A stretch of DNA of 64,000 bases from Dehalococcoidia bacterium (GTDB lineage Bacteria; Chloroflexota; Dehalococcoidia; Lucifugimonadales; UBA3495), in NCBI GenBank assembly GCA_022827095.1, contig JAJDTP010000005.1, positions 558,001 through 622,000 on the forward strand, read 5' to 3'. Of this stretch, positions 1 through 64,000 are shown piece after piece. The notes under the pieces are model-generated. The model had not been told where the DNA came from. It saw only the letters and a program-made list of their open reading frames with translations, and did not search any database. The translations under genes and the position numbers were made by a program. Each line of letters begins with the position of its first letter. The first letter of the stretch is position 1.

Positions 1-826
1 AGAGGTACAGCTCCTGGCGGACGGCCTCCCGGTCGCCGGAGAAAGTTCCGGCGAGACTGTTCGCGTAGTTGAACCGGGCGTCCAGCGGCGACGATGCGAC
101 GGAAGCAACTTGTGACAATTGTTCCCGATAGGCGTCAAGATGGTCCGGTTCGTCGAGAACATTGATGGCCCACCCGGGGCACCCGCGAGCTAACCTCGCC
201 AGCCGGCGGGCCTGATCGGGCTCGACCTCTCGGTTGGATACGAGGTACTCGCTCAGCGCCTCGCCGGGCATTGGTCGCAGCGGCAGCATCCGGCAGCGCG
301 ATCGTATGGTCGGCAGAATTGCGTCTTCGTTGGTGGTAAGCAGAAGCACCAGAACTTGGGGCGGCGGTTCCTCCAGGGTTTTCAACAGGGCGTTGGCCGG
401 CTCGCTCTGTCCTGCGGCCAGAGTTTCGGCGCCGTCGAAGATCACTACCTTCCATGAGCCTTCCACCGGCGTGACGGCGAGGAAGCTCTCCGCTTCGCGC
501 ACCTGCTCAATGCTGATTCGAGTGGCGACCCTGGGATCTCCGCCAACCGCTACGGTCTTGAGATCGGCGAACACACCACGACGTATCCGTTGGCAGGGTT
601 CGCAATTGCCGCACGGTCCACTGGAGTCGCCAGGCTCCGCAAACATGGACCCCGCTTGTTGCCCGCCAAGTACCGCGCAATTGACAGCGGCGGCCATATC
701 CAAAGCCAGCGTCATCTTGCCAACGTGCGGAGGACCCGACAGCAGGTAGGCGTGGGCCAGCCGTCCGGACTGCAAGCCAGTGTCCAACTGCCTCAGCAGG
801 TGGTCCTGCCCGATGGTCGACCACAC
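1..826 (-). CDS. holB: DNA polymerase III delta' subunit (partial, C-terminus beyond left edge)
   Basis: This is the clamp-loader delta' subunit, which helps load the sliding clamp during replication. Reading the minus strand from a GTG at 826 gives an uninterrupted frame to the window edge. It contains a P-loop-like GPPHVGKMT segment around residue 27, a four-Cys zinc-type motif (C-G-N-C-E-P-C preceded by Cys further upstream), the run LLKTLEEPP, and the clamp-loader Ser-Arg-Cys motif in TIRSRCRML. The P-loop carries GKM rather than GKT, consistent with delta' being a non-hydrolysing member of the complex. The start is 48 bases downstream of the lysA stop and in the same frame, so the two are probably co-transcribed. 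ATG-initiated ORFs here (for example 234-749 on plus) are shadows. The carboxy end is missing. Confidence 0.88.
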   Translation of the reverse strand, partial: MWSTIGQDHLLRQLDTGLQSGRLAHAYLLSGPPHVGKMTLALDMAAAVNCAVLGGQQAGSMFAEPGDSSGPCGNCEPCQRIRRGVFADLKTVAVGGDPRVATRISIEQVREAESFLAVTPVEGSWKVVIFDGAETLAAGQSEPANALLKTLEEPPPQVLVLLLTTNEDAILPTIRSRCRMLPLRPMPGEALSEYLVSNREVEPDQARRLARLARGCPGWAINVLDEPDHLDAYREQLSQVASVASSPLDARFNYANSLAGTFSGDREAVRQELYL

Positions 827-874
827 GCTGCTTGCTTCGTTGCCTATCTGGCGGAGGTCTGCCGAGTGGCCGGC

Positions 875-2188
875 TTACAGGTCACACAGCATCATGTCCG
901 CGTAGGACTCGCGCCGGCGGATCAGCCGGCTCTGGCCATCGTTGACCAGCACGATAGGCGGGCGCGGGTTCAGGTTGTAGTTGCTGGCCATGGAGGGGCA
1001 GTAGGCGCCGGCGGCTGGGATGGCGATCACGTCGCCCGCCGCCGGAGTGGGTAGCAGGATGTCCGAGGCCAGGACATCGCCCGATTCGCAATACTTGCCG
1101 GCGATGGTCACGGTGGCATCCGGTTCGGCAGCGGGACGGTTGGCCGACAGCACCTCGTAGGAAGCCTGGTACAGCGCCGGCCGAATGTTGTCCCCCATCC
1201 CACCATCGACGCTGACGTAGGTGCGCACGCCCGGTATCTCTTTGATCGCGCCGATGCGATACAGCGCGACCCCGGCCGGCCCGATGATGGAACGCCCCGG
1301 CTCGATTACCAGCGACGGCTGTTCCATGCCCAGCTCTTCGCAGGTTGCGGCCAGCGTGCTCACGATGGCCTCAGCGTAGTCGTCTGGGCTCGGCGGCTGG
1401 TCGTTCCGAGTGTACGCGATGGCGAATCCGCCGCCCGGGCTGAACTCCTGAAGATAGAGTCCTTGCTCGCGCATTCCGGCGGCGAACCGAAGCACCAAAT
1501 CCGTCGCCGCCTGGTACGGCTCCAGCTCGAAAATGGGCGAACCCAGGTGGAAATGGAGACCCTGGAGATTGAGGTGCGGTGCTGCGATAGCCTGGGTGAC
1601 CGCCTTTTCGGCATCACCGGTTTGGATGGAGAATCCAAACTTGGAGTCAATGATACCCGTGGTTGTGTAAGCGTGCGTGTGCGGGTCGATGCCCGGCGAC
1701 ACCCGCACCAGGATATCCTGGGTTTTGCCGGTCTCGGCGCAAATTCGTTCCAGCAGGTCCAGCTCGTGGAAGCTGTCCACCACGACGCGGCCGATGCCTG
1801 CGGCAACCGCTTCCTCCAACTCGGCCGGGGTCTTGTTGTTGCCGTGGAAATAGACCCTTTCCAACGGTACTTCGCCGGCCATCGCCACGGCCAGCTCTCC
1901 GCCCGATACCACGTCCAGTCCCAGGCCCTCCTCGGCGAAGATGCGCGCAAGCGCGGGGTTGATGTATGCCTTGGAGGCGTACACGGCCTGCGCGTTGGCG
2001 TAGCGTGATGCGAATGCGCCCGCGAACTGCCGGCATTTGGAGCGCAAGGTTGCCTCGTCCAGGACGTACAGCGGCGTGCCGTATTCTTCCACCAATTCGA
2101 CGGCGTCGCACCTCCCGATGGTGAGATGCCCCGCGGGGTTGGTGTCGGTGGTGTCGGGAAAAACGTGGGCAATATGTTGCGGCAGCAT
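875..2188 (-). CDS. lysA: diaminopimelate decarboxylase
   Basis: This PLP enzyme decarboxylates meso-diaminopimelate to L-lysine, the last step of lysine synthesis. The chain shows the family layout: the PLP lysine in YASKAY (about residue 73 from the chosen start), HFHLGSP, the glycine-rich GGGFAIAY, EPGRSIIGPAG, the active-site Cys in CESGD and the C-terminal GAYCPSMASNYN. An in-frame ATG at 2236 would add 16 residues. The ATG at 2188 is preferred because the protein from MLPQH onward aligns with the decayed copy at 4442-4590, and similarity stops there. Length (about 437 residues) is normal. It is followed directly by holB on the same strand. Confidence 0.95.
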   Translation of the reverse strand: MLPQHIAHVFPDTTDTNPAGHLTIGRCDAVELVEEYGTPLYVLDEATLRSKCRQFAGAFASRYANAQAVYASKAYINPALARIFAEEGLGLDVVSGGELAVAMAGEVPLERVYFHGNNKTPAELEEAVAAGIGRVVVDSFHELDLLERICAETGKTQDILVRVSPGIDPHTHAYTTTGIIDSKFGFSIQTGDAEKAVTQAIAAPHLNLQGLHFHLGSPIFELEPYQAATDLVLRFAAGMREQGLYLQEFSPGGGFAIAYTRNDQPPSPDDYAEAIVSTLAATCEELGMEQPSLVIEPGRSIIGPAGVALYRIGAIKEIPGVRTYVSVDGGMGDNIRPALYQASYEVLSANRPAAEPDATVTIAGKYCESGDVLASDILLPTPAAGDVIAIPAAGAYCPSMASNYNLNPRPPIVLVNDGQSRLIRRRESYADMMLCDL

Positions 2189-2356
2189 GGGACGCTCCGG
2201 TGGGCCGATTGGCATGATGGGAGCGTAATTTAGCACAGCCTACCGTTTCCGTCATTCGGACGCTGGTCGGCGTTCATGGTGGCCCGCCGTCATGGCCCGC
2301 AGGCAATCTGCCGGGTCGACTCCATCTGGTGGAGCGACGACCGTCCCTGCCGAGCG

Positions 2357-2881
2357 TCAACCCAGCGTGATGACTCCCCGGCCGACCAAGTCTTCGATGG
2401 TTTGCCGTGCCGAATCGGGGGTTACGCCCAGTTCGGCGGCGAGCGCACTCACCGATACGTTGCCGTCAGCCTGAACCACCCGATCCATGACCTGCTGCTC
2501 AAGCTCGCTGAGTTGAGCTTGGGCCGGAACCGGGGTCTGGGTGGGCGCTAGAGGTGGGAGGCTCATCTGCCGGGGTGCGTTTGTAGAGCTCGAAGGGCTC
2601 GTGCTTTGCGTTGCGGCCCTTTGCTGGCGCGGGTTTGAGGACCCTTTACCTTCTTGGAATCTCATGTAGGCCACCACGCCACCGGCCGCCAGGCCAGCCA
2701 CTACCGGAAGCATCAGAAAGAAAATGCCGAACCTCATCGCCAGGAAGCCGCCCACCAGGAAGCCAAGGGCCAATCCGCTCAAAACGACGATCAGCAAACC
2801 TCTCGAGTTGTAGCCACCTGCCAGTTCGACCAAGTCGTCAACTACTCTTCGCAGCTTATCGTTGTTCATGTTCCACACCAC
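2357..2881 (-). CDS. small membrane protein with C-terminal winged-helix-like domain
   Basis: The function is not recognised. The 174-residue chain has a short charged N-terminus, two closely spaced hydrophobic segments (about residues 27-47 and 51-72, rich in Gly and Ala), a Ser/Pro/Thr/Gln-rich linker (about 75-120), and a C-terminal segment of about 50 residues. That segment has the pattern LSELEQQVMDRVV, then VSVSALAAELGVTPDSARQ, then a short strand ending in GVITLG, and looks like a compact winged helix-turn-helix. A membrane-tethered DNA-binding or protein-binding role is possible but inferred. A second in-frame ATG four codons in may be the true start. It lies 4 bases after the stop of the next gene upstream (2886-3344), so the pair is probably one transcript. 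Confidence 0.7.
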   Translation of the reverse strand: MVWNMNNDKLRRVVDDLVELAGGYNSRGLLIVVLSGLALGFLVGGFLAMRFGIFFLMLPVVAGLAAGGVVAYMRFQEGKGSSNPRQQRAATQSTSPSSSTNAPRQMSLPPLAPTQTPVPAQAQLSELEQQVMDRVVQADGNVSVSALAAELGVTPDSARQTIEDLVGRGVITLG

Positions 2882-2885
2882 CGGA

Positions 2886-3344
2886 TCAGGGGTTCAACGT
2901 GACCGTCATCGGCGCGTTGGGCGAGGCACTATAAAGAAGGGAGTGGCGAGCGCAGGCGACCGCGTCCAGGAACTCCGTGGGCAGCCCACCTTGCAATATT
3001 CCAGTGCTCATCCTCACGCGTTCTTCGCCGCCGGCATTCACAATGATCAACTCGTTGCGTCCAAAAAACCACACCAACAGGTAGATCAGCCCGGGTACGA
3101 TGAACAAGAGCAACAAGATGAAAAACCATCGGAAGGAAAATGCCTCCCGAAATCGCCCGTAGGTGGCTGAATCCACCATGTCCAAAGGTATCCACAGGTT
3201 GTGTGTGTCACCTGAACGGGAGAACGTCGCGATCACCCGATGGGTCGTGACAGTCAGGTATGAGCGAACACGACCACCAGGACCGCCGCCCTGTGTCGTC
3301 GTTGACCAGATTTCCGTTTCTCCAGGGCACAAAGCGAATGGCAT
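2886..3344 (-). CDS. hypothetical membrane protein with PH-like fold pattern
   Basis: This 152-residue protein has an N-terminal beta-rich stretch (ETEIWSTTTQGGG, YLTVTTHRVIATFSR) resembling bacterial PH-like domains. A strongly hydrophobic hairpin follows (about residues 70-92, FFILLLLFIVPGLIYLLVWFF), then a soluble tail with RNELIIVNAGGEERVRMSTG. This pattern is seen in bacterial membrane proteins with a split PH domain; that assignment is tentative. A strong ribosome-binding site (GGAGGAG) sits just before the ATG at 3344. It is the first gene of a probable two-gene minus-strand unit with the winged-helix membrane protein downstream. Confidence 0.65.
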   Translation of the reverse strand: MPFALCPGETEIWSTTTQGGGPGGRVRSYLTVTTHRVIATFSRSGDTHNLWIPLDMVDSATYGRFREAFSFRWFFILLLLFIVPGLIYLLVWFFGRNELIIVNAGGEERVRMSTGILQGGLPTEFLDAVACARHSLLYSASPNAPMTVTLNP

Positions 3345-3488
3345 GAGCTCCTCCCGAGTCTTCAGCTCTTGAGCAAGTCCGGTAACGGCAGGCGGCAGGG
3401 CACATTGCTGCTCCTGTCGTTGGCGGCCGTCTTCCCTCTAAGGGATAGTGGACTTTTGAAACCGTAACCAGATGTCGCCTTGATGTCC

Positions 3489-3504
3489 ATAGACTATAGT
3501 CTAT
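3489..3504. promoter_or_regulatory. perfect 16-bp palindrome, operator-like
   Basis: ATAGACTATAGTCTAT is its own reverse complement and lies in the most AT-rich part of the neighbourhood, 145 bases upstream of the start of the minus-strand gene at 3344. The size and symmetry suit a dimeric repressor site. The protein that might bind it is unknown; the XRE regulator at 4056 is the nearest candidate. Confidence 0.4.
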
Positions 3505-3969
3505 TTGACTGATAATCTATATTCTATTACCCTATACCAGCCGTTGCGGATTGAACGTTGACCGAAGCGCCGTTGGCCGCTATTCGCCCGTACTGGTCCT
3601 CGGGGACAGTCTCGCCAAGAGGCGTCCTCGTCCGCCGGTAGCTGTACGCCCGCAAGCTTGGGGTCGGCAGCGCGAAGCCGTTGCCGAGTGCAGTTGCGTC
3701 GCGACTGCGACGTTAGAGGCAAGATTGTCGCACCTCTGCCATACCGGCCGGCTGAGCCATGCGAACCAGGAGAGCCATCATGAACAGTAATTTCAGTATG
3801 CACGTTCGATGCCGCGAAAGAAGCCACAGGATGCGTGAAACCGTCCTCCACCGATCCGACGAGCATTGACTCACTACTGCGCTGTGCCTTCACAGAGCCG
3901 GCCTCGACGGGTCTGCTGATTGGTTGGCATTTGGCCCGATTTCCAGATTGCGTTTCTTTGAATAGCGGC

Positions 3970-4048
3970 TCCTGACATCACTATGAGCAACATTTTCCTT
4001 ACCGTGCCTGGACAGTCGGTACGGACAGAGGGCACTCAGATGTCAGGA
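3970..4048. promoter_or_regulatory. inverted-repeat half sites upstream of the XRE regulator
   Basis: TCCTGACATC at 3970-3979 and its exact reverse complement GATGTCAGGA at 4039-4048 flank the presumed promoter region of the small HTH gene starting at 4056. Separated 10-base arms of this kind are common for self-regulating XRE repressors. That use is inference. Confidence 0.4.
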
Positions 4049-4055
4049 CACAGTC

Positions 4056-4262
4056 ATGGGACGTTATCAAAGGGCCTTTGGCCAGTACATACGACAATTA
4101 CGCAATCAACGCGATTACAGACAGGAAAGGTTGGCGTTGGAATGCGGCATCCATGCCACCTATTTGTCTGGCATTGAACGCGGCATCCGCAATCCGTCGC
4201 TGAAGATCATCCGCGCGCTGGCCATAGGGCTGGGCGTTGCGGTGAGCGAACTATTCGATTGA
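4056..4262 (+). CDS. small XRE-family helix-turn-helix regulator
   Basis: The 68-residue protein is almost entirely a Cro/C1-type HTH. It has a first helix with FGQYIRQLRNQRDY, the HTH pair RQERLALECGIHATYLSGIERG, and the usual closing NPSLKIIRALAIGLGVAVSELF. It has no extra effector domain and probably acts as a dimeric DNA-binding repressor. It stands alone between two gene-poor stretches; the inverted repeat at 3970/4039 immediately upstream could be its own operator. The size is typical of stand-alone XRE proteins tied to mobile or toxin loci, but no partner gene is visible here. Confidence 0.85.
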   Translation: MGRYQRAFGQYIRQLRNQRDYRQERLALECGIHATYLSGIERGIRNPSLKIIRALAIGLGVAVSELFD

Positions 4263-4441
4263 GGCGTGCGGCCGCTCTCGGTTAATGGGAGCAGAAATCG
4301 TTCGTATCTGCCCCTCTGCTATACCCGCGGCGCGATGTGCCCGCGTCACGCGGAGGAGGAGCGAGGTGAGCTTACGTGACCGCCGCTGATACCAACGTCG
4401 CCCAGTATAGCCAAGAGAGCTGGCGCCTGCTGGTGCAGGTC

Positions 4442-4590
4442 GACGCAGAGTTGCCTCGTCCAGGACGTAAAGCGGCGTGCTGAATTTCTCCGCCAACTTA
4501 ACGGCGTCGCACCCGCCTATCGTGAGATGCCCCGCGGGGTTGGTGTCGTTAGTGTCGGGAAAAACGTGCGTCAGGTGCCGGGGCAGCGTG
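4442..4590 (-). pseudogene. decayed duplicate of the lysA 5' end
   Basis: About 149 bases closely resemble the start of lysA at 2045-2188 on the same strand. The translated fragment has HVFPDTNDTNPAGHLTIG, then CDAVKLAEKFSTPLYVLDEATLR, against HVFPDTTDTNPAGHLTIG and PLYVLDEATLR in lysA. The ATG matching the chosen lysA start has become ACG, and similarity ends after the TLR codons, where unrelated sequence begins. It therefore cannot make decarboxylase. The many scattered substitutions mean the copy is not recent, or came from a related strain. It lies about 2.3 kb from the intact gene. Confidence 0.85.
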
Positions 4591-4673
4591 GTGTAAGAGC
4601 TCCAATCGCGTGTCGAGATTTTGAGTGGTTCAGCATACCGGCCGGATCATTGGCGTCCCGAAGGCACAAACAT

Positions 4674-4701
4674 GAACCCGCCGAATTACCCCGGCGGGCT
4701 C
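4674..4701 (-). terminator. possible terminator after the collagen-like gene
   Basis: A 7-bp GC stem (CCCGCCG at 4677-4683 pairing with CGGCGGG at 4692-4698) lies about 45 bases beyond the stop of the minus-strand collagen-like gene. The following T-rich tract is weak, so intrinsic termination is uncertain. Confidence 0.4.
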
Positions 4702-4746
4702 AAATGATCGACGCCTGTTGGCCGGCTACACCGGATAGTGGTTGCC

Positions 4747-5466
4747 TTACGTCAGGCGGTTGCGCCGCGAAAACGCCACGATCGACACGATCAGCGCCAG
4801 GAGCGCCAACACAACGGCGACGCCAGCCGCGGCGAGGGTGTAAAGCCCGTAGTCATCGGACTCTCCCGCTTGGCCCGGAGGGCCCGGCTCACCTTCCGGT
4901 CCCGGCGCGCCCTGCGGACCTGCTGGCCCCGGAAGGCCGGATTTTCCCTGCGGTCCCGCCGGCCCTTGTGGGCCTTCCGGACCCCGCTCACCCCGTGGGC
5001 CGGCAGGACCTGCAACCGCTACGACCGTTGGAGCCATTGATTGCGCGGGGATCGGCGTCGACGTGGGAACCGGGGTTGCAACCGTACTCGGCGCGGGGCG
5101 CGCTCCTAACCCGGCCCGCAACTCCAAATCGGCCTGAAGGAACCCGGCCCGCCAGGACATGTCCACGTCCGCGATTTGGCCGTCGATCACGAAGTAGACC
5201 GGCCCGACGCCCGGCGGCTCTGGCACCTGCAACGGACCGAACCGCCCGTCGTTTCGCGCGGTGGTTCGACTTAACCGCACATCTCCCTGCATCGCCTCGA
5301 TCAGTGTCCCCGGGCGCACCAACTCTCCGTCCAGCCAGGCGGTGCCAGCCAGAACGGTCGGCGGCATGGGCGGCGACTGTGCCGACACCGTGGCGTGTGA
5401 CACCGCGCCGAACAGCGTCAGCGCAACAACTGCAATAGCGAAAATCAGCCATGGGGCCCGGATCAT
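4747..5466 (-). CDS. membrane-anchored collagen-like (Gly-X-Y) protein
   Basis: The 239-residue protein starts with a signal peptide (hydrophobic to about residue 25, cleavage likely near SHATVSAQ). A small domain of about 85 residues follows, then a Pro/Thr-rich linker and a run of 17 uninterrupted Gly-X-Y triplets (about residues 153-203). It ends in one transmembrane helix (about 209-231) with a basic tail RRNRLT. The architecture predicts an exported protein held in the membrane by its C-terminus, the collagen-like rod projecting outside and carrying the N-terminal domain. Collagen-like segments in bacteria trimerise and often serve in adhesion; the role here is inference. The N-terminal domain is not recognised. 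No sortase signal is present. Upstream is a non-coding stretch. Confidence 0.85.
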
Positions 5467-5957
5467 TGATTCGCCTCCTCCGGCGCAGAGTTGCCAAGGT
5501 AGATGGGTGCTCAGACGCTCGTCAACATCGTCTACCGCCCGGTTTTACGTCGCCAAGGGATGGCTGAGGATCGAGCGAATACTGTTGATGTTGGAGTGCA
5601 GGACACAGTCGGTCACGGTAAGGGACAGCCACAACGCCGCTTTCCAATAATGCCATTACGACGGACGCTGTGTCCCCGGTTTTCGCGGTGACGTTTGTAA
5701 ATCTGAACGGGCGGCGCACGTTGAGGGTCGACCGTGGGCGCATGAGTTGCGTTCCGACGGCAATGTCGACGTTCCTGCGGACCTGCAAGCGTCGCTGTCT
5801 CTTCTGCCGCCAATTCAGATTGACCGTCTGCCGGCGCGCCGTCTATACTGCCGCACGAACGAAATCGACGACGCTGACCGCTGTGGATTCGTTGCGCTTA
5901 CGACCTCACCCTTGTCGCCGCCAACCTGGCGGTCGTTCCTGATAGAGGAGGTGTATT
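5467..5957. other. intergenic stretch between divergent genes
   Basis: No supported gene is seen in these 491 bases. The small open frames on both strands lack motifs. The only feature I can support is the promoter at 5820-5849 driving the molybdenum hydroxylase operon. Confidence 0.6.
5820..5849 (+). promoter_or_regulatory. sigma70-type promoter for the molybdenum hydroxylase operon
   Basis: TTGACC (5820-5825) and TATACT (5844-5849) are separated by 18 bases, close to the housekeeping consensus. Transcription would start near 5857, about 100 bases before the first gene of the operon at 5958. Confidence 0.7.
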
Positions 5958-6437
5958 TTGCCGAACAAAGTACCCATCACGGTTGCCGTGAATGGCCGCT
6001 CGCATTCCGCTGAAGTTGAACCCCGCACACTTCTGGTCCACTTCCTGCGGGAGACCCTGAATTTGACCGGCACCAAGATTGGTTGCGACACCAGCCAGTG
6101 TGGCGCCTGCGTTGTCAAGATGAACGGGGTAACCGTCAAATCGTGCACCGCCTTCGCAGTGCAGGCCGATGGCGCAGAGGTCACCACGATCGAGGGGCTG
6201 GCCGACGGGGGGAACCTCACCGCCGTCCAGGAGGCCTTCTGGAACAACCATGGCCTCCAGTGTGGCTATTGCACCGCCGGCATGATCATGACGGTCACCG
6301 AGATCATCGAGCGCAACCCCAACCCGTCGGCCGAGGAAGTTCGGGCCGGACTGGAAGGGAATATGTGCCGCTGCACCGGATACAACAACATCGTCAGGGC
6401 CGCTCTGGCCGCCGCCGCTGCCGGGCAAGGAGGCTGA
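5958..6437 (+). CDS. molybdenum hydroxylase small subunit, [2Fe-2S] protein (CoxS/XdhA-like)
   Basis: This is the electron-transfer subunit of a xanthine-oxidase-family enzyme, passing electrons from the Mo site to FAD through two [2Fe-2S] clusters. The plant-type cluster ligands are C43, C48, C51 and C63. The second cluster ligands are C102, C105, C137 and C139 in QCGYCTAGM and MCRCTGY. Length (159 residues) is typical. The start is a TTG at 5958 with a very strong ribosome-binding site (AGGAGGTG) immediately upstream. It is followed four bases later by the large subunit. The gene order small-large-medium differs from the medium-small-large order common in classical cox operons. Confidence 0.93.
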
Positions 6438-6441
6438 TGCC

Positions 6442-8847
6442 ATGACTACGCGAATATTCGGCTCCGGCATCCGGCGCCGAGAGGACCCCCGCCTGATCAC
6501 CGGCCAGGCCGCCTACACCGACGATATCAAGCTGGCCGGCATGGTCCATGCGGCCATCCTGCGCAGCCCCCACGCCCATGCCCGGATTACCAGCATCAAC
6601 ACCGATGCGGCCAAGGCCTCAGCCGGCGTGCTCGCGGTGTACACGGGCGCCGACATCGAAGGCGTGTTGAACCCCATCCCCTGCGCCTGGGCCATCCCCG
6701 ACTCCGACCTCAAGGCCGTCGCCTATCCCGCGATCGCGTCCGGCGTCGTGCGCTATGTCGGAGACGCCGTGGCCGTAGTGGTGGCCGAGAACCGCTACCA
6801 GGCTGAGGATGCACTGGAGTTGATCGACGTAGGCTACGAGCCGTTGCCTTCGATCATTAACCCCGAAGCAGCACTGGCCGACGGCGCTCCCCAATTGCAC
6901 GAGGACGCGCCCAACAACCAGGCCTTCCACTGGGTCGCCGCGGGTGGCGACACCGACGCTGCCTTTGCCGACGCCGCTATAACCGTCAGCGAGACCATCA
7001 ACCAGCAGAAGCTTATCCCCACTCCCATGGAAACTCGTTCCGCCATCGCGTCGTGGTCGTCCGCCATGGGTGAGCTGACTCTGTGGAACACCACCCAGAA
7101 CCCGCACATCGCCCGGTTCGTGACCTGTCTGGTGACCGGCGTCGCGGAACACAAGATCCGCGTCATTGCGCCTGAAGTCGGCGGCGGGTTCGGGGCGAAG
7201 ATCGCGGTCTATCCCTGGGAAATGATCACCGCGTTCTGCTCCATGCAGTTGGGCGTCCCGGTCAAGTGGACTGAGACCCGCACCGAGAATTACGTCGCCA
7301 CCACCCACGGACGCGACCACGTCGAGTACGTGGAGATGGCCGCCGACGCCAACGGCAAGGTGACCGCCGTCCGCAGCGTGGTCTACGCCGGCATGGGCGC
7401 TTACCTGTCTACCGCCGCGCCGGGTATCCCGACCATCCTCCACGGCCTGATGTACTCCGGCCCATACGACATCGCCAACATCAAGGCCGACGTCTATGGA
7501 GTGTTCACCAACTCGACGCCGGTGGAAGCCTACCGTGGCGCCGGGCGGCCCGAGGCAACGTTCCTGCTGGAACGCCTGATGGACAAGGTTGGCGACGCGG
7601 TGGGGATCGATTCAGTCGAAGTGCGACGCCGCAACCTGATCGAGCCCTTCGACAACAACCGCGACGTTGCCATCGGCATCACCTACGACAGCGGAAACTA
7701 CTCCGGCGCGCTGGACCAACTCCTGGGACACATCGGATATGACCAATTCCGACATGACCAGGAACACGAGCGCGAGCACGGGACTTTCCGGGGAGTTGGT
7801 GTCGCCTGCTATTGCGAGATCTGCGGTCTCGGTCCGTCCCAGGTGGCCGGCGCCGTTGGTTTCGGCGGCGGCCTGTGGGAGAGCGCTACGGTTCGCATCT
7901 ACGCCACCGGCAAGGTCAACGTCTTCATCGGCACGTCGCCCCACGGGCAGGGCGAGGAAACCACCTTCGCCCAGATCGTCGCCGACGAGATCGGCGTTGA
8001 TGTCGACGACGTGGAAGTAGTCCACGGCGACACCGATACGACGCCCATGGGCTGGGGAACCTACGGCAGCCGCACCACGGTGGTCGGCGGAGCAGCGGTT
8101 GCCTTGACCATGCGGAAGCTGCGCGACAAGGCCCGGGTAATCGCCGCTCACCTGCTGGAGGCCGACGAAGCCGACATCGAGTACGAGGACGGCCAGTTCT
8201 TCGTTCGCGGCGCTCGCGACCGCGCCCAGAGCATCCAGGATGTGGCCCTGCAGGCCAACGTCGCCTGGAACCTTCCCGAAGGCATCGAGCCGGGCATGGA
8301 AGCCAGCACCTACTACGACCCGCCTAATTTCAGCTACCCCTTCGGCGCCCACGCGGCCATCGTCAGCGTGGATCCCGACAACGGCCACATCACGCTGGAC
8401 CGCTACGTCGCCGTCGATGACTGCGGCCCGCAGATCAACCCGATGGTGGTTGAAGGTCAGGTTCACGGCGGTGTGGTTCAGGGAGCCGGCCAGGCCCTCT
8501 GGGAAGGCGCGGTCTACGACGACAACGGCCAACTGCTCACCGGCACGATGATGGACTACGCGATCCCCCGCGCCCACCTGGTGCCGGACATCGAGGTGCA
8601 TTCCACCGTGACGCCGTCGCCACACAACCCGTTGGGCGTGAAGGGTATCGGAGAAACCGGCACCATCGCGTCCACTGCGGCCATCTACAGCGCGGTCATG
8701 GATGCGTTGAAGCCCATCGGCGTGACCTCCCTCGACATGCCGCTGACTCCCGAGCGGATCTGGCGCGCCATACGGGAAGCGGGTTACACCGGCAATGGGC
8801 ACGGACACAGCCACGACCATGACCACGGTCATGGGCACAATCACTAA
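6442..8847 (+). CDS. molybdenum hydroxylase large subunit, form II CoxL-like, with His-rich tail
   Basis: This subunit binds molybdopterin cytosine dinucleotide and the substrate. The active-site loop reads AYRGAGR at residues 363-369, the form II signature. Form I CO dehydrogenases have AYxCSFR there, with the Cys that binds Cu. CO oxidation is therefore not assured, and the true substrate may be another aromatic or carbonyl compound. The catalytic glutamate is in GIGETG (E738), and GGGFGAK lies near residue 250. Length (801) is normal except for the C-terminus, whose last 18 residues (784-801) hold eight alternating His, with Gly, Asp, Asn and Ser. Such a tail could bind nickel, copper or zinc. 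It is the middle gene of a three-gene operon. Confidence 0.93.
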   Translation: MTTRIFGSGIRRREDPRLITGQAAYTDDIKLAGMVHAAILRSPHAHARITSINTDAAKASAGVLAVYTGADIEGVLNPIPCAWAIPDSDLKAVAYPAIASGVVRYVGDAVAVVVAENRYQAEDALELIDVGYEPLPSIINPEAALADGAPQLHEDAPNNQAFHWVAAGGDTDAAFADAAITVSETINQQKLIPTPMETRSAIASWSSAMGELTLWNTTQNPHIARFVTCLVTGVAEHKIRVIAPEVGGGFGAKIAVYPWEMITAFCSMQLGVPVKWTETRTENYVATTHGRDHVEYVEMAADANGKVTAVRSVVYAGMGAYLSTAAPGIPTILHGLMYSGPYDIANIKADVYGVFTNSTPVEAYRGAGRPEATFLLERLMDKVGDAVGIDSVEVRRRNLIEPFDNNRDVAIGITYDSGNYSGALDQLLGHIGYDQFRHDQEHEREHGTFRGVGVACYCEICGLGPSQVAGAVGFGGGLWESATVRIYATGKVNVFIGTSPHGQGEETTFAQIVADEIGVDVDDVEVVHGDTDTTPMGWGTYGSRTTVVGGAAVALTMRKLRDKARVIAAHLLEADEADIEYEDGQFFVRGARDRAQSIQDVALQANVAWNLPEGIEPGMEASTYYDPPNFSYPFGAHAAIVSVDPDNGHITLDRYVAVDDCGPQINPMVVEGQVHGGVVQGAGQALWEGAVYDDNGQLLTGTMMDYAIPRAHLVPDIEVHSTVTPSPHNPLGVKGIGETGTIASTAAIYSAVMDALKPIGVTSLDMPLTPERIWRAIREAGYTGNGHGHSHDHDHGHGHNH

Positions 8848-8876
8848 CTGGCGCCGGCACAGGAGGACTGATTGCA

Positions 8877-9755
8877 ATGTTTGCAGCAGATTTTGAATAC
8901 CGGAAGGCCGGTTCCATCGCCGAAGCGGTACAACTGCTTTCCGACAACCCGGGAGCGAAAATCCTGGCCGGGGGACACAGTCTGATCCCGTTGATGCGCT
9001 TTCGACTGGCCCGGCCGGAAGTGGTGATCGACATTGGTGGTATCGCCAACATGAAAGGCATCTCCGTCAGCGGCGATACCATCAACATCGGCGCGCTGAC
9101 AACCCACGCCGAGATCGCATCGTCGGCCGACGTGCAACGAGCCAACGGCCTCTTGGCCGAGGCGGCCGGCGGCATCGGCGATCCGGCCGTGCGTAACCGG
9201 GGCACCATCGGCGGGAACCTGGCCCACGCCGACCCGGCGTCCGATTGGGCGACGGTGCTAACCGCTCTGGGCGCGACGGTGTCGGCCCAGGGTCCGGCCG
9301 GCAGCCGCACCATCGCGGTCGCCGATCTGATCGAGGATGCTTTCGCAACGGTGTTGGGCGAAAACGAGCTCATCACCACAGTGAGCGTGCCAGCGCTCGC
9401 CGCCAACCAGCGCGCGGAGTACGCCAAGATGGCCCATCCGGCCAGCTTCTACGCCGTGGTCGGCGGCGCCGTGGTCGTAACCATGGACGGCGATCGCTGC
9501 ACCGCGGCCTCGGTGGCAGTGGGCGGACTGACGCCGCGGCCGGTGAAAGCTCCCGCAGTGGAACAGGCGCTATCGGGTACCACGCTGACCATGGACAGCA
9601 TCGCCGATGCCACCGCGCGTCTTGGCGATGACCTGTCGGCCGCAGGGGTTGACATAATTGGTGACGTGTTCGCCTCTGCCGACTTTCGCTCGAACATCGC
9701 GCCGGTGGAGGTGAAGCACGCCCTGCTCCACGCCATCGGACTGGCGCATCACTGA
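8877..9755 (+). CDS. molybdenum hydroxylase medium subunit, FAD-binding (CoxM-like)
   Basis: The FAD subunit completes the heterotrimer with the two preceding genes. The two flavin-binding motifs are present: ILAGGHSLIPLM (about residues 31-42) and TIGGNLAHADPASD (about 110-123). The C-terminal CO-dehydrogenase flavoprotein domain follows, with YAKMAHPASFYAVV and a terminal GDVFASADFRSNIA. Length (292) is typical. A good ribosome-binding site (AGGAGG) precedes the ATG. The operon ends just after this gene at the hairpin 9781-9811. Confidence 0.93.
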   Translation: MFAADFEYRKAGSIAEAVQLLSDNPGAKILAGGHSLIPLMRFRLARPEVVIDIGGIANMKGISVSGDTINIGALTTHAEIASSADVQRANGLLAEAAGGIGDPAVRNRGTIGGNLAHADPASDWATVLTALGATVSAQGPAGSRTIAVADLIEDAFATVLGENELITTVSVPALAANQRAEYAKMAHPASFYAVVGGAVVVTMDGDRCTAASVAVGGLTPRPVKAPAVEQALSGTTLTMDSIADATARLGDDLSAAGVDIIGDVFASADFRSNIAPVEVKHALLHAIGLAHH

Positions 9756-9780
9756 TCCAGTAGGGCAATCCGGCGAATGG

Positions 9781-9811
9781 ACTGGCCGCCGTAAACGTTA
9801 CGGCGGCCAGT
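9781..9811 (+). terminator. intrinsic terminator of the molybdenum hydroxylase operon
   Basis: A perfect 14-bp stem, ACTGGCCGCCGTAA with TTACGGCGGCCAGT, and a 3-base loop, followed by TTTGAT. It lies 25 bases after the stop of the FAD subunit and before surE. Confidence 0.8.
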
Positions 9812-9886
9812 TTGATGTGGCTGGTATCCTGAAATGGTCTATGTGCCCATAATCGATTGGCCAATCTTGGACTCAGAGGCAATCCA

Positions 9887-10759
9887 TTGAAAATCTTGCT
9901 GACTAACGACGACGGAATCCACGCCACCGGTATCTGGGCGGCGGCGCGCAGCCTGGCTGAAATCGGCGAGGTGGTGGTCGTTGCGCCTGACCGGGAACAG
10001 TCCGGCGTGGGTGCCTCCATGACGCTGCACGCTCCGCTGTTCGTGCACACGGTGCCCGCCGAACAGTACCTTGCCCAGTATTCCCCCGGCGAGGATAGCC
10101 CTCCGCGCAGCGCCGATGCCGTCTTGGTGCCGGCACCGGACACGGCGCCTACCCATCCCATCAGCGCCTGGGCCGTACAAGGGACGCCGGCGGACGCCTG
10201 CATCCTGGCCCTGGAGCAACTGGTCAATCCCAAACCCGACCTGGTGGTGAGCGGCATCAACCGCGGATCCAACCTGGGCTGGGACGTGATCGTGTCCGGC
10301 ACCGTTGGTGCCGCAACCCAGGGTTGGGTGCGGGGATACCCCACGATTGCCATATCGGTAGGTTCGGTCCAGGCTCCCCGGTACCAGTTGGCGGCGCAGG
10401 TGGTTGCACACCTGGCCCGGCGGCTGGCCGATGCTCCAACGGTTTCCCCGTCGTATTTTCTCAACGTGAACGTTCCCAACGAGCCGGCGGAAAAGATCGC
10501 CGGCGTGCAGGTCACCCGTTTAGGCGGCCGGGCCTACGGCGAATCGGTGCGCTCCGAGGAGTCTTTTGGCCATCGCCGTTATTGGATATCGCGGAACCGC
10601 CCGGTGCTTGCCGGTGGCGAGGGGAGCGACATCGACGCCAGCAAGGCCAACTACATAGGTATCACGCCAATGGGCATGGCGTTTTCAACCACCAACGAGC
10701 GCATCGCGATGGTGCAGGGCCTCGTTGATGGGCTGCAGTTTGGGCCCGATCCGGACTGA
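9887..10759 (+). CDS. surE: 5'/3'-nucleotidase SurE
   Basis: SurE is a metal-dependent survival-type nucleotidase that dephosphorylates nucleoside monophosphates. The N-terminal signature KILLTNDDGIHATG with the metal-binding Asp pair begins right at the proposed start. PDREQSGVGASMTL and DLVVSGINRGSNLGWDVIVSGTVGAA follow as in the family. I choose the TTG at 9887 because AGAGG at 9875-9879 is well spaced and the family begins just before ILLTNDDG. A TTG at 9857 would add ten unrelated residues. Length is about 290 residues. Confidence 0.93.
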   Translation: MKILLTNDDGIHATGIWAAARSLAEIGEVVVVAPDREQSGVGASMTLHAPLFVHTVPAEQYLAQYSPGEDSPPRSADAVLVPAPDTAPTHPISAWAVQGTPADACILALEQLVNPKPDLVVSGINRGSNLGWDVIVSGTVGAATQGWVRGYPTIAISVGSVQAPRYQLAAQVVAHLARRLADAPTVSPSYFLNVNVPNEPAEKIAGVQVTRLGGRAYGESVRSEESFGHRRYWISRNRPVLAGGEGSDIDASKANYIGITPMGMAFSTTNERIAMVQGLVDGLQFGPDPD

Positions 10760-10776
10760 TCTCCCGAACGGCAGAT

Positions 10777-11319
10777 CTAGCGTCGCCGTCGCCGGCTGCG
10801 GACACTGCCGCGGTTGGCGCGAGGTCGCCGCTCCTGTTGGTCGGGGTTGGCCGAAACCCCTGGCGTCGTGGGGGCTGCCGGCTCGTCGTACGCAGCGAAA
10901 CCTCCGGCGTCCCGAATCTGACGGATCCGTGGTCGGTCCCGCGTGAGCCACAATGTCTGCGTGATGATTGTGAGGATCACGCCCGGCGCCGCCAGGGCAA
11001 TCAGCGTCGGGTCAATAAGGGTTTCGTCACCGCGGATTCGCAGTTGTAATCTGAGGAAGATCCAACCCCCGCCGATTATGATCCAGGCCCAGGACAACGC
11101 CCCGCTGACCACACCGTTGTGCCAGGGCGACCGAATGAACAGGATCGCGCTGCACGGCCACCACACGAAGGTCGGGACCAGGAACCACCCCTGGTAGTAC
11201 CAGGGCTTCAGCGCATCCGGCGGCTCCGGAGGGTGAGGAGGCAGAGGCTCGTAGGTTACGCCGCCGGCTCCACCGTTCGCCGACTCCGGGCGCTCGCTAT
11301 CTCGAGTCTGCTGGTCCAT
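10777..11319 (-). CDS. hypothetical membrane protein
   Basis: The function is not recognised. The 180-residue chain has a Pro-rich cytosolic-looking N-terminus with PPHPPEPPDALKPWYY. Three hydrophobic segments follow (about residues 43-60, 70-90 and 105-125, Trp-rich in the first two), then a C-terminal tail ending in an Arg-rich RSRRRRR. It is convergent with surE with only 17 bases between the stops. The basic tail could contact nucleic acid or lipid head groups; no evidence decides. Confidence 0.65.
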   Translation of the reverse strand: MDQQTRDSERPESANGGAGGVTYEPLPPHPPEPPDALKPWYYQGWFLVPTFVWWPCSAILFIRSPWHNGVVSGALSWAWIIIGGGWIFLRLQLRIRGDETLIDPTLIALAAPGVILTIITQTLWLTRDRPRIRQIRDAGGFAAYDEPAAPTTPGVSANPDQQERRPRANRGSVRSRRRRR

Positions 11320-11560
11320 TGACGTTTAGCCGCTGTTTCGCTTGAGGGTGATCAATAGCCGTGACACGTGGGGGTGTCCTGAGAACTCCCAACCCCGGGG
11401 GGGTTGACCGACCCAAACCTGACGTGGCTACGAGCCTTCGAGATTCATTCTAACAGGCGGTTCGGTTACCGAAATCCTGGGTGCCGCGCACGCCGTGATA
11501 TGATTGCGCAACTCCGTTCCCTGACGTTTTCGCCGCCCGTCCAGTGCTGGCGGTCCGCCG

Positions 11561-12859
11561 ATGGCTATCTTCCCCGCTGCCCTGATCCCCCATTGGTTGC
11601 GCACCTACGCGGCCGTGATTCTGGCCGTGTCGCTGGCGGTCAACCTGATCACGAGCTTCTCCCTGTATGTGCAGGCGCTCACCATCCCGGGGATGAAGAG
11701 CACCTTCGATCTGTCCTACACCACGGTGTTCGTGCTCGTGGTGGCGCTGTCGGTTTCCCGCGTGGTTTCGGGTCTGCTTTCCGGCGCTGCGGCGTCGCGC
11801 TACGGCGGCCGGTGGATGGTCATTGCCAGCATCTTCGTGCAGGCCGTGGCGATGGCCCTGCTGGGCTGGTCCCCAAGCTACTGGGTGGCCCTGGTCGCGA
11901 TGATCGCGGTGGGCGTTTCCTCCGGGGCTTCGTTGACGCCCATGATGGGTATGCTGGCGCCGTGGTTCCGGGCCACCGACCGGGGGGTGGCCGCGGGCAT
12001 CGCCGCCTCCGGTGGCAGCCTGGCGATAATCTTTACGGGAGTGATCGTCCCTCCGTTGACTGGTGTATTCGGCGAGGAGGCCTGGCGATACACCTGGTAC
12101 GTCCTGGCGGCCACCAGCGTGGTAATCGGTCTGGTATGCGTCGGCTTCATCCGAGAGGCGCAGGCCGGCACCACGCCGCCTCCCGGAGGCCAGCCGGCTG
12201 CATCTGCCCCAAATCCGGCTCCGGCCCGGCGCGGCCCAGCGGGTTGGCCGGTACAGGTCTATACCAATCCCTACGTTTGGCTGATAACCGGGATGGCGTT
12301 TTGCTCGGGTTTCGTGCACGGCATTCTCACCTCCAGCTACGGAGCGTACCTGGAGGTGGAACACGGAACCGATGTGGCGGTTGTGGGCGCGCTGTTCATG
12401 CTCATTGGCGTGCTCAGCATCGGCAGCGGTATCGGATCCGGCGCGTTGTCCGACCGGATCGGACGCGGTTTGGCTTTCGGCGCGACGTTTCTGATTGAGG
12501 TCGCATGCCACTCGCTGTTCTGGCTGGCGCCGGAGTTGGTATTTTTTGTCATCGCATCGGTGCTGGCCGGGTTCGCGCTGCGTTCCACCTACACGATCTG
12601 TGCGGCCGCGGCCGGCGACTTCGTGCCGGTTTTCATGGCGCCGGCCGCTTTCGGTTTGATGGGCATGGGAGCGGGCATAGGAGGTACAATTTCACCCGCC
12701 ATATCCGGGCCCATCGCCGACGCTACCGGCACGCTCCGGTGGTCGTTCGCGATGGCTTCGGGGGCAGCTTTGGTTGGCGCTGGGTTGGGTTTCATCCTGC
12801 ACATCATGACCCGAACTCGGGATCAGGGAGAAACCGGACGGACGGTCTCAGCCGTTTAG
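11561..12859 (+). CDS. MFS transporter
   Basis: A 432-residue major facilitator superfamily permease with about twelve hydrophobic helices and a short hydrophilic Pro/Ala-rich loop in the middle (about residues 205-225), separating two six-helix halves. The first cytosolic loop contains RYGGRWMVI, a variant of the MFS motif between helices 2 and 3, and the equivalent DRIGRGLAFG appears in the second half. It resembles the oxalate/formate antiporter-like branch, but the substrate cannot be assigned. A longer open frame beginning at 11404 is a different frame and a shadow. The PIG-L hydrolase gene follows 53 bases downstream. Confidence 0.85.
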   Translation: MAIFPAALIPHWLRTYAAVILAVSLAVNLITSFSLYVQALTIPGMKSTFDLSYTTVFVLVVALSVSRVVSGLLSGAAASRYGGRWMVIASIFVQAVAMALLGWSPSYWVALVAMIAVGVSSGASLTPMMGMLAPWFRATDRGVAAGIAASGGSLAIIFTGVIVPPLTGVFGEEAWRYTWYVLAATSVVIGLVCVGFIREAQAGTTPPPGGQPAASAPNPAPARRGPAGWPVQVYTNPYVWLITGMAFCSGFVHGILTSSYGAYLEVEHGTDVAVVGALFMLIGVLSIGSGIGSGALSDRIGRGLAFGATFLIEVACHSLFWLAPELVFFVIASVLAGFALRSTYTICAAAAGDFVPVFMAPAAFGLMGMGAGIGGTISPAISGPIADATGTLRWSFAMASGAALVGAGLGFILHIMTRTRDQGETGRTVSAV

Positions 12860-12912
12860 CCCGGCCGTCGATTGGGTGGGCGTACTCCGGGGACACTTCA
12901 GGTGGTGCGATT

Positions 12913-13629
12913 TTGACCAGCAGCGATAACGAAAACTTCAGCCGAGCGATGGTGGTCGTCGCTCACGCGGATGACGCGGAATGGGGCTGCGCGGGAACCG
13001 TGGCGCGCTGGTGCGCCGAGGGCAAGCACGTCGTTTACGTGGTGTGCACCGACGGCAGCAAGGGAACCTCGGATGCGTCCATGTCTCCGGATGAAGTGCT
13101 CGAATCACGCCGCGCCGAGCAGGAGGAAGCCGGGCGCGTCCTGGGCCTCGCCCACGTAGCGTTCCTGGGCTTCCCCGACGCTTACCTGCAGTCCAACCTG
13201 GAGCTGCGCAAGGCTATCACCCGAGAGATCCGCCGGCATCGGCCCGACGTGCTGGTGTGCATGAACCCCGTACGCAACCTGGACGGCGATGGGTATATCG
13301 ATCATCCTGATCATTTTGCCTCCGGGGACGCAGCCATGGGCGCGGTCTACCCGGCGGCCCGCGACCCGCTGACCTTCCCAGATCTGCTCACCGAGGAGGG
13401 CCTTGAACCTCACAAGGTCCGGGAGGTTTGGGTGATGGGCCGAACCCACCCGGACCACTTCGTGGACGTGACCGATCACATGGAAACGGCGGTGGAGGCT
13501 CTGCGCGCTCACCGCAGCCAGGTTGATCACGCCGCCGCCGATCGATATTTACGGGAATGGCGGCGCCGGGACGGGCCACGCATCGGCGTGGAGTACGCTG
13601 AGGTTTTCAAGCGATTCCACCTGGGATAA
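12913..13629 (+). CDS. PIG-L family N-acyl-glucosamine-type deacetylase
   Basis: This zinc-dependent LmbE/PIG-L hydrolase typically removes N-acetyl or similar groups from sugar amides. The motif AHADDAEWGCAGT near the N-terminus carries the zinc-binding His and catalytic Asp pair, and HPDH (in YIDHPDHFASG) the second His ligand. The frame runs open upstream to 12505 through the MFS gene, but that is overlap. I start at TTG 12913, which has AGGTGG 8 bases upstream; an ATG at 12949 is an alternative. Length about 238 residues fits the family. The physiological substrate is unknown; mycothiol-type or bacillithiol-type chemistry is possible but unsupported. Confidence 0.85.
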   Translation: MTSSDNENFSRAMVVVAHADDAEWGCAGTVARWCAEGKHVVYVVCTDGSKGTSDASMSPDEVLESRRAEQEEAGRVLGLAHVAFLGFPDAYLQSNLELRKAITREIRRHRPDVLVCMNPVRNLDGDGYIDHPDHFASGDAAMGAVYPAARDPLTFPDLLTEEGLEPHKVREVWVMGRTHPDHFVDVTDHMETAVEALRAHRSQVDHAAADRYLREWRRRDGPRIGVEYAEVFKRFHLG

Positions 13630-13722
13630 ACTATTGGGTGTCGTGTCGTGTCGTCGTGTTCACGGCGGTTTCCGTGGCTGGATTCGCCTTGACGACATCG
13701 GTGTGATGCGACATTGATCTTG

Positions 13723-13751
13723 TTGACATCCCACCTTTCCGGCGATACGAT
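13723..13751 (+). promoter_or_regulatory. sigma70-type promoter for the DUF1800 gene cluster
   Basis: TTGACA (13723-13728) and TACGAT (13746-13751) with a 17-base spacer lie 144 bases upstream of the DUF1800 start at 13895. Confidence 0.65.
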
Positions 13752-13771
13752 TCTAATCTAATAATCGTTCC

Positions 13772-13806
13772 GCAATTGGAGGCCGCCGCTGGCTGAGTCC
13801 AATTGC
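13772..13806 (+). promoter_or_regulatory. inverted repeat in the leader of the DUF1800 gene
   Basis: GCAATTGGA (13772-13780) and TCCAATTGC (13798-13806) are exact reverse complements separated by 17 bases, just downstream of the predicted transcription start. It could be a repressor site or a leader hairpin. Confidence 0.4.
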
Positions 13807-13894
13807 GAGGATGACGGTTATTGCGGTATATTTGCATCACAAAGAATCGGCCAATCGGGACGCAGTTCCCAAGGTACACAGAAAGGAGGAACCA

Positions 13895-15319
13895 ATGGCA
13901 GGAAGCAACGACATCGCACTGATGGCGCACCTTCTCCGCCGGGCCGGCTTCAGCGCCAGCCGCGACGAGATCGAAGCCGCTGCTGCGAAGGGCTATGACA
14001 CTGTGGTGGAGGAGTTGCTGAACCCGGGCGACACCTCGGGCGTCGAAGACGACATCATGCTCCGCTACCATCCCACCTACAACCACCCGGGCGCCATCGA
14101 GATCAACATCCAGAACTGGGTGTATCGCATGGTCAACACCGAGTACCAGCTCAAGGAGAAGATGGCCCTTTTCTGGCACATGATCTTCTGCGCTGGCCAC
14201 TCCAAGATCGACTCCGGCGAAGAGATGGGCCGGATGATTCAGATGTTCCGGGACAAGGGCATGGGCAACTTCCGGGAACTGCTGATGGAACTGTCCACCA
14301 GTCCCGCCATGGTCTATTACCTGGACAACTGTGAGAGCCACAAGACGGCGATCAACGAGAACTACGGCCGCGAGCTGCTCGAGCTGTTCTCCATGGGCGT
14401 CGGCATGAACGAAGAGTTCAACTACTCGGAGGATGACGTGAAGGCCACGGCCCGCGCGTTTACCGGGTGGAACATCGCCCCGCCGTACCCGCCGTTCCCC
14501 TACGGCCGCAGCCCCTGGGAATTCCGGTTCGACCCGGCCGACCACGACAATGACGAGAAGACGTTCCTGGGCCACACGGGCAACTGGAACGGCGACGATA
14601 TCCTGGACATCATCGCCGGCGAGAAGGCCACTGCCCGGTTCATCTCCCGCCACATGTACAACTATTTCGTCGCCGACGAGGTTCCAGTGCCCAGCTGGCG
14701 GCAGACCCCGCCGAAGGACGAGAGCCTACTGGTTGAACTGGAGCAGGCGTATTTTGACAGCGGTTACAACATCACCGCGATGCTGCGCACGCTGTTCAAC
14801 TCCGAGTCCTTCAAGAGCGCCCAGTATGCCAAGGTCAAGAACCCGGCCGAAATGGTCGCTGGTACCCTGCGCATGGTTGGCGACCATCGCGACGAGATCA
14901 AGCCTGGCATGTTCGAACTCAGCCAGGAGCCCAAGTACATGGGCATGGACCTGATGAACCCGCCCACCGTCGAAGGCTGGCACACCGGCCACGAGTGGAT
15001 TGACTCGGGCACCCTGGTCGAGCGCATCAACTTCGCCGCCGACTACCTGGGCCGCACCGAACTCCCCGGCGTCCAGAGCATGATCTCCAAGCTGATGGCC
15101 CAGAGCGACAGCATGTCCCCTGAGCAGTTCGTGGATACCTGCGCCGACCTGGTTGGCTGCAACAACCTCACCGAGGATACCCGCGATCAGCTGATTGCCC
15201 ACGCCGGCCGCGGCGGCAATCTCACCCACAACACCGATGCCGAGCGTGCCGAATTCACCCGCCGCTCCGGCGAGATGTTCCAGATCATCGCCTCCACTTC
15301 GGAGTTCCAATTCGAGTAA
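13895..15319 (+). CDS. DUF1800 family protein
   Basis: A 474-residue member of the DUF1800 family, of unknown biochemical function and usually encoded beside DUF1501, as here. Recognisable parts are the N-terminal HLLRRAGFSASRDEIEAA, WHMIFCAGHSKID, YLDNCESHKTAINENYGRELLELF and the C-terminal PPTVEGWHTGHEWI. The ATG at 13895 has an ideal AGGAGG ribosome-binding site; the frame is open upstream to 13811 but without initiation signals. No export signal is visible from this start, although homologues are often exported. DUF1501 follows 104 bases downstream and is probably co-transcribed. Confidence 0.9.
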   Translation: MAGSNDIALMAHLLRRAGFSASRDEIEAAAAKGYDTVVEELLNPGDTSGVEDDIMLRYHPTYNHPGAIEINIQNWVYRMVNTEYQLKEKMALFWHMIFCAGHSKIDSGEEMGRMIQMFRDKGMGNFRELLMELSTSPAMVYYLDNCESHKTAINENYGRELLELFSMGVGMNEEFNYSEDDVKATARAFTGWNIAPPYPPFPYGRSPWEFRFDPADHDNDEKTFLGHTGNWNGDDILDIIAGEKATARFISRHMYNYFVADEVPVPSWRQTPPKDESLLVELEQAYFDSGYNITAMLRTLFNSESFKSAQYAKVKNPAEMVAGTLRMVGDHRDEIKPGMFELSQEPKYMGMDLMNPPTVEGWHTGHEWIDSGTLVERINFAADYLGRTELPGVQSMISKLMAQSDSMSPEQFVDTCADLVGCNNLTEDTRDQLIAHAGRGGNLTHNTDAERAEFTRRSGEMFQIIASTSEFQFE

Positions 15320-15423
15320 TCGGCGATCGATTGGCATTCGGCCGGACCGCACCCGATTCACTCTTCATCGGTCCGGCCAACCACCAAAGCTGAGAACTGA
15401 TACACAAAACGGAGGACTATCAA

Positions 15424-16563
15424 ATGGTCTCTACCAACAAAGACAATGTTCTGGTGGTGCTCTCGCTGTCTGGCGGGAACGATGGCCTGAACACCGTCAT
15501 TCCTTACAACGACGGCCACTACCGTGACTTCCGCCCGAACCTGGGCGTAGGCGCCGAGCAGGTCATCGACCTGAACGGCGAGATCGGCATGCACCCCACC
15601 ATGCTTCCCCTGAAGAAGTACTGGGACGAGGGCAAGCTGGCGATTTTCCTTGGCATCGGCTACGCCAACCCGTCCTACAGCCACTTCCGCAGCATGGACA
15701 TCTGGCACACCTGTGAGCCGGACACCATCGGCACCGAGGGCTGGCTGGGCCAGGTCATCCACGAGCTGGACCCGAAGAACGAGGGCCAGGGCATCACCGG
15801 CGTGAACTTCGGCCGCGGCCTCCCCCGCGCGCTCGCCAAGGAAGGGGTGCCCGTCGCTTCCGTCGGCAACCTCGAGACCTACGGCCTTCTCACCGGCATC
15901 GAGGGTGATGACCAGCGAGCCGAGGCGCTCGACCTGTTCAGCAAGATCTATGCGCCCACCGTCGGCCAGGGCTTCGTCAGCGACTACCTGCGCTCCACGG
16001 GCACGTACGCCCGCATCGGCGCTGACATCCTGGCCACCGCGCCGCCGAAGTACACCTCCAACGTGGAGTACTCCGCCAGCACCGTCGGCCAGTACATGAA
16101 GAACATCGCCCAGACTCACCTCGCCGACCTCGGCACCCGGGTGCTCTTCACGACCAGCCCTTACAACGGCTTCGACACTCACGCCAACCAGGCCCAGCTC
16201 CACAGCGGCCTGTGGACTGATGTGTCCGCCAACGTCGACACCTTCATCACCGACCTCCGGGAACACGACGCCAGTGACAACGTCATCACGTTCATGTTCT
16301 CCGAGTTCGGCCGCCGTATCGGCGACAACGGCTCCGGTACCGACCACGGCGCCGGCTCCGTGGCCTTCGCCGTCGGCGAAAAGGTCAAGGGCGGCATCTA
16401 CGGCGTGTACCCGTCCCTGGCTCCGGCCGACCAGGAAGAGGGCGGCAACCTGCGGTCCAACATGGACTTCCGCCAGGTCTACGCCACCATCCTGGAAGAC
16501 TGGATGGGTCTCGACTCCAACCCCATCAACCGCGGCGTCTTCGAGAAGGTTCCCTTCCTGTAG
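15424..16563 (+). CDS. DUF1501 family protein
   Basis: A 379-residue DUF1501 protein of the alkaline-phosphatase-like fold, related to sulfatases. It begins almost directly with LVVLSLSGGNDGLNTVIPYND, the family start, and contains SHFRSMDIWHT, GFDTHANQ and the C-terminal SEFGRRIGDNGSGTDHG, which supplies likely metal ligands. Most members carry a Tat signal; here no export signal precedes the domain. It pairs with DUF1800 upstream and the NHL protein downstream. Function is unknown; coordinated handling of a secreted or wall substrate has been guessed for such pairs. Confidence 0.9.
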   Translation: MVSTNKDNVLVVLSLSGGNDGLNTVIPYNDGHYRDFRPNLGVGAEQVIDLNGEIGMHPTMLPLKKYWDEGKLAIFLGIGYANPSYSHFRSMDIWHTCEPDTIGTEGWLGQVIHELDPKNEGQGITGVNFGRGLPRALAKEGVPVASVGNLETYGLLTGIEGDDQRAEALDLFSKIYAPTVGQGFVSDYLRSTGTYARIGADILATAPPKYTSNVEYSASTVGQYMKNIAQTHLADLGTRVLFTTSPYNGFDTHANQAQLHSGLWTDVSANVDTFITDLREHDASDNVITFMFSEFGRRIGDNGSGTDHGAGSVAFAVGEKVKGGIYGVYPSLAPADQEEGGNLRSNMDFRQVYATILEDWMGLDSNPINRGVFEKVPFL

Positions 16564-16586
16564 GCCAACGGTATCCGAACGATCGA

Positions 16587-16622
16587 GGCGGAGGGTCCTC
16601 GCCACGCGGCAAACCCTCCGCC
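16587..16622 (+). terminator. strong hairpin between DUF1501 and the NHL gene
   Basis: GGCGGAGGGT (16587-16596) pairs perfectly with ACCCTCCGCC (16613-16622). The following TTATCC is only weakly T-rich, so it may be a terminator or an RNA-stabilising hairpin that separates expression of the flanking genes. Confidence 0.6.
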
Positions 16623-16661
16623 TTATCCTGACCACTGACGACCGACAAAAGAGGGAAGTCT

Positions 16662-17666
16662 ATGAGTACCCATCTGTTTGGCCTTGTGGACATTGCCTTC
16701 CCTTATAGCCACTCCGTTGGCCGGAATGAGTTCAACGGCACCGGATTTCGCAATCCGGTGGACATGGCTATCGACGATGAAGGCAAGGTCTTTGTCCTGA
16801 ACCGCTCCTACGAGAATCGGCCGGACGGCGTGCACGTGACCGTGGCCACGCTGAACGAAGATTACGTGAGCGAGTTCAGCCAGTTCGGCGAGGCGCCGGG
16901 CGACATGTACTGGCCCACCTCCTGCGCTCTCGACGGCGACAACAACCTGTATGTTGCTGACGAGTATCTCAACCGCATTACCATCTACACCGATGACGGC
17001 GACTACGTTTCCCATTGGGGCGAGGCCGGCAGTGGCCCCGGTCAGTTCAACGGCCCGTCCGGCATCGCCATCGTGGGCGATACCATGTGGGTAGTGGACA
17101 GCAAGAACAATCGCGTCCAGAGCTACGGCCTTGACGGAACTTTCAAGAGCCAGTTCGGTGAGGGCGGCTCCGGCAACGGACAGATGAACCTACCCTGGGG
17201 CATCTGCCTGGACAAGGATGGCCTCATCTATGTGGCCGACTGGCGAAACGATCGCATCCAGTTGTTCACCCAAGCCGGCGACTGGCAGGCCAGTTACGGC
17301 ACCAGCGGTGACGGTCCTGGCCAGTTCAAGCGGCCCAACGCCGTGTTCGTGGACAACGATGGCGACATCTATGTCTGCGACCGCGAGAACGACCGCGTGC
17401 AGATCCTGGCCCCGGACGGACGCTTCCGCGCCCAGCTCAAGGGTGATCACCAAATCTCGGATTGGGGCAAGAGCAAGCTCAACTCCAACCCCGACATGAT
17501 CCGCCAGCGCACCATGGCTATCACCCATGACGGCGGCTCCTTCGAGAAGGTGTTCGCTAACCCGTGCGCGGTGCGCGTCACTCCTTCCGGCCAGATCGCC
17601 ATCCTGGACCACACCCGTGGCCGGATCCAGGTTTACCAGAAGGAAAAGGAACCGGTACTGCTGTAG
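16662..17666 (+). CDS. NHL-repeat beta-propeller protein
   Basis: The 334-residue chain consists of repeated NHL-type blades. Examples are GFRNPVDMAIDDEGKVFVLNR, MYWPTSCALDGDNNLYVADE, QFNGPSGIAIVGDTMWVVDS, QMNLPWGICLDKDGLIYVAD, QFKRPNAVFVDNDGDIYVCD and FANPCAVRVTPSGQIAILD, making at least six blades. Such propellers are binding or, in some enzymes, catalytic scaffolds. There is no signal peptide, so a cytosolic place is predicted from the sequence alone. It lies downstream of DUF1800/DUF1501 behind a hairpin and is followed by a terminator at 17691. The specific role is unknown. Confidence 0.88.
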   Translation: MSTHLFGLVDIAFPYSHSVGRNEFNGTGFRNPVDMAIDDEGKVFVLNRSYENRPDGVHVTVATLNEDYVSEFSQFGEAPGDMYWPTSCALDGDNNLYVADEYLNRITIYTDDGDYVSHWGEAGSGPGQFNGPSGIAIVGDTMWVVDSKNNRVQSYGLDGTFKSQFGEGGSGNGQMNLPWGICLDKDGLIYVADWRNDRIQLFTQAGDWQASYGTSGDGPGQFKRPNAVFVDNDGDIYVCDRENDRVQILAPDGRFRAQLKGDHQISDWGKSKLNSNPDMIRQRTMAITHDGGSFEKVFANPCAVRVTPSGQIAILDHTRGRIQVYQKEKEPVLL

Positions 17667-17690
17667 CAGGCGGGGAACGGTTCTAAAGAG

Positions 17691-17720
17691 TAGGGGCGAA
17701 TGCAAATTCGCCCCTATTTT
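17691..17720 (+). terminator. intrinsic terminator after the NHL gene
   Basis: TAGGGGCGAA (17691-17700) pairs with TTCGCCCCTA (17707-17716) and is followed by TTTTCGTT. The stem core GGGGCGAA/TTCGCCCC also occurs in the hairpin at 60981. Confidence 0.75.
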
Positions 17721-17780
17721 CGTTGATCACGGCGCTAATTCGTGTTTACGGAGAGGGCCGGTCGCTCGGCCCGCCAGCGC

Positions 17781-18134
17781 TCAACCTTCAGGTCCTTTCG
17801 GCATGCCGGCGTCGATCCAAGCGGCAACCTCCGCAGCCTCGGCGCGCGAAAGGAAGGGACCGCGCAACGGCATCCGGCCGAAAGTCCCGCAACCCAGGCG
17901 GAGCGAACGTACCAGGTGGGTGTCCGCTCCGGCAACGCCCGGCTCTATGGACGGATACCCGTTGAGAACCGACGCGGCCAGTTCCTCCGGCGTTTCCCAC
18001 CAGTATTCGTGAATGCCGGGATAGGGCTGCCGGCCATGCCGCTCAATCCAGCGATCCATGATGGTGTCCAGGAGTTCTTTGACCCTGGGCCAGTACACCG
18101 GGGCGGCTTCGTTCTGTTGGGCGTCGGTGCTCAT
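17781..18134 (-). CDS. hypothetical 117-residue protein, cytochrome-c-like tail without heme motif
   Basis: The function is not recognised. The C-terminal part (RMPLRGPFLSRAEAAEVAAWI followed by DAGMP) resembles the closing segment of planctomycete-type cytochrome c-like domains, where a Met ligand and a helix ending in WIDAG occur. No CxxCH heme-binding motif is present; only one Cys (LRLGCGTF) remains. The N-terminal half (YWPRVKELLDTIMDRWIERH) is helical, and WWETPEEL follows. It may be a heme-free relative. It is convergent with the NHL gene and upstream of nothing obvious on its strand; the mog-type gene starts 550 bases away. Confidence 0.55.
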   Translation of the reverse strand: MSTDAQQNEAAPVYWPRVKELLDTIMDRWIERHGRQPYPGIHEYWWETPEELAASVLNGYPSIEPGVAGADTHLVRSLRLGCGTFGRMPLRGPFLSRAEAAEVAAWIDAGMPKGPEG

Positions 18135-18192
18135 TTTCGGGCGGTCTCCGGTTTATGAAACTGTAAGCGAATTTGCGATTTACGGGCGAGCA

Positions 18193-18684
18193 TCAGCGAG
18201 GGTGTTCCTGCACCGATTCACGCTGAAGAAGTTCGATTGCGTGCGGCAACACGGGCAGGATGACATCCAAGCATTCACCAACGCCACGAGGACTGCCCGG
18301 CAGCGTGATGATCAGGGTCTGGCCCCGTATGCCCACCACCGATCGGCTCAGCATCGCCATGGGCGTGAACCTGAGGGTTTGCGCTCGCATGGTTTCGGCC
18401 ATGCCCGGGACTTCTCGGTCCATGGCGCGCAACGCCGCTTCCGGCGTTACGTCGCGACGGCCCATGCCGGTTCCGCCGGTGCTGACTATCAGGTCGACGT
18501 CGCCAGAATCTGCCCACTCGCTGAGCCTGCCGGCTATGGTGTCGGCGTCATCCGACACCACCTCGTAGCGGACTTCTTCGTAATCGGGCGGAGGCAGTTT
18601 GTCCCGAATGGCCTGGCTGCCAGTATCATCACGTTCGCCTCGGGCGCCCGAGCTGCTGATGGTGAGAATTCCCAGACGGTACAT
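18193..18684 (-). CDS. mog: MogA/MoaB-family molybdopterin adenylyltransferase-like protein
   Basis: This family activates molybdopterin by adenylylation before molybdenum insertion, needed by the Mo enzymes elsewhere in the window. The chain starts with YRLGILTISSSGARGERDD and has the family core VDLIVSTGGTGMGRRDVTPEA, then LSRSVVGIRGQTLIITLPGSP. The frame is open 18 codons further upstream to 18738, but family similarity begins at the Met at 18684, which I take as start. About 163 residues is a normal length. MogA and MoaB cannot be told apart safely. Confidence 0.88.
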   Translation of the reverse strand: MYRLGILTISSSGARGERDDTGSQAIRDKLPPPDYEEVRYEVVSDDADTIAGRLSEWADSGDVDLIVSTGGTGMGRRDVTPEAALRAMDREVPGMAETMRAQTLRFTPMAMLSRSVVGIRGQTLIITLPGSPRGVGECLDVILPVLPHAIELLQRESVQEHPR

Positions 18685-18787
18685 TTCGCGGTTCGGCAAA
18701 GGTGTTGCGGAAGAGTGTGACGGGCGCAATGATACCACACGGGCGGCTGTTTTCAGGCTCGATATTGTTCAGTGCCGTAGCCCGTCG

Positions 18788-18817
18788 TTGACACTGCAAA
18801 GAGGCAGTACGTATAGT
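18788..18817 (+). promoter_or_regulatory. sigma70-type promoter for the HIT gene
   Basis: TTGACA (18788-18793) and TATAGT (18812-18817) with an 18-base spacer, a near-consensus pair. The start would be near 18825, leaving a leader of about 90 bases before the HIT gene. Confidence 0.7.
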
Positions 18818-18830
18818 AATCTGGCGTCGC

Positions 18831-18884
18831 GAACCGCCTTTTTGGCGGCCCGGCGGCGGTCATGCTTCCTGACCGCCTTTCTTT
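18831..18884 (+). terminator. possible attenuator in the leader of the HIT gene
   Basis: A terminator-like hairpin, GGCGGTCA (18855-18862) with TGACCGCC (18870-18877), is followed by TTTCTTT and sits between the promoter and the coding start. An earlier hairpin, CCGCC (18834-18838) with GGCGG (18844-18848), precedes it. The segment ACCGCC (18833-18838) could instead pair with GGCGGT (18855-18860), so two exclusive folds are possible. No known riboswitch box is recognised. Confidence 0.5.
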
Positions 18885-18913
18885 AATTTGAACAAGGATA
18901 CGCCGAAACCCGT

Positions 18914-19252
18914 ATGAGTTCTGAACCCACCAATTGCGTATTCTGTGAGATCGTAGCCGGCCGCGAACCGGCGAGAATCCGTTACCTGGACAATGACCTG
19001 ATCGCCATCGTCAACCGCCTCACGTGGGTGCCGGTCATGCTGCTCATCATGCCGCGCCGCCACATGTCGCAGCTCGAGATGTGGAGCAGCGGGATCATGT
19101 CCCGCCTCGGCGACGTCGCCGCGACCCTGGGCTGCATGTATTGCCCCAACGGTTTCCGCATACTGTCCAACTTCGGATACGATGGTTTACAGAGCCAATC
19201 CCACGGCCACGTGCACGTCATCGGCGGTCAATTCCTCGGCCACTACGCGTGA
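18914..19252 (+). CDS. HIT-like nucleotide-binding protein
   Basis: A 112-residue histidine-triad protein, a family of nucleotide hydrolases and transferases. The N-terminus has CVFCEIVAGREPARI, with a zinc-type CxxC (C8, C11). The C-terminus has SHGHVHVIGG, giving the His-x-His-x-His active site (H97, H99, H101). The middle, with VPVMLLIMPRRHMSQL, matches the usual HVLIIPKRH region. It has its own promoter and a hairpin-bearing leader, and is followed 47 bases later by the enoyl-CoA hydratase, likely in the same transcript. Confidence 0.8.
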   Translation: MSSEPTNCVFCEIVAGREPARIRYLDNDLIAIVNRLTWVPVMLLIMPRRHMSQLEMWSSGIMSRLGDVAATLGCMYCPNGFRILSNFGYDGLQSQSHGHVHVIGGQFLGHYA

Positions 19253-19299
19253 CACGCTTCGGACCACAAAACTCGTGAATCCAAGGAGACATCGTCGTT

Positions 19300-20088
19300 A
19301 TGCCTGAAACCGTTCTCTATGAAAAGACCGGGACCGACAACCACGTTGCGGTCATAACGCTCAACCGGCCCGAGTCGTCCAACGCCATCAACCGCCAGCT
19401 CCGGAGCGACCTGAGAGAGGTTATCGACCACTTCGACAACGAGGACGACGAGGCCTGGGTGGCCGTGATCACCGGCGCCGGCCGCAATTTCTGCGCCGGA
19501 CGGGACCTGAAGGAGCGCGCCTCCGACAACGCCGAAGGCGTCCAGGCTCGCGCCGAAAACAGCATGTCTCCCAACAAGCCCCACATGTGGGAGCGGCCGG
19601 TGAAGCCCCTGGTGGCCGCGGTCAACGGAGCCGCCGCCGCCGGCGGTTGGTCCATCGCCCAGATGTGCGACGTCCGCCTCGCTGCCGACAACGCCCGCCT
19701 CGGCATCACGGAGACCAAGTGGAGCCTGATGCCGCCATTCGCGGTGGAACTCACCAAGATGATCGGCATCTCCAACGTGTTGGAGCTGGTGATGACCGCC
19801 GACCTTCTTCCGGCCGAGCGGGTCAGGGAAATGGGCTTCCTGAACAAGGTCGTGCCGGCCGATGAGCTCGTGCCCGAAGCCGTCAAGATGGCCGAGAGCA
19901 TCGCGCAAAACGCTCCGCTGGCGGTTCGCACAATCAAAGACCTGGCGTACAGCAGCCTGGACATGTCCATCGCCGAAATCAGCGCCAAGACCTACGTGGC
20001 CTACGACTACATCTTGACCACGCAGGACAGCAAGGAAGGCCCGCGGGCCTTCGCCGAAAAACGCCGGCCGAATTGGCAGCTAAAGTAG
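19300..20088 (+). CDS. enoyl-CoA hydratase/isomerase family protein
   Basis: A crotonase-fold enzyme of 262 residues acting on acyl-CoA thioesters. The two oxyanion-hole regions are AGRNFCAGRDLKE (about residues 62-74) and AAAGGWSIAQMCDVRLAADNA (about 111-131), followed by LGITETKWSLMPPF. The usual Glu positions of hydratases are only partly evident, so hydratase, isomerase or another crotonase activity cannot be chosen. It sits between a HIT protein and an alpha/beta hydrolase on the same strand. Confidence 0.88.
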   Translation: MPETVLYEKTGTDNHVAVITLNRPESSNAINRQLRSDLREVIDHFDNEDDEAWVAVITGAGRNFCAGRDLKERASDNAEGVQARAENSMSPNKPHMWERPVKPLVAAVNGAAAAGGWSIAQMCDVRLAADNARLGITETKWSLMPPFAVELTKMIGISNVLELVMTADLLPAERVREMGFLNKVVPADELVPEAVKMAESIAQNAPLAVRTIKDLAYSSLDMSIAEISAKTYVAYDYILTTQDSKEGPRAFAEKRRPNWQLK

Positions 20089-20145
20089 GCGCATCCACCG
20101 ACCGCCGATCAGCAAACTTCACAACCAGACCCCGGGAGGATTGAT

Positions 20146-20988
20146 ATGACCACACAAGTACAGCCCAAGAGCCGAACCGTCACCGCCAACGGGATCGACC
20201 TCCATTACCTCGATTGGGGAACCGAAGGCCAGCCGCCGCTGGTTCTGCTCCACGGGTTGCGCGGGCACGCCAACGTCTGGGCCGACGTCGCCGAGGCGCT
20301 GTGCGGCGACTACCACGTCTACTCGCTGGACCAGCGTGGTCGCGGCGATACCGACCACGCGCCGGGCGGTGACTACTCCACCGAGGCTTTTGTCGCCGAC
20401 CTCATCGGTTTCGTTGACGCAATCGGCCTCGACAAGTTCGTGCTCTTTGGCCATTCAATGGGTGGACGGAACAGCATGGCATTCGCGGGCGCGCACCCGG
20501 AGAGGCTCGAACGCCTTTGCATCGTTGACATCGGGCCACGCATCGAGGCGACCGGCGGCAACCGCATTACTGAGGAATTGCGTGCCATTCCTCCCCACTT
20601 CGATAGCTTCGAGGATGCCCTGGCGCACGTCCAGACGGGCAACCGGTTCGCGTCGGAGTCTGTGATGCGCCGCCGTTTGACTGGCCAAACCCGGCAACTG
20701 CCGGACGGCAAGCTCGGTTGGAAGTTTGATCCGGCGATCCGCGAGCAGCGCATCAACGGAACCGCAGCCCCCGCAGCGGACCTCTGGCCCGTGTTGGCAA
20801 ACATTACCTGCCCGACCCTGATCGTGCGCGGCACGGAAACCGACCTGCTCACCCAGGAGACCGCCGACCAGATGGTGGAGACACTTGCCCAGGGCAGCAT
20901 GGTCAACATCGAGCGGGCCGGCCACATGGTGTTTGAGGACAACCCGACCGATTTCATCGACGCCGTAACGTCTTGGCTGGACGGTTAA
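20146..20988 (+). CDS. alpha/beta hydrolase
   Basis: A 280-residue alpha/beta-fold hydrolase. It contains the oxyanion motif LLHGLRGHANVW (about residues 35-46), the nucleophile elbow FGHSMGGRN with its Ser, an acid in a late strand (PTLIVRGTETDLL) and the catalytic His in ERAGHMVFED near the end. Similar proteins cleave esters, C-C bonds or epoxides; the substrate is not evident. The gene follows the enoyl-CoA hydratase by 57 bases, with a clear GGAGG ribosome-binding site. Confidence 0.88.
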   Translation: MTTQVQPKSRTVTANGIDLHYLDWGTEGQPPLVLLHGLRGHANVWADVAEALCGDYHVYSLDQRGRGDTDHAPGGDYSTEAFVADLIGFVDAIGLDKFVLFGHSMGGRNSMAFAGAHPERLERLCIVDIGPRIEATGGNRITEELRAIPPHFDSFEDALAHVQTGNRFASESVMRRRLTGQTRQLPDGKLGWKFDPAIREQRINGTAAPAADLWPVLANITCPTLIVRGTETDLLTQETADQMVETLAQGSMVNIERAGHMVFEDNPTDFIDAVTSWLDG

Positions 20989-21029
20989 TCGCCGTTCCGC
21001 CACCACTCTTCGATGTCCGAGGTGTGCTG

Positions 21030-21623
21030 ATGACAACCGCCGAGAAGTTGTACACCAGGGAGGAATTTGTTGCCCTACCCAGGGACGTAATCCAAGGTTG
21101 TGAACTGATTGACGGCAGAATCGTCAAAAAGCACTTTTGGGACGGAGAGGAAATGGGAATGACGCCGGAGATGCTCACTCACGCTGCCGTGGTGCGTCTC
21201 ATTTGGCTGGCTTTGGAAGGGTCTGCGGAAAAGGACAGACCCATCCAGGTGTTCGCGGAAGCTCTGTTCGACGTTGGTGCAGATCGGAGCCGCACCCGAC
21301 GCCCGGACTTGGCAGTTGTAGCAGGGAACCTTCCTACCGATCCTGAAGCAGTCCGTGCCCTATTGCCTGTAATGGTGGTAGAGGTCATTTCACCCAATAA
21401 CATGACGCTTGGGGATTGGGACAAAGTGGAGGAGTACCTTGCGGCGGGGGTCCAGTTAGTTTGGCTGGTACTTCCCCCACATCGCACCATTGTCGCGTTG
21501 CGCAACGATCGAGCGACCGTGTTGCGCTCCGGGGACATCATCACCGCCGAGCCGGCGATCCCCGGTTTTTCCTGCCCAGTGACTGACCTGTTCCCTCCAC
21601 CTTCCGCCAGTTCCGCGCGGTAA
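21030..21623 (+). CDS. Uma2 family (DUF820) endonuclease-like protein
   Basis: About 197 residues of the Uma2 family, which has a PD-(D/E)XK restriction-endonuclease fold and unknown cellular role. The family pattern is present: YTREEFVALP at the N-terminus, CELIDGRIV, RTRRPDLAVV with the catalytic Asp, and MVVEVISPNN with the Glu, then KVEEYLAAGVQLVWLVLP. The ATG at 21030 is chosen over 20973, which would overlap the hydrolase, because the family starts here. Codon use is less GC-biased than in neighbours. Uma2 genes are scattered and often multicopy in Chloroflexi and Cyanobacteria. Confidence 0.85.
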   Translation: MTTAEKLYTREEFVALPRDVIQGCELIDGRIVKKHFWDGEEMGMTPEMLTHAAVVRLIWLALEGSAEKDRPIQVFAEALFDVGADRSRTRRPDLAVVAGNLPTDPEAVRALLPVMVVEVISPNNMTLGDWDKVEEYLAAGVQLVWLVLPPHRTIVALRNDRATVLRSGDIITAEPAIPGFSCPVTDLFPPPSASSAR

Positions 21624-21687
21624 CCAAAGCCCGACTCTACAATCCCGAACCCGCACTATCGGCGGTGCGCCATCGAGGTAACTTCCT

Positions 21688-22911
21688 ATGAAAGTGTCTT
21701 TCTTCCACCTCATGCCCTACCAGGACCTGCCGGATGATTTCGCCCAGCAGCACCACTCGGCTTGGGTCGATCTGCCCAACGAGAACTTCGACCCGGCCAA
21801 GGGCAACGAGTACTACGGCCAGTACATCGATCAGTTGCGTTACGCGGATGAGGTCGGGTTTGACGGCATCTGCGTCAACGAACACCACAACAATGCCTAC
21901 GGCATCATGCCCTCGCCCAACCTGATTGCTTCGGTGCTGGCGAATTCCACCAGCAACGGCGCCGTCATCGTCCTTGGGAACAGCCTGGCCCTCTACAACC
22001 CGCCCGTGCGCGTCGCGGAAGAGATGGCCATGCTCGACGTCATTTCCAATGGACGCTTGGTCGCCGGCTTCCCGGTAGGAACCGCCATGGACACCACGTT
22101 CTCCTACGGCCAGGTGCCCATTACCCTGCGGGACCGTCACACTGAGGCCCACGACGTGATCATGCAGGCCTGGACGCAGCACCAGCCCACCATCTTCAAC
22201 GGCAAGTACAACAAACTGCGCTACATCAGCATCTGGCCGCGGCCCATGCAGGAGCCCCACCCGCCGGTGTGGATCCCAGGTTCCGGCAGCCTGGAAACCT
22301 GGGACTGGGTCCTGGATCGGGACTACGTCTACTGCTACCTGTCCTACTACGGCTACCTGCGCGGCCACAACATCGTCAAGGGCTACTGGGAACGCTGCGC
22401 TGAACGCGGCGTGGATGACAATCCCCACCGTCTGGGCTTCTTGCAGTTGGTGTGCGTTTCCGAGACGGACGAGCAGGCGGAGAAGGACTACGAGCAGCAC
22501 GTGAAGTATTTCTACGAGAAGATGCTGCGCGTGTACCCGCCGTTCGCCGAATCGCCAGGCTACCGTTCCCTCGAATCCATCCGCAAGTCACTGCGCCCTC
22601 AGATGGGTGAAGAGGCGCAGCGCACTGCCCAGGAGAACAGCTGGAAGGATTACATCGAACAGGGCCACGTCATTGGCGGAAGCCCCGAAACCGTCCGCCG
22701 CAAGCTGACCGAAGCCTGCGAGTTGCTCCGCGTCGGGCACCTCATGGTCCTGCTCCAGATCGGCAGCATGCCCCCCGAGTTGGTCCGCAAGAATACCGAC
22801 CTATTCGCCAACGAGGTCATGCCCCACATCAAGGGTCTCTTCAACGAGTACGATGACCCATGGTGGCCGGAGCGTCTTAAATCAACCAGCGCCGAAGCGG
22901 TCGGTGATTAG
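21688..22911 (+). CDS. LLM-class flavin-dependent oxidoreductase
   Basis: A 407-residue luciferase-like monooxygenase (TIM barrel using FMNH2 or F420H2). The N-terminal strand MKVSFFHLMPYQDLP, VGFDGICVNEHHNNAYGIMPSPNLIAS and LDVISNGRLVAGFPVG are typical of bacterial luciferase-family alkanal or alkane monooxygenases. The NEHH segment is the usual His-containing active-site loop. Two to three bases separate it from the PaREP1-like gene, and the selenoprotein candidate follows, so all three are probably one operon. The flavin specificity and substrate are unknown. Confidence 0.9.
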   Translation: MKVSFFHLMPYQDLPDDFAQQHHSAWVDLPNENFDPAKGNEYYGQYIDQLRYADEVGFDGICVNEHHNNAYGIMPSPNLIASVLANSTSNGAVIVLGNSLALYNPPVRVAEEMAMLDVISNGRLVAGFPVGTAMDTTFSYGQVPITLRDRHTEAHDVIMQAWTQHQPTIFNGKYNKLRYISIWPRPMQEPHPPVWIPGSGSLETWDWVLDRDYVYCYLSYYGYLRGHNIVKGYWERCAERGVDDNPHRLGFLQLVCVSETDEQAEKDYEQHVKYFYEKMLRVYPPFAESPGYRSLESIRKSLRPQMGEEAQRTAQENSWKDYIEQGHVIGGSPETVRRKLTEACELLRVGHLMVLLQIGSMPPELVRKNTDLFANEVMPHIKGLFNEYDDPWWPERLKSTSAEAVGD

Positions 22912-22913
22912 CA

Positions 22914-23432
22914 ATGCCAACTACGGTGGCTTGGTCCCAACACGATGTCGCCGCTGCTGTGGCGCGAGCGCTGGCAAGGTCCAAAGACCCAGCTCAGCCC
23001 GGGGACACAGGAAGGTCCCCGGCGAAGTATGCGCAACTGAGCGATGACTTCCGGGCTAGCGCCTGGCGGCACCTGAAAGAAGACGGCGATCTGCCCCAGG
23101 CTTCCAGCAAGGCTTGGGGCATGGTCGCGGAGACGATCAAGGCTGTCAGCGCCAGACACGGAGGGATCATTCATGCCCACCGTTCCATCTGGCACGTGCT
23201 TCGTGAGCTGAGCCGGTTGGTGGGCGAAGCAGGCGACGAACCGACACAGGCGTGGATGAACAATGCTTTCAGCCGAGCCCGTTCATTGCATACCAACTTC
23301 TATGAAGACGAGGAAGCGCAACCGGAGGTCGAGGCTGGCTTAGCGTTGTGCGAAGAACTATCCGAACGCCTGTATGAAATGTTCTGGCCCGAACGCCCCA
23401 GCGGCACTACGGAGCCCGGTACCGAGGAATGA
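22914..23432 (+). CDS. PaREP1-like (HEPN-type) protein
   Basis: A 172-residue all-helical protein. The segment ASSKAWGMVAETIKAVSARH with IIHAHRSIWHVLREL matches the PaREP1 pattern, a family first noted in Pyrobaculum and related to HEPN nucleotide-binding or RNase folds. A biochemical role has not been set. The N-terminus (about 40 residues) is less conserved. It begins 2 bases after the LLM gene stop, and its stop overlaps a possible ATG (ATGA at 23429-23432) of the next gene, so translation is coupled to the selenoprotein candidate. Confidence 0.6.
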   Translation: MPTTVAWSQHDVAAAVARALARSKDPAQPGDTGRSPAKYAQLSDDFRASAWRHLKEDGDLPQASSKAWGMVAETIKAVSARHGGIIHAHRSIWHVLRELSRLVGEAGDEPTQAWMNNAFSRARSLHTNFYEDEEAQPEVEAGLALCEELSERLYEMFWPERPSGTTEPGTEE

Positions 23433-23434
23433 CG

Positions 23435-23926
23435 ATGACAGACAAGCTGCAACAGGGTGATCGCCTGCCCGAACTCACTCTCAATCTGACCGACGGAGGT
23501 ACCCTGACCCTGCCCGGCGAAATGTCGTCTCGGTACCTCGCCGTTCTGTTTTATCGCGGGGTTTGGTGACCCTACTGCTCGCGGCAGTTGGCCGCATGGC
23601 AGTCGGAGCAGGATTCCCTGGCCGAGATGGGGCTGTCCATCGTCGGCGCCAGCGTGGAACCCAAGGAAGTCGTGGAGGAAATGGCCACCAAGTCCGGCGT
23701 CACCTTCCCCATGGCATACGGCGTGACCCGTGAGCAGGCCGGCCTGCTCGGGTCGTGGTGGTCCGACGACCGCGGCGGTTACATTCAGCCCACCGAGTTC
23801 CTGCTGGGACGGGGTGGCACCGTCTTGGGTTCCATGTACGCCAGCGGACCGGTTGGCCGCGTCAGCCCGGACGAGGCCGTGCATTTCATAGAAGGCCGGG
23901 AGCGAGCCCGGTTGCGCAGCCAGTAG
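23435..23926 (+). CDS. peroxiredoxin-like selenoprotein, in-frame TGA at codon 45
   Basis: Read through one TGA (23567-23569), this frame encodes a 163-residue AhpC/TSA-type thioredoxin-fold protein. Before the TGA come GDRLPELTLNL and YLAVLFYRGVW; after it come PYCSRQLAAWQSEQ, VGASVEPKEVVEEM, FPMAYGV and the C-terminal PTEFLLGRGG. Relatives have Cys at the TGA (RGxWCPYCRxQL), so the motif is Sec-x-x-Cys (U45, C48). Frame and similarity are unbroken on both sides, and a SECIS-like hairpin follows. The ATG at 23435 has GAGGA six bases upstream; ATG 23429 is an alternative. It is the third gene of a probable operon with the LLM oxidoreductase and PaREP1-like protein. A sequencing error or pseudogene is the alternative. 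Gene callers would annotate only 23588-23926. Confidence 0.85.
23567..23602 (+). promoter_or_regulatory. UGA (Sec) codon and bacterial SECIS-like hairpin
   Basis: Downstream of the TGA, CTGC (23575-23578) pairs with GCAG (23599-23602) and GCGGC (23581-23585) with GCCGC (23591-23595). A 2x3 internal loop lies between them and the 5-base apical loop is AGTTG. The apical loop lies 17-21 bases after the UGA and has G in its second position, fitting the published bacterial SECIS pattern (short stem, small loop, G in the first two loop positions). Confidence 0.8.
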
Positions 23927-23953
23927 ATCGTCACGAAGAGGGTTGAGGGCCCG

Positions 23954-26764
23954 TTACTCTGGCGGCTCCACCCGAACCGCGCATACCTTGTACTCCGGTA
24001 TTCGCGAATCGGGATCGTACACGGCGTTGGTCAGGAAGTTTGCCGCTGATTCGTTCAACCTCACGAACGGAATGAATATCTCGCCGACGCGCATACGGTA
24101 GGTGAACCGGGTTACTCCGGTAAGTTGGCCGCGGCGGGAACGCACGCGAACGGGCTCGCCATCGCGCAAGCCGAACCGCTCACCGTCGGCGGGATTGATG
24201 GACACTTCGAGGTCTGACATACGCGCCAGGAGACTGCTGGCTCGCCGTGTGATAGTGCCGCCGTGCCAATGGTAAAGCACTCGCCCCGTGTTCAACACCA
24301 GGGGAAACTGTTCCGACGGCGTCTCCTCGGCGGTGGGTCCCTGTTCGTAGGCTACGAACTTGGCGCGGTCACCCCGGGGAAAACCGTCGGCATAGAGGTA
24401 CGTGGTTCCCGGGTGGTCTGGCGCCGGGCACGGCCATTGGATCCCGCCCTCGGCGTCGAGCCGCGCGTAGGAGATGCCGGACAGCAGCGGCGTCAGGCTG
24501 GTCATCTCGGCGAAGATTTCCGACGGATGGTTGTACGCGAATTGTTCCTGCCACGGCAGGCCCAAGCCGTTGCACATCCGCCTGGCCAGTTCGCAGATGA
24601 TAATCCAGTCCGCCCGACTTTGGCCCACCGGCTCGACGGCCTGGCGCACCCGTTGCACCCGTCGTTCGCTGTTGGTGAAGGTTCCGTCCTTTTCCGCGAA
24701 GCTCGCCGCCGGGAGCACCACGTCCGCAATACGGGCCGTCTCGTGCAAGAAGATGTCCTGCACCACCAGGAAGTCCAGCTTGCGGAACAGTTCGTCGGCC
24801 CGATTCAGGTCGGGCTCGCTGAGCAGCGGGTTCTCGCCGGTGATGTACATCGCCCGCACGCCGCCCGGCTCCCCAATGGAGTCCACCATATCTGTGACCA
24901 CTCGGCCGGGCCGGTCGGGCAACGAGTGGTCGGCCTGCCAAGCTTGTCCGAACTTGGCGACTGACTCTGCGCTCAAGCCCTGGTAGCCCGGAAGCGAATC
25001 GGGTACGCAACCCGCGTCGCCGCATCCCTGGACGTTGTTCTGGCCCCGCAGCGGCGAGATGCCCGAGCCCCGGAATCCCATTTGTCCGGTTACCAGCGCC
25101 AGGTTCAGCACGGAATGGACGTTGGCCGTGCCGTTGGTGTGCTGCGTAAGCCCCATGCCCCAGATCAAACAGGCTCCGCCGCGTTCGGCTCCCGGGTCAC
25201 CGCAGCGAGGTATCGGAGGCTTTGCCACCATGCGTGCCCCCGTCCGTATGTCCTCCGCTGAGACTCCAGTGATCGCCGCGGCTCGGTCCGGGGTGTACTT
25301 GTCGATCATCCCTGCCCAATCGTCGTAGCCCTCGGTGCGCTGGGCCACGAACGCGTCGTCTGCCAACCCCTCCGTTACCACTACGTGAGCCATCGCATTC
25401 AGCAGCGCCACGTCGGTGCCTGGATACGGACGCAACCACAGGTCAGCGTAGTCGCACATGTCGATCCGGCGCGGGTTGATCACGATCAACTTGGCTCCCC
25501 GCTCAACAACAGCCCGCCGCATCCGCGACGCGGCCACCGGATGATTGGACGTGGGATCGCAGCCGATCATCACCAGGCACCCGGCGTTTTCATAGTCAGT
25601 GTACGAGTTGCTGGTGGCCCCACTCCCCAGCGTGGTGAGCATCGCCGCCACCGACGGCGCGTGGCAAAGCCGGGTGCAGTGGTCGATGTTGTTGCTGCCC
25701 ATGACCAGGCGGGCGAATTTCTGCTGCACATAGCCGTCTTCATTAGTCGCCTTGGCCGAGCACAATGTTCCGAAGGACTCACCTCGGTATTCGGCGAGGC
25801 GGGACGCAACCAGGTCAAGCGCTTCGTCCCAGCTCGCTTCACGAAAATTCCCGGTGGCCCGGTCGCCCTCGCGGATCAGCGGGGTCTTGATCCGGTCCCC
25901 GTGCTGCACGAAGGTGTAGCCGAAGCGGCCCTTGACGCACAGCATCCCGACGCTGGAAAGGTTATTCGGGTCGTCATGCGAAGCGATTATCTTTCCGGCT
26001 TCCGGTCCTTCGGTGGCGTTGCTGACCTCCAACTTGATCCCGCAGCCCACCCCGCAATACGGGCAGGTCGTGCTGACTTGGTGGCTGGGCGTCTGCGCAT
26101 CCGGGGCCGCTTTGACGCTGATCGCGCCGGTAGGGCATACGCTGAGGCATTGTCCGCAGGTGGTGCAGATGCTTTCGCCCAGCGGTTTGTCACCGGCGGT
26201 GGCGATACGCGCCGATCCGCCGGCGCCCAACACGTCTATTGCGCCGATGTACTGGTGGGCCGACTGGCAGGCGTTGACGCAACGGGCGCAGAGGATACAT
26301 GCGTCCATGGCCAGATTGAACACCGGGTTGGATTCATCCGTGGGCTGGCGTGGCCGCGAACCCCAGCGAGTTGTGGATATGCCGTGCAACCTGGCTGCGT
26401 CGGTCAGCAGCCCGTACGCATCCGCATCTGGCTCGACTGAGTGGTTCCCGTTGCCAACCATGCCCAAGGTGAGCTCGATAACGCCGGAACGAATGCGACG
26501 AGCGTCGGCGGTGTCAGTGCGGATCACCATGCCGTCGCTGGCCGGCGTGGAGCACGACGCGGGAAACCCGCGGATGCCGTCGATTTGCACCAGGCAGGTC
26601 CGGCACGCCCCGATGGCCGGCATGTCAGCGTCCTTACACAACTGGGACAGGGGCACGCCAGCGGCGTTAACGGCGTCCAGCGCGCTGGATCCTGGCGGGA
26701 CGCTGACCGCGATTCCATCCACCGTCACGCCGATCGTTGAACTTGCTACGACCATTGCTCCCAC
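23954..26764 (-). CDS. fdhA: formate dehydrogenase alpha subunit (Mo/W bis-MGD)
   Basis: A 936-residue cytosolic-type formate dehydrogenase catalytic chain. An N-terminal [2Fe-2S] domain (C43, C54, C57, C71) comes first. A ferredoxin-like region follows with CILCARCVNAC and CTTCGQCLSVCP, then the catalytic-domain cluster TTCPYCGVGC. The bis-MGD domain has the Mo ligand at C367 in HCTRLCHAPSVAA, encoded by TGC and so Cys, not selenocysteine. The C-terminus has LNTGRVLYHWHGGTITRR and the dinucleotide-binding fold. No diaphorase (FdhB/NuoF-like) gene is next to it, so its electron acceptor is unknown. The start is GTG 26764 or the ATG three codons later. No Tat signal is present. Confidence 0.93.
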   Translation of the reverse strand: MGAMVVASSTIGVTVDGIAVSVPPGSSALDAVNAAGVPLSQLCKDADMPAIGACRTCLVQIDGIRGFPASCSTPASDGMVIRTDTADARRIRSGVIELTLGMVGNGNHSVEPDADAYGLLTDAARLHGISTTRWGSRPRQPTDESNPVFNLAMDACILCARCVNACQSAHQYIGAIDVLGAGGSARIATAGDKPLGESICTTCGQCLSVCPTGAISVKAAPDAQTPSHQVSTTCPYCGVGCGIKLEVSNATEGPEAGKIIASHDDPNNLSSVGMLCVKGRFGYTFVQHGDRIKTPLIREGDRATGNFREASWDEALDLVASRLAEYRGESFGTLCSAKATNEDGYVQQKFARLVMGSNNIDHCTRLCHAPSVAAMLTTLGSGATSNSYTDYENAGCLVMIGCDPTSNHPVAASRMRRAVVERGAKLIVINPRRIDMCDYADLWLRPYPGTDVALLNAMAHVVVTEGLADDAFVAQRTEGYDDWAGMIDKYTPDRAAAITGVSAEDIRTGARMVAKPPIPRCGDPGAERGGACLIWGMGLTQHTNGTANVHSVLNLALVTGQMGFRGSGISPLRGQNNVQGCGDAGCVPDSLPGYQGLSAESVAKFGQAWQADHSLPDRPGRVVTDMVDSIGEPGGVRAMYITGENPLLSEPDLNRADELFRKLDFLVVQDIFLHETARIADVVLPAASFAEKDGTFTNSERRVQRVRQAVEPVGQSRADWIIICELARRMCNGLGLPWQEQFAYNHPSEIFAEMTSLTPLLSGISYARLDAEGGIQWPCPAPDHPGTTYLYADGFPRGDRAKFVAYEQGPTAEETPSEQFPLVLNTGRVLYHWHGGTITRRASSLLARMSDLEVSINPADGERFGLRDGEPVRVRSRRGQLTGVTRFTYRMRVGEIFIPFVRLNESAANFLTNAVYDPDSRIPEYKVCAVRVEPPE

Positions 26765-26824
26765 CCCCAGCTTCGCCAGCGCCAGATGTCGATTTGTCAG
26801 TTTGAGGCGCTCATCGCGCCCCGA

Positions 26825-28036
26825 TCAGCCCTCGAAATAGCACTCCTCATGGAAGAGCTCGGCCAGGCGAGCCACGCCTTCGCGTATCTCCGCCGGCGAA
26901 TTGTGGCTGTAGGTGAGGCGGAGGTGATTGTTGCGCCCGCGGTCCGACCGGAACATGCCACCCGGATTGTATTTGACGTCCCGGGCGGTGGCTTTGGCCA
27001 GGGTGGACCACGTGTCGGCGTTTTCGGGCAGCTTGACGAACATCATCATCCCGCCGTGAGGGTGGGTCCACTCGCAGAAGGGCGGGAAGTTGCTTTCCAG
27101 AGCCCCGATCATTGCATCACGCCTGGCCAGCAGGGCTTGCCGAACCGCTTCAATATGGTCTGCCTCGTGGGCGCGCATGTATTCATAGACCATGGTCGTG
27201 GCCAGATGGCTCACGCTGCGACGCGGCAGGTTCTCAGAGTTGACCAGCGGCAACGCGTCCTGGACACCGGAGGGCAGCACGCCGAAGCCCACGCGCAACC
27301 CGCATCCCAGCAGCTTGGTGAACGACGACACGTAAAACACGTCACCTTGATCGCTGATGCCGGACATCGCCTGCGGCAGCGGGTCGCCGTCGATACGGAA
27401 ATCCGCGTAGGACTCGTTCTCCATCACGGGCACGCCGTACTTCTGGGCAACTTCCAATATCGCCCGGCGCCTACCCTCGGAGACCGTGAAGCCCAGGGGG
27501 TTCTGATATACGGGAATCGTCCACACGAACTTGGCCCGGCGTCCCGAATTTTCCAGCGATGCCAGCGCGTCTTCCAGAGCGTCGGGCAGCATGCCATCGT
27601 CGTCGCAGGCGACGTGGACCGGCTCCGCGCCGCGTTCCATCATCATGCGCAGGCTGCCCATGTAAGTGAATTCTTCCACCAGCACGGCGTCCCCCGGGTT
27701 GATGAAAGATTCCAGGATGATGGCAATCGCGCCTCCGGCTCCGTCCGAGATGAACACGTCACCCGGGGATACGTCGTAGCCACGGTTGGCTGCCAGTCGT
27801 TCCGCGATCATTTCCCTCAGACCGACGTGCCCGCCGGGCGGTGGATACCCGGCTAGCGATGCCGCCCCGTTGGTTTCGAGGCCGGTCCGGATGGCGGCCA
27901 GATACTCGTCGCCATCGACCACCTCGGGCACCGCGTTGGTGATCGAGAAAATGTACTTGACGGCGTCGCCTGCTCCCGGGGGCGATGCGACAGACCTCGG
28001 CAAATTGCTGGAAAAAAGCGATGCGTAATCGACCAT
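26825..28036 (-). CDS. PLP-dependent aminotransferase (class I/II, 2-aminoadipate-transaminase-like)
   Basis: A 403-residue fold-type I aminotransferase of the MocR/ARO8-like branch without a GntR domain. Features are YPPPGGHVGLREMIAERL, ISDGAGGAIAIILE, FVWTIPVYQNPLGFTVSEGRR (substrate-Asn region), ENESYADFRIDG and the PLP lysine in SSFTKLLGCGLRVGF. The C-terminal Arg region is in NHLRLTYSHN. The ATG at 28036 has a GGGAGG site upstream. It resembles the second aminotransferase at 53856-55043 throughout, so the two are paralogues. The amino acid substrate is unknown. Confidence 0.9.
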   Translation of the reverse strand: MVDYASLFSSNLPRSVASPPGAGDAVKYIFSITNAVPEVVDGDEYLAAIRTGLETNGAASLAGYPPPGGHVGLREMIAERLAANRGYDVSPGDVFISDGAGGAIAIILESFINPGDAVLVEEFTYMGSLRMMMERGAEPVHVACDDDGMLPDALEDALASLENSGRRAKFVWTIPVYQNPLGFTVSEGRRRAILEVAQKYGVPVMENESYADFRIDGDPLPQAMSGISDQGDVFYVSSFTKLLGCGLRVGFGVLPSGVQDALPLVNSENLPRRSVSHLATTMVYEYMRAHEADHIEAVRQALLARRDAMIGALESNFPPFCEWTHPHGGMMMFVKLPENADTWSTLAKATARDVKYNPGGMFRSDRGRNNHLRLTYSHNSPAEIREGVARLAELFHEECYFEG

Positions 28037-28130
28037 ATGTGGCCTCCCGATACTGCGCTTGGGCGTATGGTATCAGATACGCGCCGCTGTTCGTCCCGGT
28101 TTCGGTGCGCTGAACCCGGCATTCGCGACT

Positions 28131-29327
28131 TCACACGGCGGCTTTGGTTCGTTGGGCTACGCCTTCCCGAACCCGGGGTATCAATTCCCTCCCGTAATCG
28201 GCGGCGTCCGCGAGCGGGTCGAACCCGCGGATGATGAACGCGCTGCAACCCAGGTCGTAGTACGCTAGCAGGGCGTCGGCCACCTGCTGCGGGGTGCCCA
28301 CCAGGCAGGTGGTGCTGCCCGACGCTCCGCTGGCGGCGGCTATGGGCATCCACAGCCTTTCATCGTGCACGTTGCCTTCGGCCGCGAAACGGAGCAGACG
28401 CCAGGCTCCCTCCGATTGCGGCCGGGTGGGCACGCCCGGCGTGATCCGGCCCGCGGTGGCCTGCTGGACCCGGGCCAAAATCTCCTCGGCCCGTTGCCAC
28501 GCCTTCTCCTCGGTGTCCGCGAGGATGGGCCGCGCTGAGAGGCTGAATCTCATGTCCGCCGGGTCACGTCCGGCCACCGCCACCCGCTGGCGCACGTCGG
28601 CGATCCGTTCGGCGATGGATGCCCGCGGCTCGCCCCAAAGCGCGAAAAGATCGGCGCGTCGGCTGGCAGTATCCAGCGCGGCGTCCGAGGCTCCACCAAA
28701 AAAGAGCGGCACGTGCGGGTACTGCCGGCAGCGGGCCTGGCTGTAAGCGGCCTGCAGGTGGTAGAACTCACTGTCGTGGTCGAAGGGTTCCGTCTCCGTC
28801 CAGATGCGTCGCATCACGGCCAGATATTCGTCCGTCCGGCGATACCGCGAGTCGTGATCCAGCCAGTCGCCGTCCTGGCGCTGCTCGACGTCGTTTCCAC
28901 CCGTAATGATGTGCAGCGCGATGCGCCCGTTGGTGAGCTGATCCAGCGTGGCCGCCTTGCGCGCGGCCAGCGTGGGGGCGACAAACCCGGGCCGGTGGGC
29001 GATCAGGTATCCCAACCGCTCGGTATGCGCCGCGGCGTATCCGGCCACCTCGAACCCGTCCGGCGTCGATGAGGAATAACCGGTCAGCACCATGTCGAAA
29101 CCGGCCTCCTCATGGGTTCGGGCGAAGTCCAGAATGTAGTCAGGGTCCACGCCGGAGGGAACCTCGGCGCCGGGGTTTATCCCGCCGCCGAACAGGCTCA
29201 GCGTGGCCCCTCGGTTGGTGGCCGACTCGCGGACAACCCCGATCATCCCGATTATGGTTACGCCGTCGTCTCCGTAAACACTGGGGAACATCCGCTGCGC
29301 TCCGGTTCCATTGCAGTTGGCGTCGCT
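28131..29327 (-). CDS. LLM-class flavin monooxygenase, SsuD (alkanesulfonate monooxygenase)-like
   Basis: A luciferase-family FMNH2-dependent monooxygenase resembling SsuD, which releases sulfite from alkanesulfonates. Signatures are YILDFARTHEEAGFDMVLTGY, YLIAHRPGFVAPTLAARKAATLDQ, TNGRIALHIITGGND with QDGDWLDHDSRYRRTDEYL, and FFGGASDAA. The frame is open to 29399, but the Met at 29327 (MSDANCNG) or one slightly further in is a more likely start, since the upstream 24 residues look random. No ssuE, ABC transporter or sulfonate regulator is adjacent, so the substrate may differ. It could serve any organosulfur or carbon compound. Confidence 0.82.
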   Translation of the reverse strand, partial: SDANCNGTGAQRMFPSVYGDDGVTIIGMIGVVRESATNRGATLSLFGGGINPGAEVPSGVDPDYILDFARTHEEAGFDMVLTGYSSSTPDGFEVAGYAAAHTERLGYLIAHRPGFVAPTLAARKAATLDQLTNGRIALHIITGGNDVEQRQDGDWLDHDSRYRRTDEYLAVMRRIWTETEPFDHDSEFYHLQAAYSQARCRQYPHVPLFFGGASDAALDTASRRADLFALWGEPRASIAERIADVRQRVAVAGRDPADMRFSLSARPILADTEEKAWQRAEEILARVQQATAGRITPGVPTRPQSEGAWRLLRFAAEGNVHDERLWMPIAAASGASGSTTCLVGTPQQVADALLAYYDLGCSAFIIRGFDPLADAADYGRELIPRVREGVAQRTKAAV

Positions 29328-29435
29328 CATTCTTGGCTTTTCTCCGGTGTCATGGCTGTTTCGCCGTAGTCTAAACCATCTGCCTTCCGTTGCGCTCATG
29401 CCACGAAAATCGGATATTGATTATCCCGTTTGGTG

Positions 29436-29464
29436 TTGACAAGCATCTTTAAGCGGTATACTAT
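29436..29464 (+). promoter_or_regulatory. strong sigma70-type promoter for the isolated transcript
   Basis: TTGACA (29436-29441) is a perfect -35. TACTAT (29459-29464) at 17 bases, or TATACT (29457-29462) at 15 bases, serves as -10. Transcription would begin around 29471 and run rightward. Confidence 0.65.
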
Positions 29465-29547
29465 GTATTCAAGGCGCTGGGGGTACAGGGAACTCCCACC
29501 CGCCGTAAACCCGATGGCCAGACCATCGTCAACGCAGGAGGTTAGAA

Positions 29548-29625
29548 GTGGTCACGCTGATCGAGCTGAACCATAGCTGGCATTTCCCCTGTAAAAGCCC
29601 TGTCGGCGGAACCGCGGTGGCATGA
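29548..29625 (+). CDS. putative 25-residue leader peptide
   Basis: A GTG-initiated ORF follows an ideal ribosome-binding site (AGGAGG at 29536-29541, 6-base spacing). The peptide contains TLIELNHSWHFPC, then KSPVGGTAVA. It lies within the structured transcript and its last third covers the 5' arm of the long stem, so a translating ribosome would change the fold. It is not rich in one amino acid codon, so it does not look like a classical amino-acid attenuator peptide. Alternatively it is a small functional peptide. Confidence 0.4.
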   Translation: MVTLIELNHSWHFPCKSPVGGTAVA

Positions 29626-29704
29626 CGATGCTGGGTGGCCGCTGACAGGGTTAAAACCCGTCAGGCCGTCGCATCCTTGGCGACGGAACGAAGGGAAACC
29701 AGCA

Positions 29705-29738
29705 ACCGGGGCCTCGACTGTTTATCGGGCCCCGGTTT
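29705..29738 (+). terminator. intrinsic terminator of the isolated transcript
   Basis: ACCGGGGCC (29705-29713) pairs with GGCCCCGGT (29728-29736), followed by TTCGTTGT. It lies 33 bases before the 3' end of the convergent mocA gene. Confidence 0.65.
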
Positions 29739-29772
29739 CGTTGTGCCGTGTCGGGAGCGTCGACTGTCCTTT

Positions 29773-30426
29773 TCAGATCATCGACCCGGCTTCCGACTCT
29801 CTCAGCGCAGCCTGGTACTGTTCGGGTGTGTTGACATCCCAGAGCAACTCGGCGGCGCCCAGTTCTACCCGCTGCGTAGCGTCGCAGTGACGCTCGGTAA
29901 TCGCCCGCATGCCTTGGGTTTTTTCGTCGATGGCGATGAGTTCGCCGTACAAACTCCGGCTCACGACGATGGGATGCCCACCTTTTCCCTGGTACGTCGG
30001 GATTGTAATGAGCGTGTCATGCCCGTTGGAATGGGCATCCAACGTCTCCCTGATGATCCCGACAGAACGGGGTTGGTCGACGTTCAGCATCAAAATTGCC
30101 GCGTCAGGGTCGGCCGACGGTCCGAGTGCCCAGAGGCCCGTCTTGATTGAGGTGGTTTTTCCCTGGGCGTAGTCCTCGTTGATTACGCACCGCACCCTGC
30201 CGAGGTTGTACACATCACGGTTGGCGCCAATACGGGCCTGCAATTCGTCAGCCCGGTGGCCCAGCACGACAACCACTTCGTCTGCGCCCGCCTCCCGCAA
30301 GGCAACGATCTGGTGGATGATGAGAGACCTACCCTGCCAGTCCAGCAGCGCTTTGAGGGTGCCCATGCGCCGGGACACTCCGGCGGCCAGAAGGATCGCT
30401 GACGTGAATGGCAACCTGTCCGTCAT
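29773..30426 (-). CDS. mocA: MocA-type molybdenum cofactor cytidylyltransferase
   Basis: A 217-residue nucleotidyltransferase that would convert molybdopterin to its cytosine dinucleotide form used by xanthine-oxidase-family enzymes. The N-terminal signature is ILLAAGVSRRMGTLKALLDWQGR, followed by VVVVLGHRADEL, the metal-binding LMLNVDQPRS, GKGGHPIVVSRSLY and a C-terminal DVNTPEQYQAAL. It lies downstream of xdhC on the same strand with a 154-base gap. Together they match the maturation needs of the Cox-like enzyme at 5958-9755, 20 kb away. Confidence 0.88.
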   Translation of the reverse strand: MTDRLPFTSAILLAAGVSRRMGTLKALLDWQGRSLIIHQIVALREAGADEVVVVLGHRADELQARIGANRDVYNLGRVRCVINEDYAQGKTTSIKTGLWALGPSADPDAAILMLNVDQPRSVGIIRETLDAHSNGHDTLITIPTYQGKGGHPIVVSRSLYGELIAIDEKTQGMRAITERHCDATQRVELGAAELLWDVNTPEQYQAALRESEAGSMI

Positions 30427-30580
30427 GCGTTGATCAATTTGCCGCTAGGGCCGGAAGTCCGCGGCCTGCTCAGTCGTGGGAAGCAGTCCTTGTTGTCACC
30501 ACCGCCAAGATTGCGCCGGGTGTCGTGGGCGCCAGGCGACGCAACAGGATCGACTACCCTCGAACCAGTTCCGCAGGCAT

Positions 30581-31717
30581 TTAGTCGGCGGTGGCTCCCA
30601 TGGCACGGTTGGCGCGCCGCTCGGCACGTTCCAGGTACCAGTCGTCCATGGTCATCGGGCTGCCCTTGCCACCCCGCCGGGCCATGATGATCTCCGACAT
30701 GATACTGACGGCCAACTCTTCCGGTTCCAGCGCGCCGATGTCCAACCCGATGGGCGCCCGCACCTCCGCCAGCCGTTCCCGCGGTACGCCCTCCTGCAAT
30801 AAACGCTGGTAGATCATCAGCGTCTTGCGCCGACTCCCCAGCAAACCGATGTATCGCGCCTTGGTGGTCAGGGCAGATTCCAGCGCTACGTCGTCGAACC
30901 AGTGGCCACGCGACGCCACCACGATGAAGCTGTTGACGTTGATGTCCAGGTGCTCCGCCCAATTGGTGTACGGGGTGACGATGGTGTCTTCGGCGTACGG
31001 GAACCGCTCGGCGTTGGAGAAGTCCTCACGGTCGTCGATGATGTACACCCGATAGCCCAACTGATGGGCCAGGTCGGCGGTCGCCTTCCCAACGTGCCCG
31101 CCGCCGACCATTACCAGCGTGGGTGGTGTGGTGAACCCTTCCACGAACAGTTCGGTCTGGTCGTCGATGTCCACCGACTCGTTGGCTCCCACCGCAGCCA
31201 CGCGACCCGCCGCTTCCAGCGCGATCTCGTCCAGTTCCACTGTGCCGATGCCGCCGGCGATGGAACCGTCGGACCGCAGCAGCAACTTCGCCCCGAGGCG
31301 CGCCGTGTCTCCGTCCGAACGCACCACCGTTGCCAGCGCCGCCGGCTCCGCGCCGTCGTACGCGCCCAGCAACTCCGACCCGATGTCGGTGAAGTCTTCC
31401 GTGTCCCAGAACGGCTCCAGGTAGAAGTACATCGTGCCGCCGCAGACCAGACCGTCGCGAGCGGCAATGTCCTCGTTGAGGTAATAGTCCTTGAACTCCG
31501 GTCCGCCCTGGTTGCGCAGGATCTCCCGCGCCGCGAACCAGATGTCGCCCTCTACGCAGCCCCCGCCGAGCGTGCCGACGGCGGTGCCGTCATCCCGCAC
31601 CAGCAGCATCGCGCCGGCTTTTTGCGGCGTGGACCCCTTGGTGCGCACCACCGTGGCCAGCACGCAGGGATTGCCCGTTTCCAACTGATTTACCGCTTCC
31701 TGAATAACGTCGCGCAC
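30581..31717 (-). CDS. xdhC: XdhC/CoxI family molybdenum hydroxylase maturation protein
   Basis: This 378-residue protein binds cofactor and helps insert sulfurated Mo cofactor into xanthine-oxidase-type enzymes. The N-terminal XdhC_CoxI domain has PCVLATVVRTKGSTPQKAGAM and GTLGGGCVEGDIW. The C-terminal Rossmann domain has LVMVGGGHVGKATADLAH, YRVYIIDDREDFSNAERFP and IGLLGSRRKTLMIY. Both domains are complete. The gene is upstream of mocA on the same strand. A sequence in another frame at 30423-30962 is a shadow. Confidence 0.9.
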   Translation of the reverse strand: MRDVIQEAVNQLETGNPCVLATVVRTKGSTPQKAGAMLLVRDDGTAVGTLGGGCVEGDIWFAAREILRNQGGPEFKDYYLNEDIAARDGLVCGGTMYFYLEPFWDTEDFTDIGSELLGAYDGAEPAALATVVRSDGDTARLGAKLLLRSDGSIAGGIGTVELDEIALEAAGRVAAVGANESVDIDDQTELFVEGFTTPPTLVMVGGGHVGKATADLAHQLGYRVYIIDDREDFSNAERFPYAEDTIVTPYTNWAEHLDINVNSFIVVASRGHWFDDVALESALTTKARYIGLLGSRRKTLMIYQRLLQEGVPRERLAEVRAPIGLDIGALEPEELAVSIMSEIIMARRGGKGSPMTMDDWYLERAERRANRAMGATAD

Positions 31718-31986
31718 GCTATCACCTGCCTGATGCCAGATTCTGACTGGCCATTACACCGATTGTCGCCGAAACTCGCTGCTGCGTCGGCCTCACGTTG
31801 ACACCCACATTATACAGCAACCGCATTTTCGGTACGCGTTCCGGTATCCTGGGATTACCCCGGAACAGGTCGCTTTGCGCTACCGGGCGGGTACCGCGCG
31901 GTGGCACCTGCATCGGGCCATCGTGTATGATTGTCACCCATAAGTTCGGGTTTTTGAATTCGCCACACCTCTTTAGTTGAACGGCG

Positions 31987-33135
31987 GTGACGAAGATGAC
32001 TGTGAACCAGCGCAGGGTTACCAAACCGGTGTATGTCGGTGGAGTCAAGGTTGGCGGTGGCGCCGACGTCACCGTTCAGTCCATGACCAAGACTGACACC
32101 CGTGACGTCAAGGCGACGGTCCGGCAGATCCACGAACTCGAGGAAGCGGGATGCGAAATCATCCGCTCCGCGGTGCCCGACATGGAAGCTGCCAAGGCGA
32201 TGGCGGAGATCAAGAAGCAGATCCGGATACCGCTGATCGCCGACATTCATTTCCACTACCAGCTTGCGTTGGAATGCGCGGAGGGTGGCATCGACTGCCT
32301 GCGCCTCAACCCGGGCAACCTGCGCAACGAGGATCAGGTGCGCCAGGTCGTCGCCTCTGCCAAGGAACGTAATATCCCCATCCGCATCGGCGTGAATTTC
32401 GGCAGCCTCCCACCCGTGGGCGGCATCGGCCGGACCCGCGGTTTTTCCCGCCACATGGACCTGGTGAACCGGCTGCCCAAGGCCGGCGAGGCCCAGGCCG
32501 GAGATTACAGCATAGTCGACCACATGGTCGCCACCGCCCTCTGGGAGATCAGCCTGCTTGAGCAGCAGGACTTCGACCAGATCAAGATTTCCATGAAAGC
32601 CTTTGACGTGCCTACTACCGTAGAAGCCTACCGCCGCGTGGCCGAGATGGTTCCATACCCTCTGCACCTGGGGATCACCGAGGCCGGCACCGCCAAGTCC
32701 GGCTCTATCCGCACCGCGGTCGGGTTGGGTGTGCTGCTGTACGAAGGCATCGGCGACACTATCCGCGTTTCCCTCAGCGACGACAGTGTGGAAGAGGTCA
32801 TCGCGGGTTATGAGATCCTGAAATCGCTGAACCTGCGCGACAAGGGAACGACCATGGTGGCCTGTCCCAGTTGCGGTCGCGCCGACGTTGACATCCGCAA
32901 GCTGGCCAACGACGTCGATGACCTGCTCAAGAAAACTGACAAGAACATCAAGGTCGCGGTCATGGGTTGCGAGGTCAACGGGCCCGGCGAGGCCAAGGAC
33001 GCCGACGTGGGCATCGCCGCCGGCGCCGGACGCGCCATCATCTTCCGCAAGGGCGAAAAGATCCGCGTGGTCTCCGAAGCCGAAATGCTCACCGCCCTCA
33101 TGGAGGAGATCGAAAACACGCCGGCCCACGCCTGA
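31987..33135 (+). CDS. ispG: 4-hydroxy-3-methylbut-2-enyl diphosphate synthase (flavodoxin/ferredoxin)
   Basis: IspG (GcpE) is the [4Fe-4S] enzyme that reduces methylerythritol cyclodiphosphate to HMBPP in the MEP isoprenoid pathway. The chain has VQSMTKTDTRDV at the start of the TIM barrel, IADIHFHYQLAL, CLRLNPGN and GVNFGSL. The C-terminal cluster-binding residues are in CPSCGRADVD and MGCEVNGPGEAKDAD. Length is 382 residues, the normal bacterial size. The start is GTG 31987 or the ATG at 31996. It is followed 27 bases later by an acyl-CoA-dehydrogenase-fold gene. Confidence 0.96.
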   Translation: MTKMTVNQRRVTKPVYVGGVKVGGGADVTVQSMTKTDTRDVKATVRQIHELEEAGCEIIRSAVPDMEAAKAMAEIKKQIRIPLIADIHFHYQLALECAEGGIDCLRLNPGNLRNEDQVRQVVASAKERNIPIRIGVNFGSLPPVGGIGRTRGFSRHMDLVNRLPKAGEAQAGDYSIVDHMVATALWEISLLEQQDFDQIKISMKAFDVPTTVEAYRRVAEMVPYPLHLGITEAGTAKSGSIRTAVGLGVLLYEGIGDTIRVSLSDDSVEEVIAGYEILKSLNLRDKGTTMVACPSCGRADVDIRKLANDVDDLLKKTDKNIKVAVMGCEVNGPGEAKDADVGIAAGAGRAIIFRKGEKIRVVSEAEMLTALMEEIENTPAHA

Positions 33136-33162
33136 CCGTCGCACCGATCTCTTCCGGCCGCC

Positions 33163-34404
33163 ATGACCACCATCGCCGAAACCGTGGGGGCAATCTCGTC
33201 CGGCGACGTCGCCTCCCTGGAAGCGCTCGGAATCCCCGAACTTCCCACCGAGCGGGAGGAACTGCGGCGCCATTTGCTGGACGCCATCGCCCGCATCCGT
33301 CCCATCCTGGAGGCGGATGCCGAGGCTAACGATGCTGCCGAAACCTTGGCCTGGCCCTCCGTGGTCGCGCTTTACCGCGAGGGGCTGCTGTCGCTCAAGG
33401 TCCCCCACGAACTCGGCGGTCCCGAGGTCGACCCCCACCTGTACCTCGAGTTGTGCGACGAGCTTTCGTACATCAACCCGTCGGCCGGCTGGTGCGCTTT
33501 CATCAACAGCACCAGTGCGGCGCTCCTCGGAGCGTTTCTGCCCGATGCCGGCGCGGAGCGCGTGTTTCCCTCGGGCCGCATGCCCATCGCGTCCGGCGCG
33601 CTGATCCCGCGGGGCGCGGCAGCCCCGGTGGAAGGCGGTTGGCAGGTCAGCGGACAGTGGCCCTTTGCCAGCGGATCTGCCCACTCCTCGTGGCTCCTGG
33701 CCGGCTTTCGCATCATGCGCGACGGCGCGCCCGGACCCGAACACATGGTGATGGCCGCCGCCATCGAAGACGTGCAGTTCGTCGACAACTGGCAGGTGAT
33801 GGGCCTCAAGGGCACGGGCAGCCGCGACTTTGTACTGACCGATCACTTTGTGGCCGAAGACATGGCGTTCGACCTGTTGACCACGGACCCACGCAAGGGC
33901 GGGCCCATGTTCTGGCTGGGCCGCCCTGGTTTCGTGACACCTGACCATGCCGCCTTTGCCCTGGGCGTGGCTCGCCGGGCGCTGGATGAGATAGCGATGC
34001 AGGCCGGTTCCTACCAGCGCGGTTACCTGACTTCGCCCATCGCCCAGCGCGGGGCGTTGCAGCACGATCTGGGCAAGTGCGACCAGCAACTCCGCGCTGC
34101 CCGAGCCCTTTGCCGCGAGGCGTTAGATGAAGCCTGGGAGTTCTGCCGGCGCGGCGAACGCCCCGATTTGGAACGGCAGCTTCGCCTGCGCGGGGCCTGC
34201 GCCTACGCCACCGACGTGGCCTGCCAGATCGCCACCACTGCCTTCCGCTACGGCGGCGGCAACGCCATCTACAACGACCGGGTCCTGCAACGCAGCATGC
34301 GCGACATCAACGCCGCCGCCCAGCACTTCATGGTCAACACCAGCGCCTACGACAACCTGGGGCAGTTCCGGCTGGGAATGTCGAATGTGAACCCGATGGG
34401 GTGA
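33163..34404 (+). CDS. acyl-CoA dehydrogenase-fold flavin enzyme (HsaA/monooxygenase-like)
   Basis: A 413-residue protein with the acyl-CoA dehydrogenase fold but features of the flavin-dependent monooxygenase branch (HsaA, DszC, p-hydroxyphenylacetate hydroxylase C2). It has LSLKVPHELGGPEVDP near the N-terminus, WQVSGQWPFASGSAHSSW, QVMGLKGTGSRDFVLTDHFV and the C-terminal RYGGGNAIYNDRVLQRSMRDI. The catalytic Glu of true acyl-CoA dehydrogenases is not evident. It probably uses a reduced flavin supplied by a partner reductase not found nearby. It lies downstream of ispG. Confidence 0.85.
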   Translation: MTTIAETVGAISSGDVASLEALGIPELPTEREELRRHLLDAIARIRPILEADAEANDAAETLAWPSVVALYREGLLSLKVPHELGGPEVDPHLYLELCDELSYINPSAGWCAFINSTSAALLGAFLPDAGAERVFPSGRMPIASGALIPRGAAAPVEGGWQVSGQWPFASGSAHSSWLLAGFRIMRDGAPGPEHMVMAAAIEDVQFVDNWQVMGLKGTGSRDFVLTDHFVAEDMAFDLLTTDPRKGGPMFWLGRPGFVTPDHAAFALGVARRALDEIAMQAGSYQRGYLTSPIAQRGALQHDLGKCDQQLRAARALCREALDEAWEFCRRGERPDLERQLRLRGACAYATDVACQIATTAFRYGGGNAIYNDRVLQRSMRDINAAAQHFMVNTSAYDNLGQFRLGMSNVNPMG

Positions 34405-34471
34405 CGCAGTAGATGTGCATGACATATGTGCAAATCAGAATGCTAACAAACCTTCACTCCGAGGAGATAAT

Positions 34472-35710
34472 ATGCGTGCTTTCGCCCATCTACTCTACGC
34501 ACTGGCCGGCATCCTCAGGTTGATAACTGCGTCTCGTCAAGGCAGGGAGCGTAGCGCAATCAATCGGGCCAATAACAATGCTGAATCTGCGTACGAATAT
34601 TACTGCCGGGGTATTGCCACGCTTGATCTAGGAGATTTAGAGGCCGCCATCGCCGATTTTGACGCTGCAATTGCATTGTACCCTGATCAGGCAGTTCACT
34701 ACTACGCCCGTGGTATTGCCAAAAGAGGTCTGGGAGACTTACCAGGGGCGATTGTAGACTACAGCCGCGCTAGCTCTATAGCCCCTGACGAGGCAGGTTA
34801 TTACTCCTCCCGAGGCGTTGCGAGGCGGGCTCTGGGAGACTTTCCCGGAGCCATCGCTGATTTTGACGCTGCGATTGCGTTGGACCCTGACGAGGCAGGT
34901 TACTACTTCTTCCGAGGCGTTGCCAAGCGGGATTTGGGAGACTTCTCCGGGGCCATTCCCGATTATGACCATGCCATTACGCTGGAACCCAGCAGCGCCC
35001 ATTACTACTCCTCCCGTGGAGATGCCAAGAGTGATCAGGGAGACTTCCCCGGAGCCATTGTCGACTTCAGTTGCGCTATTTCTATAGACCCTGATAATGC
35101 GAGCGACTATTCCGCCAGAGGCGTTGCAAAGTGGGATCTGGGAGACTTTACCGCAGCCATCGCTGATTTTGACGTTGCGATTGTGTTGGACCCTGACCAG
35201 GCGCGTAGCTATTTCTTCCGAGGGAGCGTCGAATGTGATCTAGGGGATTTAGACGCCGCCATCGCTGATTTTGACGCTGCGATTGTGTTGGACCCTGACC
35301 AGGCGGCTTACTACTCTTCCAGAGGGTTTACCAAGCGGGTTCTAGGAGACTTACCCGGAGCCATTGTCGACTATGGCCGCGCTATCTCTATAGTCCCTGA
35401 CGTAGCGGTTTACTACTACTCTCGAGGTGCTGCCAAGCGGGATTTGGGAGATTTAGACGCCGCCATCGCTGATTTTGACGCTGCGATTGCGTTGGATCCT
35501 GACGAGGCGGGTTATTACTTCTCCCGAGGTGTTACTAAGCGGGATCTGAGAGACTTCCCCGGAGCCATTGTCGACTGTGACCACGCCATCGCGCTGGAAC
35601 CCAGCAACGCCGATTACTACTACTCCCGGGGAGAGGTCAAAGAAGCCAAAGGCGATTTGGTTGGCGCCAGCGAGGACTTCAGCCGAAGCGATGCTCTGCG
35701 CGTCGCGTGA
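34472..35710 (+). CDS. TPR-repeat protein with 11 near-identical repeats
   Basis: The ATG at 34472, behind GAGGAG, gives 412 residues. A short hydrophobic N-terminus (FAHLLYALAGILRLI) may be a membrane anchor. It is followed by eleven consecutive 34-residue tetratricopeptide repeats of the form YYxxRGxAKxxLGDxxxAIxDxxxAIxLxPDxA. The repeats are so alike at DNA level (102-bp units) that tandem duplication is recent or kept uniform by conversion. The gene is visibly less GC-rich than its neighbours. The role would be protein-protein binding; partners are unknown. Confidence 0.88.
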   Translation: MRAFAHLLYALAGILRLITASRQGRERSAINRANNNAESAYEYYCRGIATLDLGDLEAAIADFDAAIALYPDQAVHYYARGIAKRGLGDLPGAIVDYSRASSIAPDEAGYYSSRGVARRALGDFPGAIADFDAAIALDPDEAGYYFFRGVAKRDLGDFSGAIPDYDHAITLEPSSAHYYSSRGDAKSDQGDFPGAIVDFSCAISIDPDNASDYSARGVAKWDLGDFTAAIADFDVAIVLDPDQARSYFFRGSVECDLGDLDAAIADFDAAIVLDPDQAAYYSSRGFTKRVLGDLPGAIVDYGRAISIVPDVAVYYYSRGAAKRDLGDLDAAIADFDAAIALDPDEAGYYFSRGVTKRDLRDFPGAIVDCDHAIALEPSNADYYYSRGEVKEAKGDLVGASEDFSRSDALRVA

Positions 35711-35818
35711 GAGTTCCCAATCTCGTTCATCGCCCGATCGGCGGCGTGCCCGCCACCCCAAATAACCACACCGCCACCCGTGCTAAAATAACCCAATGCC
35801 TCGCACGGAGGTGGCGCG

Positions 35819-36373
35819 GTGGTCAGCATAAACTTGGACGGCCTTGACCATGTAACGGCGGTGCGCCTGCGCGCACGGGCCGTTGGCAACGAGCGTTCGT
35901 CAGAGGAAGAGGCGCTGAATCTCCTGCGTTTTGCGCTGGTGGAGCGTGGCATCCGGGTGCCGCCGCCCAAAAACTGGACCCTGGCCATCCGTGAGCGATT
36001 CAAGCCTCTCGGCATCGTCGACGTCATAATCCCTCCGCGCAGCACGGGCGAACCCATGCAGTGGGTTTTCGCGGAGGATGAGGAAGAATGGGAAGAGAAC
36101 AATCCCATACCTACCCCTGACGAGGAACTGGCCGACGCGCTCCGTATCCGGGCCCTAGCCAACGATTGCACGGCAGAAGAAGAGGCGCTGAATGTTCTGC
36201 GTTTTGCGCTGGAAAAGCCGGCCCGGCTGCCGCAGCCAAAGCGCTTGGGTGTGGCCATCAACGAACTGTTCAAAGACCTCGGCTTTGGGATAGAAGTCCG
36301 GCCCCGCAGCGAGAATCCCGATCCAGTAGTCCGATACTATTGGCTTGACGAGGAAGATGCCGATAATAGTTGA
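35819..36373 (+). CDS. internally duplicated antitoxin-like protein (FitA/VapB type)
   Basis: The 184-residue protein consists of two similar halves. Each has a ribbon-helix-helix-like N-part: HVTAVRLRARAVGNERSSEEEALNLLRFAL (split as HVTAVRLRARAVGN, then ERSSEEEALNLLRFAL) in the first, and LADALRIRALANDCTAEEEALN, then VLRFAL in the second. Each half also carries an IPP/VRP tail. Such FitA-type folds normally occur once per 70-80 residue antitoxin. The GTG start has GGAGG at 7 bases. The gene overlaps the PIN toxin by 17 bases. It would neutralise the toxin and repress the operon, with both DNA-binding halves in one chain. Evidence for the fold is by pattern only. Confidence 0.65.
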   Translation: MVSINLDGLDHVTAVRLRARAVGNERSSEEEALNLLRFALVERGIRVPPPKNWTLAIRERFKPLGIVDVIIPPRSTGEPMQWVFAEDEEEWEENNPIPTPDEELADALRIRALANDCTAEEEALNVLRFALEKPARLPQPKRLGVAINELFKDLGFGIEVRPRSENPDPVVRYYWLDEEDADNS

Positions 36374-36791
36374 TACCAATGTGGCGTCTGAAATCGGCGA
36401 GCCTCGCGCGCATCCGGCGGTTCTGGCTTGGTGGGACCGGCAGCCCATTCAAGAGATGTTCACTACCGCGGTAACCGAGGCTGAAATGCGTTACGGGCTG
36501 GCTATCATGCCACTTGGACAGCGACGCGATGATGTGGCCCTACAAACGTATTATTTGCTTGACGGGTATTTTGAAGACCGCATACTGCCTTTCGACAGTT
36601 CCGCCGCCAAGATTTACGCTGTCATACTTGCCAGTCGCCGCCAGCGTGGGCGTCCGCTCAGTCTGCAAGACTGTCGGATTGCCGCCATCGCCCGTTCCCA
36701 AGGCATGGCCGTGGCTACGCGAAATATCAGCGATTTCACCGACTGTGGCGTGGAACTCATCAACCCCTGGTCAACCGAAGGAACGCCCTGA
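36357..36791 (+). CDS. PIN-domain toxin (FitB/VapC type)
   Basis: A 144-residue PIN-domain ribonuclease. It begins MPIIVDTNV with the first catalytic Asp, has TTAVTEAEMRYGL with the Glu, SLQDCRIAAIARSQGMAVATRN with the later Asp, and FTDCGVELINPW, the characteristic FitB/VapC ending. The ATG at 36357 is inside the upstream antitoxin-like gene (17-base overlap), which suits translational coupling of an antitoxin-toxin pair. An ATG/ACG start at 36345 would add four residues. It is an mRNA- or tRNA-cleaving toxin by family inference. Confidence 0.85.
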   Translation: MPIIVDTNVASEIGEPRAHPAVLAWWDRQPIQEMFTTAVTEAEMRYGLAIMPLGQRRDDVALQTYYLLDGYFEDRILPFDSSAAKIYAVILASRRQRGRPLSLQDCRIAAIARSQGMAVATRNISDFTDCGVELINPWSTEGTP

Positions 36792-36793
36792 CA

Positions 36794-38497
36794 ATGCGCA
36801 TATCCCGTCTCGTCACCCGTACCCTACGCGACGACCCGCCCGAGGCTGAAACCGCCAGCCATCGCCTGATGCTGCGGGCCGGCCTCATTCAGCAGGTCGC
36901 TGCCGGCATTTACGCCTACCTCCCGCTGGCCTGGCGTTCGATGCAGAAGATCGAGCAGATCGTCCGCGAAGAGATGGACGCCGCCGGCAGCCAGGAACTC
37001 CGTATGCCCGCGCTGCAACCCATGGAACTGTGGGAGCAGTCCGGCCGCGCCGCCGCCTTCGGCGACAACATGTTCTCCCTGGAGGACCGCCGCGGCCGGC
37101 CCCTGGCGCTGGCGCCCACCCATGAAGAGGTCGTCACCAACATCGTCAGGGGGAACGTTCAGAGCTACCGCGACCTGCCGGTGATCCTTTACCAGATGCA
37201 GACCAAGTTCCGCGACGAGCCGCGCCCGCGCGCCGGGCTGGTCCGTGTCCGCGAGTTCACCATGAAGGATGCCTACTCCTTCGACGCCGATGACGATGGC
37301 CTCGATTTGTCCTACCAGGCCATGGCCCGGGCTTACCGCAACGTTTTTCGCCGCTGCAGCATCCCGGTCGTCATGGCCGAAGCGGACAGCGGCGCCATCG
37401 GCGGCAAGGACTCCCACGAGTTCCTCCTGCCCACCGATACCGGCGAGGATACCGTCATCACCTGCCCCTCCTGCGGGTACGCCGCCAACGCCGAGAAAGC
37501 CGCCGGCATCTATCCCGATCAGCCTGTGCCTGACCCGCTCCCCCTGGAGGAAGTGAGCACTCCCGGCATGAAGACCATCGCCTCCCTGTGCGAGTTTCTG
37601 GGTGTCGACGAGGCGCAAACTCTCAAGGCGGTGTTCTACGCAGCCGACGGCGAGGTCGTCTTCGTCACCATCCGCGGAGATCTGGAGGTGAACGAGGTCA
37701 AGCTCAAGAACGCCCTGCATTGCAACGAGCTGCGCCTGGCCGAAGACGAGGAGATCACCGCTGCCGGATTGGTCGCCGGCTCTGCCTCGGCCATCGGCAT
37801 CGTCAACGTTCGGCGCATCGCGGATACCTCGGTCTCCAACGGCGGGAACTTCGTCGTTGGCGCCAACAAGGACGACACCCATTACCGCAACGCCAACTAT
37901 CCGCGCGATTTCGACGCCGATCTCATCACCGATATCGCGCTGACCGAACCGGGCCACCGATGCGCTGAGTGCGGCGCAGCGTTGGAGTTCACGCGGGGCG
38001 TCGAGGTGGGCCACATTTTCAAGCTGGGCACCTTTTTTAGCGAGTCGCTAGGAGCCTACTACCTCGATTCCGACGGCGAGCAGCAGCCCATCACGATGGG
38101 TTGTTACGGCATCGGCGTCAGCCGGATCCTGGCCGCCGCTATCGAACAGAATCACGACGAGCGGGGCATCGTTTTCCCGCCGCCCATCGCGCCGTACGAT
38201 GTTCATCTGGTCGGCCTGAACATGTCCGACGCCTCCGTCGCCGAGGCCGCCACCGATCTCTACGACCGCCTCGGGGCCGCCGGCATCGAGGTCCTTTTCG
38301 ACGACCGCGCCGACGCGGCCGCTGGCGTCAAGTTCAACGATGCTGACCTAATCGGTCTGCCGGTTCGGCTGGTAGTGAGCCCCCGTAACCTGCGCCAGTC
38401 AGCGGTGGAGATTCGCGGACGAGCCTCCGAAGAGGCAGAGATGGTCGCCTTGGACGATGTGGTCGACGCCGTTCGTGGTTCACTACCGGGCGGGTAG
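36794..38497 (+). CDS. proS: prolyl-tRNA synthetase
   Basis: A class II aminoacyl-tRNA synthetase of 567 residues, bacterial type with a cis-editing domain inserted between motifs 2 and 3. Motif 1 lies around AGIYAYLPLAWR, motif 2 in KFRDEPRPRAGLVRVREFTMKDAYSF, and motif 3 in TMGCYGIGVSRILAAAIEQ. The insertion includes CPSCGYAANAEKA and GDLEVNEVKLKNAL. A C-terminal anticodon-binding domain follows. The gene begins 3 bases after the PIN toxin stop, an unusual neighbour for an essential gene, and is followed by a bidirectional terminator at 38526. Confidence 0.97.
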   Translation: MRISRLVTRTLRDDPPEAETASHRLMLRAGLIQQVAAGIYAYLPLAWRSMQKIEQIVREEMDAAGSQELRMPALQPMELWEQSGRAAAFGDNMFSLEDRRGRPLALAPTHEEVVTNIVRGNVQSYRDLPVILYQMQTKFRDEPRPRAGLVRVREFTMKDAYSFDADDDGLDLSYQAMARAYRNVFRRCSIPVVMAEADSGAIGGKDSHEFLLPTDTGEDTVITCPSCGYAANAEKAAGIYPDQPVPDPLPLEEVSTPGMKTIASLCEFLGVDEAQTLKAVFYAADGEVVFVTIRGDLEVNEVKLKNALHCNELRLAEDEEITAAGLVAGSASAIGIVNVRRIADTSVSNGGNFVVGANKDDTHYRNANYPRDFDADLITDIALTEPGHRCAECGAALEFTRGVEVGHIFKLGTFFSESLGAYYLDSDGEQQPITMGCYGIGVSRILAAAIEQNHDERGIVFPPPIAPYDVHLVGLNMSDASVAEAATDLYDRLGAAGIEVLFDDRADAAAGVKFNDADLIGLPVRLVVSPRNLRQSAVEIRGRASEEAEMVALDDVVDAVRGSLPGG

Positions 38498-38525
38498 CGG
38501 TCACCGCGCACCTCAATAACGCCAA

Positions 38526-38549
38526 AAGGGCGGCCCGGGAGCCGCCCTT
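38526..38549. terminator. bidirectional terminator between proS and the reductase gene
   Basis: AAGGGCGGC (38526-38534) pairs with GCCGCCCTT (38541-38549), with A- and T-flanks on both sides, suiting termination from both strands of this convergent pair. Confidence 0.75.
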
Positions 38550-38574
38550 ATACGTGGTATCGCCAGGCAGGCGA

Positions 38575-39612
38575 TCACGGTTGCAAGATCAGCTTCCCAA
38601 AGAAGTTGGTCGCTTCCATGTCGTTGTGCGCGTCGGCGGCGTTGGCCAGTGGATACGTCTGGTGGATGGCCGGTTGGATCACGCCCCGGTTCAGGCTGGC
38701 CACGATTTGACGCATGTCCTCCCGGGAACCCATGTAGCCACCGTAGATTTCAATCTGCCGGCTGAACAGCAATCCCAAGTGTAACTCGGCCCGCAGCCCG
38801 CTGGTCGCCCCGCAGATGGTGTAACGCCCGCCGGGTCGCAGCGCCCGGAAACCGTGCGCCCAAACGTCCGCGCCGACATGGTCAACCAGCAGGTCCACAC
38901 CGGCGCCACCGGTGATTTCCCGCACCCGCTGGGTGATGTCCTCTTCGTTGTAGTTGATCACATGGTCCGCGCCCAATCCCCGGGCCAGTTCCGCTTTCTC
39001 CGGGGTGCTGGTGGTCGCGATCACCGTCGCCCCTACCACGTTCTTGAACACCTGGATCGCGGCTGCGCCGACACCGGCGGACGCGGAGAACACCAACGCC
39101 GTTTCCCACGGCTGCAATGCCGCCCGGCGAACCGCCATGTTCCACACCGGAAGATAGGTGGTAGGAACCGCCGCAGCGTCCGTGAAGGACACCCCGCCGT
39201 TCAGCTTGTACGCGTTCACCTCCGGCACCACCACCAACTCGGCGTAGCTGCCGTCCATCGCCGTCCCCAGAAAGCGGCTGCGGCGGCACAACTCATCCCG
39301 ACCCGAGCCGCACCACTGGCACACGCCGCAGGCCAGTCTGGGATTGACCACCACGCGGTCGCCGACGCCCAGCGTACTCACGCCATCGCCCACCGCGACG
39401 ATCTCGCCGGCGGTGTCCCCGCCCAGGATCAGCGGTGGCGGGAACTCACGCTCCAGGCCGCGTTGTCCCTGGCGAGTGAAGATGTCCAACCGGTTCAGTG
39501 CGCTGGCGCCGACCCGCACCACTACGTCCGACGGACCGGGCGCCGGGTCCGGACGATCCCCATACTGCAGGACCCCGACGTCACCGTGGGCCTCAATGTA
39601 AACGGCTTTCAT
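38575..39612 (-). CDS. zinc-binding alcohol dehydrogenase/quinone oxidoreductase (MDR family)
   Basis: A 345-residue medium-chain dehydrogenase/reductase. N-terminal domain features are PDPAPGPSDVVVRV, GGDTAGEIVAVGDGV and a four-Cys structural zinc loop (CGVCQWCGSGRDELC). The nucleotide-binding fold is in SASAGVGAAAIQVFKNV with ATTSTPEKAELARGLGADH. NADPH or NAD specificity and substrate are not determined. It is the last gene of a minus-strand unit with the zinc-ribbon protein 25 bases upstream and cca before that. Confidence 0.9.
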   Translation of the reverse strand: MKAVYIEAHGDVGVLQYGDRPDPAPGPSDVVVRVGASALNRLDIFTRQGQRGLEREFPPPLILGGDTAGEIVAVGDGVSTLGVGDRVVVNPRLACGVCQWCGSGRDELCRRSRFLGTAMDGSYAELVVVPEVNAYKLNGGVSFTDAAAVPTTYLPVWNMAVRRAALQPWETALVFSASAGVGAAAIQVFKNVVGATVIATTSTPEKAELARGLGADHVINYNEEDITQRVREITGGAGVDLLVDHVGADVWAHGFRALRPGGRYTICGATSGLRAELHLGLLFSRQIEIYGGYMGSREDMRQIVASLNRGVIQPAIHQTYPLANAADAHNDMEATNFFGKLILQP

Positions 39613-39636
39613 GGTTGGTTTTCCCTCCTTGCTCCG

Positions 39637-39867
39637 TCACTGGGACGGCGGGCGTCGATTTCTGTAGCAGTCCTTGCACAGGAACACGACGGCCAGCGTT
39701 TCGTCATGGCTCGCGACCTTTCCGCACCGGGGAGCGTCGCTGTCCGGCGACCACGGTTGGTGGAATGGACCGCCGCACATCTGGCAGGTCGACCGGTGCG
39801 GCCCCTCGAGTTCGTCGTTGCATACTACACAGTAAACCGGTCCTGATACCTGGAATATGGTTGCCAC
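39637..39867 (-). CDS. small zinc-ribbon protein
   Basis: A 76-residue protein with seven Cys arranged as C13/C16, C28/C31, C48 and C64/C67. The pairs in YCVVCNDEL, TCQMCGGPF and LCKDCYRNR suggest a double-zinc cross-brace or treble-clef. The GTG start at 39867 is supported by AGGGAGG upstream. It is sandwiched between cca and a dehydrogenase. The function is not recognised; a cofactor or RNA-binding role can only be guessed. Confidence 0.65.
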   Translation of the reverse strand: MATIFQVSGPVYCVVCNDELEGPHRSTCQMCGGPFHQPWSPDSDAPRCGKVASHDETLAVVFLCKDCYRNRRPPSQ

Positions 39868-39902
39868 TGCACTACCTCCCTGCGATCCGCCATCAGCGGA
39901 AG

Positions 39903-41153
39903 TTAATTCGCGGTTTTATCTGGAGCCTGCACCCACTGCCGGGCCAACTCCTGCTCGTCCTGAACGGAATGCGTCTCGCCGTCCAGCCGTGCCCGACGCA
40001 ATTCGCGCAGCGTCGCTCCCATTTCAGGGCCGGCCGGAACACCCAACGCCAACAGGTCGTGGCCCCTGAGCCTCGGCGCCACCGACCACCAATGAGACAA
40101 GTAACTGCTGATCCGCTCCTGGGCTGGGCCACGGCCCATGATAAGCGCCCCCCGGAGGGCTGCCGGCGCCATGCCGTCCAGCAAGGAGCAGACTTCTGAG
40201 GGTTTCGATGCGTCGCCAAGCGCCGGCGACGATCGCCGTATGCGAGCCGTATCCGCGATGACCCGCGCCCAATCCGACGGCGCGTTGAGCCGGGCGCTCA
40301 GGGCCTCTCCCTCTTCAGCGTCCAGGGGCCACACCAGCGCCGCCAGCCATGCCAAAGGCGCAACCGGTTCGCGCGTTGCCGCAGGCAGATGCCGAGCGGT
40401 CAGGGCCGGATGGATAGCCGAAAGGATTTCATGGTTGTCGGCCAATTGCAGCGGCGCGACCGGATCCCGCTCGTGGAACGTGCGCTCCAACTCATGCCGC
40501 AGCCGATCACCCGAAAGGGCCGACAAGGTCCGGGCCGACAACGCATTGCCCATGAGGTCTGCTGTCTCGCGCTCGATCGCGAAACCGAACCGGGCGGCGT
40601 AGCGCACGGCGCGCAGGATTCTGGTGGGGTCGTCACGAAAACTACCATCGTGCAGCACCCGGATCAGGCCCGCTGTCAGGTCGGCGCTGCCGTCGTGGGG
40701 ATCCACCAACTGGTCGGAAACCGCCGGCAAAGGCATCGCCATCGCGTTGATCGTGAAATCCCGCCGCGCGAGGTCGTCTGCGATTCCGCCCGGTTCCACA
40801 ATTGGCAAAGCGCCGGGCGATGGATAGGCTTCCCGCCGCGCGGTCACCAGGTCAATCGCGAGCGAACCGGCGACGACGGTCGCGGTACCGAACCGCTGGT
40901 GGACCGTGAGACGCCCCTGTATTTCGGCCGCCAGCCTCTCGGCGACCATCATGGCATCCCCGACCACCGTGATATCAAGGTCGGCCGCGACGACTCCCAG
41001 CAGCCGGTCGCGGACCGGGCCGCCCACCAGGTAAGCCTTCAATCCCGACTCTTCTGCAATGCGGGCCACGCAATCCAGAATTAACCGGTGGCCATCAACG
41101 GTCTTGCCGTTGCCATCACCACCGGTTGTCGTTAAGTCCGTCAATGTCAGCAT
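39903..41153 (-). CDS. cca: CCA tRNA nucleotidyltransferase / poly(A) polymerase family protein
   Basis: A class II nucleotidyltransferase of about 416 residues that would add or repair the 3' CCA of tRNAs. It has the head motif YLVGGPVRDRLLGVVAADLDI with the two metal-binding acidic residues, and RFGTATVV. RRDFTINAMAMPLP and DPTRILRAVRYAARFGF follow as in the family core. The Met at 41153 is chosen over 41273 because the earlier 40 residues look unlike any protein. Window tRNAs carry an encoded CCA, which suits a repair role. It could instead be a poly(A) polymerase; sequence alone does not separate them. It heads a minus-strand unit. Confidence 0.88.
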   Translation of the reverse strand: MLTLTDLTTTGGDGNGKTVDGHRLILDCVARIAEESGLKAYLVGGPVRDRLLGVVAADLDITVVGDAMMVAERLAAEIQGRLTVHQRFGTATVVAGSLAIDLVTARREAYPSPGALPIVEPGGIADDLARRDFTINAMAMPLPAVSDQLVDPHDGSADLTAGLIRVLHDGSFRDDPTRILRAVRYAARFGFAIERETADLMGNALSARTLSALSGDRLRHELERTFHERDPVAPLQLADNHEILSAIHPALTARHLPAATREPVAPLAWLAALVWPLDAEEGEALSARLNAPSDWARVIADTARIRRSSPALGDASKPSEVCSLLDGMAPAALRGALIMGRGPAQERISSYLSHWWSVAPRLRGHDLLALGVPAGPEMGATLRELRRARLDGETHSVQDEQELARQWVQAPDKTAN

Positions 41154-41324
41154 ATTGTGTTCGGTTAGGTCACCATAGCCCGGTAGAGTGTATCGCAAGC
41201 ATCCGGGCCCGGCAACATAGATACTCGTTGGAGAAAACGGCGGGATCAGGCCGTGACGGCGGGAGCACGCCATCGGTGCGCTATACTTCCGTTGTCATCC
41301 TGATGTATGGAGCGAAAGAACGCT

Positions 41325-42278
41325 ATGGAAACGGTAGGATTCATTGGTCTGGGAAACATGGGCGGCGGGATGTCCGCCAACATTCAGCGGGCCGGCTACC
41401 CGATGATCGTATACGATCTCAGGGAGGAAGCGGCGCTGCCTCTGCTTGAGGGTGGTGCGCGTCTCGCGAACACGCCGGCGGAGGTGGCCGAGGCCGGCGA
41501 CGTAACGTTTACGTCGTTGCCGGGACCCTACGAGGTGGAGGCGGTGTCCACGGGCGTCTCGGGAGTGCTGGAGGGGATCAAACCGGGCAGCGTGTACATC
41601 GACCTGTCGTCGAGCCGACCGACGCTGATCCGGGAGATCGAGCCGCAGTTCCGGGCGAAGGGCTGCCACGTGCTGGACGCGCCGGTGAGCGGCGGGAAGA
41701 CGGGCGCGGCGTCGGGGAACCTGGCAGTGATGGTAGGAGGCGACCGGGAGGTGTTCGACCGGGTGAAGCCGATCCTGGACGCTTTTGGGGACAAGGTGTT
41801 CTACGCCGGGGAGATCGGGGCGGGAAGCGTGGCGAAGCTGGTGCACAACATGATCGGTCACAGCGTGAGGCAGGCCATCGCGGAAGGATTGACCTTGGGC
41901 GTCAAGGCCGGCGTCGAGCCCGAGGCACTCTGGGAGTGCATCCGGCGCGGTTCTCTTGGACGCATGCGTGTGCTGCACGAGGGGTTGGTGCGGACGATGT
42001 TCCGCGGGGAGTTTGAGCCGGCGAGTTTTGCGTTGAACCTGGCCTACAAGGACATCTCGTTGGCCACTGAGTTGGCGCGTGAATACGACGTGCCCATGCC
42101 TATGTCCACCCTGGCCGAGCAGATCGCGTTGCACGCCATGAACCGAGGCTGGGCCGAGGCCGACAGCAGCATCACGGTGCGGCTCCAGGAGGAGCAGGCT
42201 GGTGTCGAAGTGCGGGCTCCGCACGTTGATCCGGCGCGCGCCGGCCGCTTCATCACCACTCACCCTGACGACGAGTAA
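41325..42278 (+). CDS. 3-hydroxyisobutyrate dehydrogenase-family NAD(P) oxidoreductase
   Basis: A beta-hydroxyacid dehydrogenase of about 317 residues. The N-terminal Rossmann motif VGFIGLGNMGGGMSANI binds NAD(P). The family substrate motif DAPVSGGKTGAASGNLAVMVGG follows, with the catalytic Lys in GSVAKLVHNMI. The ATG at 41325 starts directly before the Rossmann strand; an ATG at 41307 would add six residues. It is oriented away from cca, leaving about 170 bases between them that hold the promoters. The exact substrate is unknown; hydroxyisobutyrate, tartronate semialdehyde or similar are family options. Confidence 0.9.
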   Translation: METVGFIGLGNMGGGMSANIQRAGYPMIVYDLREEAALPLLEGGARLANTPAEVAEAGDVTFTSLPGPYEVEAVSTGVSGVLEGIKPGSVYIDLSSSRPTLIREIEPQFRAKGCHVLDAPVSGGKTGAASGNLAVMVGGDREVFDRVKPILDAFGDKVFYAGEIGAGSVAKLVHNMIGHSVRQAIAEGLTLGVKAGVEPEALWECIRRGSLGRMRVLHEGLVRTMFRGEFEPASFALNLAYKDISLATELAREYDVPMPMSTLAEQIALHAMNRGWAEADSSITVRLQEEQAGVEVRAPHVDPARAGRFITTHPDDE

Positions 42279-42340
42279 CCGGCCCGTTTCCGGTCCGTCC
42301 GCTGGCGGAAACTCATTACCTTGTGCACCCGGAGCGATAA

Positions 42341-42766
42341 ATGGATCTGAACGCCTACCTCCACTTCAACGACAACTGCCGCGATGCTTTCGAGTTCTAT
42401 CGTTCCGTGTTCGGCGGGGAGTTCGACATCCTGCTGACCTTCGCCGAGGGACCGGACGATATGCCACCTCCGCCCGAGCACGAGTTGGGCCGCATCATGC
42501 ACGTGTCCCTGCCCGTAGCTGGCGGGGTGCTCATGGGCAGTGACACCTGCTCCGCGTTTGGGCCTCCGCCCGTGGCTGGCAACAATTTCTCCATCAGCGT
42601 GTCCACCGACAGCCGCGAGGAAACCGACCGCCTGTTTGGTAGGCTGGCCGAGGGAGGCAATATAGCCATGGAGCCGCAGGACATGTTCTGGGGAGCCTAT
42701 TTCGGCATGTGCACCGACCGCTTCGGCGTCAACTGGATGCTCAGCAACGAAAACCAATCCGACTGA
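42341..42766 (+). CDS. PhnB-like VOC/glyoxalase-fold protein
   Basis: A 141-residue member of the glyoxalase/dioxygenase-like VOC superfamily, DUF3820/PhnB type. The N-terminus AYLHFNDNCRDAFEFYRSVFGGEFDILLTF and the segment HVSLPVAGGVLMGSDTCSAFGPP are characteristic, as is the close MCTDRFGVNWMLSN. Metal-binding residues typical of glyoxalase are only partly present, and PhnB members generally have unknown function. It sits 62 bases downstream of the dehydrogenase. Confidence 0.88.
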   Translation: MDLNAYLHFNDNCRDAFEFYRSVFGGEFDILLTFAEGPDDMPPPPEHELGRIMHVSLPVAGGVLMGSDTCSAFGPPPVAGNNFSISVSTDSREETDRLFGRLAEGGNIAMEPQDMFWGAYFGMCTDRFGVNWMLSNENQSD

Positions 42767-42835
42767 CCAAATAACCATCGGCAACGCTCTCGACGCCCTC
42801 AGTCCTGTAAGCCTCAGTCCCGTAAGGAGGATACG

Positions 42836-43690
42836 ATGGCCGACCGCAACCTAACCATCGACTGCCAGGTCCACTGTTACGAACTCAACACACCCGCGCG
42901 CCCCTGGGCCGGCTACCTGCAGGGCCCGGATCAGGCCACCGGGGACGATATGGTCGCTGCCATGGATGCCGTCGGCGTCGACGGCGCGATCCTGATCTCG
43001 CCGTTCGCCATGTACCGCTATGACGCCAGTTACGCCCTGGAGGTCTACGATCAGCATCCCAACAAGTTCGGTTTGGTCCGGCCGTTCGATCCCGAATCAC
43101 CGTCAATCGATGAGGAGATGGCTGAGTGGACCGGACGCCCCGGCGTGGTCGGCGCGCGCATCATGCTGCGGGACGTGGACTACGAGGCCGACCATCCGGG
43201 CGTGAACCAGATCATCGCGGCCGGTGGCCGCGCCGGGGTTCCCGTCAACCTCATGTGCTCCGGCAAGCTGCCGTTGATGCTGGAACTGGCGCGCCGGAAT
43301 CCTGATACGCAGCTTATCGTCGATCACTTGGGGCTGGCGCAACCCTTCGAGCCGCCGGCTCCGCCGGAACCCTGGGCTGACCTGCCCAACGTCCTCGCCC
43401 TGGCCGAGTGCGACAACGTCGCCATCAAGATCTCGGGAGCCGGCACCCTGGCCCATGAGCCTTTCCCGTACCCCGACATCTGGGAGCCACTGCATCGCAT
43501 CTTCGACGCCTTCGGTCTGGAGCGTTGCCTCTGGGGCACCGACTGGACGCGCGCCGTCAACCTGCTGAATTACGAGCAGGGGGTCGAAGCTTTCCGCGTG
43601 ACGGACACTCTGTCTGACGCCGAACGCGATATCCTAATGGGCGGCTCGCTGGCCAACATCTACAAGTGGTCGCCCACGGTTGCAAACTGA
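42836..43690 (+). CDS. amidohydrolase family (ACMSD/amidohydrolase-2-like) protein
   Basis: A TIM-barrel metal-dependent hydrolase of 284 residues. It has TIDCQVHCYELN near the N-terminus (a degenerate form of the usual HxH pair), LMCSGKLPLMLELARRNPDT, VDHLGLAQPF with the His, and CLWGTDWTRAV with the Asp. The usual first HxH motif reads QVH here, so the metal site may be incomplete or use Gln. Similar proteins decarboxylate or hydrolyse lactones. A good AGGAGG precedes the ATG. It is the last gene before the terminator at 43712. Confidence 0.82.
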   Translation: MADRNLTIDCQVHCYELNTPARPWAGYLQGPDQATGDDMVAAMDAVGVDGAILISPFAMYRYDASYALEVYDQHPNKFGLVRPFDPESPSIDEEMAEWTGRPGVVGARIMLRDVDYEADHPGVNQIIAAGGRAGVPVNLMCSGKLPLMLELARRNPDTQLIVDHLGLAQPFEPPAPPEPWADLPNVLALAECDNVAIKISGAGTLAHEPFPYPDIWEPLHRIFDAFGLERCLWGTDWTRAVNLLNYEQGVEAFRVTDTLSDAERDILMGGSLANIYKWSPTVAN

Positions 43691-43711
43691 TGCGCAGGGT
43701 TTAAACGCGAA

Positions 43712-43745
43712 AGCGGTCTCCTTGCGGAGACCGCTGCTTTTTTTG
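43712..43745 (+). terminator. intrinsic terminator after the amidohydrolase gene
   Basis: AGCGGTCTCC (43712-43721) pairs with GGAGACCGCT (43726-43735) and is followed by GC and seven or more T. A strong rho-independent terminator. Confidence 0.85.
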
Positions 43746-43756
43746 GCGTAGGCGAA

Positions 43757-43833
43757 TGGTGGGCGGTAGTGGACTCGAACCACTGACCTCTTGCGTGTCG
43801 AGCAAGTACTCTAACCAACTGAGCTAACCGCCC
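43757..43833 (-). tRNA. tRNA-Val (GAC anticodon)
   Basis: On the minus strand the cloverleaf is complete: acceptor GGGCGGT/ACCGCCC, D-arm TAGCTCAGTTGGTTAGAG, anticodon stem CTTGC/GCAAG with loop TCGACAC (anticodon GAC), T-arm GGTTCGAGTCC, discriminator A and encoded CCA. Confidence 0.95.
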
Positions 43834-43879
43834 ACGTACATTGAAGTGTAGCAAGGGCCGCTCCGCATCGTCAACCGAA

Positions 43880-44069
43880 CCGTTGGCTCCAACAGGGCCT
43901 TTTCAAAGTCGTGGTTGGCGGCCTTTCAACTCGAACCGTCATTCCGGCTTTTGCCGAAATCCAGAACGCTCCGATCACAACGACCTCCTGGATACCCGCG
44001 AAAGCGGGAATGACGGGGTAACCGGGAAAGACGGATTGGCCTTGAAAAGGTCCTGTGGCTCCAGCGGCG
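43880..44069. repeat. MITE-like imperfect palindromic element
   Basis: Long imperfect inverted arms flank this 190-base block. The outer pair is GGCTCCAACAGGGCCTTTTC, continuing CAA, against the reverse complement of the right side, GGAGCCACAGGACCTTTTC, continuing CAA. The inner pair is CGTCATTCC (43937-43945) with GGAATGACG (44007-44015) and ATCCAG with CTGGAT. It has no coding capacity and lies between tRNA-Val and ruvB. The inner core resembles the GTCATTCC...GGAATGAC palindromes common in bacterial intergenic repeats. Confidence 0.65.
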
Positions 44070-44161
44070 GCCGGCGCCGGGGCGTTCTATCGCGGTGATG
44101 CCCAGCAGCCCCGTTGCTCAGTCGGTTGACCCCCGAACGGCGCGGCCCCTAGAATGCGATT

Positions 44162-45238
<1,077 letters not shown>

Positions 45239-45260
45239 CATAACGATTGCCGTTATCACG

Positions 45261-45276
45261 CGGGAAATCCCGTTTT
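45261..45276 (+). terminator. short hairpin after ruvB
   Basis: CGGGA/TCCCG with a 2-base loop is followed by TTTTATTA 23 bases after the ruvB stop. A separate perfect inverted repeat ATAACG/CGTTAT (45240-45256) precedes it. The stem is short, so termination strength is uncertain. Confidence 0.5.
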
Positions 45277-45410
45277 ATTAGCATACTTCAGGCGGTGATT
45301 AACATAAAATCTTGATGTCGTCGTAGGATAGTGTGTTTCGCCTTGAATCCCTACGACCCCTTACATACAATTGGTCGGGCTTCCTTTGATTTATTCTGCG
45401 GACGATTCAC

Positions 45411-46614
45411 GTGCCTTCAGGTTTAGTTCTCCATTCAACCGGCCCCCGTTTGCCTTCGCTGGACCGATTGGCCTCCGGGTGTGCCCTGTCCGACGAGGAT
45501 GCCTTCGGGTTGCTGGGCGCCGATGCCGGGCTCGAGGTAGAGCTGTGCGCCGCGGCTGCCGAGTTGCGCGACCGAGGTCGGGGCCGGGTGATCACCTTTT
45601 CGCCGAAGGTGTTCATCCCGCTGACGCGCCTGTGCCGCGATTTCTGCGGATATTGCACTTTCCGCCAATCCCCCGAGGAAACGGACGGGCTGTATCTCAC
45701 CGCCGAGGAGGTTCTGTCTGTGGCCAAGGCCGGGCAACGCCTCGGCTGCACCGAAGCCCTGTTCACCCTGGGTGAGCGACCCGAGCAGCGGTATCCCGAA
45801 GCAGCGAAATGGCTGTCCGGCAAGGGCTATCGGACCACCCACGAATACCTGGCGCAGATGTGCCGTACTGTGTTCGAGGACACGGACCTGCTGCCCCACG
45901 GCAACCCCGGCACGATGAGCCGTCGCGAGCTGGAGGCGTTGCAGCCCACCAACCCGTCAATCGGGATCATGCTGGAGAGTTCGAGCGCACGTCTCTACGA
46001 GGCCGGCGGGCCACATGAATTCGCTCCCAGCAAGCGGCCGCGCGTTCGACTCCGTACCATGGAGTTGGCCGGCGAAATGGGCATCCCGTTCACTACGGGC
46101 ATCCTCATCGGCATCGGCGAGACCCGCCGGGAGCGTGTGGAGTCGCTGCTGGCAATTCGCGATTTGCACCGGCGTTTCGGGCACATTCAGGAGGTTATCG
46201 TCCAGAACTTCCGCGCCAAGGCGGACACGCCCATGGCCGGCACGCCCGACGCCGCGCCGGACGAGCTCATGTGGACCACGGCAGTTGCTCGGCTCATTCT
46301 CGGCGAGCACGTCAATATCCAGGTGCCCCCCAACCTCAGCGAGGACTACGAACGGTATATCGGGGCTGGCATCAACGACTGGGGCGGGGTCTCGCCGCTG
46401 ACCATTGATTACGTGAATCCCGAAGCGCCATGGCCGCAACTTTCCGAGCTGGAGCGCCGCACCCGTGACGCGGGCTACGAATTGCGCCCGAGGCTACCGG
46501 TATATCCTGAATACTTCGCCAACGGCTCCCATTGGCCGTTGCCACCCACTCTGAAAGACAAATTGCTGAGACTCACCGATGAGTCCGGATACGTGAAAGG
46601 GGGAATTCGACGCT

Positions 46615-46631
<17 letters not shown>
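45411..46631 (+). CDS. cofG: CofG, 7,8-didemethyl-8-hydroxy-5-deazariboflavin synthase subunit
   Basis: CofG is one of two radical SAM enzymes that build the F420 chromophore (F0) with CofH. The radical-SAM CxxxCxxC is C75-x3-C79-x2-C82 in LCRDFCGYC. CofG-specific segments are FSPKVFIPLT, EALFTLGERPEQRYPEA, THEYLAQMCR and NPSIGIMLESSS. This is the stand-alone form, as in archaea and some bacteria, unlike the fused FbiC of actinobacteria. The start is a GTG at 45411 without an obvious Shine-Dalgarno. The 3' end overlaps cofH by 17 bases. It starts the cofG-cofH-cofD-cofC operon. Confidence 0.94.
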
Positions 46632-47934
<1,303 letters not shown>

Positions 47935-47937
47935 CCG

Positions 47938-48900
47938 GTGACCGTGTCGACCACCGGACTGGTGCTCGCTCTCGCCGGCGGCGTCGGCGGGGCCAAGTTG
48001 GCGCTGGGTTTGTCCCGGATATTGCCTCCGGAGCGATTGGCCATCGTCGTCAATACCGGCGACGACGAGCGGTTTCACGGCCTGCACGTTTCGCCCGACC
48101 TGGACACGATGACCTACACCCTGTCCGGCCTGTATAATCCCGAAACCGGGTGGGGCATCGACGGAGACTCGTTTGAAACGCTGCTGATGCTGAACCGCCT
48201 CGGCGCCGACACCTGGTTCAATCTGGGCAGCCGCGATTTTGCCATGCACATCCGACGCACCGAGTTGCTCGCCCAGGGCTCGTCCTTGAGCCAGATTACC
48301 TCTCAATTGACGGCATCCCTGGGCATAGAGCACGCCATCGTGCCCATGAGCGACCAACCCGTGCGGACGGTACTGGAAACGGATGAAGGTACCCTGTCAA
48401 TGCAGGAATATTTCGTCAAGCGGCGCGCCGAACCGGTGGTGCAGTCGATAAGTTACGTTGGAGCGGCCGACGCCCAACCGTCTCCCGGATTCGCATCGGC
48501 CCTTGCCGCTGCTTCGGCCATCATCATCTGTCCGTCCAACCCGTTCCTCAGCGTGGCGCCTATCCTGGCGATTCCCGGCGTACGTGACGCCATTGCGCAG
48601 CACCGCGCGCCGCGGATTGCGGTAAGCCCCATCGTTGGCGGGATGGCGGTACGCGGCCCCGCCGGCAAGATCATGCAGGAATTGGGCGCCGATGTGTCCG
48701 CGGTCGGGGTGGCGCAGGAATACCGAGAAATCTGTAACGTGCTGGTGCTCGATTCCCAGGACGAAGAATTGGCCGACGCTGTCGGCGCTGAGGGAGTCGC
48801 CGCCGCCGTGATGCCCACCATCATGCAGACCGACGAAGATAAGGTTCAGCTTGCTGAAATGGTGCTCGCGCTGGCCGCTGACCTGGAGGACCGCAAATGA
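47938..48900 (+). CDS. cofD: CofD, 2-phospho-L-lactate transferase family
   Basis: CofD transfers a phospholactate-type (or phosphoenolpyruvate-derived) moiety from its GDP-activated form to F0, giving F420-0. The 320-residue chain starts with LALAGGVGGAKLALGLSRIL and has NTGDDERFHGLHVSPDLDTMTYTLSG and IICPSNPFLSVAPILAIPG. The GTG start follows the cofH stop by 3 bases. Its stop overlaps the cofC start (ATGATGA), so translation is coupled. cofE, needed to add glutamates, is not in the window. Confidence 0.93.
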   Translation: MTVSTTGLVLALAGGVGGAKLALGLSRILPPERLAIVVNTGDDERFHGLHVSPDLDTMTYTLSGLYNPETGWGIDGDSFETLLMLNRLGADTWFNLGSRDFAMHIRRTELLAQGSSLSQITSQLTASLGIEHAIVPMSDQPVRTVLETDEGTLSMQEYFVKRRAEPVVQSISYVGAADAQPSPGFASALAAASAIIICPSNPFLSVAPILAIPGVRDAIAQHRAPRIAVSPIVGGMAVRGPAGKIMQELGADVSAVGVAQEYREICNVLVLDSQDEELADAVGAEGVAAAVMPTIMQTDEDKVQLAEMVLALAADLEDRK

Positions 48901-49589
48901 TGACCGATTCGCCCGATCAGGCAAATCCCACCGTGGTCCCGGTAATTCCCATGAAGCCTTTGGCCGAGTGCAAGACCCGCCTGTCCCGGGTCATGGGCAA
49001 CGACGACCGCGCCGACCTCACCATGGGCATGTTCCGTCGGGTCCTTCTGGCCGTTCGCGGCGCGGGGGTGGACCCGTTCTGGGTGGTGGGCGGCGACGAC
49101 CGCGTCCGAAACATGGCACGCACGCTCGGCGCCAACTGGATGGAAGACTTGGGGCGCAACCTCAACGACACCATCACCAAGTCTTTCGAAAGCGCTCGTA
49201 TGCGCGGCGTGTCGGCTTTGTATCTCCCCGGAGATCTTCCTTTCATCAAGCCCGGCGATATCCATCAACTGATCCGCAGCGCCGAGCACCAGCACAACAT
49301 AACGCTATCACCAGCGCGGCGGGACGGCGGGACCAACGCGATCCTGGTTCCCTACGATCTCATACCATATTTTCGCCCGGAACTGGGCAACAACAGTTTC
49401 CGCAAGCACGTGGGCACTGCGGCCCGCATGGGCGTTTCCGTGGCCTTCTACTACAGCCAGGGTATGGGATTCGACCTGGACGACGGGTCCGACATCGAAG
49501 AGTACGAACACATGGAGCCGGGCCTGCTCACGCGGCTGTTGGGCCGCGAGCCGAGGACCCTGAACCTCACCAGCCTGGAGATCCGCTAG
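48897..49589 (+). CDS. cofC: CofC, 2-phospho-L-lactate (or PEP) guanylyltransferase
   Basis: CofC makes the GDP-activated donor used by CofD. The 230-residue chain has VPVIPMKPLAECKTRLSRVM at the N-terminus, then a nucleotidyltransferase core with FWVVGGDDRVRNMA, LYLPGDLPF and the C-terminal DLDDGSDIEEYE. Whether it uses 2-phospholactate or phosphoenolpyruvate cannot be judged by eye. Its ATG overlaps the cofD stop. The next gene, an LLM oxidoreductase, follows in 3 bases. Confidence 0.9.
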   Translation: MMTDSPDQANPTVVPVIPMKPLAECKTRLSRVMGNDDRADLTMGMFRRVLLAVRGAGVDPFWVVGGDDRVRNMARTLGANWMEDLGRNLNDTITKSFESARMRGVSALYLPGDLPFIKPGDIHQLIRSAEHQHNITLSPARRDGGTNAILVPYDLIPYFRPELGNNSFRKHVGTAARMGVSVAFYYSQGMGFDLDDGSDIEEYEHMEPGLLTRLLGREPRTLNLTSLEIR

Positions 49590-49592
49590 CCT

Positions 49593-50579
49593 ATGACCGC
49601 AAACGTTCAGTTGGGTTGCCTCCTCCCCACTCGAGGCCTGCTGTTGGCCGACCGCAAGCCAACGGACGCTGAAACCGTCCTCCGCCTGGCGACGTGGGCG
49701 GAGGAAGCCGGCATGGATTCGGTGTGGGTCGGGGATAGCCTGACCGCGAAGCCCCGGCTGGAAGCAATGACCACCCTGGCCGCCATTGCCGCGCGAACCA
49801 ACCGGGTGCGCCTGGGCACGGCCGTTATGCTGATGGCGCTGCGCCATCCCGTTCTCCTGGCCCAGATGATGGGCACCGTCGATCTCATCTCCGGCGGACG
49901 CCTGCAACTTGGTGTTGGAGTCGGAGGCGCGTTCAATGGGATGCAGCAGGCGGAGTGGCGGAACGCCGACGTGCCGCAGCGCACCCGCGCTCGCCGCCTC
50001 GAAGAAATGATCGAGGTGGTCAAAGGCCTGGGAACTGGCAACCTCTTCAGTTATGACGGCCGGCATTTCCAGCTTGAGGACGTAGTGATGGAGCCAAAGC
50101 CGTTCCAGGCTGACGGCGTGCCCGTCTATGTTGGCGTCCATTGGCACGGCCGCGACGATGGCCAGGGCGCACGCCGTGAACACCAGGCTCGCCGTGCCGG
50201 ACGCCTGGCCGACGGAGCGATCTCGATTTCTGCCACTCCTGACGAGTTGGTGGACCTGAAGGCCACCGTCCGCGACTATTGCGCCGAATACGGCCGCGAC
50301 CCCGATAAGCTCTCACTGGTCATGTACATGACCGTCAACTTGGACGAGGACATCTCCCGCGCAGAGGCAGAGGCAGAGGACTGGTTGACGGGATATTACG
50401 GCGCGAACATTTGGGGTGACCGCTGGGGTCCTTTCGGCGGAGTCGACCGGGTCCGCGAGAGCATCCATGCTTACGCCGAGGCGGGCGCTGACCAGATCGT
50501 GGTCCGTTTCGCCACCTACCGCCAGGAAGAGCAAATGCAGGTGTTCTTGGAGCAGGTTGCTCCCGACTTCCGCCGCTGA
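49593..50579 (+). CDS. LLM-class oxidoreductase, probably F420-dependent
   Basis: A 328-residue luciferase-like protein immediately downstream of the F420 genes, which suggests that it uses F420. It shows VQLGCLLPTRGLLLADR, AEEAGMDSVWVGDSLTAKPRLEAMTTLAAIA, VRLGTAVMLMALRHPVLLAQ and SGGRLQLGVGVGGAF. The substrate is unknown. The 3-base gap to cofC and the following fabI (50 bases) make it part of the same run of plus-strand genes. Confidence 0.85.
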   Translation: MTANVQLGCLLPTRGLLLADRKPTDAETVLRLATWAEEAGMDSVWVGDSLTAKPRLEAMTTLAAIAARTNRVRLGTAVMLMALRHPVLLAQMMGTVDLISGGRLQLGVGVGGAFNGMQQAEWRNADVPQRTRARRLEEMIEVVKGLGTGNLFSYDGRHFQLEDVVMEPKPFQADGVPVYVGVHWHGRDDGQGARREHQARRAGRLADGAISISATPDELVDLKATVRDYCAEYGRDPDKLSLVMYMTVNLDEDISRAEAEAEDWLTGYYGANIWGDRWGPFGGVDRVRESIHAYAEAGADQIVVRFATYRQEEQMQVFLEQVAPDFRR

Positions 50580-50629
50580 CAACGCGTTTCCTCGCGGACC
50601 CAACGGCTCCTATGTGACGAGGTAATCCG

Positions 50630-51403
50630 GTGTTCCCAATCGATTTGACTGGCCGGAATGCGGTCATTTTTGGTGTCGCCAACGACCGCAGCATCGCGTG
50701 GGCTATCGCCCGCACCCTCGCCGACGCCGGCGCCCGCATAGCACTAACCTACCAGAATGAGCGGCTGCAGAGTCGGGTCGCCCGCCTCGCCGAAACGCTG
50801 GATGACGCGGTGTTGGTCCAATGCGACGCGTCGGATGATGACCAGATCCACGCGGTATTCGACGCGGTGGGAGATCAGATGGGCTCGCTGTCCGTTCTCG
50901 TGCACAGCATCGCCTTTGCCAGCCGCGATGACCTGGCCGGTCGCCTCGCCGATACCGGGCGCGACGGGTTCCGCATGGCCCTGGAGATCAGCGCCTTCAC
51001 GCTGCTGCCCATGGTCCGCCACGCGGCGCCGTTGATGGTGGACGGCGGCAGCGTCATCGCCATGACCTTCCATGCTTCCAGCCGCGTCTATCCAGGATAT
51101 AACGTCATGGGAACCGCCAAGGCCGCCCTCGAGCACGAAGTCCGCCAGTTGGCCTACGAATACGGGAGCGATAACATTCGAGTGAACGCCATCTCGGCCG
51201 GCCCGGTAGACACGCTGGCGGCCCGGGGCATCAGCGGTTTCCTGGACATGCGGCGCGCCCACGCCGCGAAGGCTCCCCTGGGACGCAATATCACCGCCGA
51301 TGAGGTGGCGCAGACCGCGCTGTTTCTCTGTAGCGACCTATCCAGCGGCGTGACCGGAACCGTCCTTCCGGTGGATGCCGGCTACCACATCATGGCAGTT
51401 TGA
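50630..51403 (+). CDS. fabI: enoyl-ACP reductase FabI (short-chain dehydrogenase family)
   Basis: FabI reduces enoyl-ACP in fatty acid elongation. The 257-residue chain begins with the FabI-type NAD-binding VIFGVANDRSIAWAIARTLADAGA, has VLVHSIAFASR in place of the usual NNAG, and a Tyr-x6-Lys active site in YNVMGTAK. The C-terminal AKAPLGRNITADEVAQTALFLCS and GTVLPVDAGYHIM match FabI. The start is a GTG at 50630. It follows the LLM gene on the same strand. Confidence 0.9.
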   Translation: MFPIDLTGRNAVIFGVANDRSIAWAIARTLADAGARIALTYQNERLQSRVARLAETLDDAVLVQCDASDDDQIHAVFDAVGDQMGSLSVLVHSIAFASRDDLAGRLADTGRDGFRMALEISAFTLLPMVRHAAPLMVDGGSVIAMTFHASSRVYPGYNVMGTAKAALEHEVRQLAYEYGSDNIRVNAISAGPVDTLAARGISGFLDMRRAHAAKAPLGRNITADEVAQTALFLCSDLSSGVTGTVLPVDAGYHIMAV

Positions 51404-51415
51404 GGGCTCAGGTTC

Positions 51416-52195
51416 TTAGATCGCTTCCAACTGTTGACGGTCAGCCGCGGCTTTTTCGTTGAGACCGAGCTCGGTGTAGGCCTTGGCGCGGTTGGCCCAC
51501 GCTTCACGATAGCGGGGATCCAATGCGATTGCCTTGGTGAACTGGTCCACGGCCTCGCGGACCCTGCCCTGATTGAACAACGAAAGTCCAAGCTCAGTCA
51601 TGCCGGCTGCCGTCAGAGGACGCGTGATGGTAAGCGGCGCCATCGAAAATGCCGGCGCTGGATCAGGCTCGGTTGACGTCGCCTGGGCCGTTGATGGCTC
51701 CGCTTCGTCCACCTGTTGCGACGCCATTACCGGTTCGGGAGTGGGTCGAGCATTGGCGTCGAGAATCGGCCCGGCTTGTTCGACACCGTCCCCAGCTGCG
51801 GTTCCGTGCGCTGGGCCCTGCGCTCCGGCCGGATCGGCAGCGTCAGTCGTTGCGGCGGTGGCATCCGTAGTGACATAGGGGCGGGCCAGTTCCCACCCAC
51901 AGTTGGTGCAGAAGGTCGGGCCCGGCTCATGTGCGTGCTGACACCGCGGGCACGGGGTCGTCGCGTCTTGCCCTCCGTCAGTGGCGATGGAACGACGCGC
52001 TGGCATGAACACCAATGCCAGCATGGGCAGCATGCAGAGTACGGTGATCCATTCCGGGAAAATGTCGAGCAGGCCCACCGCCGGAATGGCGGCTACGCCA
52101 CCCCATACCAGAGCGCTCCGCCCTTTGTTCCGAGCCAGCCTGGCAGTCCAAAGCACCACAAACAGCAGTGATAGGATTTGAAGGATTATACTCAT
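51416..52195 (-). CDS. membrane protein with zinc ribbon and TPR
   Basis: About 259 residues. Two N-terminal hydrophobic segments (SIILQILSLLFVVLW and the stretch with VWGGVAAIPAVGLLDIF through LPMLALVFM) form a small membrane part. A zinc ribbon follows with CPRCQHAHEPGPTFCTNCG, then an Ala/Thr/Pro-rich linker and a C-terminal TPR pair (LGLSLFNQGRVREAVDQFTK and AKAYTELGLNEKAAADR). The frame is open to 52276, but the Met at 52195 begins the membrane helix and is preferred. The function is not recognised. The gene is convergent with fabI, 12 bases away. Confidence 0.7.
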   Translation of the reverse strand: MSIILQILSLLFVVLWTARLARNKGRSALVWGGVAAIPAVGLLDIFPEWITVLCMLPMLALVFMPARRSIATDGGQDATTPCPRCQHAHEPGPTFCTNCGWELARPYVTTDATAATTDAADPAGAQGPAHGTAAGDGVEQAGPILDANARPTPEPVMASQQVDEAEPSTAQATSTEPDPAPAFSMAPLTITRPLTAAGMTELGLSLFNQGRVREAVDQFTKAIALDPRYREAWANRAKAYTELGLNEKAAADRQQLEAI

Positions 52196-52589
52196 CAGCA
52201 CCCGTAAAATCGGTGGGTTTGTTCGTATTATAGCGGGATTGCAGTGTCGACGGCAAACCAGGAGTTCAATGCACAACGCGATCCTTTCGTCGGGCTTCCT
52301 TTTGCAATCGGTCGGTTCGCCGCGCCTGCGAACACTTATGATCTGGGGTGTGGATCAGGTAGCCGCGGCTCGGTGACCATTGCTGGGCGGTAGTCCGTGT
52401 GCGCCAGGGTTGAGCTCAGACCTCCGGGAACCCTTGCGCGTTGGTCTGGGTCATGGCGGCTACGGCGTTTCAAATTGACAGTTTCGCCCGCGCGATGCTA
52501 TCGTGCTAACGCATTTTTTCGCATCCAGACGTTAATGATTTGCGCCGGATGTAGTTCCCGGCTGCTCTCGCGTGGGAGGGAAGACTCAC
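52196..52589. other. intergenic region upstream of fbp
   Basis: Nothing coding is supported in these 394 bases. They hold the divergent upstream regions of the zinc-ribbon/TPR gene and the fructose-bisphosphate aldolase/phosphatase, including the promoter at 52475. Confidence 0.6.
52475..52504 (+). promoter_or_regulatory. sigma70-type promoter for fbp
   Basis: TTGACA (52475-52480) and TATCGT (52499-52504) with an 18-base spacer lie about 86 bases before the start at 52590. Confidence 0.6.
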
Positions 52590-53768
52590 ATGGATTTGAC
52601 CATTTCTGTGCTCAAGGCGGATGTCGGCTCCATCGGTGGCCATACCAAGCCGTCCGACCGGATGATGGATGCAGTGCGCGCAGCCACGGATCGAGCCATC
52701 CGCGACGGTTTGCTTATTGATGCATATGTCGGCCATACTGGCGACGATATCTGCATTACGTCGACCCACACCCGGGGCGACAACGACGAAGCGGTCCACC
52801 AGTTTGCTTGGAATTCCTTCCTGGAAGCCACTGAGATCGCCCGCCAGTACGGGCTGTACGGCGCCGGCCAGGACCTTCTAGTCGACGCTCCCTCGGGTAA
52901 TATTCGTGGCGCCGGGCCCGCTGTGGCGGAGATCACTTTCGATCACGATCCGATCAAGACCAACCCGATCCGTCCGGCTGAGTCTTTCTTCGTTCTCGCC
53001 GCCGACAAGTGCGGACCCGGAGCCTACAACCTCCCGACGTTCCTAGGTTTCGCCGACCCGATGTACTGCGCCGGCCTGATGCTTCCCCGTCTGGGCGAAG
53101 GTTTCACCTTCAACATCATCGACATGGACAACACCGACGGCGACAGCATCATCTCGCTGAACGCTCCCGAGGATTATTACCGCATCACGGTGCTGCTGCG
53201 GGACAACGAGCGGTTCGCCATCGAGAGCGTGACCTCCCGTTACTCCGGCCAGACCGCCGCCGCCATCTCGGCGACGCGGCTGCACAACATCGCGGGAAGC
53301 TACACTGGCAAGGACGATCCGGTGGCCGTGGTGCGCAACCAGGGCATCTTCCCCGCTCCCGAGGAGCTCATCTCGCCGTACACCAAGGCCCATTACATTG
53401 GCGGGGACGCGCGTGGCTCCCACGTTATGCCCCTGATGCCGGTGCCCATCAACACTGCCGTGACGGGCATGTACTGCCTGCCGCTGGTTTCGTGCGTGGG
53501 CTTCAGCATCAACGGCGAAGGCAAGTTCGCCGAGTCCTCCACGGATTTCTTCGACAACCCGGCGTGGGACTACACCCGCCAACTGGCGCAGGAGAAGGGT
53601 ATCGCCATGCGGTCGCAGGGCTGGTCGGGCGCGGCCATGCTGCCCTACGGCGAGCTGGAATATTCCGGCTTCCGTCAGAGCATCGGAGACTTGGTGGCCC
53701 GGTTCGCCATTCGCACCAATGGACACCAGCCCGCTGCCCAGCCGGTTGCGTCCGGTGATGACGATTAG
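52590..53768 (+). CDS. fbp: fructose-1,6-bisphosphate aldolase/phosphatase (type V FBPase)
   Basis: The bifunctional gluconeogenic enzyme found mainly in archaea and deep-branching bacteria, which condenses triose phosphates and dephosphorylates the product. The 392-residue chain has the family start LTISVLKADVGSIGGHT, DAYVGHTGDDICI, THTRGDNDEAVHQFAW, GQDLLVDAPSGNIRG, a YTKAHYIGGDARGSHVMPL stretch that likely holds the Schiff-base Lys, and RSQGWSGAAMLPYGELEYSG. Many acidic residues suit Mg binding. The ATG at 52590 lies behind GGGAGGG; the frame is open only six codons further. A strong terminator follows at 53791. It suggests gluconeogenic growth. Confidence 0.95.
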   Translation: MDLTISVLKADVGSIGGHTKPSDRMMDAVRAATDRAIRDGLLIDAYVGHTGDDICITSTHTRGDNDEAVHQFAWNSFLEATEIARQYGLYGAGQDLLVDAPSGNIRGAGPAVAEITFDHDPIKTNPIRPAESFFVLAADKCGPGAYNLPTFLGFADPMYCAGLMLPRLGEGFTFNIIDMDNTDGDSIISLNAPEDYYRITVLLRDNERFAIESVTSRYSGQTAAAISATRLHNIAGSYTGKDDPVAVVRNQGIFPAPEELISPYTKAHYIGGDARGSHVMPLMPVPINTAVTGMYCLPLVSCVGFSINGEGKFAESSTDFFDNPAWDYTRQLAQEKGIAMRSQGWSGAAMLPYGELEYSGFRQSIGDLVARFAIRTNGHQPAAQPVASGDDD

Positions 53769-53790
53769 CCTCGCCACATCGCGAATGTTC

Positions 53791-53817
53791 AGGGGCGGGT
53801 TCTCACCCGCCCCTTTT
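53791..53817. terminator. strong terminator after fbp
   Basis: AGGGGCGGGT (53791-53800) pairs with ACCCGCCCCT (53805-53814) around a 4-base loop TCTC, followed by TTTTTGC. It probably serves the plus strand, and perhaps both. Confidence 0.85.
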
Positions 53818-53855
53818 TGCATTTCGTCGTGCGGCTGTGCCGATCCCCGTTGCTA

Positions 53856-55043
53856 TCAGCCGGCGAATATCCCGTTCCGCTCAAATATAGCCGCCAACTC
53901 CGCGATGCCATCGGACACGGTTTGCGCCGTGGGATGACCGAAGCACAACCGCGCCATGTGCGCGCCGTTGCCCTCAGGAGAGAACATTGTGCCGTTGTAG
54001 TACCCGACGCCTTCATTGAACGATTGCTCCTGGAATCCGGCCAGGTCCGTGCCTTCCGGCATCGTCAGCCACAGGTAGAGGCCGCCCTCGGGCTTGGACC
54101 AGGTGGCCCGGTTGCCGAAGTGTTCGCCCAGGGCCGCCAGCATGGCGTCGCGCTTGGCCCGCAGTGCCTGGTTTTCCTCGTCGATGTGGTCGTACATGTG
54201 GTTGCGCAGGTACTCTTCGATTGCAAGTGCCGCAAATTGGTTCACGCCGCCGGATTTGAAACTCAACGCCCGCTCACGCACGACTTCCGGCGCCACCAAG
54301 TACCCCATGCGCACGCCCGGCGCGATGATCTTGGACATGGACCCGACGTAAAGGACACCTCCGCTGTCGGCCATGCTGCTGATCGACGTTACGTCCTCGC
54401 CTTCGAACCGTAGATCCACGTAGCAGTCGTCCTCCAGGATCGGCACTCCGTGGCTCTGACAGACTTCCAGCATGCGTTGTCGCCGTTCGAGGGTCGCCGT
54501 CCAACCCAGCGGATTCTGGAAGGTGGGGATCGTGTACAGGAATTTGACCCGGCGGCCCGCAGCCTCCTGCGCCCGGATGGTCTCGTCCAACGCTTCCGGA
54601 ATGATTCCGTCATCGTCGCATTTGACACCCACTACGTTCGCGCCCCACAGCCGCATTTGGCGCATCGTGCCCAGGTATACGTACTCCTCGGTCAGCAGCA
54701 CGTCGCCCGGGTCCGTCATCGCCTGGATCAACATGTTGATCGCCTCGCCGGAGCCCGACGTCAGTACGATGTCGTCGGCCGTGACGTCCATCTGCCGGTC
54801 CCGTCGCAACTTGTCCGCGACCAGTTCGCGCAGGGGCGGGTAGCCGGCCGCCACCGGATAGTACGCCAGGTCTCGTCCTTCACGCTCCAACGCCGTGCTC
54901 AACGCGTCGACAAGACCCGTCAGCGGCAGCGTGTCGGGGTCCGGGTAGGCTACGGCGAAGTCGTACTTTGCGTGCCGATTGGCGCCGCGCGTGGTGATCG
55001 GGGCCCGTTCTGCGAAGAGCCCTTCGTAGCTGAACTCGCTCAT
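53856..55043 (-). CDS. PLP-dependent aminotransferase, class I/II, paralogue of 26825-28036
   Basis: A 395-residue fold-type I aminotransferase. It has the early YYPVAAGYPPLRELVADKL, LTSGSGEAINMLIQAM, FLYTIPTFQNPLGWT with LERRQRMLEVCQSHG, and ILEDDCYVDLRFEG. The PLP Lys is in SMSKIIAPGVRMGYLVAPE. The Met at 55043 is chosen for its GGGAGGA site and because the upstream 40 residues look non-coding. It resembles the aminotransferase at 26825-28036 and probably acts on a similar range of amino acids. It lies downstream of aspS (73-base gap) on the same strand. Confidence 0.9.
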   Translation of the reverse strand: MSEFSYEGLFAERAPITTRGANRHAKYDFAVAYPDPDTLPLTGLVDALSTALEREGRDLAYYPVAAGYPPLRELVADKLRRDRQMDVTADDIVLTSGSGEAINMLIQAMTDPGDVLLTEEYVYLGTMRQMRLWGANVVGVKCDDDGIIPEALDETIRAQEAAGRRVKFLYTIPTFQNPLGWTATLERRQRMLEVCQSHGVPILEDDCYVDLRFEGEDVTSISSMADSGGVLYVGSMSKIIAPGVRMGYLVAPEVVRERALSFKSGGVNQFAALAIEEYLRNHMYDHIDEENQALRAKRDAMLAALGEHFGNRATWSKPEGGLYLWLTMPEGTDLAGFQEQSFNEGVGYYNGTMFSPEGNGAHMARLCFGHPTAQTVSDGIAELAAIFERNGIFAG

Positions 55044-55116
55044 CGGTTGTCCTCCCTTCCGGACGGTAGAGATGATTGACGCGGAATGCCACCCGGCGTC
55101 GTCGGTTTTGCGAGCA

Positions 55117-56907
55117 CTAATCCGCGAGGCGGATCGCCAGGTCGCGCAACTGGCCGGCGTCAACCTCCGACGGCGCGCCGAACAGCAGGTCGGACCCGCT
55201 CTGGGTCTTCGGGAACGCGATCACCTCGCGCAGCGAGTCCGCGCCCGCCAGTATCGCCACCAGCCGGTCGATGCCCGGTGCGATGCCGCCATGCGGAGGC
55301 GCGCCGTAGTCAAACGCTTCCAGGATGTGACCGAACCGCTCGGTTATTTGCTCCGGAGAGTAGCCCAGGATACTGAACACCTTTTCCTGCAGATCGCGGC
55401 GGTGTATGCGGATGCTGCCGCTGGCCAACTCGGATCCGTTGCATACCAGGTCGTATGCGCGCGACGGTATGGACGCGAGGTCGCCACCGTCGAGCATGGA
55501 CTCGCAGCCGGGCGCTGGCGCCGTGAACGGATGGTGCGCCGAGTCCCAGCGACCCGTGTCATCATCCCACTCGAAAAGGGGAAAATCGGTCACAAAGGCG
55601 AACGACAACGTCGTCGGGTCGGCCAGTTTCATCTGTGTGGCCAAGTGCGTCCGCATCGCCGCCAGCCACTGGTTGGCCAAACGGGCCGGTCCAGCCATCA
55701 GGACTATCAAGTCACCACGCTGCGCCCCGGACCTTTCCGCCAGCCTCCGCACCCACTCGACGGGCATGCGCAATCCTGGCGACAGCAGCGCCTCGTCGTC
55801 GGTCAGCGATCCCAGCGGACCATCTCCGCTCAGCCTCACGTGGCTCATGCCCGCGGCGCCGAACTCCTTTGCCGTTTCTTCCATGCGGCGCATGTCCGAG
55901 CCGGTGAGCCGACCCATCCCAGGCACGGCCATCGCCTTGATGATGCCGCCGCGGTCCAGGATGCCGTGGAAGACGCGGAACTCGGTTTCTGCCGCCAGGT
56001 CGCTGACGTCCGCCATCTCCAGGTCGTAACGGAGATCGGGTTTATCGCTGCCAAACCGCGCCATGGCATCGGCATAGGACAGGCGTTGGAACGGAGTCTT
56101 GACCTTGAACTGCGGCGTCAGTTCGTGCACCAAGCCGGAGTACAAGCCTTCAATCAGGCCCAGGACATCCTCTTCCTCGACGAAGCTCATTTCCAGGTCG
56201 AGCTGGGTGAACTCCGGTTGCCGGTCGGCGCGCAGGTCTTCGTCACGGAAGCAGCGGGCAATCTGGAAATAACGCTCCACGCCGCTGACCATCAACAACT
56301 GCTTCAACTGCTGCGGGGACTGGGGCAGCGCGTAGAAATTGCCCGGATGGGTCCTGCTGGGAACCAGGTAGTCGCGCGCTCCTTCCGGCGTGCTTTTGAT
56401 CAGGATCGGCGTTTCGATCTCCAGGAAACCGTGACCGTCGAGATAGTCCCGGATGTACTTCACTGCCTGGTGACGCAGCCTCAGGTTGTCCTGCATCTTG
56501 GGCCGTCGGAGGTCAAGATAACGATAGCGCAGCCGCAGGCTTTCGTCCGCATCAACGTCGTCCGTGATGTAGAAAGGTGGCGTGAGCGACTGGTTCAAAA
56601 CCGTCAGCCCCTCCACCATCACTTCCACCTCACCGGTGGGCAATGTCGGGTTCTCCGAGCCTTCCGGTCGGAGCCGAACGGCGCCGGTGACTTCAATGCA
56701 CCATTCCGAGCGTAGGCGTTCGGCGGTCTCGTAGTCTTCCGGCGGCAGGTGTTCCGGATTGAGCACCACTTGCACGTATCCGGAGCGGTCCCGCAGATCG
56801 ATGAATATGATGCCGCCGTGATCCCGCCGCCGGCTAACCCAGCCGGACAGCGTCGTGACGGTGCCATCGTGGGCGGCGCGCAAAGCGCCGCAGTCTTGGG
56901 TCTTCAG
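55117..56907 (-). CDS. aspS: aspartyl-tRNA synthetase (CTG start probable)
   Basis: A class IIb aminoacyl-tRNA synthetase of about 596 residues, bacterial AspRS. The N-terminal OB-fold has LSGWVSRRRDHGGIIFIDLRD, followed by the catalytic domain with LYALPQSPQQLKQLLMVSG, FRDEDLRADRQPEFTQLD and MEMSFV-type sequence. The GAD insertion lies in the middle and GIAPGIDRLVAILAG near the end. The family start aligns with a CTG at 56907 (KTQDCGALRAAH follows), with AGGAG at 56916-56920 eight bases upstream. The first standard codon, TTG 56883, would lose eight conserved residues. Whether it charges only Asp or also Asn is unknown. Confidence 0.93.
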   Translation of the reverse strand: MKTQDCGALRAAHDGTVTTLSGWVSRRRDHGGIIFIDLRDRSGYVQVVLNPEHLPPEDYETAERLRSEWCIEVTGAVRLRPEGSENPTLPTGEVEVMVEGLTVLNQSLTPPFYITDDVDADESLRLRYRYLDLRRPKMQDNLRLRHQAVKYIRDYLDGHGFLEIETPILIKSTPEGARDYLVPSRTHPGNFYALPQSPQQLKQLLMVSGVERYFQIARCFRDEDLRADRQPEFTQLDLEMSFVEEEDVLGLIEGLYSGLVHELTPQFKVKTPFQRLSYADAMARFGSDKPDLRYDLEMADVSDLAAETEFRVFHGILDRGGIIKAMAVPGMGRLTGSDMRRMEETAKEFGAAGMSHVRLSGDGPLGSLTDDEALLSPGLRMPVEWVRRLAERSGAQRGDLIVLMAGPARLANQWLAAMRTHLATQMKLADPTTLSFAFVTDFPLFEWDDDTGRWDSAHHPFTAPAPGCESMLDGGDLASIPSRAYDLVCNGSELASGSIRIHRRDLQEKVFSILGYSPEQITERFGHILEAFDYGAPPHGGIAPGIDRLVAILAGADSLREVIAFPKTQSGSDLLFGAPSEVDAGQLRDLAIRLAD

Positions 56908-56948
56908 AGCGTCAACTCCTGGCAGGATTGGTGAGCTATTTCACCGGG

Positions 56949-58766
56949 TCAGCCCAGCAGGTCAAGCACGTTTTGGAACGGACTTTCCATAACGATGCCA
57001 CCCTCCGTGATGGCGGTCGCCAACTCCGCAGGGTCCGTGACCGGAGGGTAACAAACCGTGTCCAGACAAACGTGCGCCTGGGCCATTGCGCTGTCAGTAG
57101 AAGCGGGAACGAACTTGATGATCAGGTGCGGAGCGTCCAGTTTCATCGCGGCGGCGAGCATGGCGTCGGTGCTGGCGGTCCCCGGCGAACCCTCCACCGT
57201 CACCTCGACCACTGAATTGAGGTATTGGTCCACTGCGACCGCGTAGTCCGCCGCGAGTTCGCCGTAGTCGCGGTTGGCGTCAACGTAGGCGCTCAGGGTG
57301 TGGCGGGCCGTCTGCCGGTACCGATCATCCAGAGTCGCGTGATGCATCCGCATCATTCCAATCGCGGCCCGAGTGTTTTCCGCCAGTGGTTTCTCGCGGG
57401 CGTGCAGATAGCCCAGCCGTTCCTGTCCTGATTCCACGTCCCAGAACCCGCCGTGCGCGCCGTCCAGGAACCTGTCCAGCAACATTTGTGCCCCCCGTTC
57501 GGCTGCTGACAGGTAGCGTTCCGACCCGCCCGGCAGAGCGTCGTACCCGTCCAACACGGCTACCAGGAAGTTGGACCAGTCGACGAGCAGGTCACCCGCG
57601 TCCTGAGGCAGTGCGCCCGCGATGGTGTAGGCGTGTGGCAAACCCCCATTTTCTGATGCACCAATTATCCCGTCAAGTAGACCAGCGCCCGTTCCGGACA
57701 ACTCCGGCCGTCCCAGTGTCCATGCCGCGCGCAGCAGCAACGAAACTGCCTGAGCAGTGACCGAGGTGTAGCTGAACGGGTCAACCGCCGGCGCTTCTGA
57801 CCGGGCTCGCTCCTGCGTTGACCCTGCGAAATATTCGGAATGCGCGCCCTGGCTTCCTCGCACGCCCTTCGCCGACGGATCAAACAGCGTAGCGCAGATG
57901 TAGTCGACGGTTTCGCCGGCGAGCCGGAGGTAATCCTTCCGCTCCAGGATGATGCCCGAATCCATCAGGACACCGGCCAGGGCGATATTGTCCTCGGCCA
58001 TCTTTTCGTACTGCGCCTGCGTCCAGTCGCTGCCGGTGGTGAAGCGGAAAAACCCGCCGTCAATCCGGTCGCGCAGATCGCCGCCAACTATGGCGTCCAA
58101 GCTTTTTTCAAGCATCACGCGGTAGAATGGTTCTCCCGTGGTGCGGTACTGATGCAGCAGAAGGCGCAGCATGGGCGTCGATGGGAACTTGGGTTCCAGC
58201 CCGAACCCTCCGTGGATGGCGTCGTAGGTTCCGGCGACGCGGCGGGAGATGGCGTCGACTACGCCCTCGTCAGGATCGCGCCCGGCGGATACGCGGCCCG
58301 CGTGTTCGCGGCGTTGGCGCAGGATGTCGTTGCCCTGCTCGTACAGTTCGGGCTTGCGTTCCGTATATGCCCGACGCACTTCGTCCAACATCGCCAGAAG
58401 CTGGTCAGGAGGCAGGTACGTCGCCCCCGCCATGAAGCCGCCGTGTGGAGTCAGGAACGAGGTAGTCGGCCAGCCGCCCACGTTGTAACGGGCGTTGACG
58501 TCGGGGCGGTGGTCGGTGTCAACGCGCACGGGCGTGAAATGGGCGTTGACGAATTGGATGACGTCTTGGTCCGAGTAGGCGCCGGAATCCATCTCGTGGC
58601 ACCAATAGCACCACACCGCGTTGATCGACAGCAGGATCGGCCGGTCGTTATCCTGGGCGAATTCGAAGGCTTCGCGGCCCCACGGTCGCCAAGCGACCGC
58701 TCCGGTCGGGACGACCGCCTCAGGTTCACCGGATATCGTGCTCAACGCCCCTGTCCTTGCTTCCAA
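56949..58766 (-). CDS. thioredoxin-domain protein of the YyaL/DUF255 (Spata20) family
   Basis: A 605-residue protein with an N-terminal thioredoxin-like domain (WRPWGREAFEFAQDNDRPILL, then SINAVWCYWCHEMD with CxxC at C53/C56, and NVGGWPTTSFLTPHGGFM). A large six-hairpin glycosidase-like toroid follows. Homologues usually begin with KVNHLxNETSPYLLQHxxNPVDW, which is absent here, so the N-terminus is short. The function is unknown. It lies just downstream of the ABC importer permease genes but 184 bases apart, upstream of aspS. Confidence 0.85.
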   Translation of the reverse strand: MEARTGALSTISGEPEAVVPTGAVAWRPWGREAFEFAQDNDRPILLSINAVWCYWCHEMDSGAYSDQDVIQFVNAHFTPVRVDTDHRPDVNARYNVGGWPTTSFLTPHGGFMAGATYLPPDQLLAMLDEVRRAYTERKPELYEQGNDILRQRREHAGRVSAGRDPDEGVVDAISRRVAGTYDAIHGGFGLEPKFPSTPMLRLLLHQYRTTGEPFYRVMLEKSLDAIVGGDLRDRIDGGFFRFTTGSDWTQAQYEKMAEDNIALAGVLMDSGIILERKDYLRLAGETVDYICATLFDPSAKGVRGSQGAHSEYFAGSTQERARSEAPAVDPFSYTSVTAQAVSLLLRAAWTLGRPELSGTGAGLLDGIIGASENGGLPHAYTIAGALPQDAGDLLVDWSNFLVAVLDGYDALPGGSERYLSAAERGAQMLLDRFLDGAHGGFWDVESGQERLGYLHAREKPLAENTRAAIGMMRMHHATLDDRYRQTARHTLSAYVDANRDYGELAADYAVAVDQYLNSVVEVTVEGSPGTASTDAMLAAAMKLDAPHLIIKFVPASTDSAMAQAHVCLDTVCYPPVTDPAELATAITEGGIVMESPFQNVLDLLG

Positions 58767-58950
58767 TTGCCGTAATGATTATCCGCATCGCGCAACATCG
58801 TAAACGTTAGCACAGGGGTCACACATTGGCAATTTGGCCCAGCATTTGGTCATACGCGGTGTCATCACGATGAGCGAGCCCACGCTGTGATTCGCACCCG
58901 TTAGCCCGCATGATACGCAGGTCCACCCGGCGCGAACCCGCACGACCAAC

Positions 58951-60012
58951 TCAACGCGCCCGCGGGTTGAACGCGTCGTTGACGGCGTCGCCGAGTATGT
59001 TGAAGCAGAAGAACAGCACCGTCACGGTGCCGATAGGGAACAGCAGCAGGTGAGGTTCATTCCGCAGAACCTGAATGCTGCCGTTTTCGAACATCATTCT
59101 TCCCAGGCTGGGCACTGGCGGCTGAACTCCGATCCCGATCCAGCTCAACACCAACTCGGATCCGGCCACGCCGGCCAGTCCTGCCGAGATCGACACGATT
59201 AACGGGCTGAGGATGTTCGGCAGCACGTGTACCCGAAGGATGCGCGCAGTTGACGCTCCAGCCACCAGCGCCGCTTCGGTGTACTGGCTCTCCCGCGCCT
59301 GCAGGACCTGACCGCGCACGAGCCTCGCCATCCCGAACCAACCGAAGATCGACAGCGCGAACGATATGATCGCGTAGTCCAGGATGCCCAACCGCAGGAT
59401 CCAGTCGATCCCGGTGGCGTCCTCGAATCCCTGCACCAGGCCCACCAGTCTCGGCTTCAGCGCCGCCACGAATATCAGGATGAGTATGATATCCGGGAAC
59501 GAGGAAGTGACCTCGCCGGTGCGCATGATCACCGAGTCGACCCACCGGCCCATGTACCCGCTCAGCAAACCCAACACGATGCCCAGGACAAGGGTGCCGC
59601 CCAGCAGGGATATGATAGTGATGATCACCGTGGTCCGCAGCCCGTAGATCACCCGGGTCATCATGTCCCGACCCAGACGGTCGGCTCCGAAGGGATGCGC
59701 CAGAGTTGGCTTGGCCCGACTCTGGGACAGGTCCTGGGCGGTGTATTCGTAGGGAGTGATCAACGGTGAGAGCAGCGCTCCCACGTACATCACCAGGATG
59801 ATGGAGAGACATACCACCGCGAGCTTCTTTCTGAAAAGCCGGCGTACCGACAGGCTCCAGTAGCTGTGGCCACGGGCCGGTTCCTCGTCCAGTTCCAGCC
59901 GTTGCCCGGCGGTCAGCTCGTTGGCCCACCAATCACTGACCTCAAGATCGGTGTTAAGGTGCTGGGTATGACCATGGTCGTGGGCGCGCGGGCCCGAGCG
60001 GTCAGGCAACAT
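58951..60012 (-). CDS. peptide/nickel-type ABC transporter permease (OppC/DppC-like)
   Basis: A 353-residue inner-membrane permease with about six helices and the EAA-type loop (EAALVAGASTARILRVHVLPNILSPLIV) that docks the ATPase. The N-terminal 50 residues are cytosolic and hold a His-rich stretch, AHDHGHTQH. HPFGADRLGRDMMTRVIYGLR is a strong DppC signature. It overlaps the upstream permease gene by 11 bases. No ATPase genes (OppD/F) are found in the operon within the window. Confidence 0.9.
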   Translation of the reverse strand: MLPDRSGPRAHDHGHTQHLNTDLEVSDWWANELTAGQRLELDEEPARGHSYWSLSVRRLFRKKLAVVCLSIILVMYVGALLSPLITPYEYTAQDLSQSRAKPTLAHPFGADRLGRDMMTRVIYGLRTTVIITIISLLGGTLVLGIVLGLLSGYMGRWVDSVIMRTGEVTSSFPDIILILIFVAALKPRLVGLVQGFEDATGIDWILRLGILDYAIISFALSIFGWFGMARLVRGQVLQARESQYTEAALVAGASTARILRVHVLPNILSPLIVSISAGLAGVAGSELVLSWIGIGVQPPVPSLGRMMFENGSIQVLRNEPHLLLFPIGTVTVLFFCFNILGDAVNDAFNPRAR

Positions 60013-60949
60013 TGCCGGCTCCGAGCCTGATCCTGGGGTCCAGCAGCGGGTACATCAGATCAACTATCAGGTTGGCCAACATGAACAGCGTCGTGGACAC
60101 GATGGCAAATGCCATTATTACCGGATAGTCCCTTGCGAACAGAGAGTTGATGGTAAAGAAACCGACCCCGGGGATCCCGAAGTAAATTTCCACAATGAAA
60201 GTGCCGCCGGCCAGCCCCGCGATCGTGAACCCAAAGCTAGTGACCACCGGAATCATCGCGTTTCTCAGGATATGCCGCCACCGCACGATGGTCTCCGATA
60301 ACCCCTTCGCGCGGGCCGTGCGGATGTAGTCCTGACCTAGCACGTCCAGCACGCTGGCGCGCACCAGCCGCACCACTATCGCGATGCCAGGCACACCCAT
60401 CACCGTGGCCGGCATTACGATCTTGGGCGAAAAGAAACCATCCCACCCGCTGGTGGGCAGGATGTCCAGATACAGGGCAAATACCAGGAGCAGAACCGGC
60501 GCGGTGATGAATACAGGCAGCGACTGGAAAGCCAGTGCGATCGCCACTACCACGTTGTCGACGCCCGTACCCTGGCGCAGGGCAGCGAAAAGCCCTACGG
60601 GTATACCGATCCCCAAGGTGATGATGATTGCGGCCAAGTTGAGTTGCAAGGAAACCGGGATGCGCTTGGCCAGCAGTTCCCCCACCGACTTGCCGCGGAA
60701 CTGGAAGCTCTCGCCGAAATCGAGACGCGTGACTACTCCCTCGATGTACCGCACGTATTGAACGACCAGCGGATCGTCGAGCCCCAACTGAGCTCGTAGC
60801 CGTTCGCGCACCTCGTCATTCTGGTGCTGGCCCAACCAGACCTGGACCGGGTCGCCGGGACCGACCCGCAGCAAAGCGAACGTCACGAACGTGACGATGA
60901 TCAACAGGAATGGCAGCCATATCAGCCGTCGCGCCGCGTATGTTCCCAT
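60002..60949 (-). CDS. peptide/nickel-type ABC transporter permease (OppB/DppB-like)
   Basis: A 315-residue permease with six helices. It has MGTYAARRLIWLPFLLIIVT at the N-terminus, LRAQLGLDDPLVVQYVRYI, and the EAA loop DYIRTARAKGLSETIVRWRHILRNAMIPVV. It is the first permease of the importer, after a substrate-binding lipoprotein gene and a hairpin at 60981-61007. Specificity (peptides, nickel or opines) is not clear. Confidence 0.9.
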   Translation of the reverse strand: MGTYAARRLIWLPFLLIIVTFVTFALLRVGPGDPVQVWLGQHQNDEVRERLRAQLGLDDPLVVQYVRYIEGVVTRLDFGESFQFRGKSVGELLAKRIPVSLQLNLAAIIITLGIGIPVGLFAALRQGTGVDNVVVAIALAFQSLPVFITAPVLLLVFALYLDILPTSGWDGFFSPKIVMPATVMGVPGIAIVVRLVRASVLDVLGQDYIRTARAKGLSETIVRWRHILRNAMIPVVTSFGFTIAGLAGGTFIVEIYFGIPGVGFFTINSLFARDYPVIMAFAIVSTTLFMLANLIVDLMYPLLDPRIRLGAGNVA

Positions 60950-60980
60950 TTGTGACCGCCCGTTCGGTGCGCCGATAGTT

Positions 60981-61007
60981 GCAGGGGCGAATCACGGTTC
61001 GCCCCTG
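60981..61007 (-). terminator. intercistronic hairpin between the binding-protein and permease genes
   Basis: GCAGGGGCGAA (60981-60991) pairs with TTCGCCCCTGC (60997-61007), with a 5-base loop. Lying between the lipoprotein and permease genes, it may lower permease expression relative to the binding protein. It has no T-run. Confidence 0.6.
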
Positions 61008-61027
61008 CGCCTCGCTCATCGGCAATT

Positions 61028-62833
61028 CTACTGGTTGAAGTACACGTACCGGTACTTGGGGATGCTCATTTGCAGGAGGAAATAGTCCGATACTTCGGGT
61101 TTGATCAGTGCGTAGCCTTCGCCGCTGAACCACGTCCAGACCCAGGGCGCGTCGTCCAGGACCATCTGCTCGACCTGGTTGTACAGCTCGAACCGCCGGC
61201 CCCGGTCACGCTCCGTGCGGGCCTCTTCCAGCAGGCGGTCAACCTCCGGATTGGCGTAGTTGGTATGGTTGCTCTGGCTTTCGGAGTGCAGGAGCACGTC
61301 CAGGAAGTTCTGTGGGTCAGGGTAGTCCGCGATCCAGCCCAGGGAGAACATCTGGTACTTCTTGTCGTTCACGTCCTGCAGGAACGTCGCCCATTCCGTC
61401 TGCTGGATATCGACCTCGATCCCCAGCTCCTGACGCCATTGTTCCAGGATGACCTCAAGATAGGTAGGTATGGCTGCTCCGAAGCTGCCGGAAATGGTTA
61501 GGGTGATGCGCGGGAAATCGCCGGACGCCAGCGCGTCGGCGTACTCGGACTCCTGCATCAGCTCCCGCGCCAGGTCCGGGTTGAAATGATAACTGCGCAG
61601 GTTCTCGGTGTAAGCCGGGAACCCCGGCGGTATCACTCCTGTCGCCGGCGACACCCGGCCGTCCAGGACGTTCTCCGCGATGCTCTGCAGGTCTATCGCG
61701 TAGTTCAGCGCCTGCCGTACTTTCACGTCGTCAAAGGGCGGTTGTTCCGAGTTCAAGCCAATATAGAAAACGTCAAAGTCCTGTGGCGAACGGTGCAACT
61801 GAGGATGCAGCGGATCGCTGGGATCCAGCAGCCGCGGCAGGTCGTCCAGACCCACCCCCGTTAGGTGAATCTCGTCGTTCTCGTACATGATCATCGCGGA
61901 GCCGCCGCTCAGGATCATTTGCACGCTTTCAAGATGCGGTGGTCCCAGGTGGTACAGTTCGTTCCGCTCCAGGATGATCAATTCACCGATTTCGTAGGTC
62001 GCGAGTTTGAAAGGGCCGGTTCCGTTGGGCTGGTCCAGCCAGGACCCGTCCTCCGTAACCTGCTCCTGGTCGAGTACGAATGCCGAAGGGTATGATAGTT
62101 TTGCCAGGAAGTACGACTTCGGCGCGTCAATTGTGAATTCCACCGTCCGGTCGTCGATAACCCGCACTCCCCTGACTTCATCGGCCTTGGTGCATTTGCC
62201 TGCGGCTGCGTCGTCTTCGCTGCACAGTTTATCTTTCACGCCGATGATGTCGCCCAAGTAGGTCTCCGCCGTGTGTGAAAGGGTATCGGGGTCGGCCGCA
62301 CGCTCTATGGACCACTTGACATCGTGAGCCGTCACCGGTTTGCCGTCCTGGAACTTGGCGTTCTCTCGCAGGATAAACGTGTAAACCAGCCCGTCTTCGC
62401 TGATGGACAGGTGCTCAGCCAGGTCCAATACCGGCTGGTAGTCCAGGCTTAACGTCACCAGGCCGCCGAATACTTCGTTGATGATCACGCTGGAGGTGAC
62501 ATCCCCCGCCAGGTGAGGGTCCAACGTCGGCGGATCGGCGAACAACCTCACCAGCGTCCCGCCTTGCGCTGGCCGGTCATCAAAAGTCAGGTCCGCCGAG
62601 GGGGCGCGGCTTCCCCCCTCCGGCTGAGCGGCGGCCATCGCCGTTTCCGTGGTCGGGGCCGGAGCTTCACTGGCCGCGGTGGGCGGTGTGTCCGGAACGG
62701 AAGTCGCGGTGGCTGCTACCGTGGGCTCGGGGGCGGCCGCTTCCGGTTCATCACTTCCACCGCATGCCACCAACCCGACCAGTGCGGCCAATACGGCTGC
62801 CATCAGCAGTATTCTGAAAATCTTGCGCATCAT
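61028..62833 (-). CDS. peptide/opine-type ABC transporter substrate-binding lipoprotein
   Basis: A 601-residue extracytoplasmic binding protein. The signal peptide ends in a lipobox LVAC (Cys24), after which a Pro/Ala/Thr-rich linker of about 60 residues leads to the SBP_bac_5 domain. The domain has PPTLDPHLAGDVTSS, FILRENAKFQDGKPVTAHDVKWSIERA and the C-terminal YQMFSLGWIADYPDPQNFLDVLL. The long linker makes it larger than typical (about 530). It is the first gene of the importer operon. The ligand is unknown. Confidence 0.93.
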   Translation of the reverse strand: MMRKIFRILLMAAVLAALVGLVACGGSDEPEAAAPEPTVAATATSVPDTPPTAASEAPAPTTETAMAAAQPEGGSRAPSADLTFDDRPAQGGTLVRLFADPPTLDPHLAGDVTSSVIINEVFGGLVTLSLDYQPVLDLAEHLSISEDGLVYTFILRENAKFQDGKPVTAHDVKWSIERAADPDTLSHTAETYLGDIIGVKDKLCSEDDAAAGKCTKADEVRGVRVIDDRTVEFTIDAPKSYFLAKLSYPSAFVLDQEQVTEDGSWLDQPNGTGPFKLATYEIGELIILERNELYHLGPPHLESVQMILSGGSAMIMYENDEIHLTGVGLDDLPRLLDPSDPLHPQLHRSPQDFDVFYIGLNSEQPPFDDVKVRQALNYAIDLQSIAENVLDGRVSPATGVIPPGFPAYTENLRSYHFNPDLARELMQESEYADALASGDFPRITLTISGSFGAAIPTYLEVILEQWRQELGIEVDIQQTEWATFLQDVNDKKYQMFSLGWIADYPDPQNFLDVLLHSESQSNHTNYANPEVDRLLEEARTERDRGRRFELYNQVEQMVLDDAPWVWTWFSGEGYALIKPEVSDYFLLQMSIPKYRYVYFNQ

Positions 62834-63052
62834 AAGTCCTCCGAATCAGTTCTCAGGGTCAAGGGGATTACGAGATACTGACCGGAATCAGTTTGCCCCA
62901 ATTCCTATTGCCGAGATATTACCGGCTCTGCACGCCGCGATTTTATCCAATCCCCCGACGCCGTTCAATTGTGCTCGGCTCGGTGTATTGTCCGATTTGA
63001 TGATCTATGCTAACCTCGAAAGGTAGCCCGCCTACCGTACCGGGCGGCATGC

Positions 63053-63130
63053 GGCGAGCATAGCCAAGTGGCCTAAGGCGCCTGTCTGTGGCACAGGAGA
63101 TCACGGGTTCGAATCCCGTTGCTCGCCCCA
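63053..63130 (+). tRNA. tRNA-His (GTG anticodon)
   Basis: Acceptor GCGAGCA/TGCTCGC with an extra G at -1 (63053) and discriminator C, both typical of tRNA-His. The anticodon stem is CCTGT/ACAGG with loop CTGTGGC (anticodon GTG), the T-arm is GGTTCGAATCC and CCA is encoded. Confidence 0.95.
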
Positions 63131-63159
63131 CCAACCTCGCGCTCAATCTTCACGGAATT

Positions 63160-63235
63160 GCGCCTGTAGCTCAATGGACAGAGCACTGGGCTTCGGACCC
63201 AGGGGTTGCGGGTTCGAGTCCTGCCAGGCGCGCCA
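63160..63235 (+). tRNA. tRNA-Arg (TCG anticodon)
   Basis: Acceptor GCGCCTG/CAGGCGC, D-arm TAGCTCAATGGACAGAGC, anticodon stem CTGGG/CCCAG with loop CTTCGGA (anticodon TCG), T-arm GGTTCGAGTCC, discriminator G and encoded CCA. It lies 29 bases after tRNA-His. Confidence 0.95.
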
Positions 63236-63247
63236 CCTGCGAAAATA

Positions 63248-63282
63248 ACCGACGGCAGCGCACCCGCTACTGTCGGTTTTTG
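63248..63282 (+). terminator. intrinsic terminator of the tRNA transcript
   Basis: ACCGAC (63248-63253) pairs with GTCGGT (63272-63277), followed by TTTTTG. It ends the tRNA-His/tRNA-Arg transcript and may also serve the convergent protease gene. Confidence 0.7.
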
Positions 63283-63303
63283 TATCGGTCCTGGGTTCGG
63301 AAA

Positions 63304-64000
63304 CTACTCCGGGCGCGCGCCCATCGTGACTTCCATGGTCATTTCTTCGCCATCCCGCATGATGGTGAACTCAACGGTGTCGCCGGGTTGGGTGTGCTCC
63401 ACCGTGTAAGCCACAACGTCGTCCATGCCCATCATGGACGTGCCGTTCATCGCGACGATAATGTCGCCGCCAATGGGCAGTTCGGCTCCGTTGATCACGG
63501 TGAGCCGGTCCGACGCCCGCAAACCGGCTTCTTCCGCAGCGGTTCCGGTGCCCACGGCAATCACCAGGGCGCCACGCATGTCAGCCGGCAGGTCCATCGC
63601 CTGGGCGATGTCCGGGCTCACTGACACCCCACGGATGCCGATGAACGGATACTCGTACCGCCCTTCGGCGATCAGCGACGGCGCCACCAGCTTGGCCAGG
63701 TTCACGGGGATGGCCAGGCCGACGCCGGAGAACCCTCCGGTCTCGCTGATGATCTGGGTGTTGATGCCGACCACGTCCCCCTGGCGGTTCAGAAGCGGGC
63801 CTCCCGAATTCCCTGGGTTCGTCGCCGCGTCGTGCTGAACCACTCGGGGCACTGAGAAGTTGCTGTCCGAAGGATTGATCGTCCGGCCCACTGCGCTGAT
63901 AATGCCCGAGGTCATCGAGAACCCACGGGAAAACGGGTCGCCAATCGCGACGGCTAGTTGGCCCGGTTTGATGGTGTCGCTGTCTCCCAGCGAAATCGCC
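63304..64000 (-). CDS. htrA: HtrA/DegP-type trypsin-like serine protease with PDZ domain (partial)
   Basis: The C-terminal part of an HtrA-family periplasmic or surface protease. The frame runs past the right window edge, so the N-terminus is absent. It shows KPGQLAVAIGDPFSRGF, VVQHDAATNPGNSGGPLLN with the catalytic Ser, and INTQIISETGGFSGVGLAIPVNLAKLV. A PDZ domain follows with GIRGVSVSPDIAQAMDLP, GTAAEEAGLRASDRLTVING and GDIIVAMNGTSM. The His and Asp of the triad lie outside the window. Only one PDZ domain follows before the stop. An ATG inside (63915) is not the true start. Confidence 0.9.
   Translation of the reverse strand, partial: AISLGDSDTIKPGQLAVAIGDPFSRGFSMTSGIISAVGRTINPSDSNFSVPRVVQHDAATNPGNSGGPLLNRQGDVVGINTQIISETGGFSGVGLAIPVNLAKLVAPSLIAEGRYEYPFIGIRGVSVSPDIAQAMDLPADMRGALVIAVGTGTAAEEAGLRASDRLTVINGAELPIGGDIIVAMNGTSMMGMDDVVAYTVEHTQPGDTVEFTIMRDGEEMTMEVTMGARPE

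Follow-up and report, generated by a model that had tools for sequence, protein, structure and literature searches.

A 2005 study of the Sargasso Sea described Prx-like selenoproteins with a UxxC active site, as a "Prx-like thiol:disulfide oxidoreductase" (PMC1088965). They appeared again in the GOS data in 2008 as "Prx-like 1," assigned to pfam00578 (PMC2398784), and the Prx-like UxxC family is listed in a 2026 review (PMC13188914). Neither PMC2398784 nor PMC13188914 names a Chloroflexota or SAR202 host for these proteins. The terms "selenoprotein" and "SAR202" never co-occur in the literature that we searched, which also held no specific description of selenoproteins from SAR202/Chloroflexi or from sponge-associated Chloroflexota; coverage was incomplete and this is weak evidence of novelty.

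Here, we analyze a Prx-like gene from a Dehalococcoidia genome. It lies within the window, by which we mean the whole 64-kb stretch of DNA that was analyzed, and its features are collected in Table 1. Judging from comparative sequence evidence, it is almost certainly a functional selenoprotein gene, whose UGA codon would be read as selenocysteine (Sec45), a rare 21st amino acid, with the help of SelB and an AGUUG SECIS element. The sequences support the recoding, the SECIS element, the machinery, and the orthology well. The type of enzyme is not new, because UxxC Prx-like selenoproteins have been in print since 2005. The preliminary description of this DNA held that selenoproteins of the family are known in some bacteria but that this gene and its operon appear unreported. 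The general family is published, and the lineage, the evolution of the SECIS element, and the operon appear to be undescribed in the papers that we searched.

Table 1. Features of the locus and other UGA-containing genes of the same genome (G000).
Feature	Position	Strand	Details
Luciferase-like (LLM) flavin monooxygenase-family protein (PF00296)	21688..22911	+	first gene of putative operon
PaREP1-like protein (PF05942)	22914..23432	+	stop overlaps the ATG at 23429 (ATGA)
Probable Sec-containing Prx-like (AhpC/TSA-fold) gene	23435..23926	+	163 aa with U45; from translation, Pfam, homologues, and AlphaFold model
Probable UGA selenocysteine codon, U of W-U-P-Y-C	23567..23569	+	TGA in 48 distinct homologues, with mixed terminal stops
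Putative bacterial SECIS hairpin	23574..23603	+	upper stem 23581-23585/23591-23595; loop AGUUG 23586-23590; lower stem 23574-23578/23599-23603
Further UGA genes of G000	L148, L152, L155, L156, L158, L159		TxxU peroxiredoxin, WUPHC, TYCUVNC, two FATWUP[VE]C, deiodinase-like YTUPPF

The reading frame and its annotation

If the TGA is translated as U, then the gene yields a protein of 163 amino acids that includes ...YRGVWUPYCSRQ.... The frame is open both 5' and 3' of the TGA and continues across it, so the earlier statement that there is no frameshift was correct. A Pfam search of the 163-residue protein gave a match to AhpC-TSA (PF00578, E = 2.7e-18). As this match runs from residue 8 to residue 130, the domain spans the UGA, which bears out the proposal that the two open segments encode halves of one AhpC/TSA-type protein. 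(A search of NCBIfam with the protein found no equivalog above its cut-off.) For each TGA in the window, on either strand, we also computed the coding signal from codon usage over 30 codons on each side. The TGA at 23567 had the top score for coding on both sides, and the remaining candidates resemble gene junctions, where the end of a gene is followed by the next gene, or noncoding frames.

The start of the gene is at either 23429 or 23435, because the ATG at 23429 is also in frame. Calling open reading frames with table 11 gives only 23588-23926, beginning at a TTG that lies within the SECIS loop. Because the caller starts at this TTG, about 51 residues at the N terminus would be lost in standard gene calls, much as had been predicted for automated annotation (the first 50 residues). 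Standard gene calls would cut the Prx-like gene at its active site across the lineage, which is a systematic annotation problem.

Conservation of the internal UGA

Among 60 relatives that we searched, we found 27 orthologues (including the gene in the window), with 37-93% identity, and all of them have an internal TGA at the same site. A class-wide search of 393 genomes brought in more divergent forms. The 48 distinct Sec forms used in the tree, which are 35-93% identical and come from Dehalococcoidia/SAR202 Chloroflexota, all have TGA at this codon, and the UGA is common to many independently assembled genomes. The possibility that the TGA is an isolated mutation is ruled out by these 48 sequences. 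Terminal stops in 26 close genes are 11 TAG, 9 TAA, and 6 TGA. As the internal codon is always TGA while the terminal stops are mixed, the internal codon is not an ordinary stop.

A separate observation concerns G030, in which a second Prx-like copy (G030:C128:10167-10576) is broken into two pieces that together contain two TGA and one TAG. It is apparently a pseudogene.

The SECIS hairpin

In the published model of bacterial SECIS elements (PMC13188914, Figure 2), the loop has 3-9 nt with a G in its first two positions, the upper stem has 4-16 bp, the loop lies 16-37 nt from the UGA, and the minimum free energy is at most −7.5. For the stretch 23570-23609 we obtained a fold of −20.7 kcal/mol (z = −2.7), which was matched by 1 of 200 shuffles. 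Its AGUUG apical loop lies just where it had been placed by the preliminary description, at 17-21 nt after the UGA, which corresponds to a spacing of 16 nt from UGA to loop. With a 5-nt loop that has G at position 2 and then U, and a 5-bp stem, the hairpin fits the model on each of these counts. Two stems had been proposed. The upper stem is paired in 97.9% of cells across 29 sequences, but the lower stem is paired in only 61% and does not hold up outside the genus of the window and its close relatives; these counts are phylogenetically non-independent, though synonymous sites are saturated.

Synonymous divergence among the 29 distinct sequences was close to the saturated expectation upstream of the UGA (0.59 observed versus 0.60 expected) and further downstream (0.52 versus 0.57). 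At codons U+5 to U+8 (CGG CAG TTR GCC), which form the top of the hairpin, it was 0.13 versus an expected 0.61. In particular, the leucine at U+7 is encoded by TTA or TTG in 29/29 sequences, and TTR makes up 19% of the leucine codons in these genes. The upper stem also covaries: a double change from G-C to U-A is found in 7 of the 29 sequences, and distant Sec forms have compensated stems (GCGUC-AGUUA-GACGC, UCGAC-AGUUA-GUCGA, and CCGGC-AGUUA-GCCGG). Judged from these substitution patterns, the SECIS loop and the upper stem are under selection at the RNA level.

The AGUUR loop is kept in 44 of the 48 distinct Sec forms, L047 and L146 among them. Sec forms from genus g54 (L124, L127, L129, and L130), which have the motif WUSYC, are without it. 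They contain an alternative hairpin, AGCU-(A)GGN-AGCU, that is shifted by 4 nt and has its loop 20 nt after the UGA. The recoding signal seems to have switched register within one gene family.

The host genome and its selenocysteine machinery

The genome that holds the window is a metagenome-assembled genome (MAG) of 3.79 Mb in 35 contigs and is 97.65% complete. Among named relatives, those closest to the gene (93% identity) are from Chloroflexota MAGs such as RHO3_bin_54, and relatives from SAR202-cluster MAGs are more distant. Several of the relatives' MAGs have isolate names from which we take them to be sponge-derived.

All of the machinery for selenocysteine that was looked for is present: SelA (541 bits versus a cut-off of 268, on the window's own contig), SelB (on contig C26, 355 bits versus 242), tRNA-Sec with the anticodon UCA (66.4 bits versus 47), and SelD (376 bits versus 125). 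The selD gene is a UGA gene in its own right, with the codon in frame at the classical site (HCAGUAAK). The same assembly has a second, partial SelB-like match (L002, G000:C14:1630-2139; 200 bits, with one TAG), which may be a piece of a paralogue or a contaminant.

The genome has six more AhpC/TSA-like or Trx-like genes whose only in-frame TGA lies at the redox site (Table 1); one of them, L148, is a TxxU member of PF00578. Counting SelD and the gene in the window, there are at least 8 candidate selenoproteins, and this is a lower bound, as the selenoproteome was sampled by family searches. The window also contains a formate dehydrogenase alpha-like gene that adjoins the Prx-like gene (23954-26764, minus strand) and has Cys (TRLCHAP) at the Sec-type site. 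Formate dehydrogenase alpha has Sec at that site in many Sec users.

Homologues without selenocysteine

At the position of the TGA, which had been equated with the family's active-site Cys, some homologues have a Cys codon: L123 (TGT), L128 (TGC), and L138 (TGT), along with the more distant L142 and L144. The AGUUR loop was not found in these five Cys homologues, nor in a Tyr homologue (L143) or a Ser homologue (L145). The Cys homologues are without a SECIS element, as would be expected if the exchange of Sec and Cys is real.

The Ser homologue (L145, G313:C43:48453-48929) is a tandem duplicate that lies beside a Sec copy (47916-48395). It has TCA at the site of the TGA, and its loop reads AAUUA instead of AGUUA. 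It probably arose by loss of Sec after duplication. The Tyr homologue (G148:C351) has TAC at the Sec/Cys site, and neither selB nor selA was detected in its genome, G148.

More broadly, selB is present in 43 of 44 genomes with a Sec form versus 2 of 6 with only non-Sec forms (P = 3e-4, Fisher's exact test). (The exception is G199, a Sec-form genome in which selB was not detected. As G199 does have selA and tRNA-Sec, its selB probably falls in an assembly gap.) The tree requires that Sec was gained or lost three times among the sequences sampled; its root is uncertain, and one gain followed by later losses would be compatible with it. The family offers a clean natural experiment, in which one gene exists with Sec, Cys, Ser, and possibly Tyr at the same site and the SECIS element occurs only with Sec.

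Fold and active site

The AlphaFold model of the protein (pLDDT 89.4, pTM 0.85) has a peroxiredoxin fold. When we searched for similar folds with the model, the best match was Bcp4 of Sulfolobus (Z = 21.2 over 155 residues, 2.2 Å, 16% identity), and the closest folds are the Bcp/PrxQ, AhpE, and AhpC peroxiredoxins (Z of 19-21). The catalytic residues tell a different story. We aligned the protein with peroxiredoxins that the genome encodes, of both the TxxC and the TxxU type. Sec45 lines up with their conserved Thr, and Cys48 with their peroxidatic Cys/Sec. The Pro of the PxxxTxxC motif is replaced by Arg, and, where the Arg region of peroxiredoxins would be, there is an invariant QP at the cis-Pro position of Trx/TlpA. 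That is, instead of PxxxTxxC/U plus a conserved Arg, the protein has Arg for Pro, Sec for Thr, and Pro at the Arg site.

As Sec is at the Thr position of peroxiredoxins and Cys48 is at the peroxidatic Cys, the protein is probably not a peroxiredoxin in the catalytic sense. The label "peroxiredoxin-like" is right about the fold, which is of the Bcp class, but not about the active-site motif, which is UxxC and not TxxC. The combination of PF00578 and UxxC that defines Prx-like UxxC selenoproteins is present, and the subfamily is further marked by UPYC and by invariant YRGxW and QPxE. The UxxC motif and the Trx-type Pro point to an oxidoreductase of the thiol:disulfide type.

Operon context

The LLM gene is upstream in 12 of the 13 loci that we read from the genus. 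In three of these loci PaREP1 was not detected, and the Prx-like gene follows the LLM gene directly. The two genes are also neighbors in G032, which belongs to another genus. This conserved adjacency suggests a possible link between the LLM protein and the selenoprotein.

Alternative explanations

The simplest alternative is that the TGA is an ordinary stop that splits a Cys gene into two non-functional halves, by pseudogenization or a sequencing error. The frame does terminate there under table 11, and an open reading frame of 112 amino acids starts from a TTG in the 3' part. This reading is nevertheless very improbable: the codon is TGA in all 48 distinct Sec forms and never another stop even though terminal stops are mixed, the protein is conserved on both sides of it, and the four hairpin codons have extra synonymous constraint. 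We reject a reading as two independent genes on the same comparative evidence (48 TGA forms and conservation on both sides). It is harder still to credit that the UGA encodes another amino acid, such as Trp, by a lineage-specific change in the code or by leaky readthrough and without Sec. The frame would be open whatever residue is inserted, but the 64 kb contain only one convincing internal UGA, and TGA serves also as a terminal stop within this very gene family. Also, the genome has a complete selABCD, a SECIS-type element is under selection, and homologues exchange the UGA for TGC, TGT, or TCA, not for TGG.

A different kind of alternative accepts the recoding but not the chemistry: Sec could be the peroxidatic residue of a true selenoperoxidase. 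Selenols readily reduce peroxides, which is established chemistry, the nearest folds are peroxiredoxins (Bcp/PrxQ, AhpE, and AhpC, with Z of 19-21), and the Pfam assignment is AhpC-TSA. It seems unlikely, if far from absurd, because it is Cys48 and not Sec45 that aligns to the peroxidatic Cys/Sec (Sec45 aligns to the conserved Thr), because the Pro of PxxxTxxC is Arg here, and because the Arg region is taken up by the invariant QP, which coincides with the cis-Pro site of Trx. A selenol-thiol UxxC oxidoreductase, whose chemistry we infer from sequence, is the best-supported reading.

Proposed mechanism and wider significance

We propose that SelB in complex with Sec-tRNA(UCA) recognizes the stem-loop that carries AGUUG, 16 nt beyond the UGA, and inserts selenocysteine at position 45. 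This would place a UxxC motif where the first long helix of a thioredoxin fold begins. Sec45 is most likely the attacking selenolate, and Cys48 would be the resolving thiol. The enzyme would then act as a thiol:disulfide-type oxidoreductase and count among the "Prx-like UxxC" proteins; we infer its redox chemistry and its electron donor. It is probably co-translated with the LLM-family flavin oxidoreductase, and the two may be functionally linked.

A selenoprotein type that was known mainly from unassigned ocean reads is now tied to one defined lineage of sponge-associated and deep-sea bacteria, which is abundant but has hardly been cultured (cultivation of SAR202 is described in PMC10444878). 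Tentatively, and we think it unlikely as a whole, the marine and sponge-associated Chloroflexota (SAR202/Dehalococcoidia) could be rich in selenoproteins that have been overlooked and could supply many of the Prx-like UxxC selenoproteins found in ocean metagenomes, and the subfamily encoded with LLM could be a dedicated selenol-based partner (a reductant or a detoxifier) of LLM oxygenase chemistry.

Comparison with known systems

The protein has a thioredoxin-type motif in common with TlpA/ResA-like proteins (3c71), namely W-C/U-P-x-C plus a Pro at the Trx cis-Pro position. However, it has no extra N-terminal stretch that might serve as a signal peptide, and the fold search puts peroxiredoxins above the TlpA/ResA-like proteins. 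It shares its overall fold with Bcp/PrxQ and AhpE/AhpC (e.g., 3hjp and 5epf; Z of about 20-21 over ~155 residues), but the identity is ~16% and the catalytic set of PxxxTxxC and Arg is not kept. The Sec-peroxiredoxins (TxxU, PF00578), which have a member in the same genome (L148), are alike in fold as well. In contrast to these, the Sec in our protein lies three residues earlier, where it replaces the Thr, and there is no PxxxTxxC.

The closest described system is the Prx-like UxxC family (reference WP_010940744.1), where the likeness is by published definition and not by sequence comparison. Both have PF00578, UxxC, a SECIS element directly downstream, and a marine origin. What sets this locus apart is UPYC, the invariant YRGxW and QPxE, and the operon with LLM and PaREP1.
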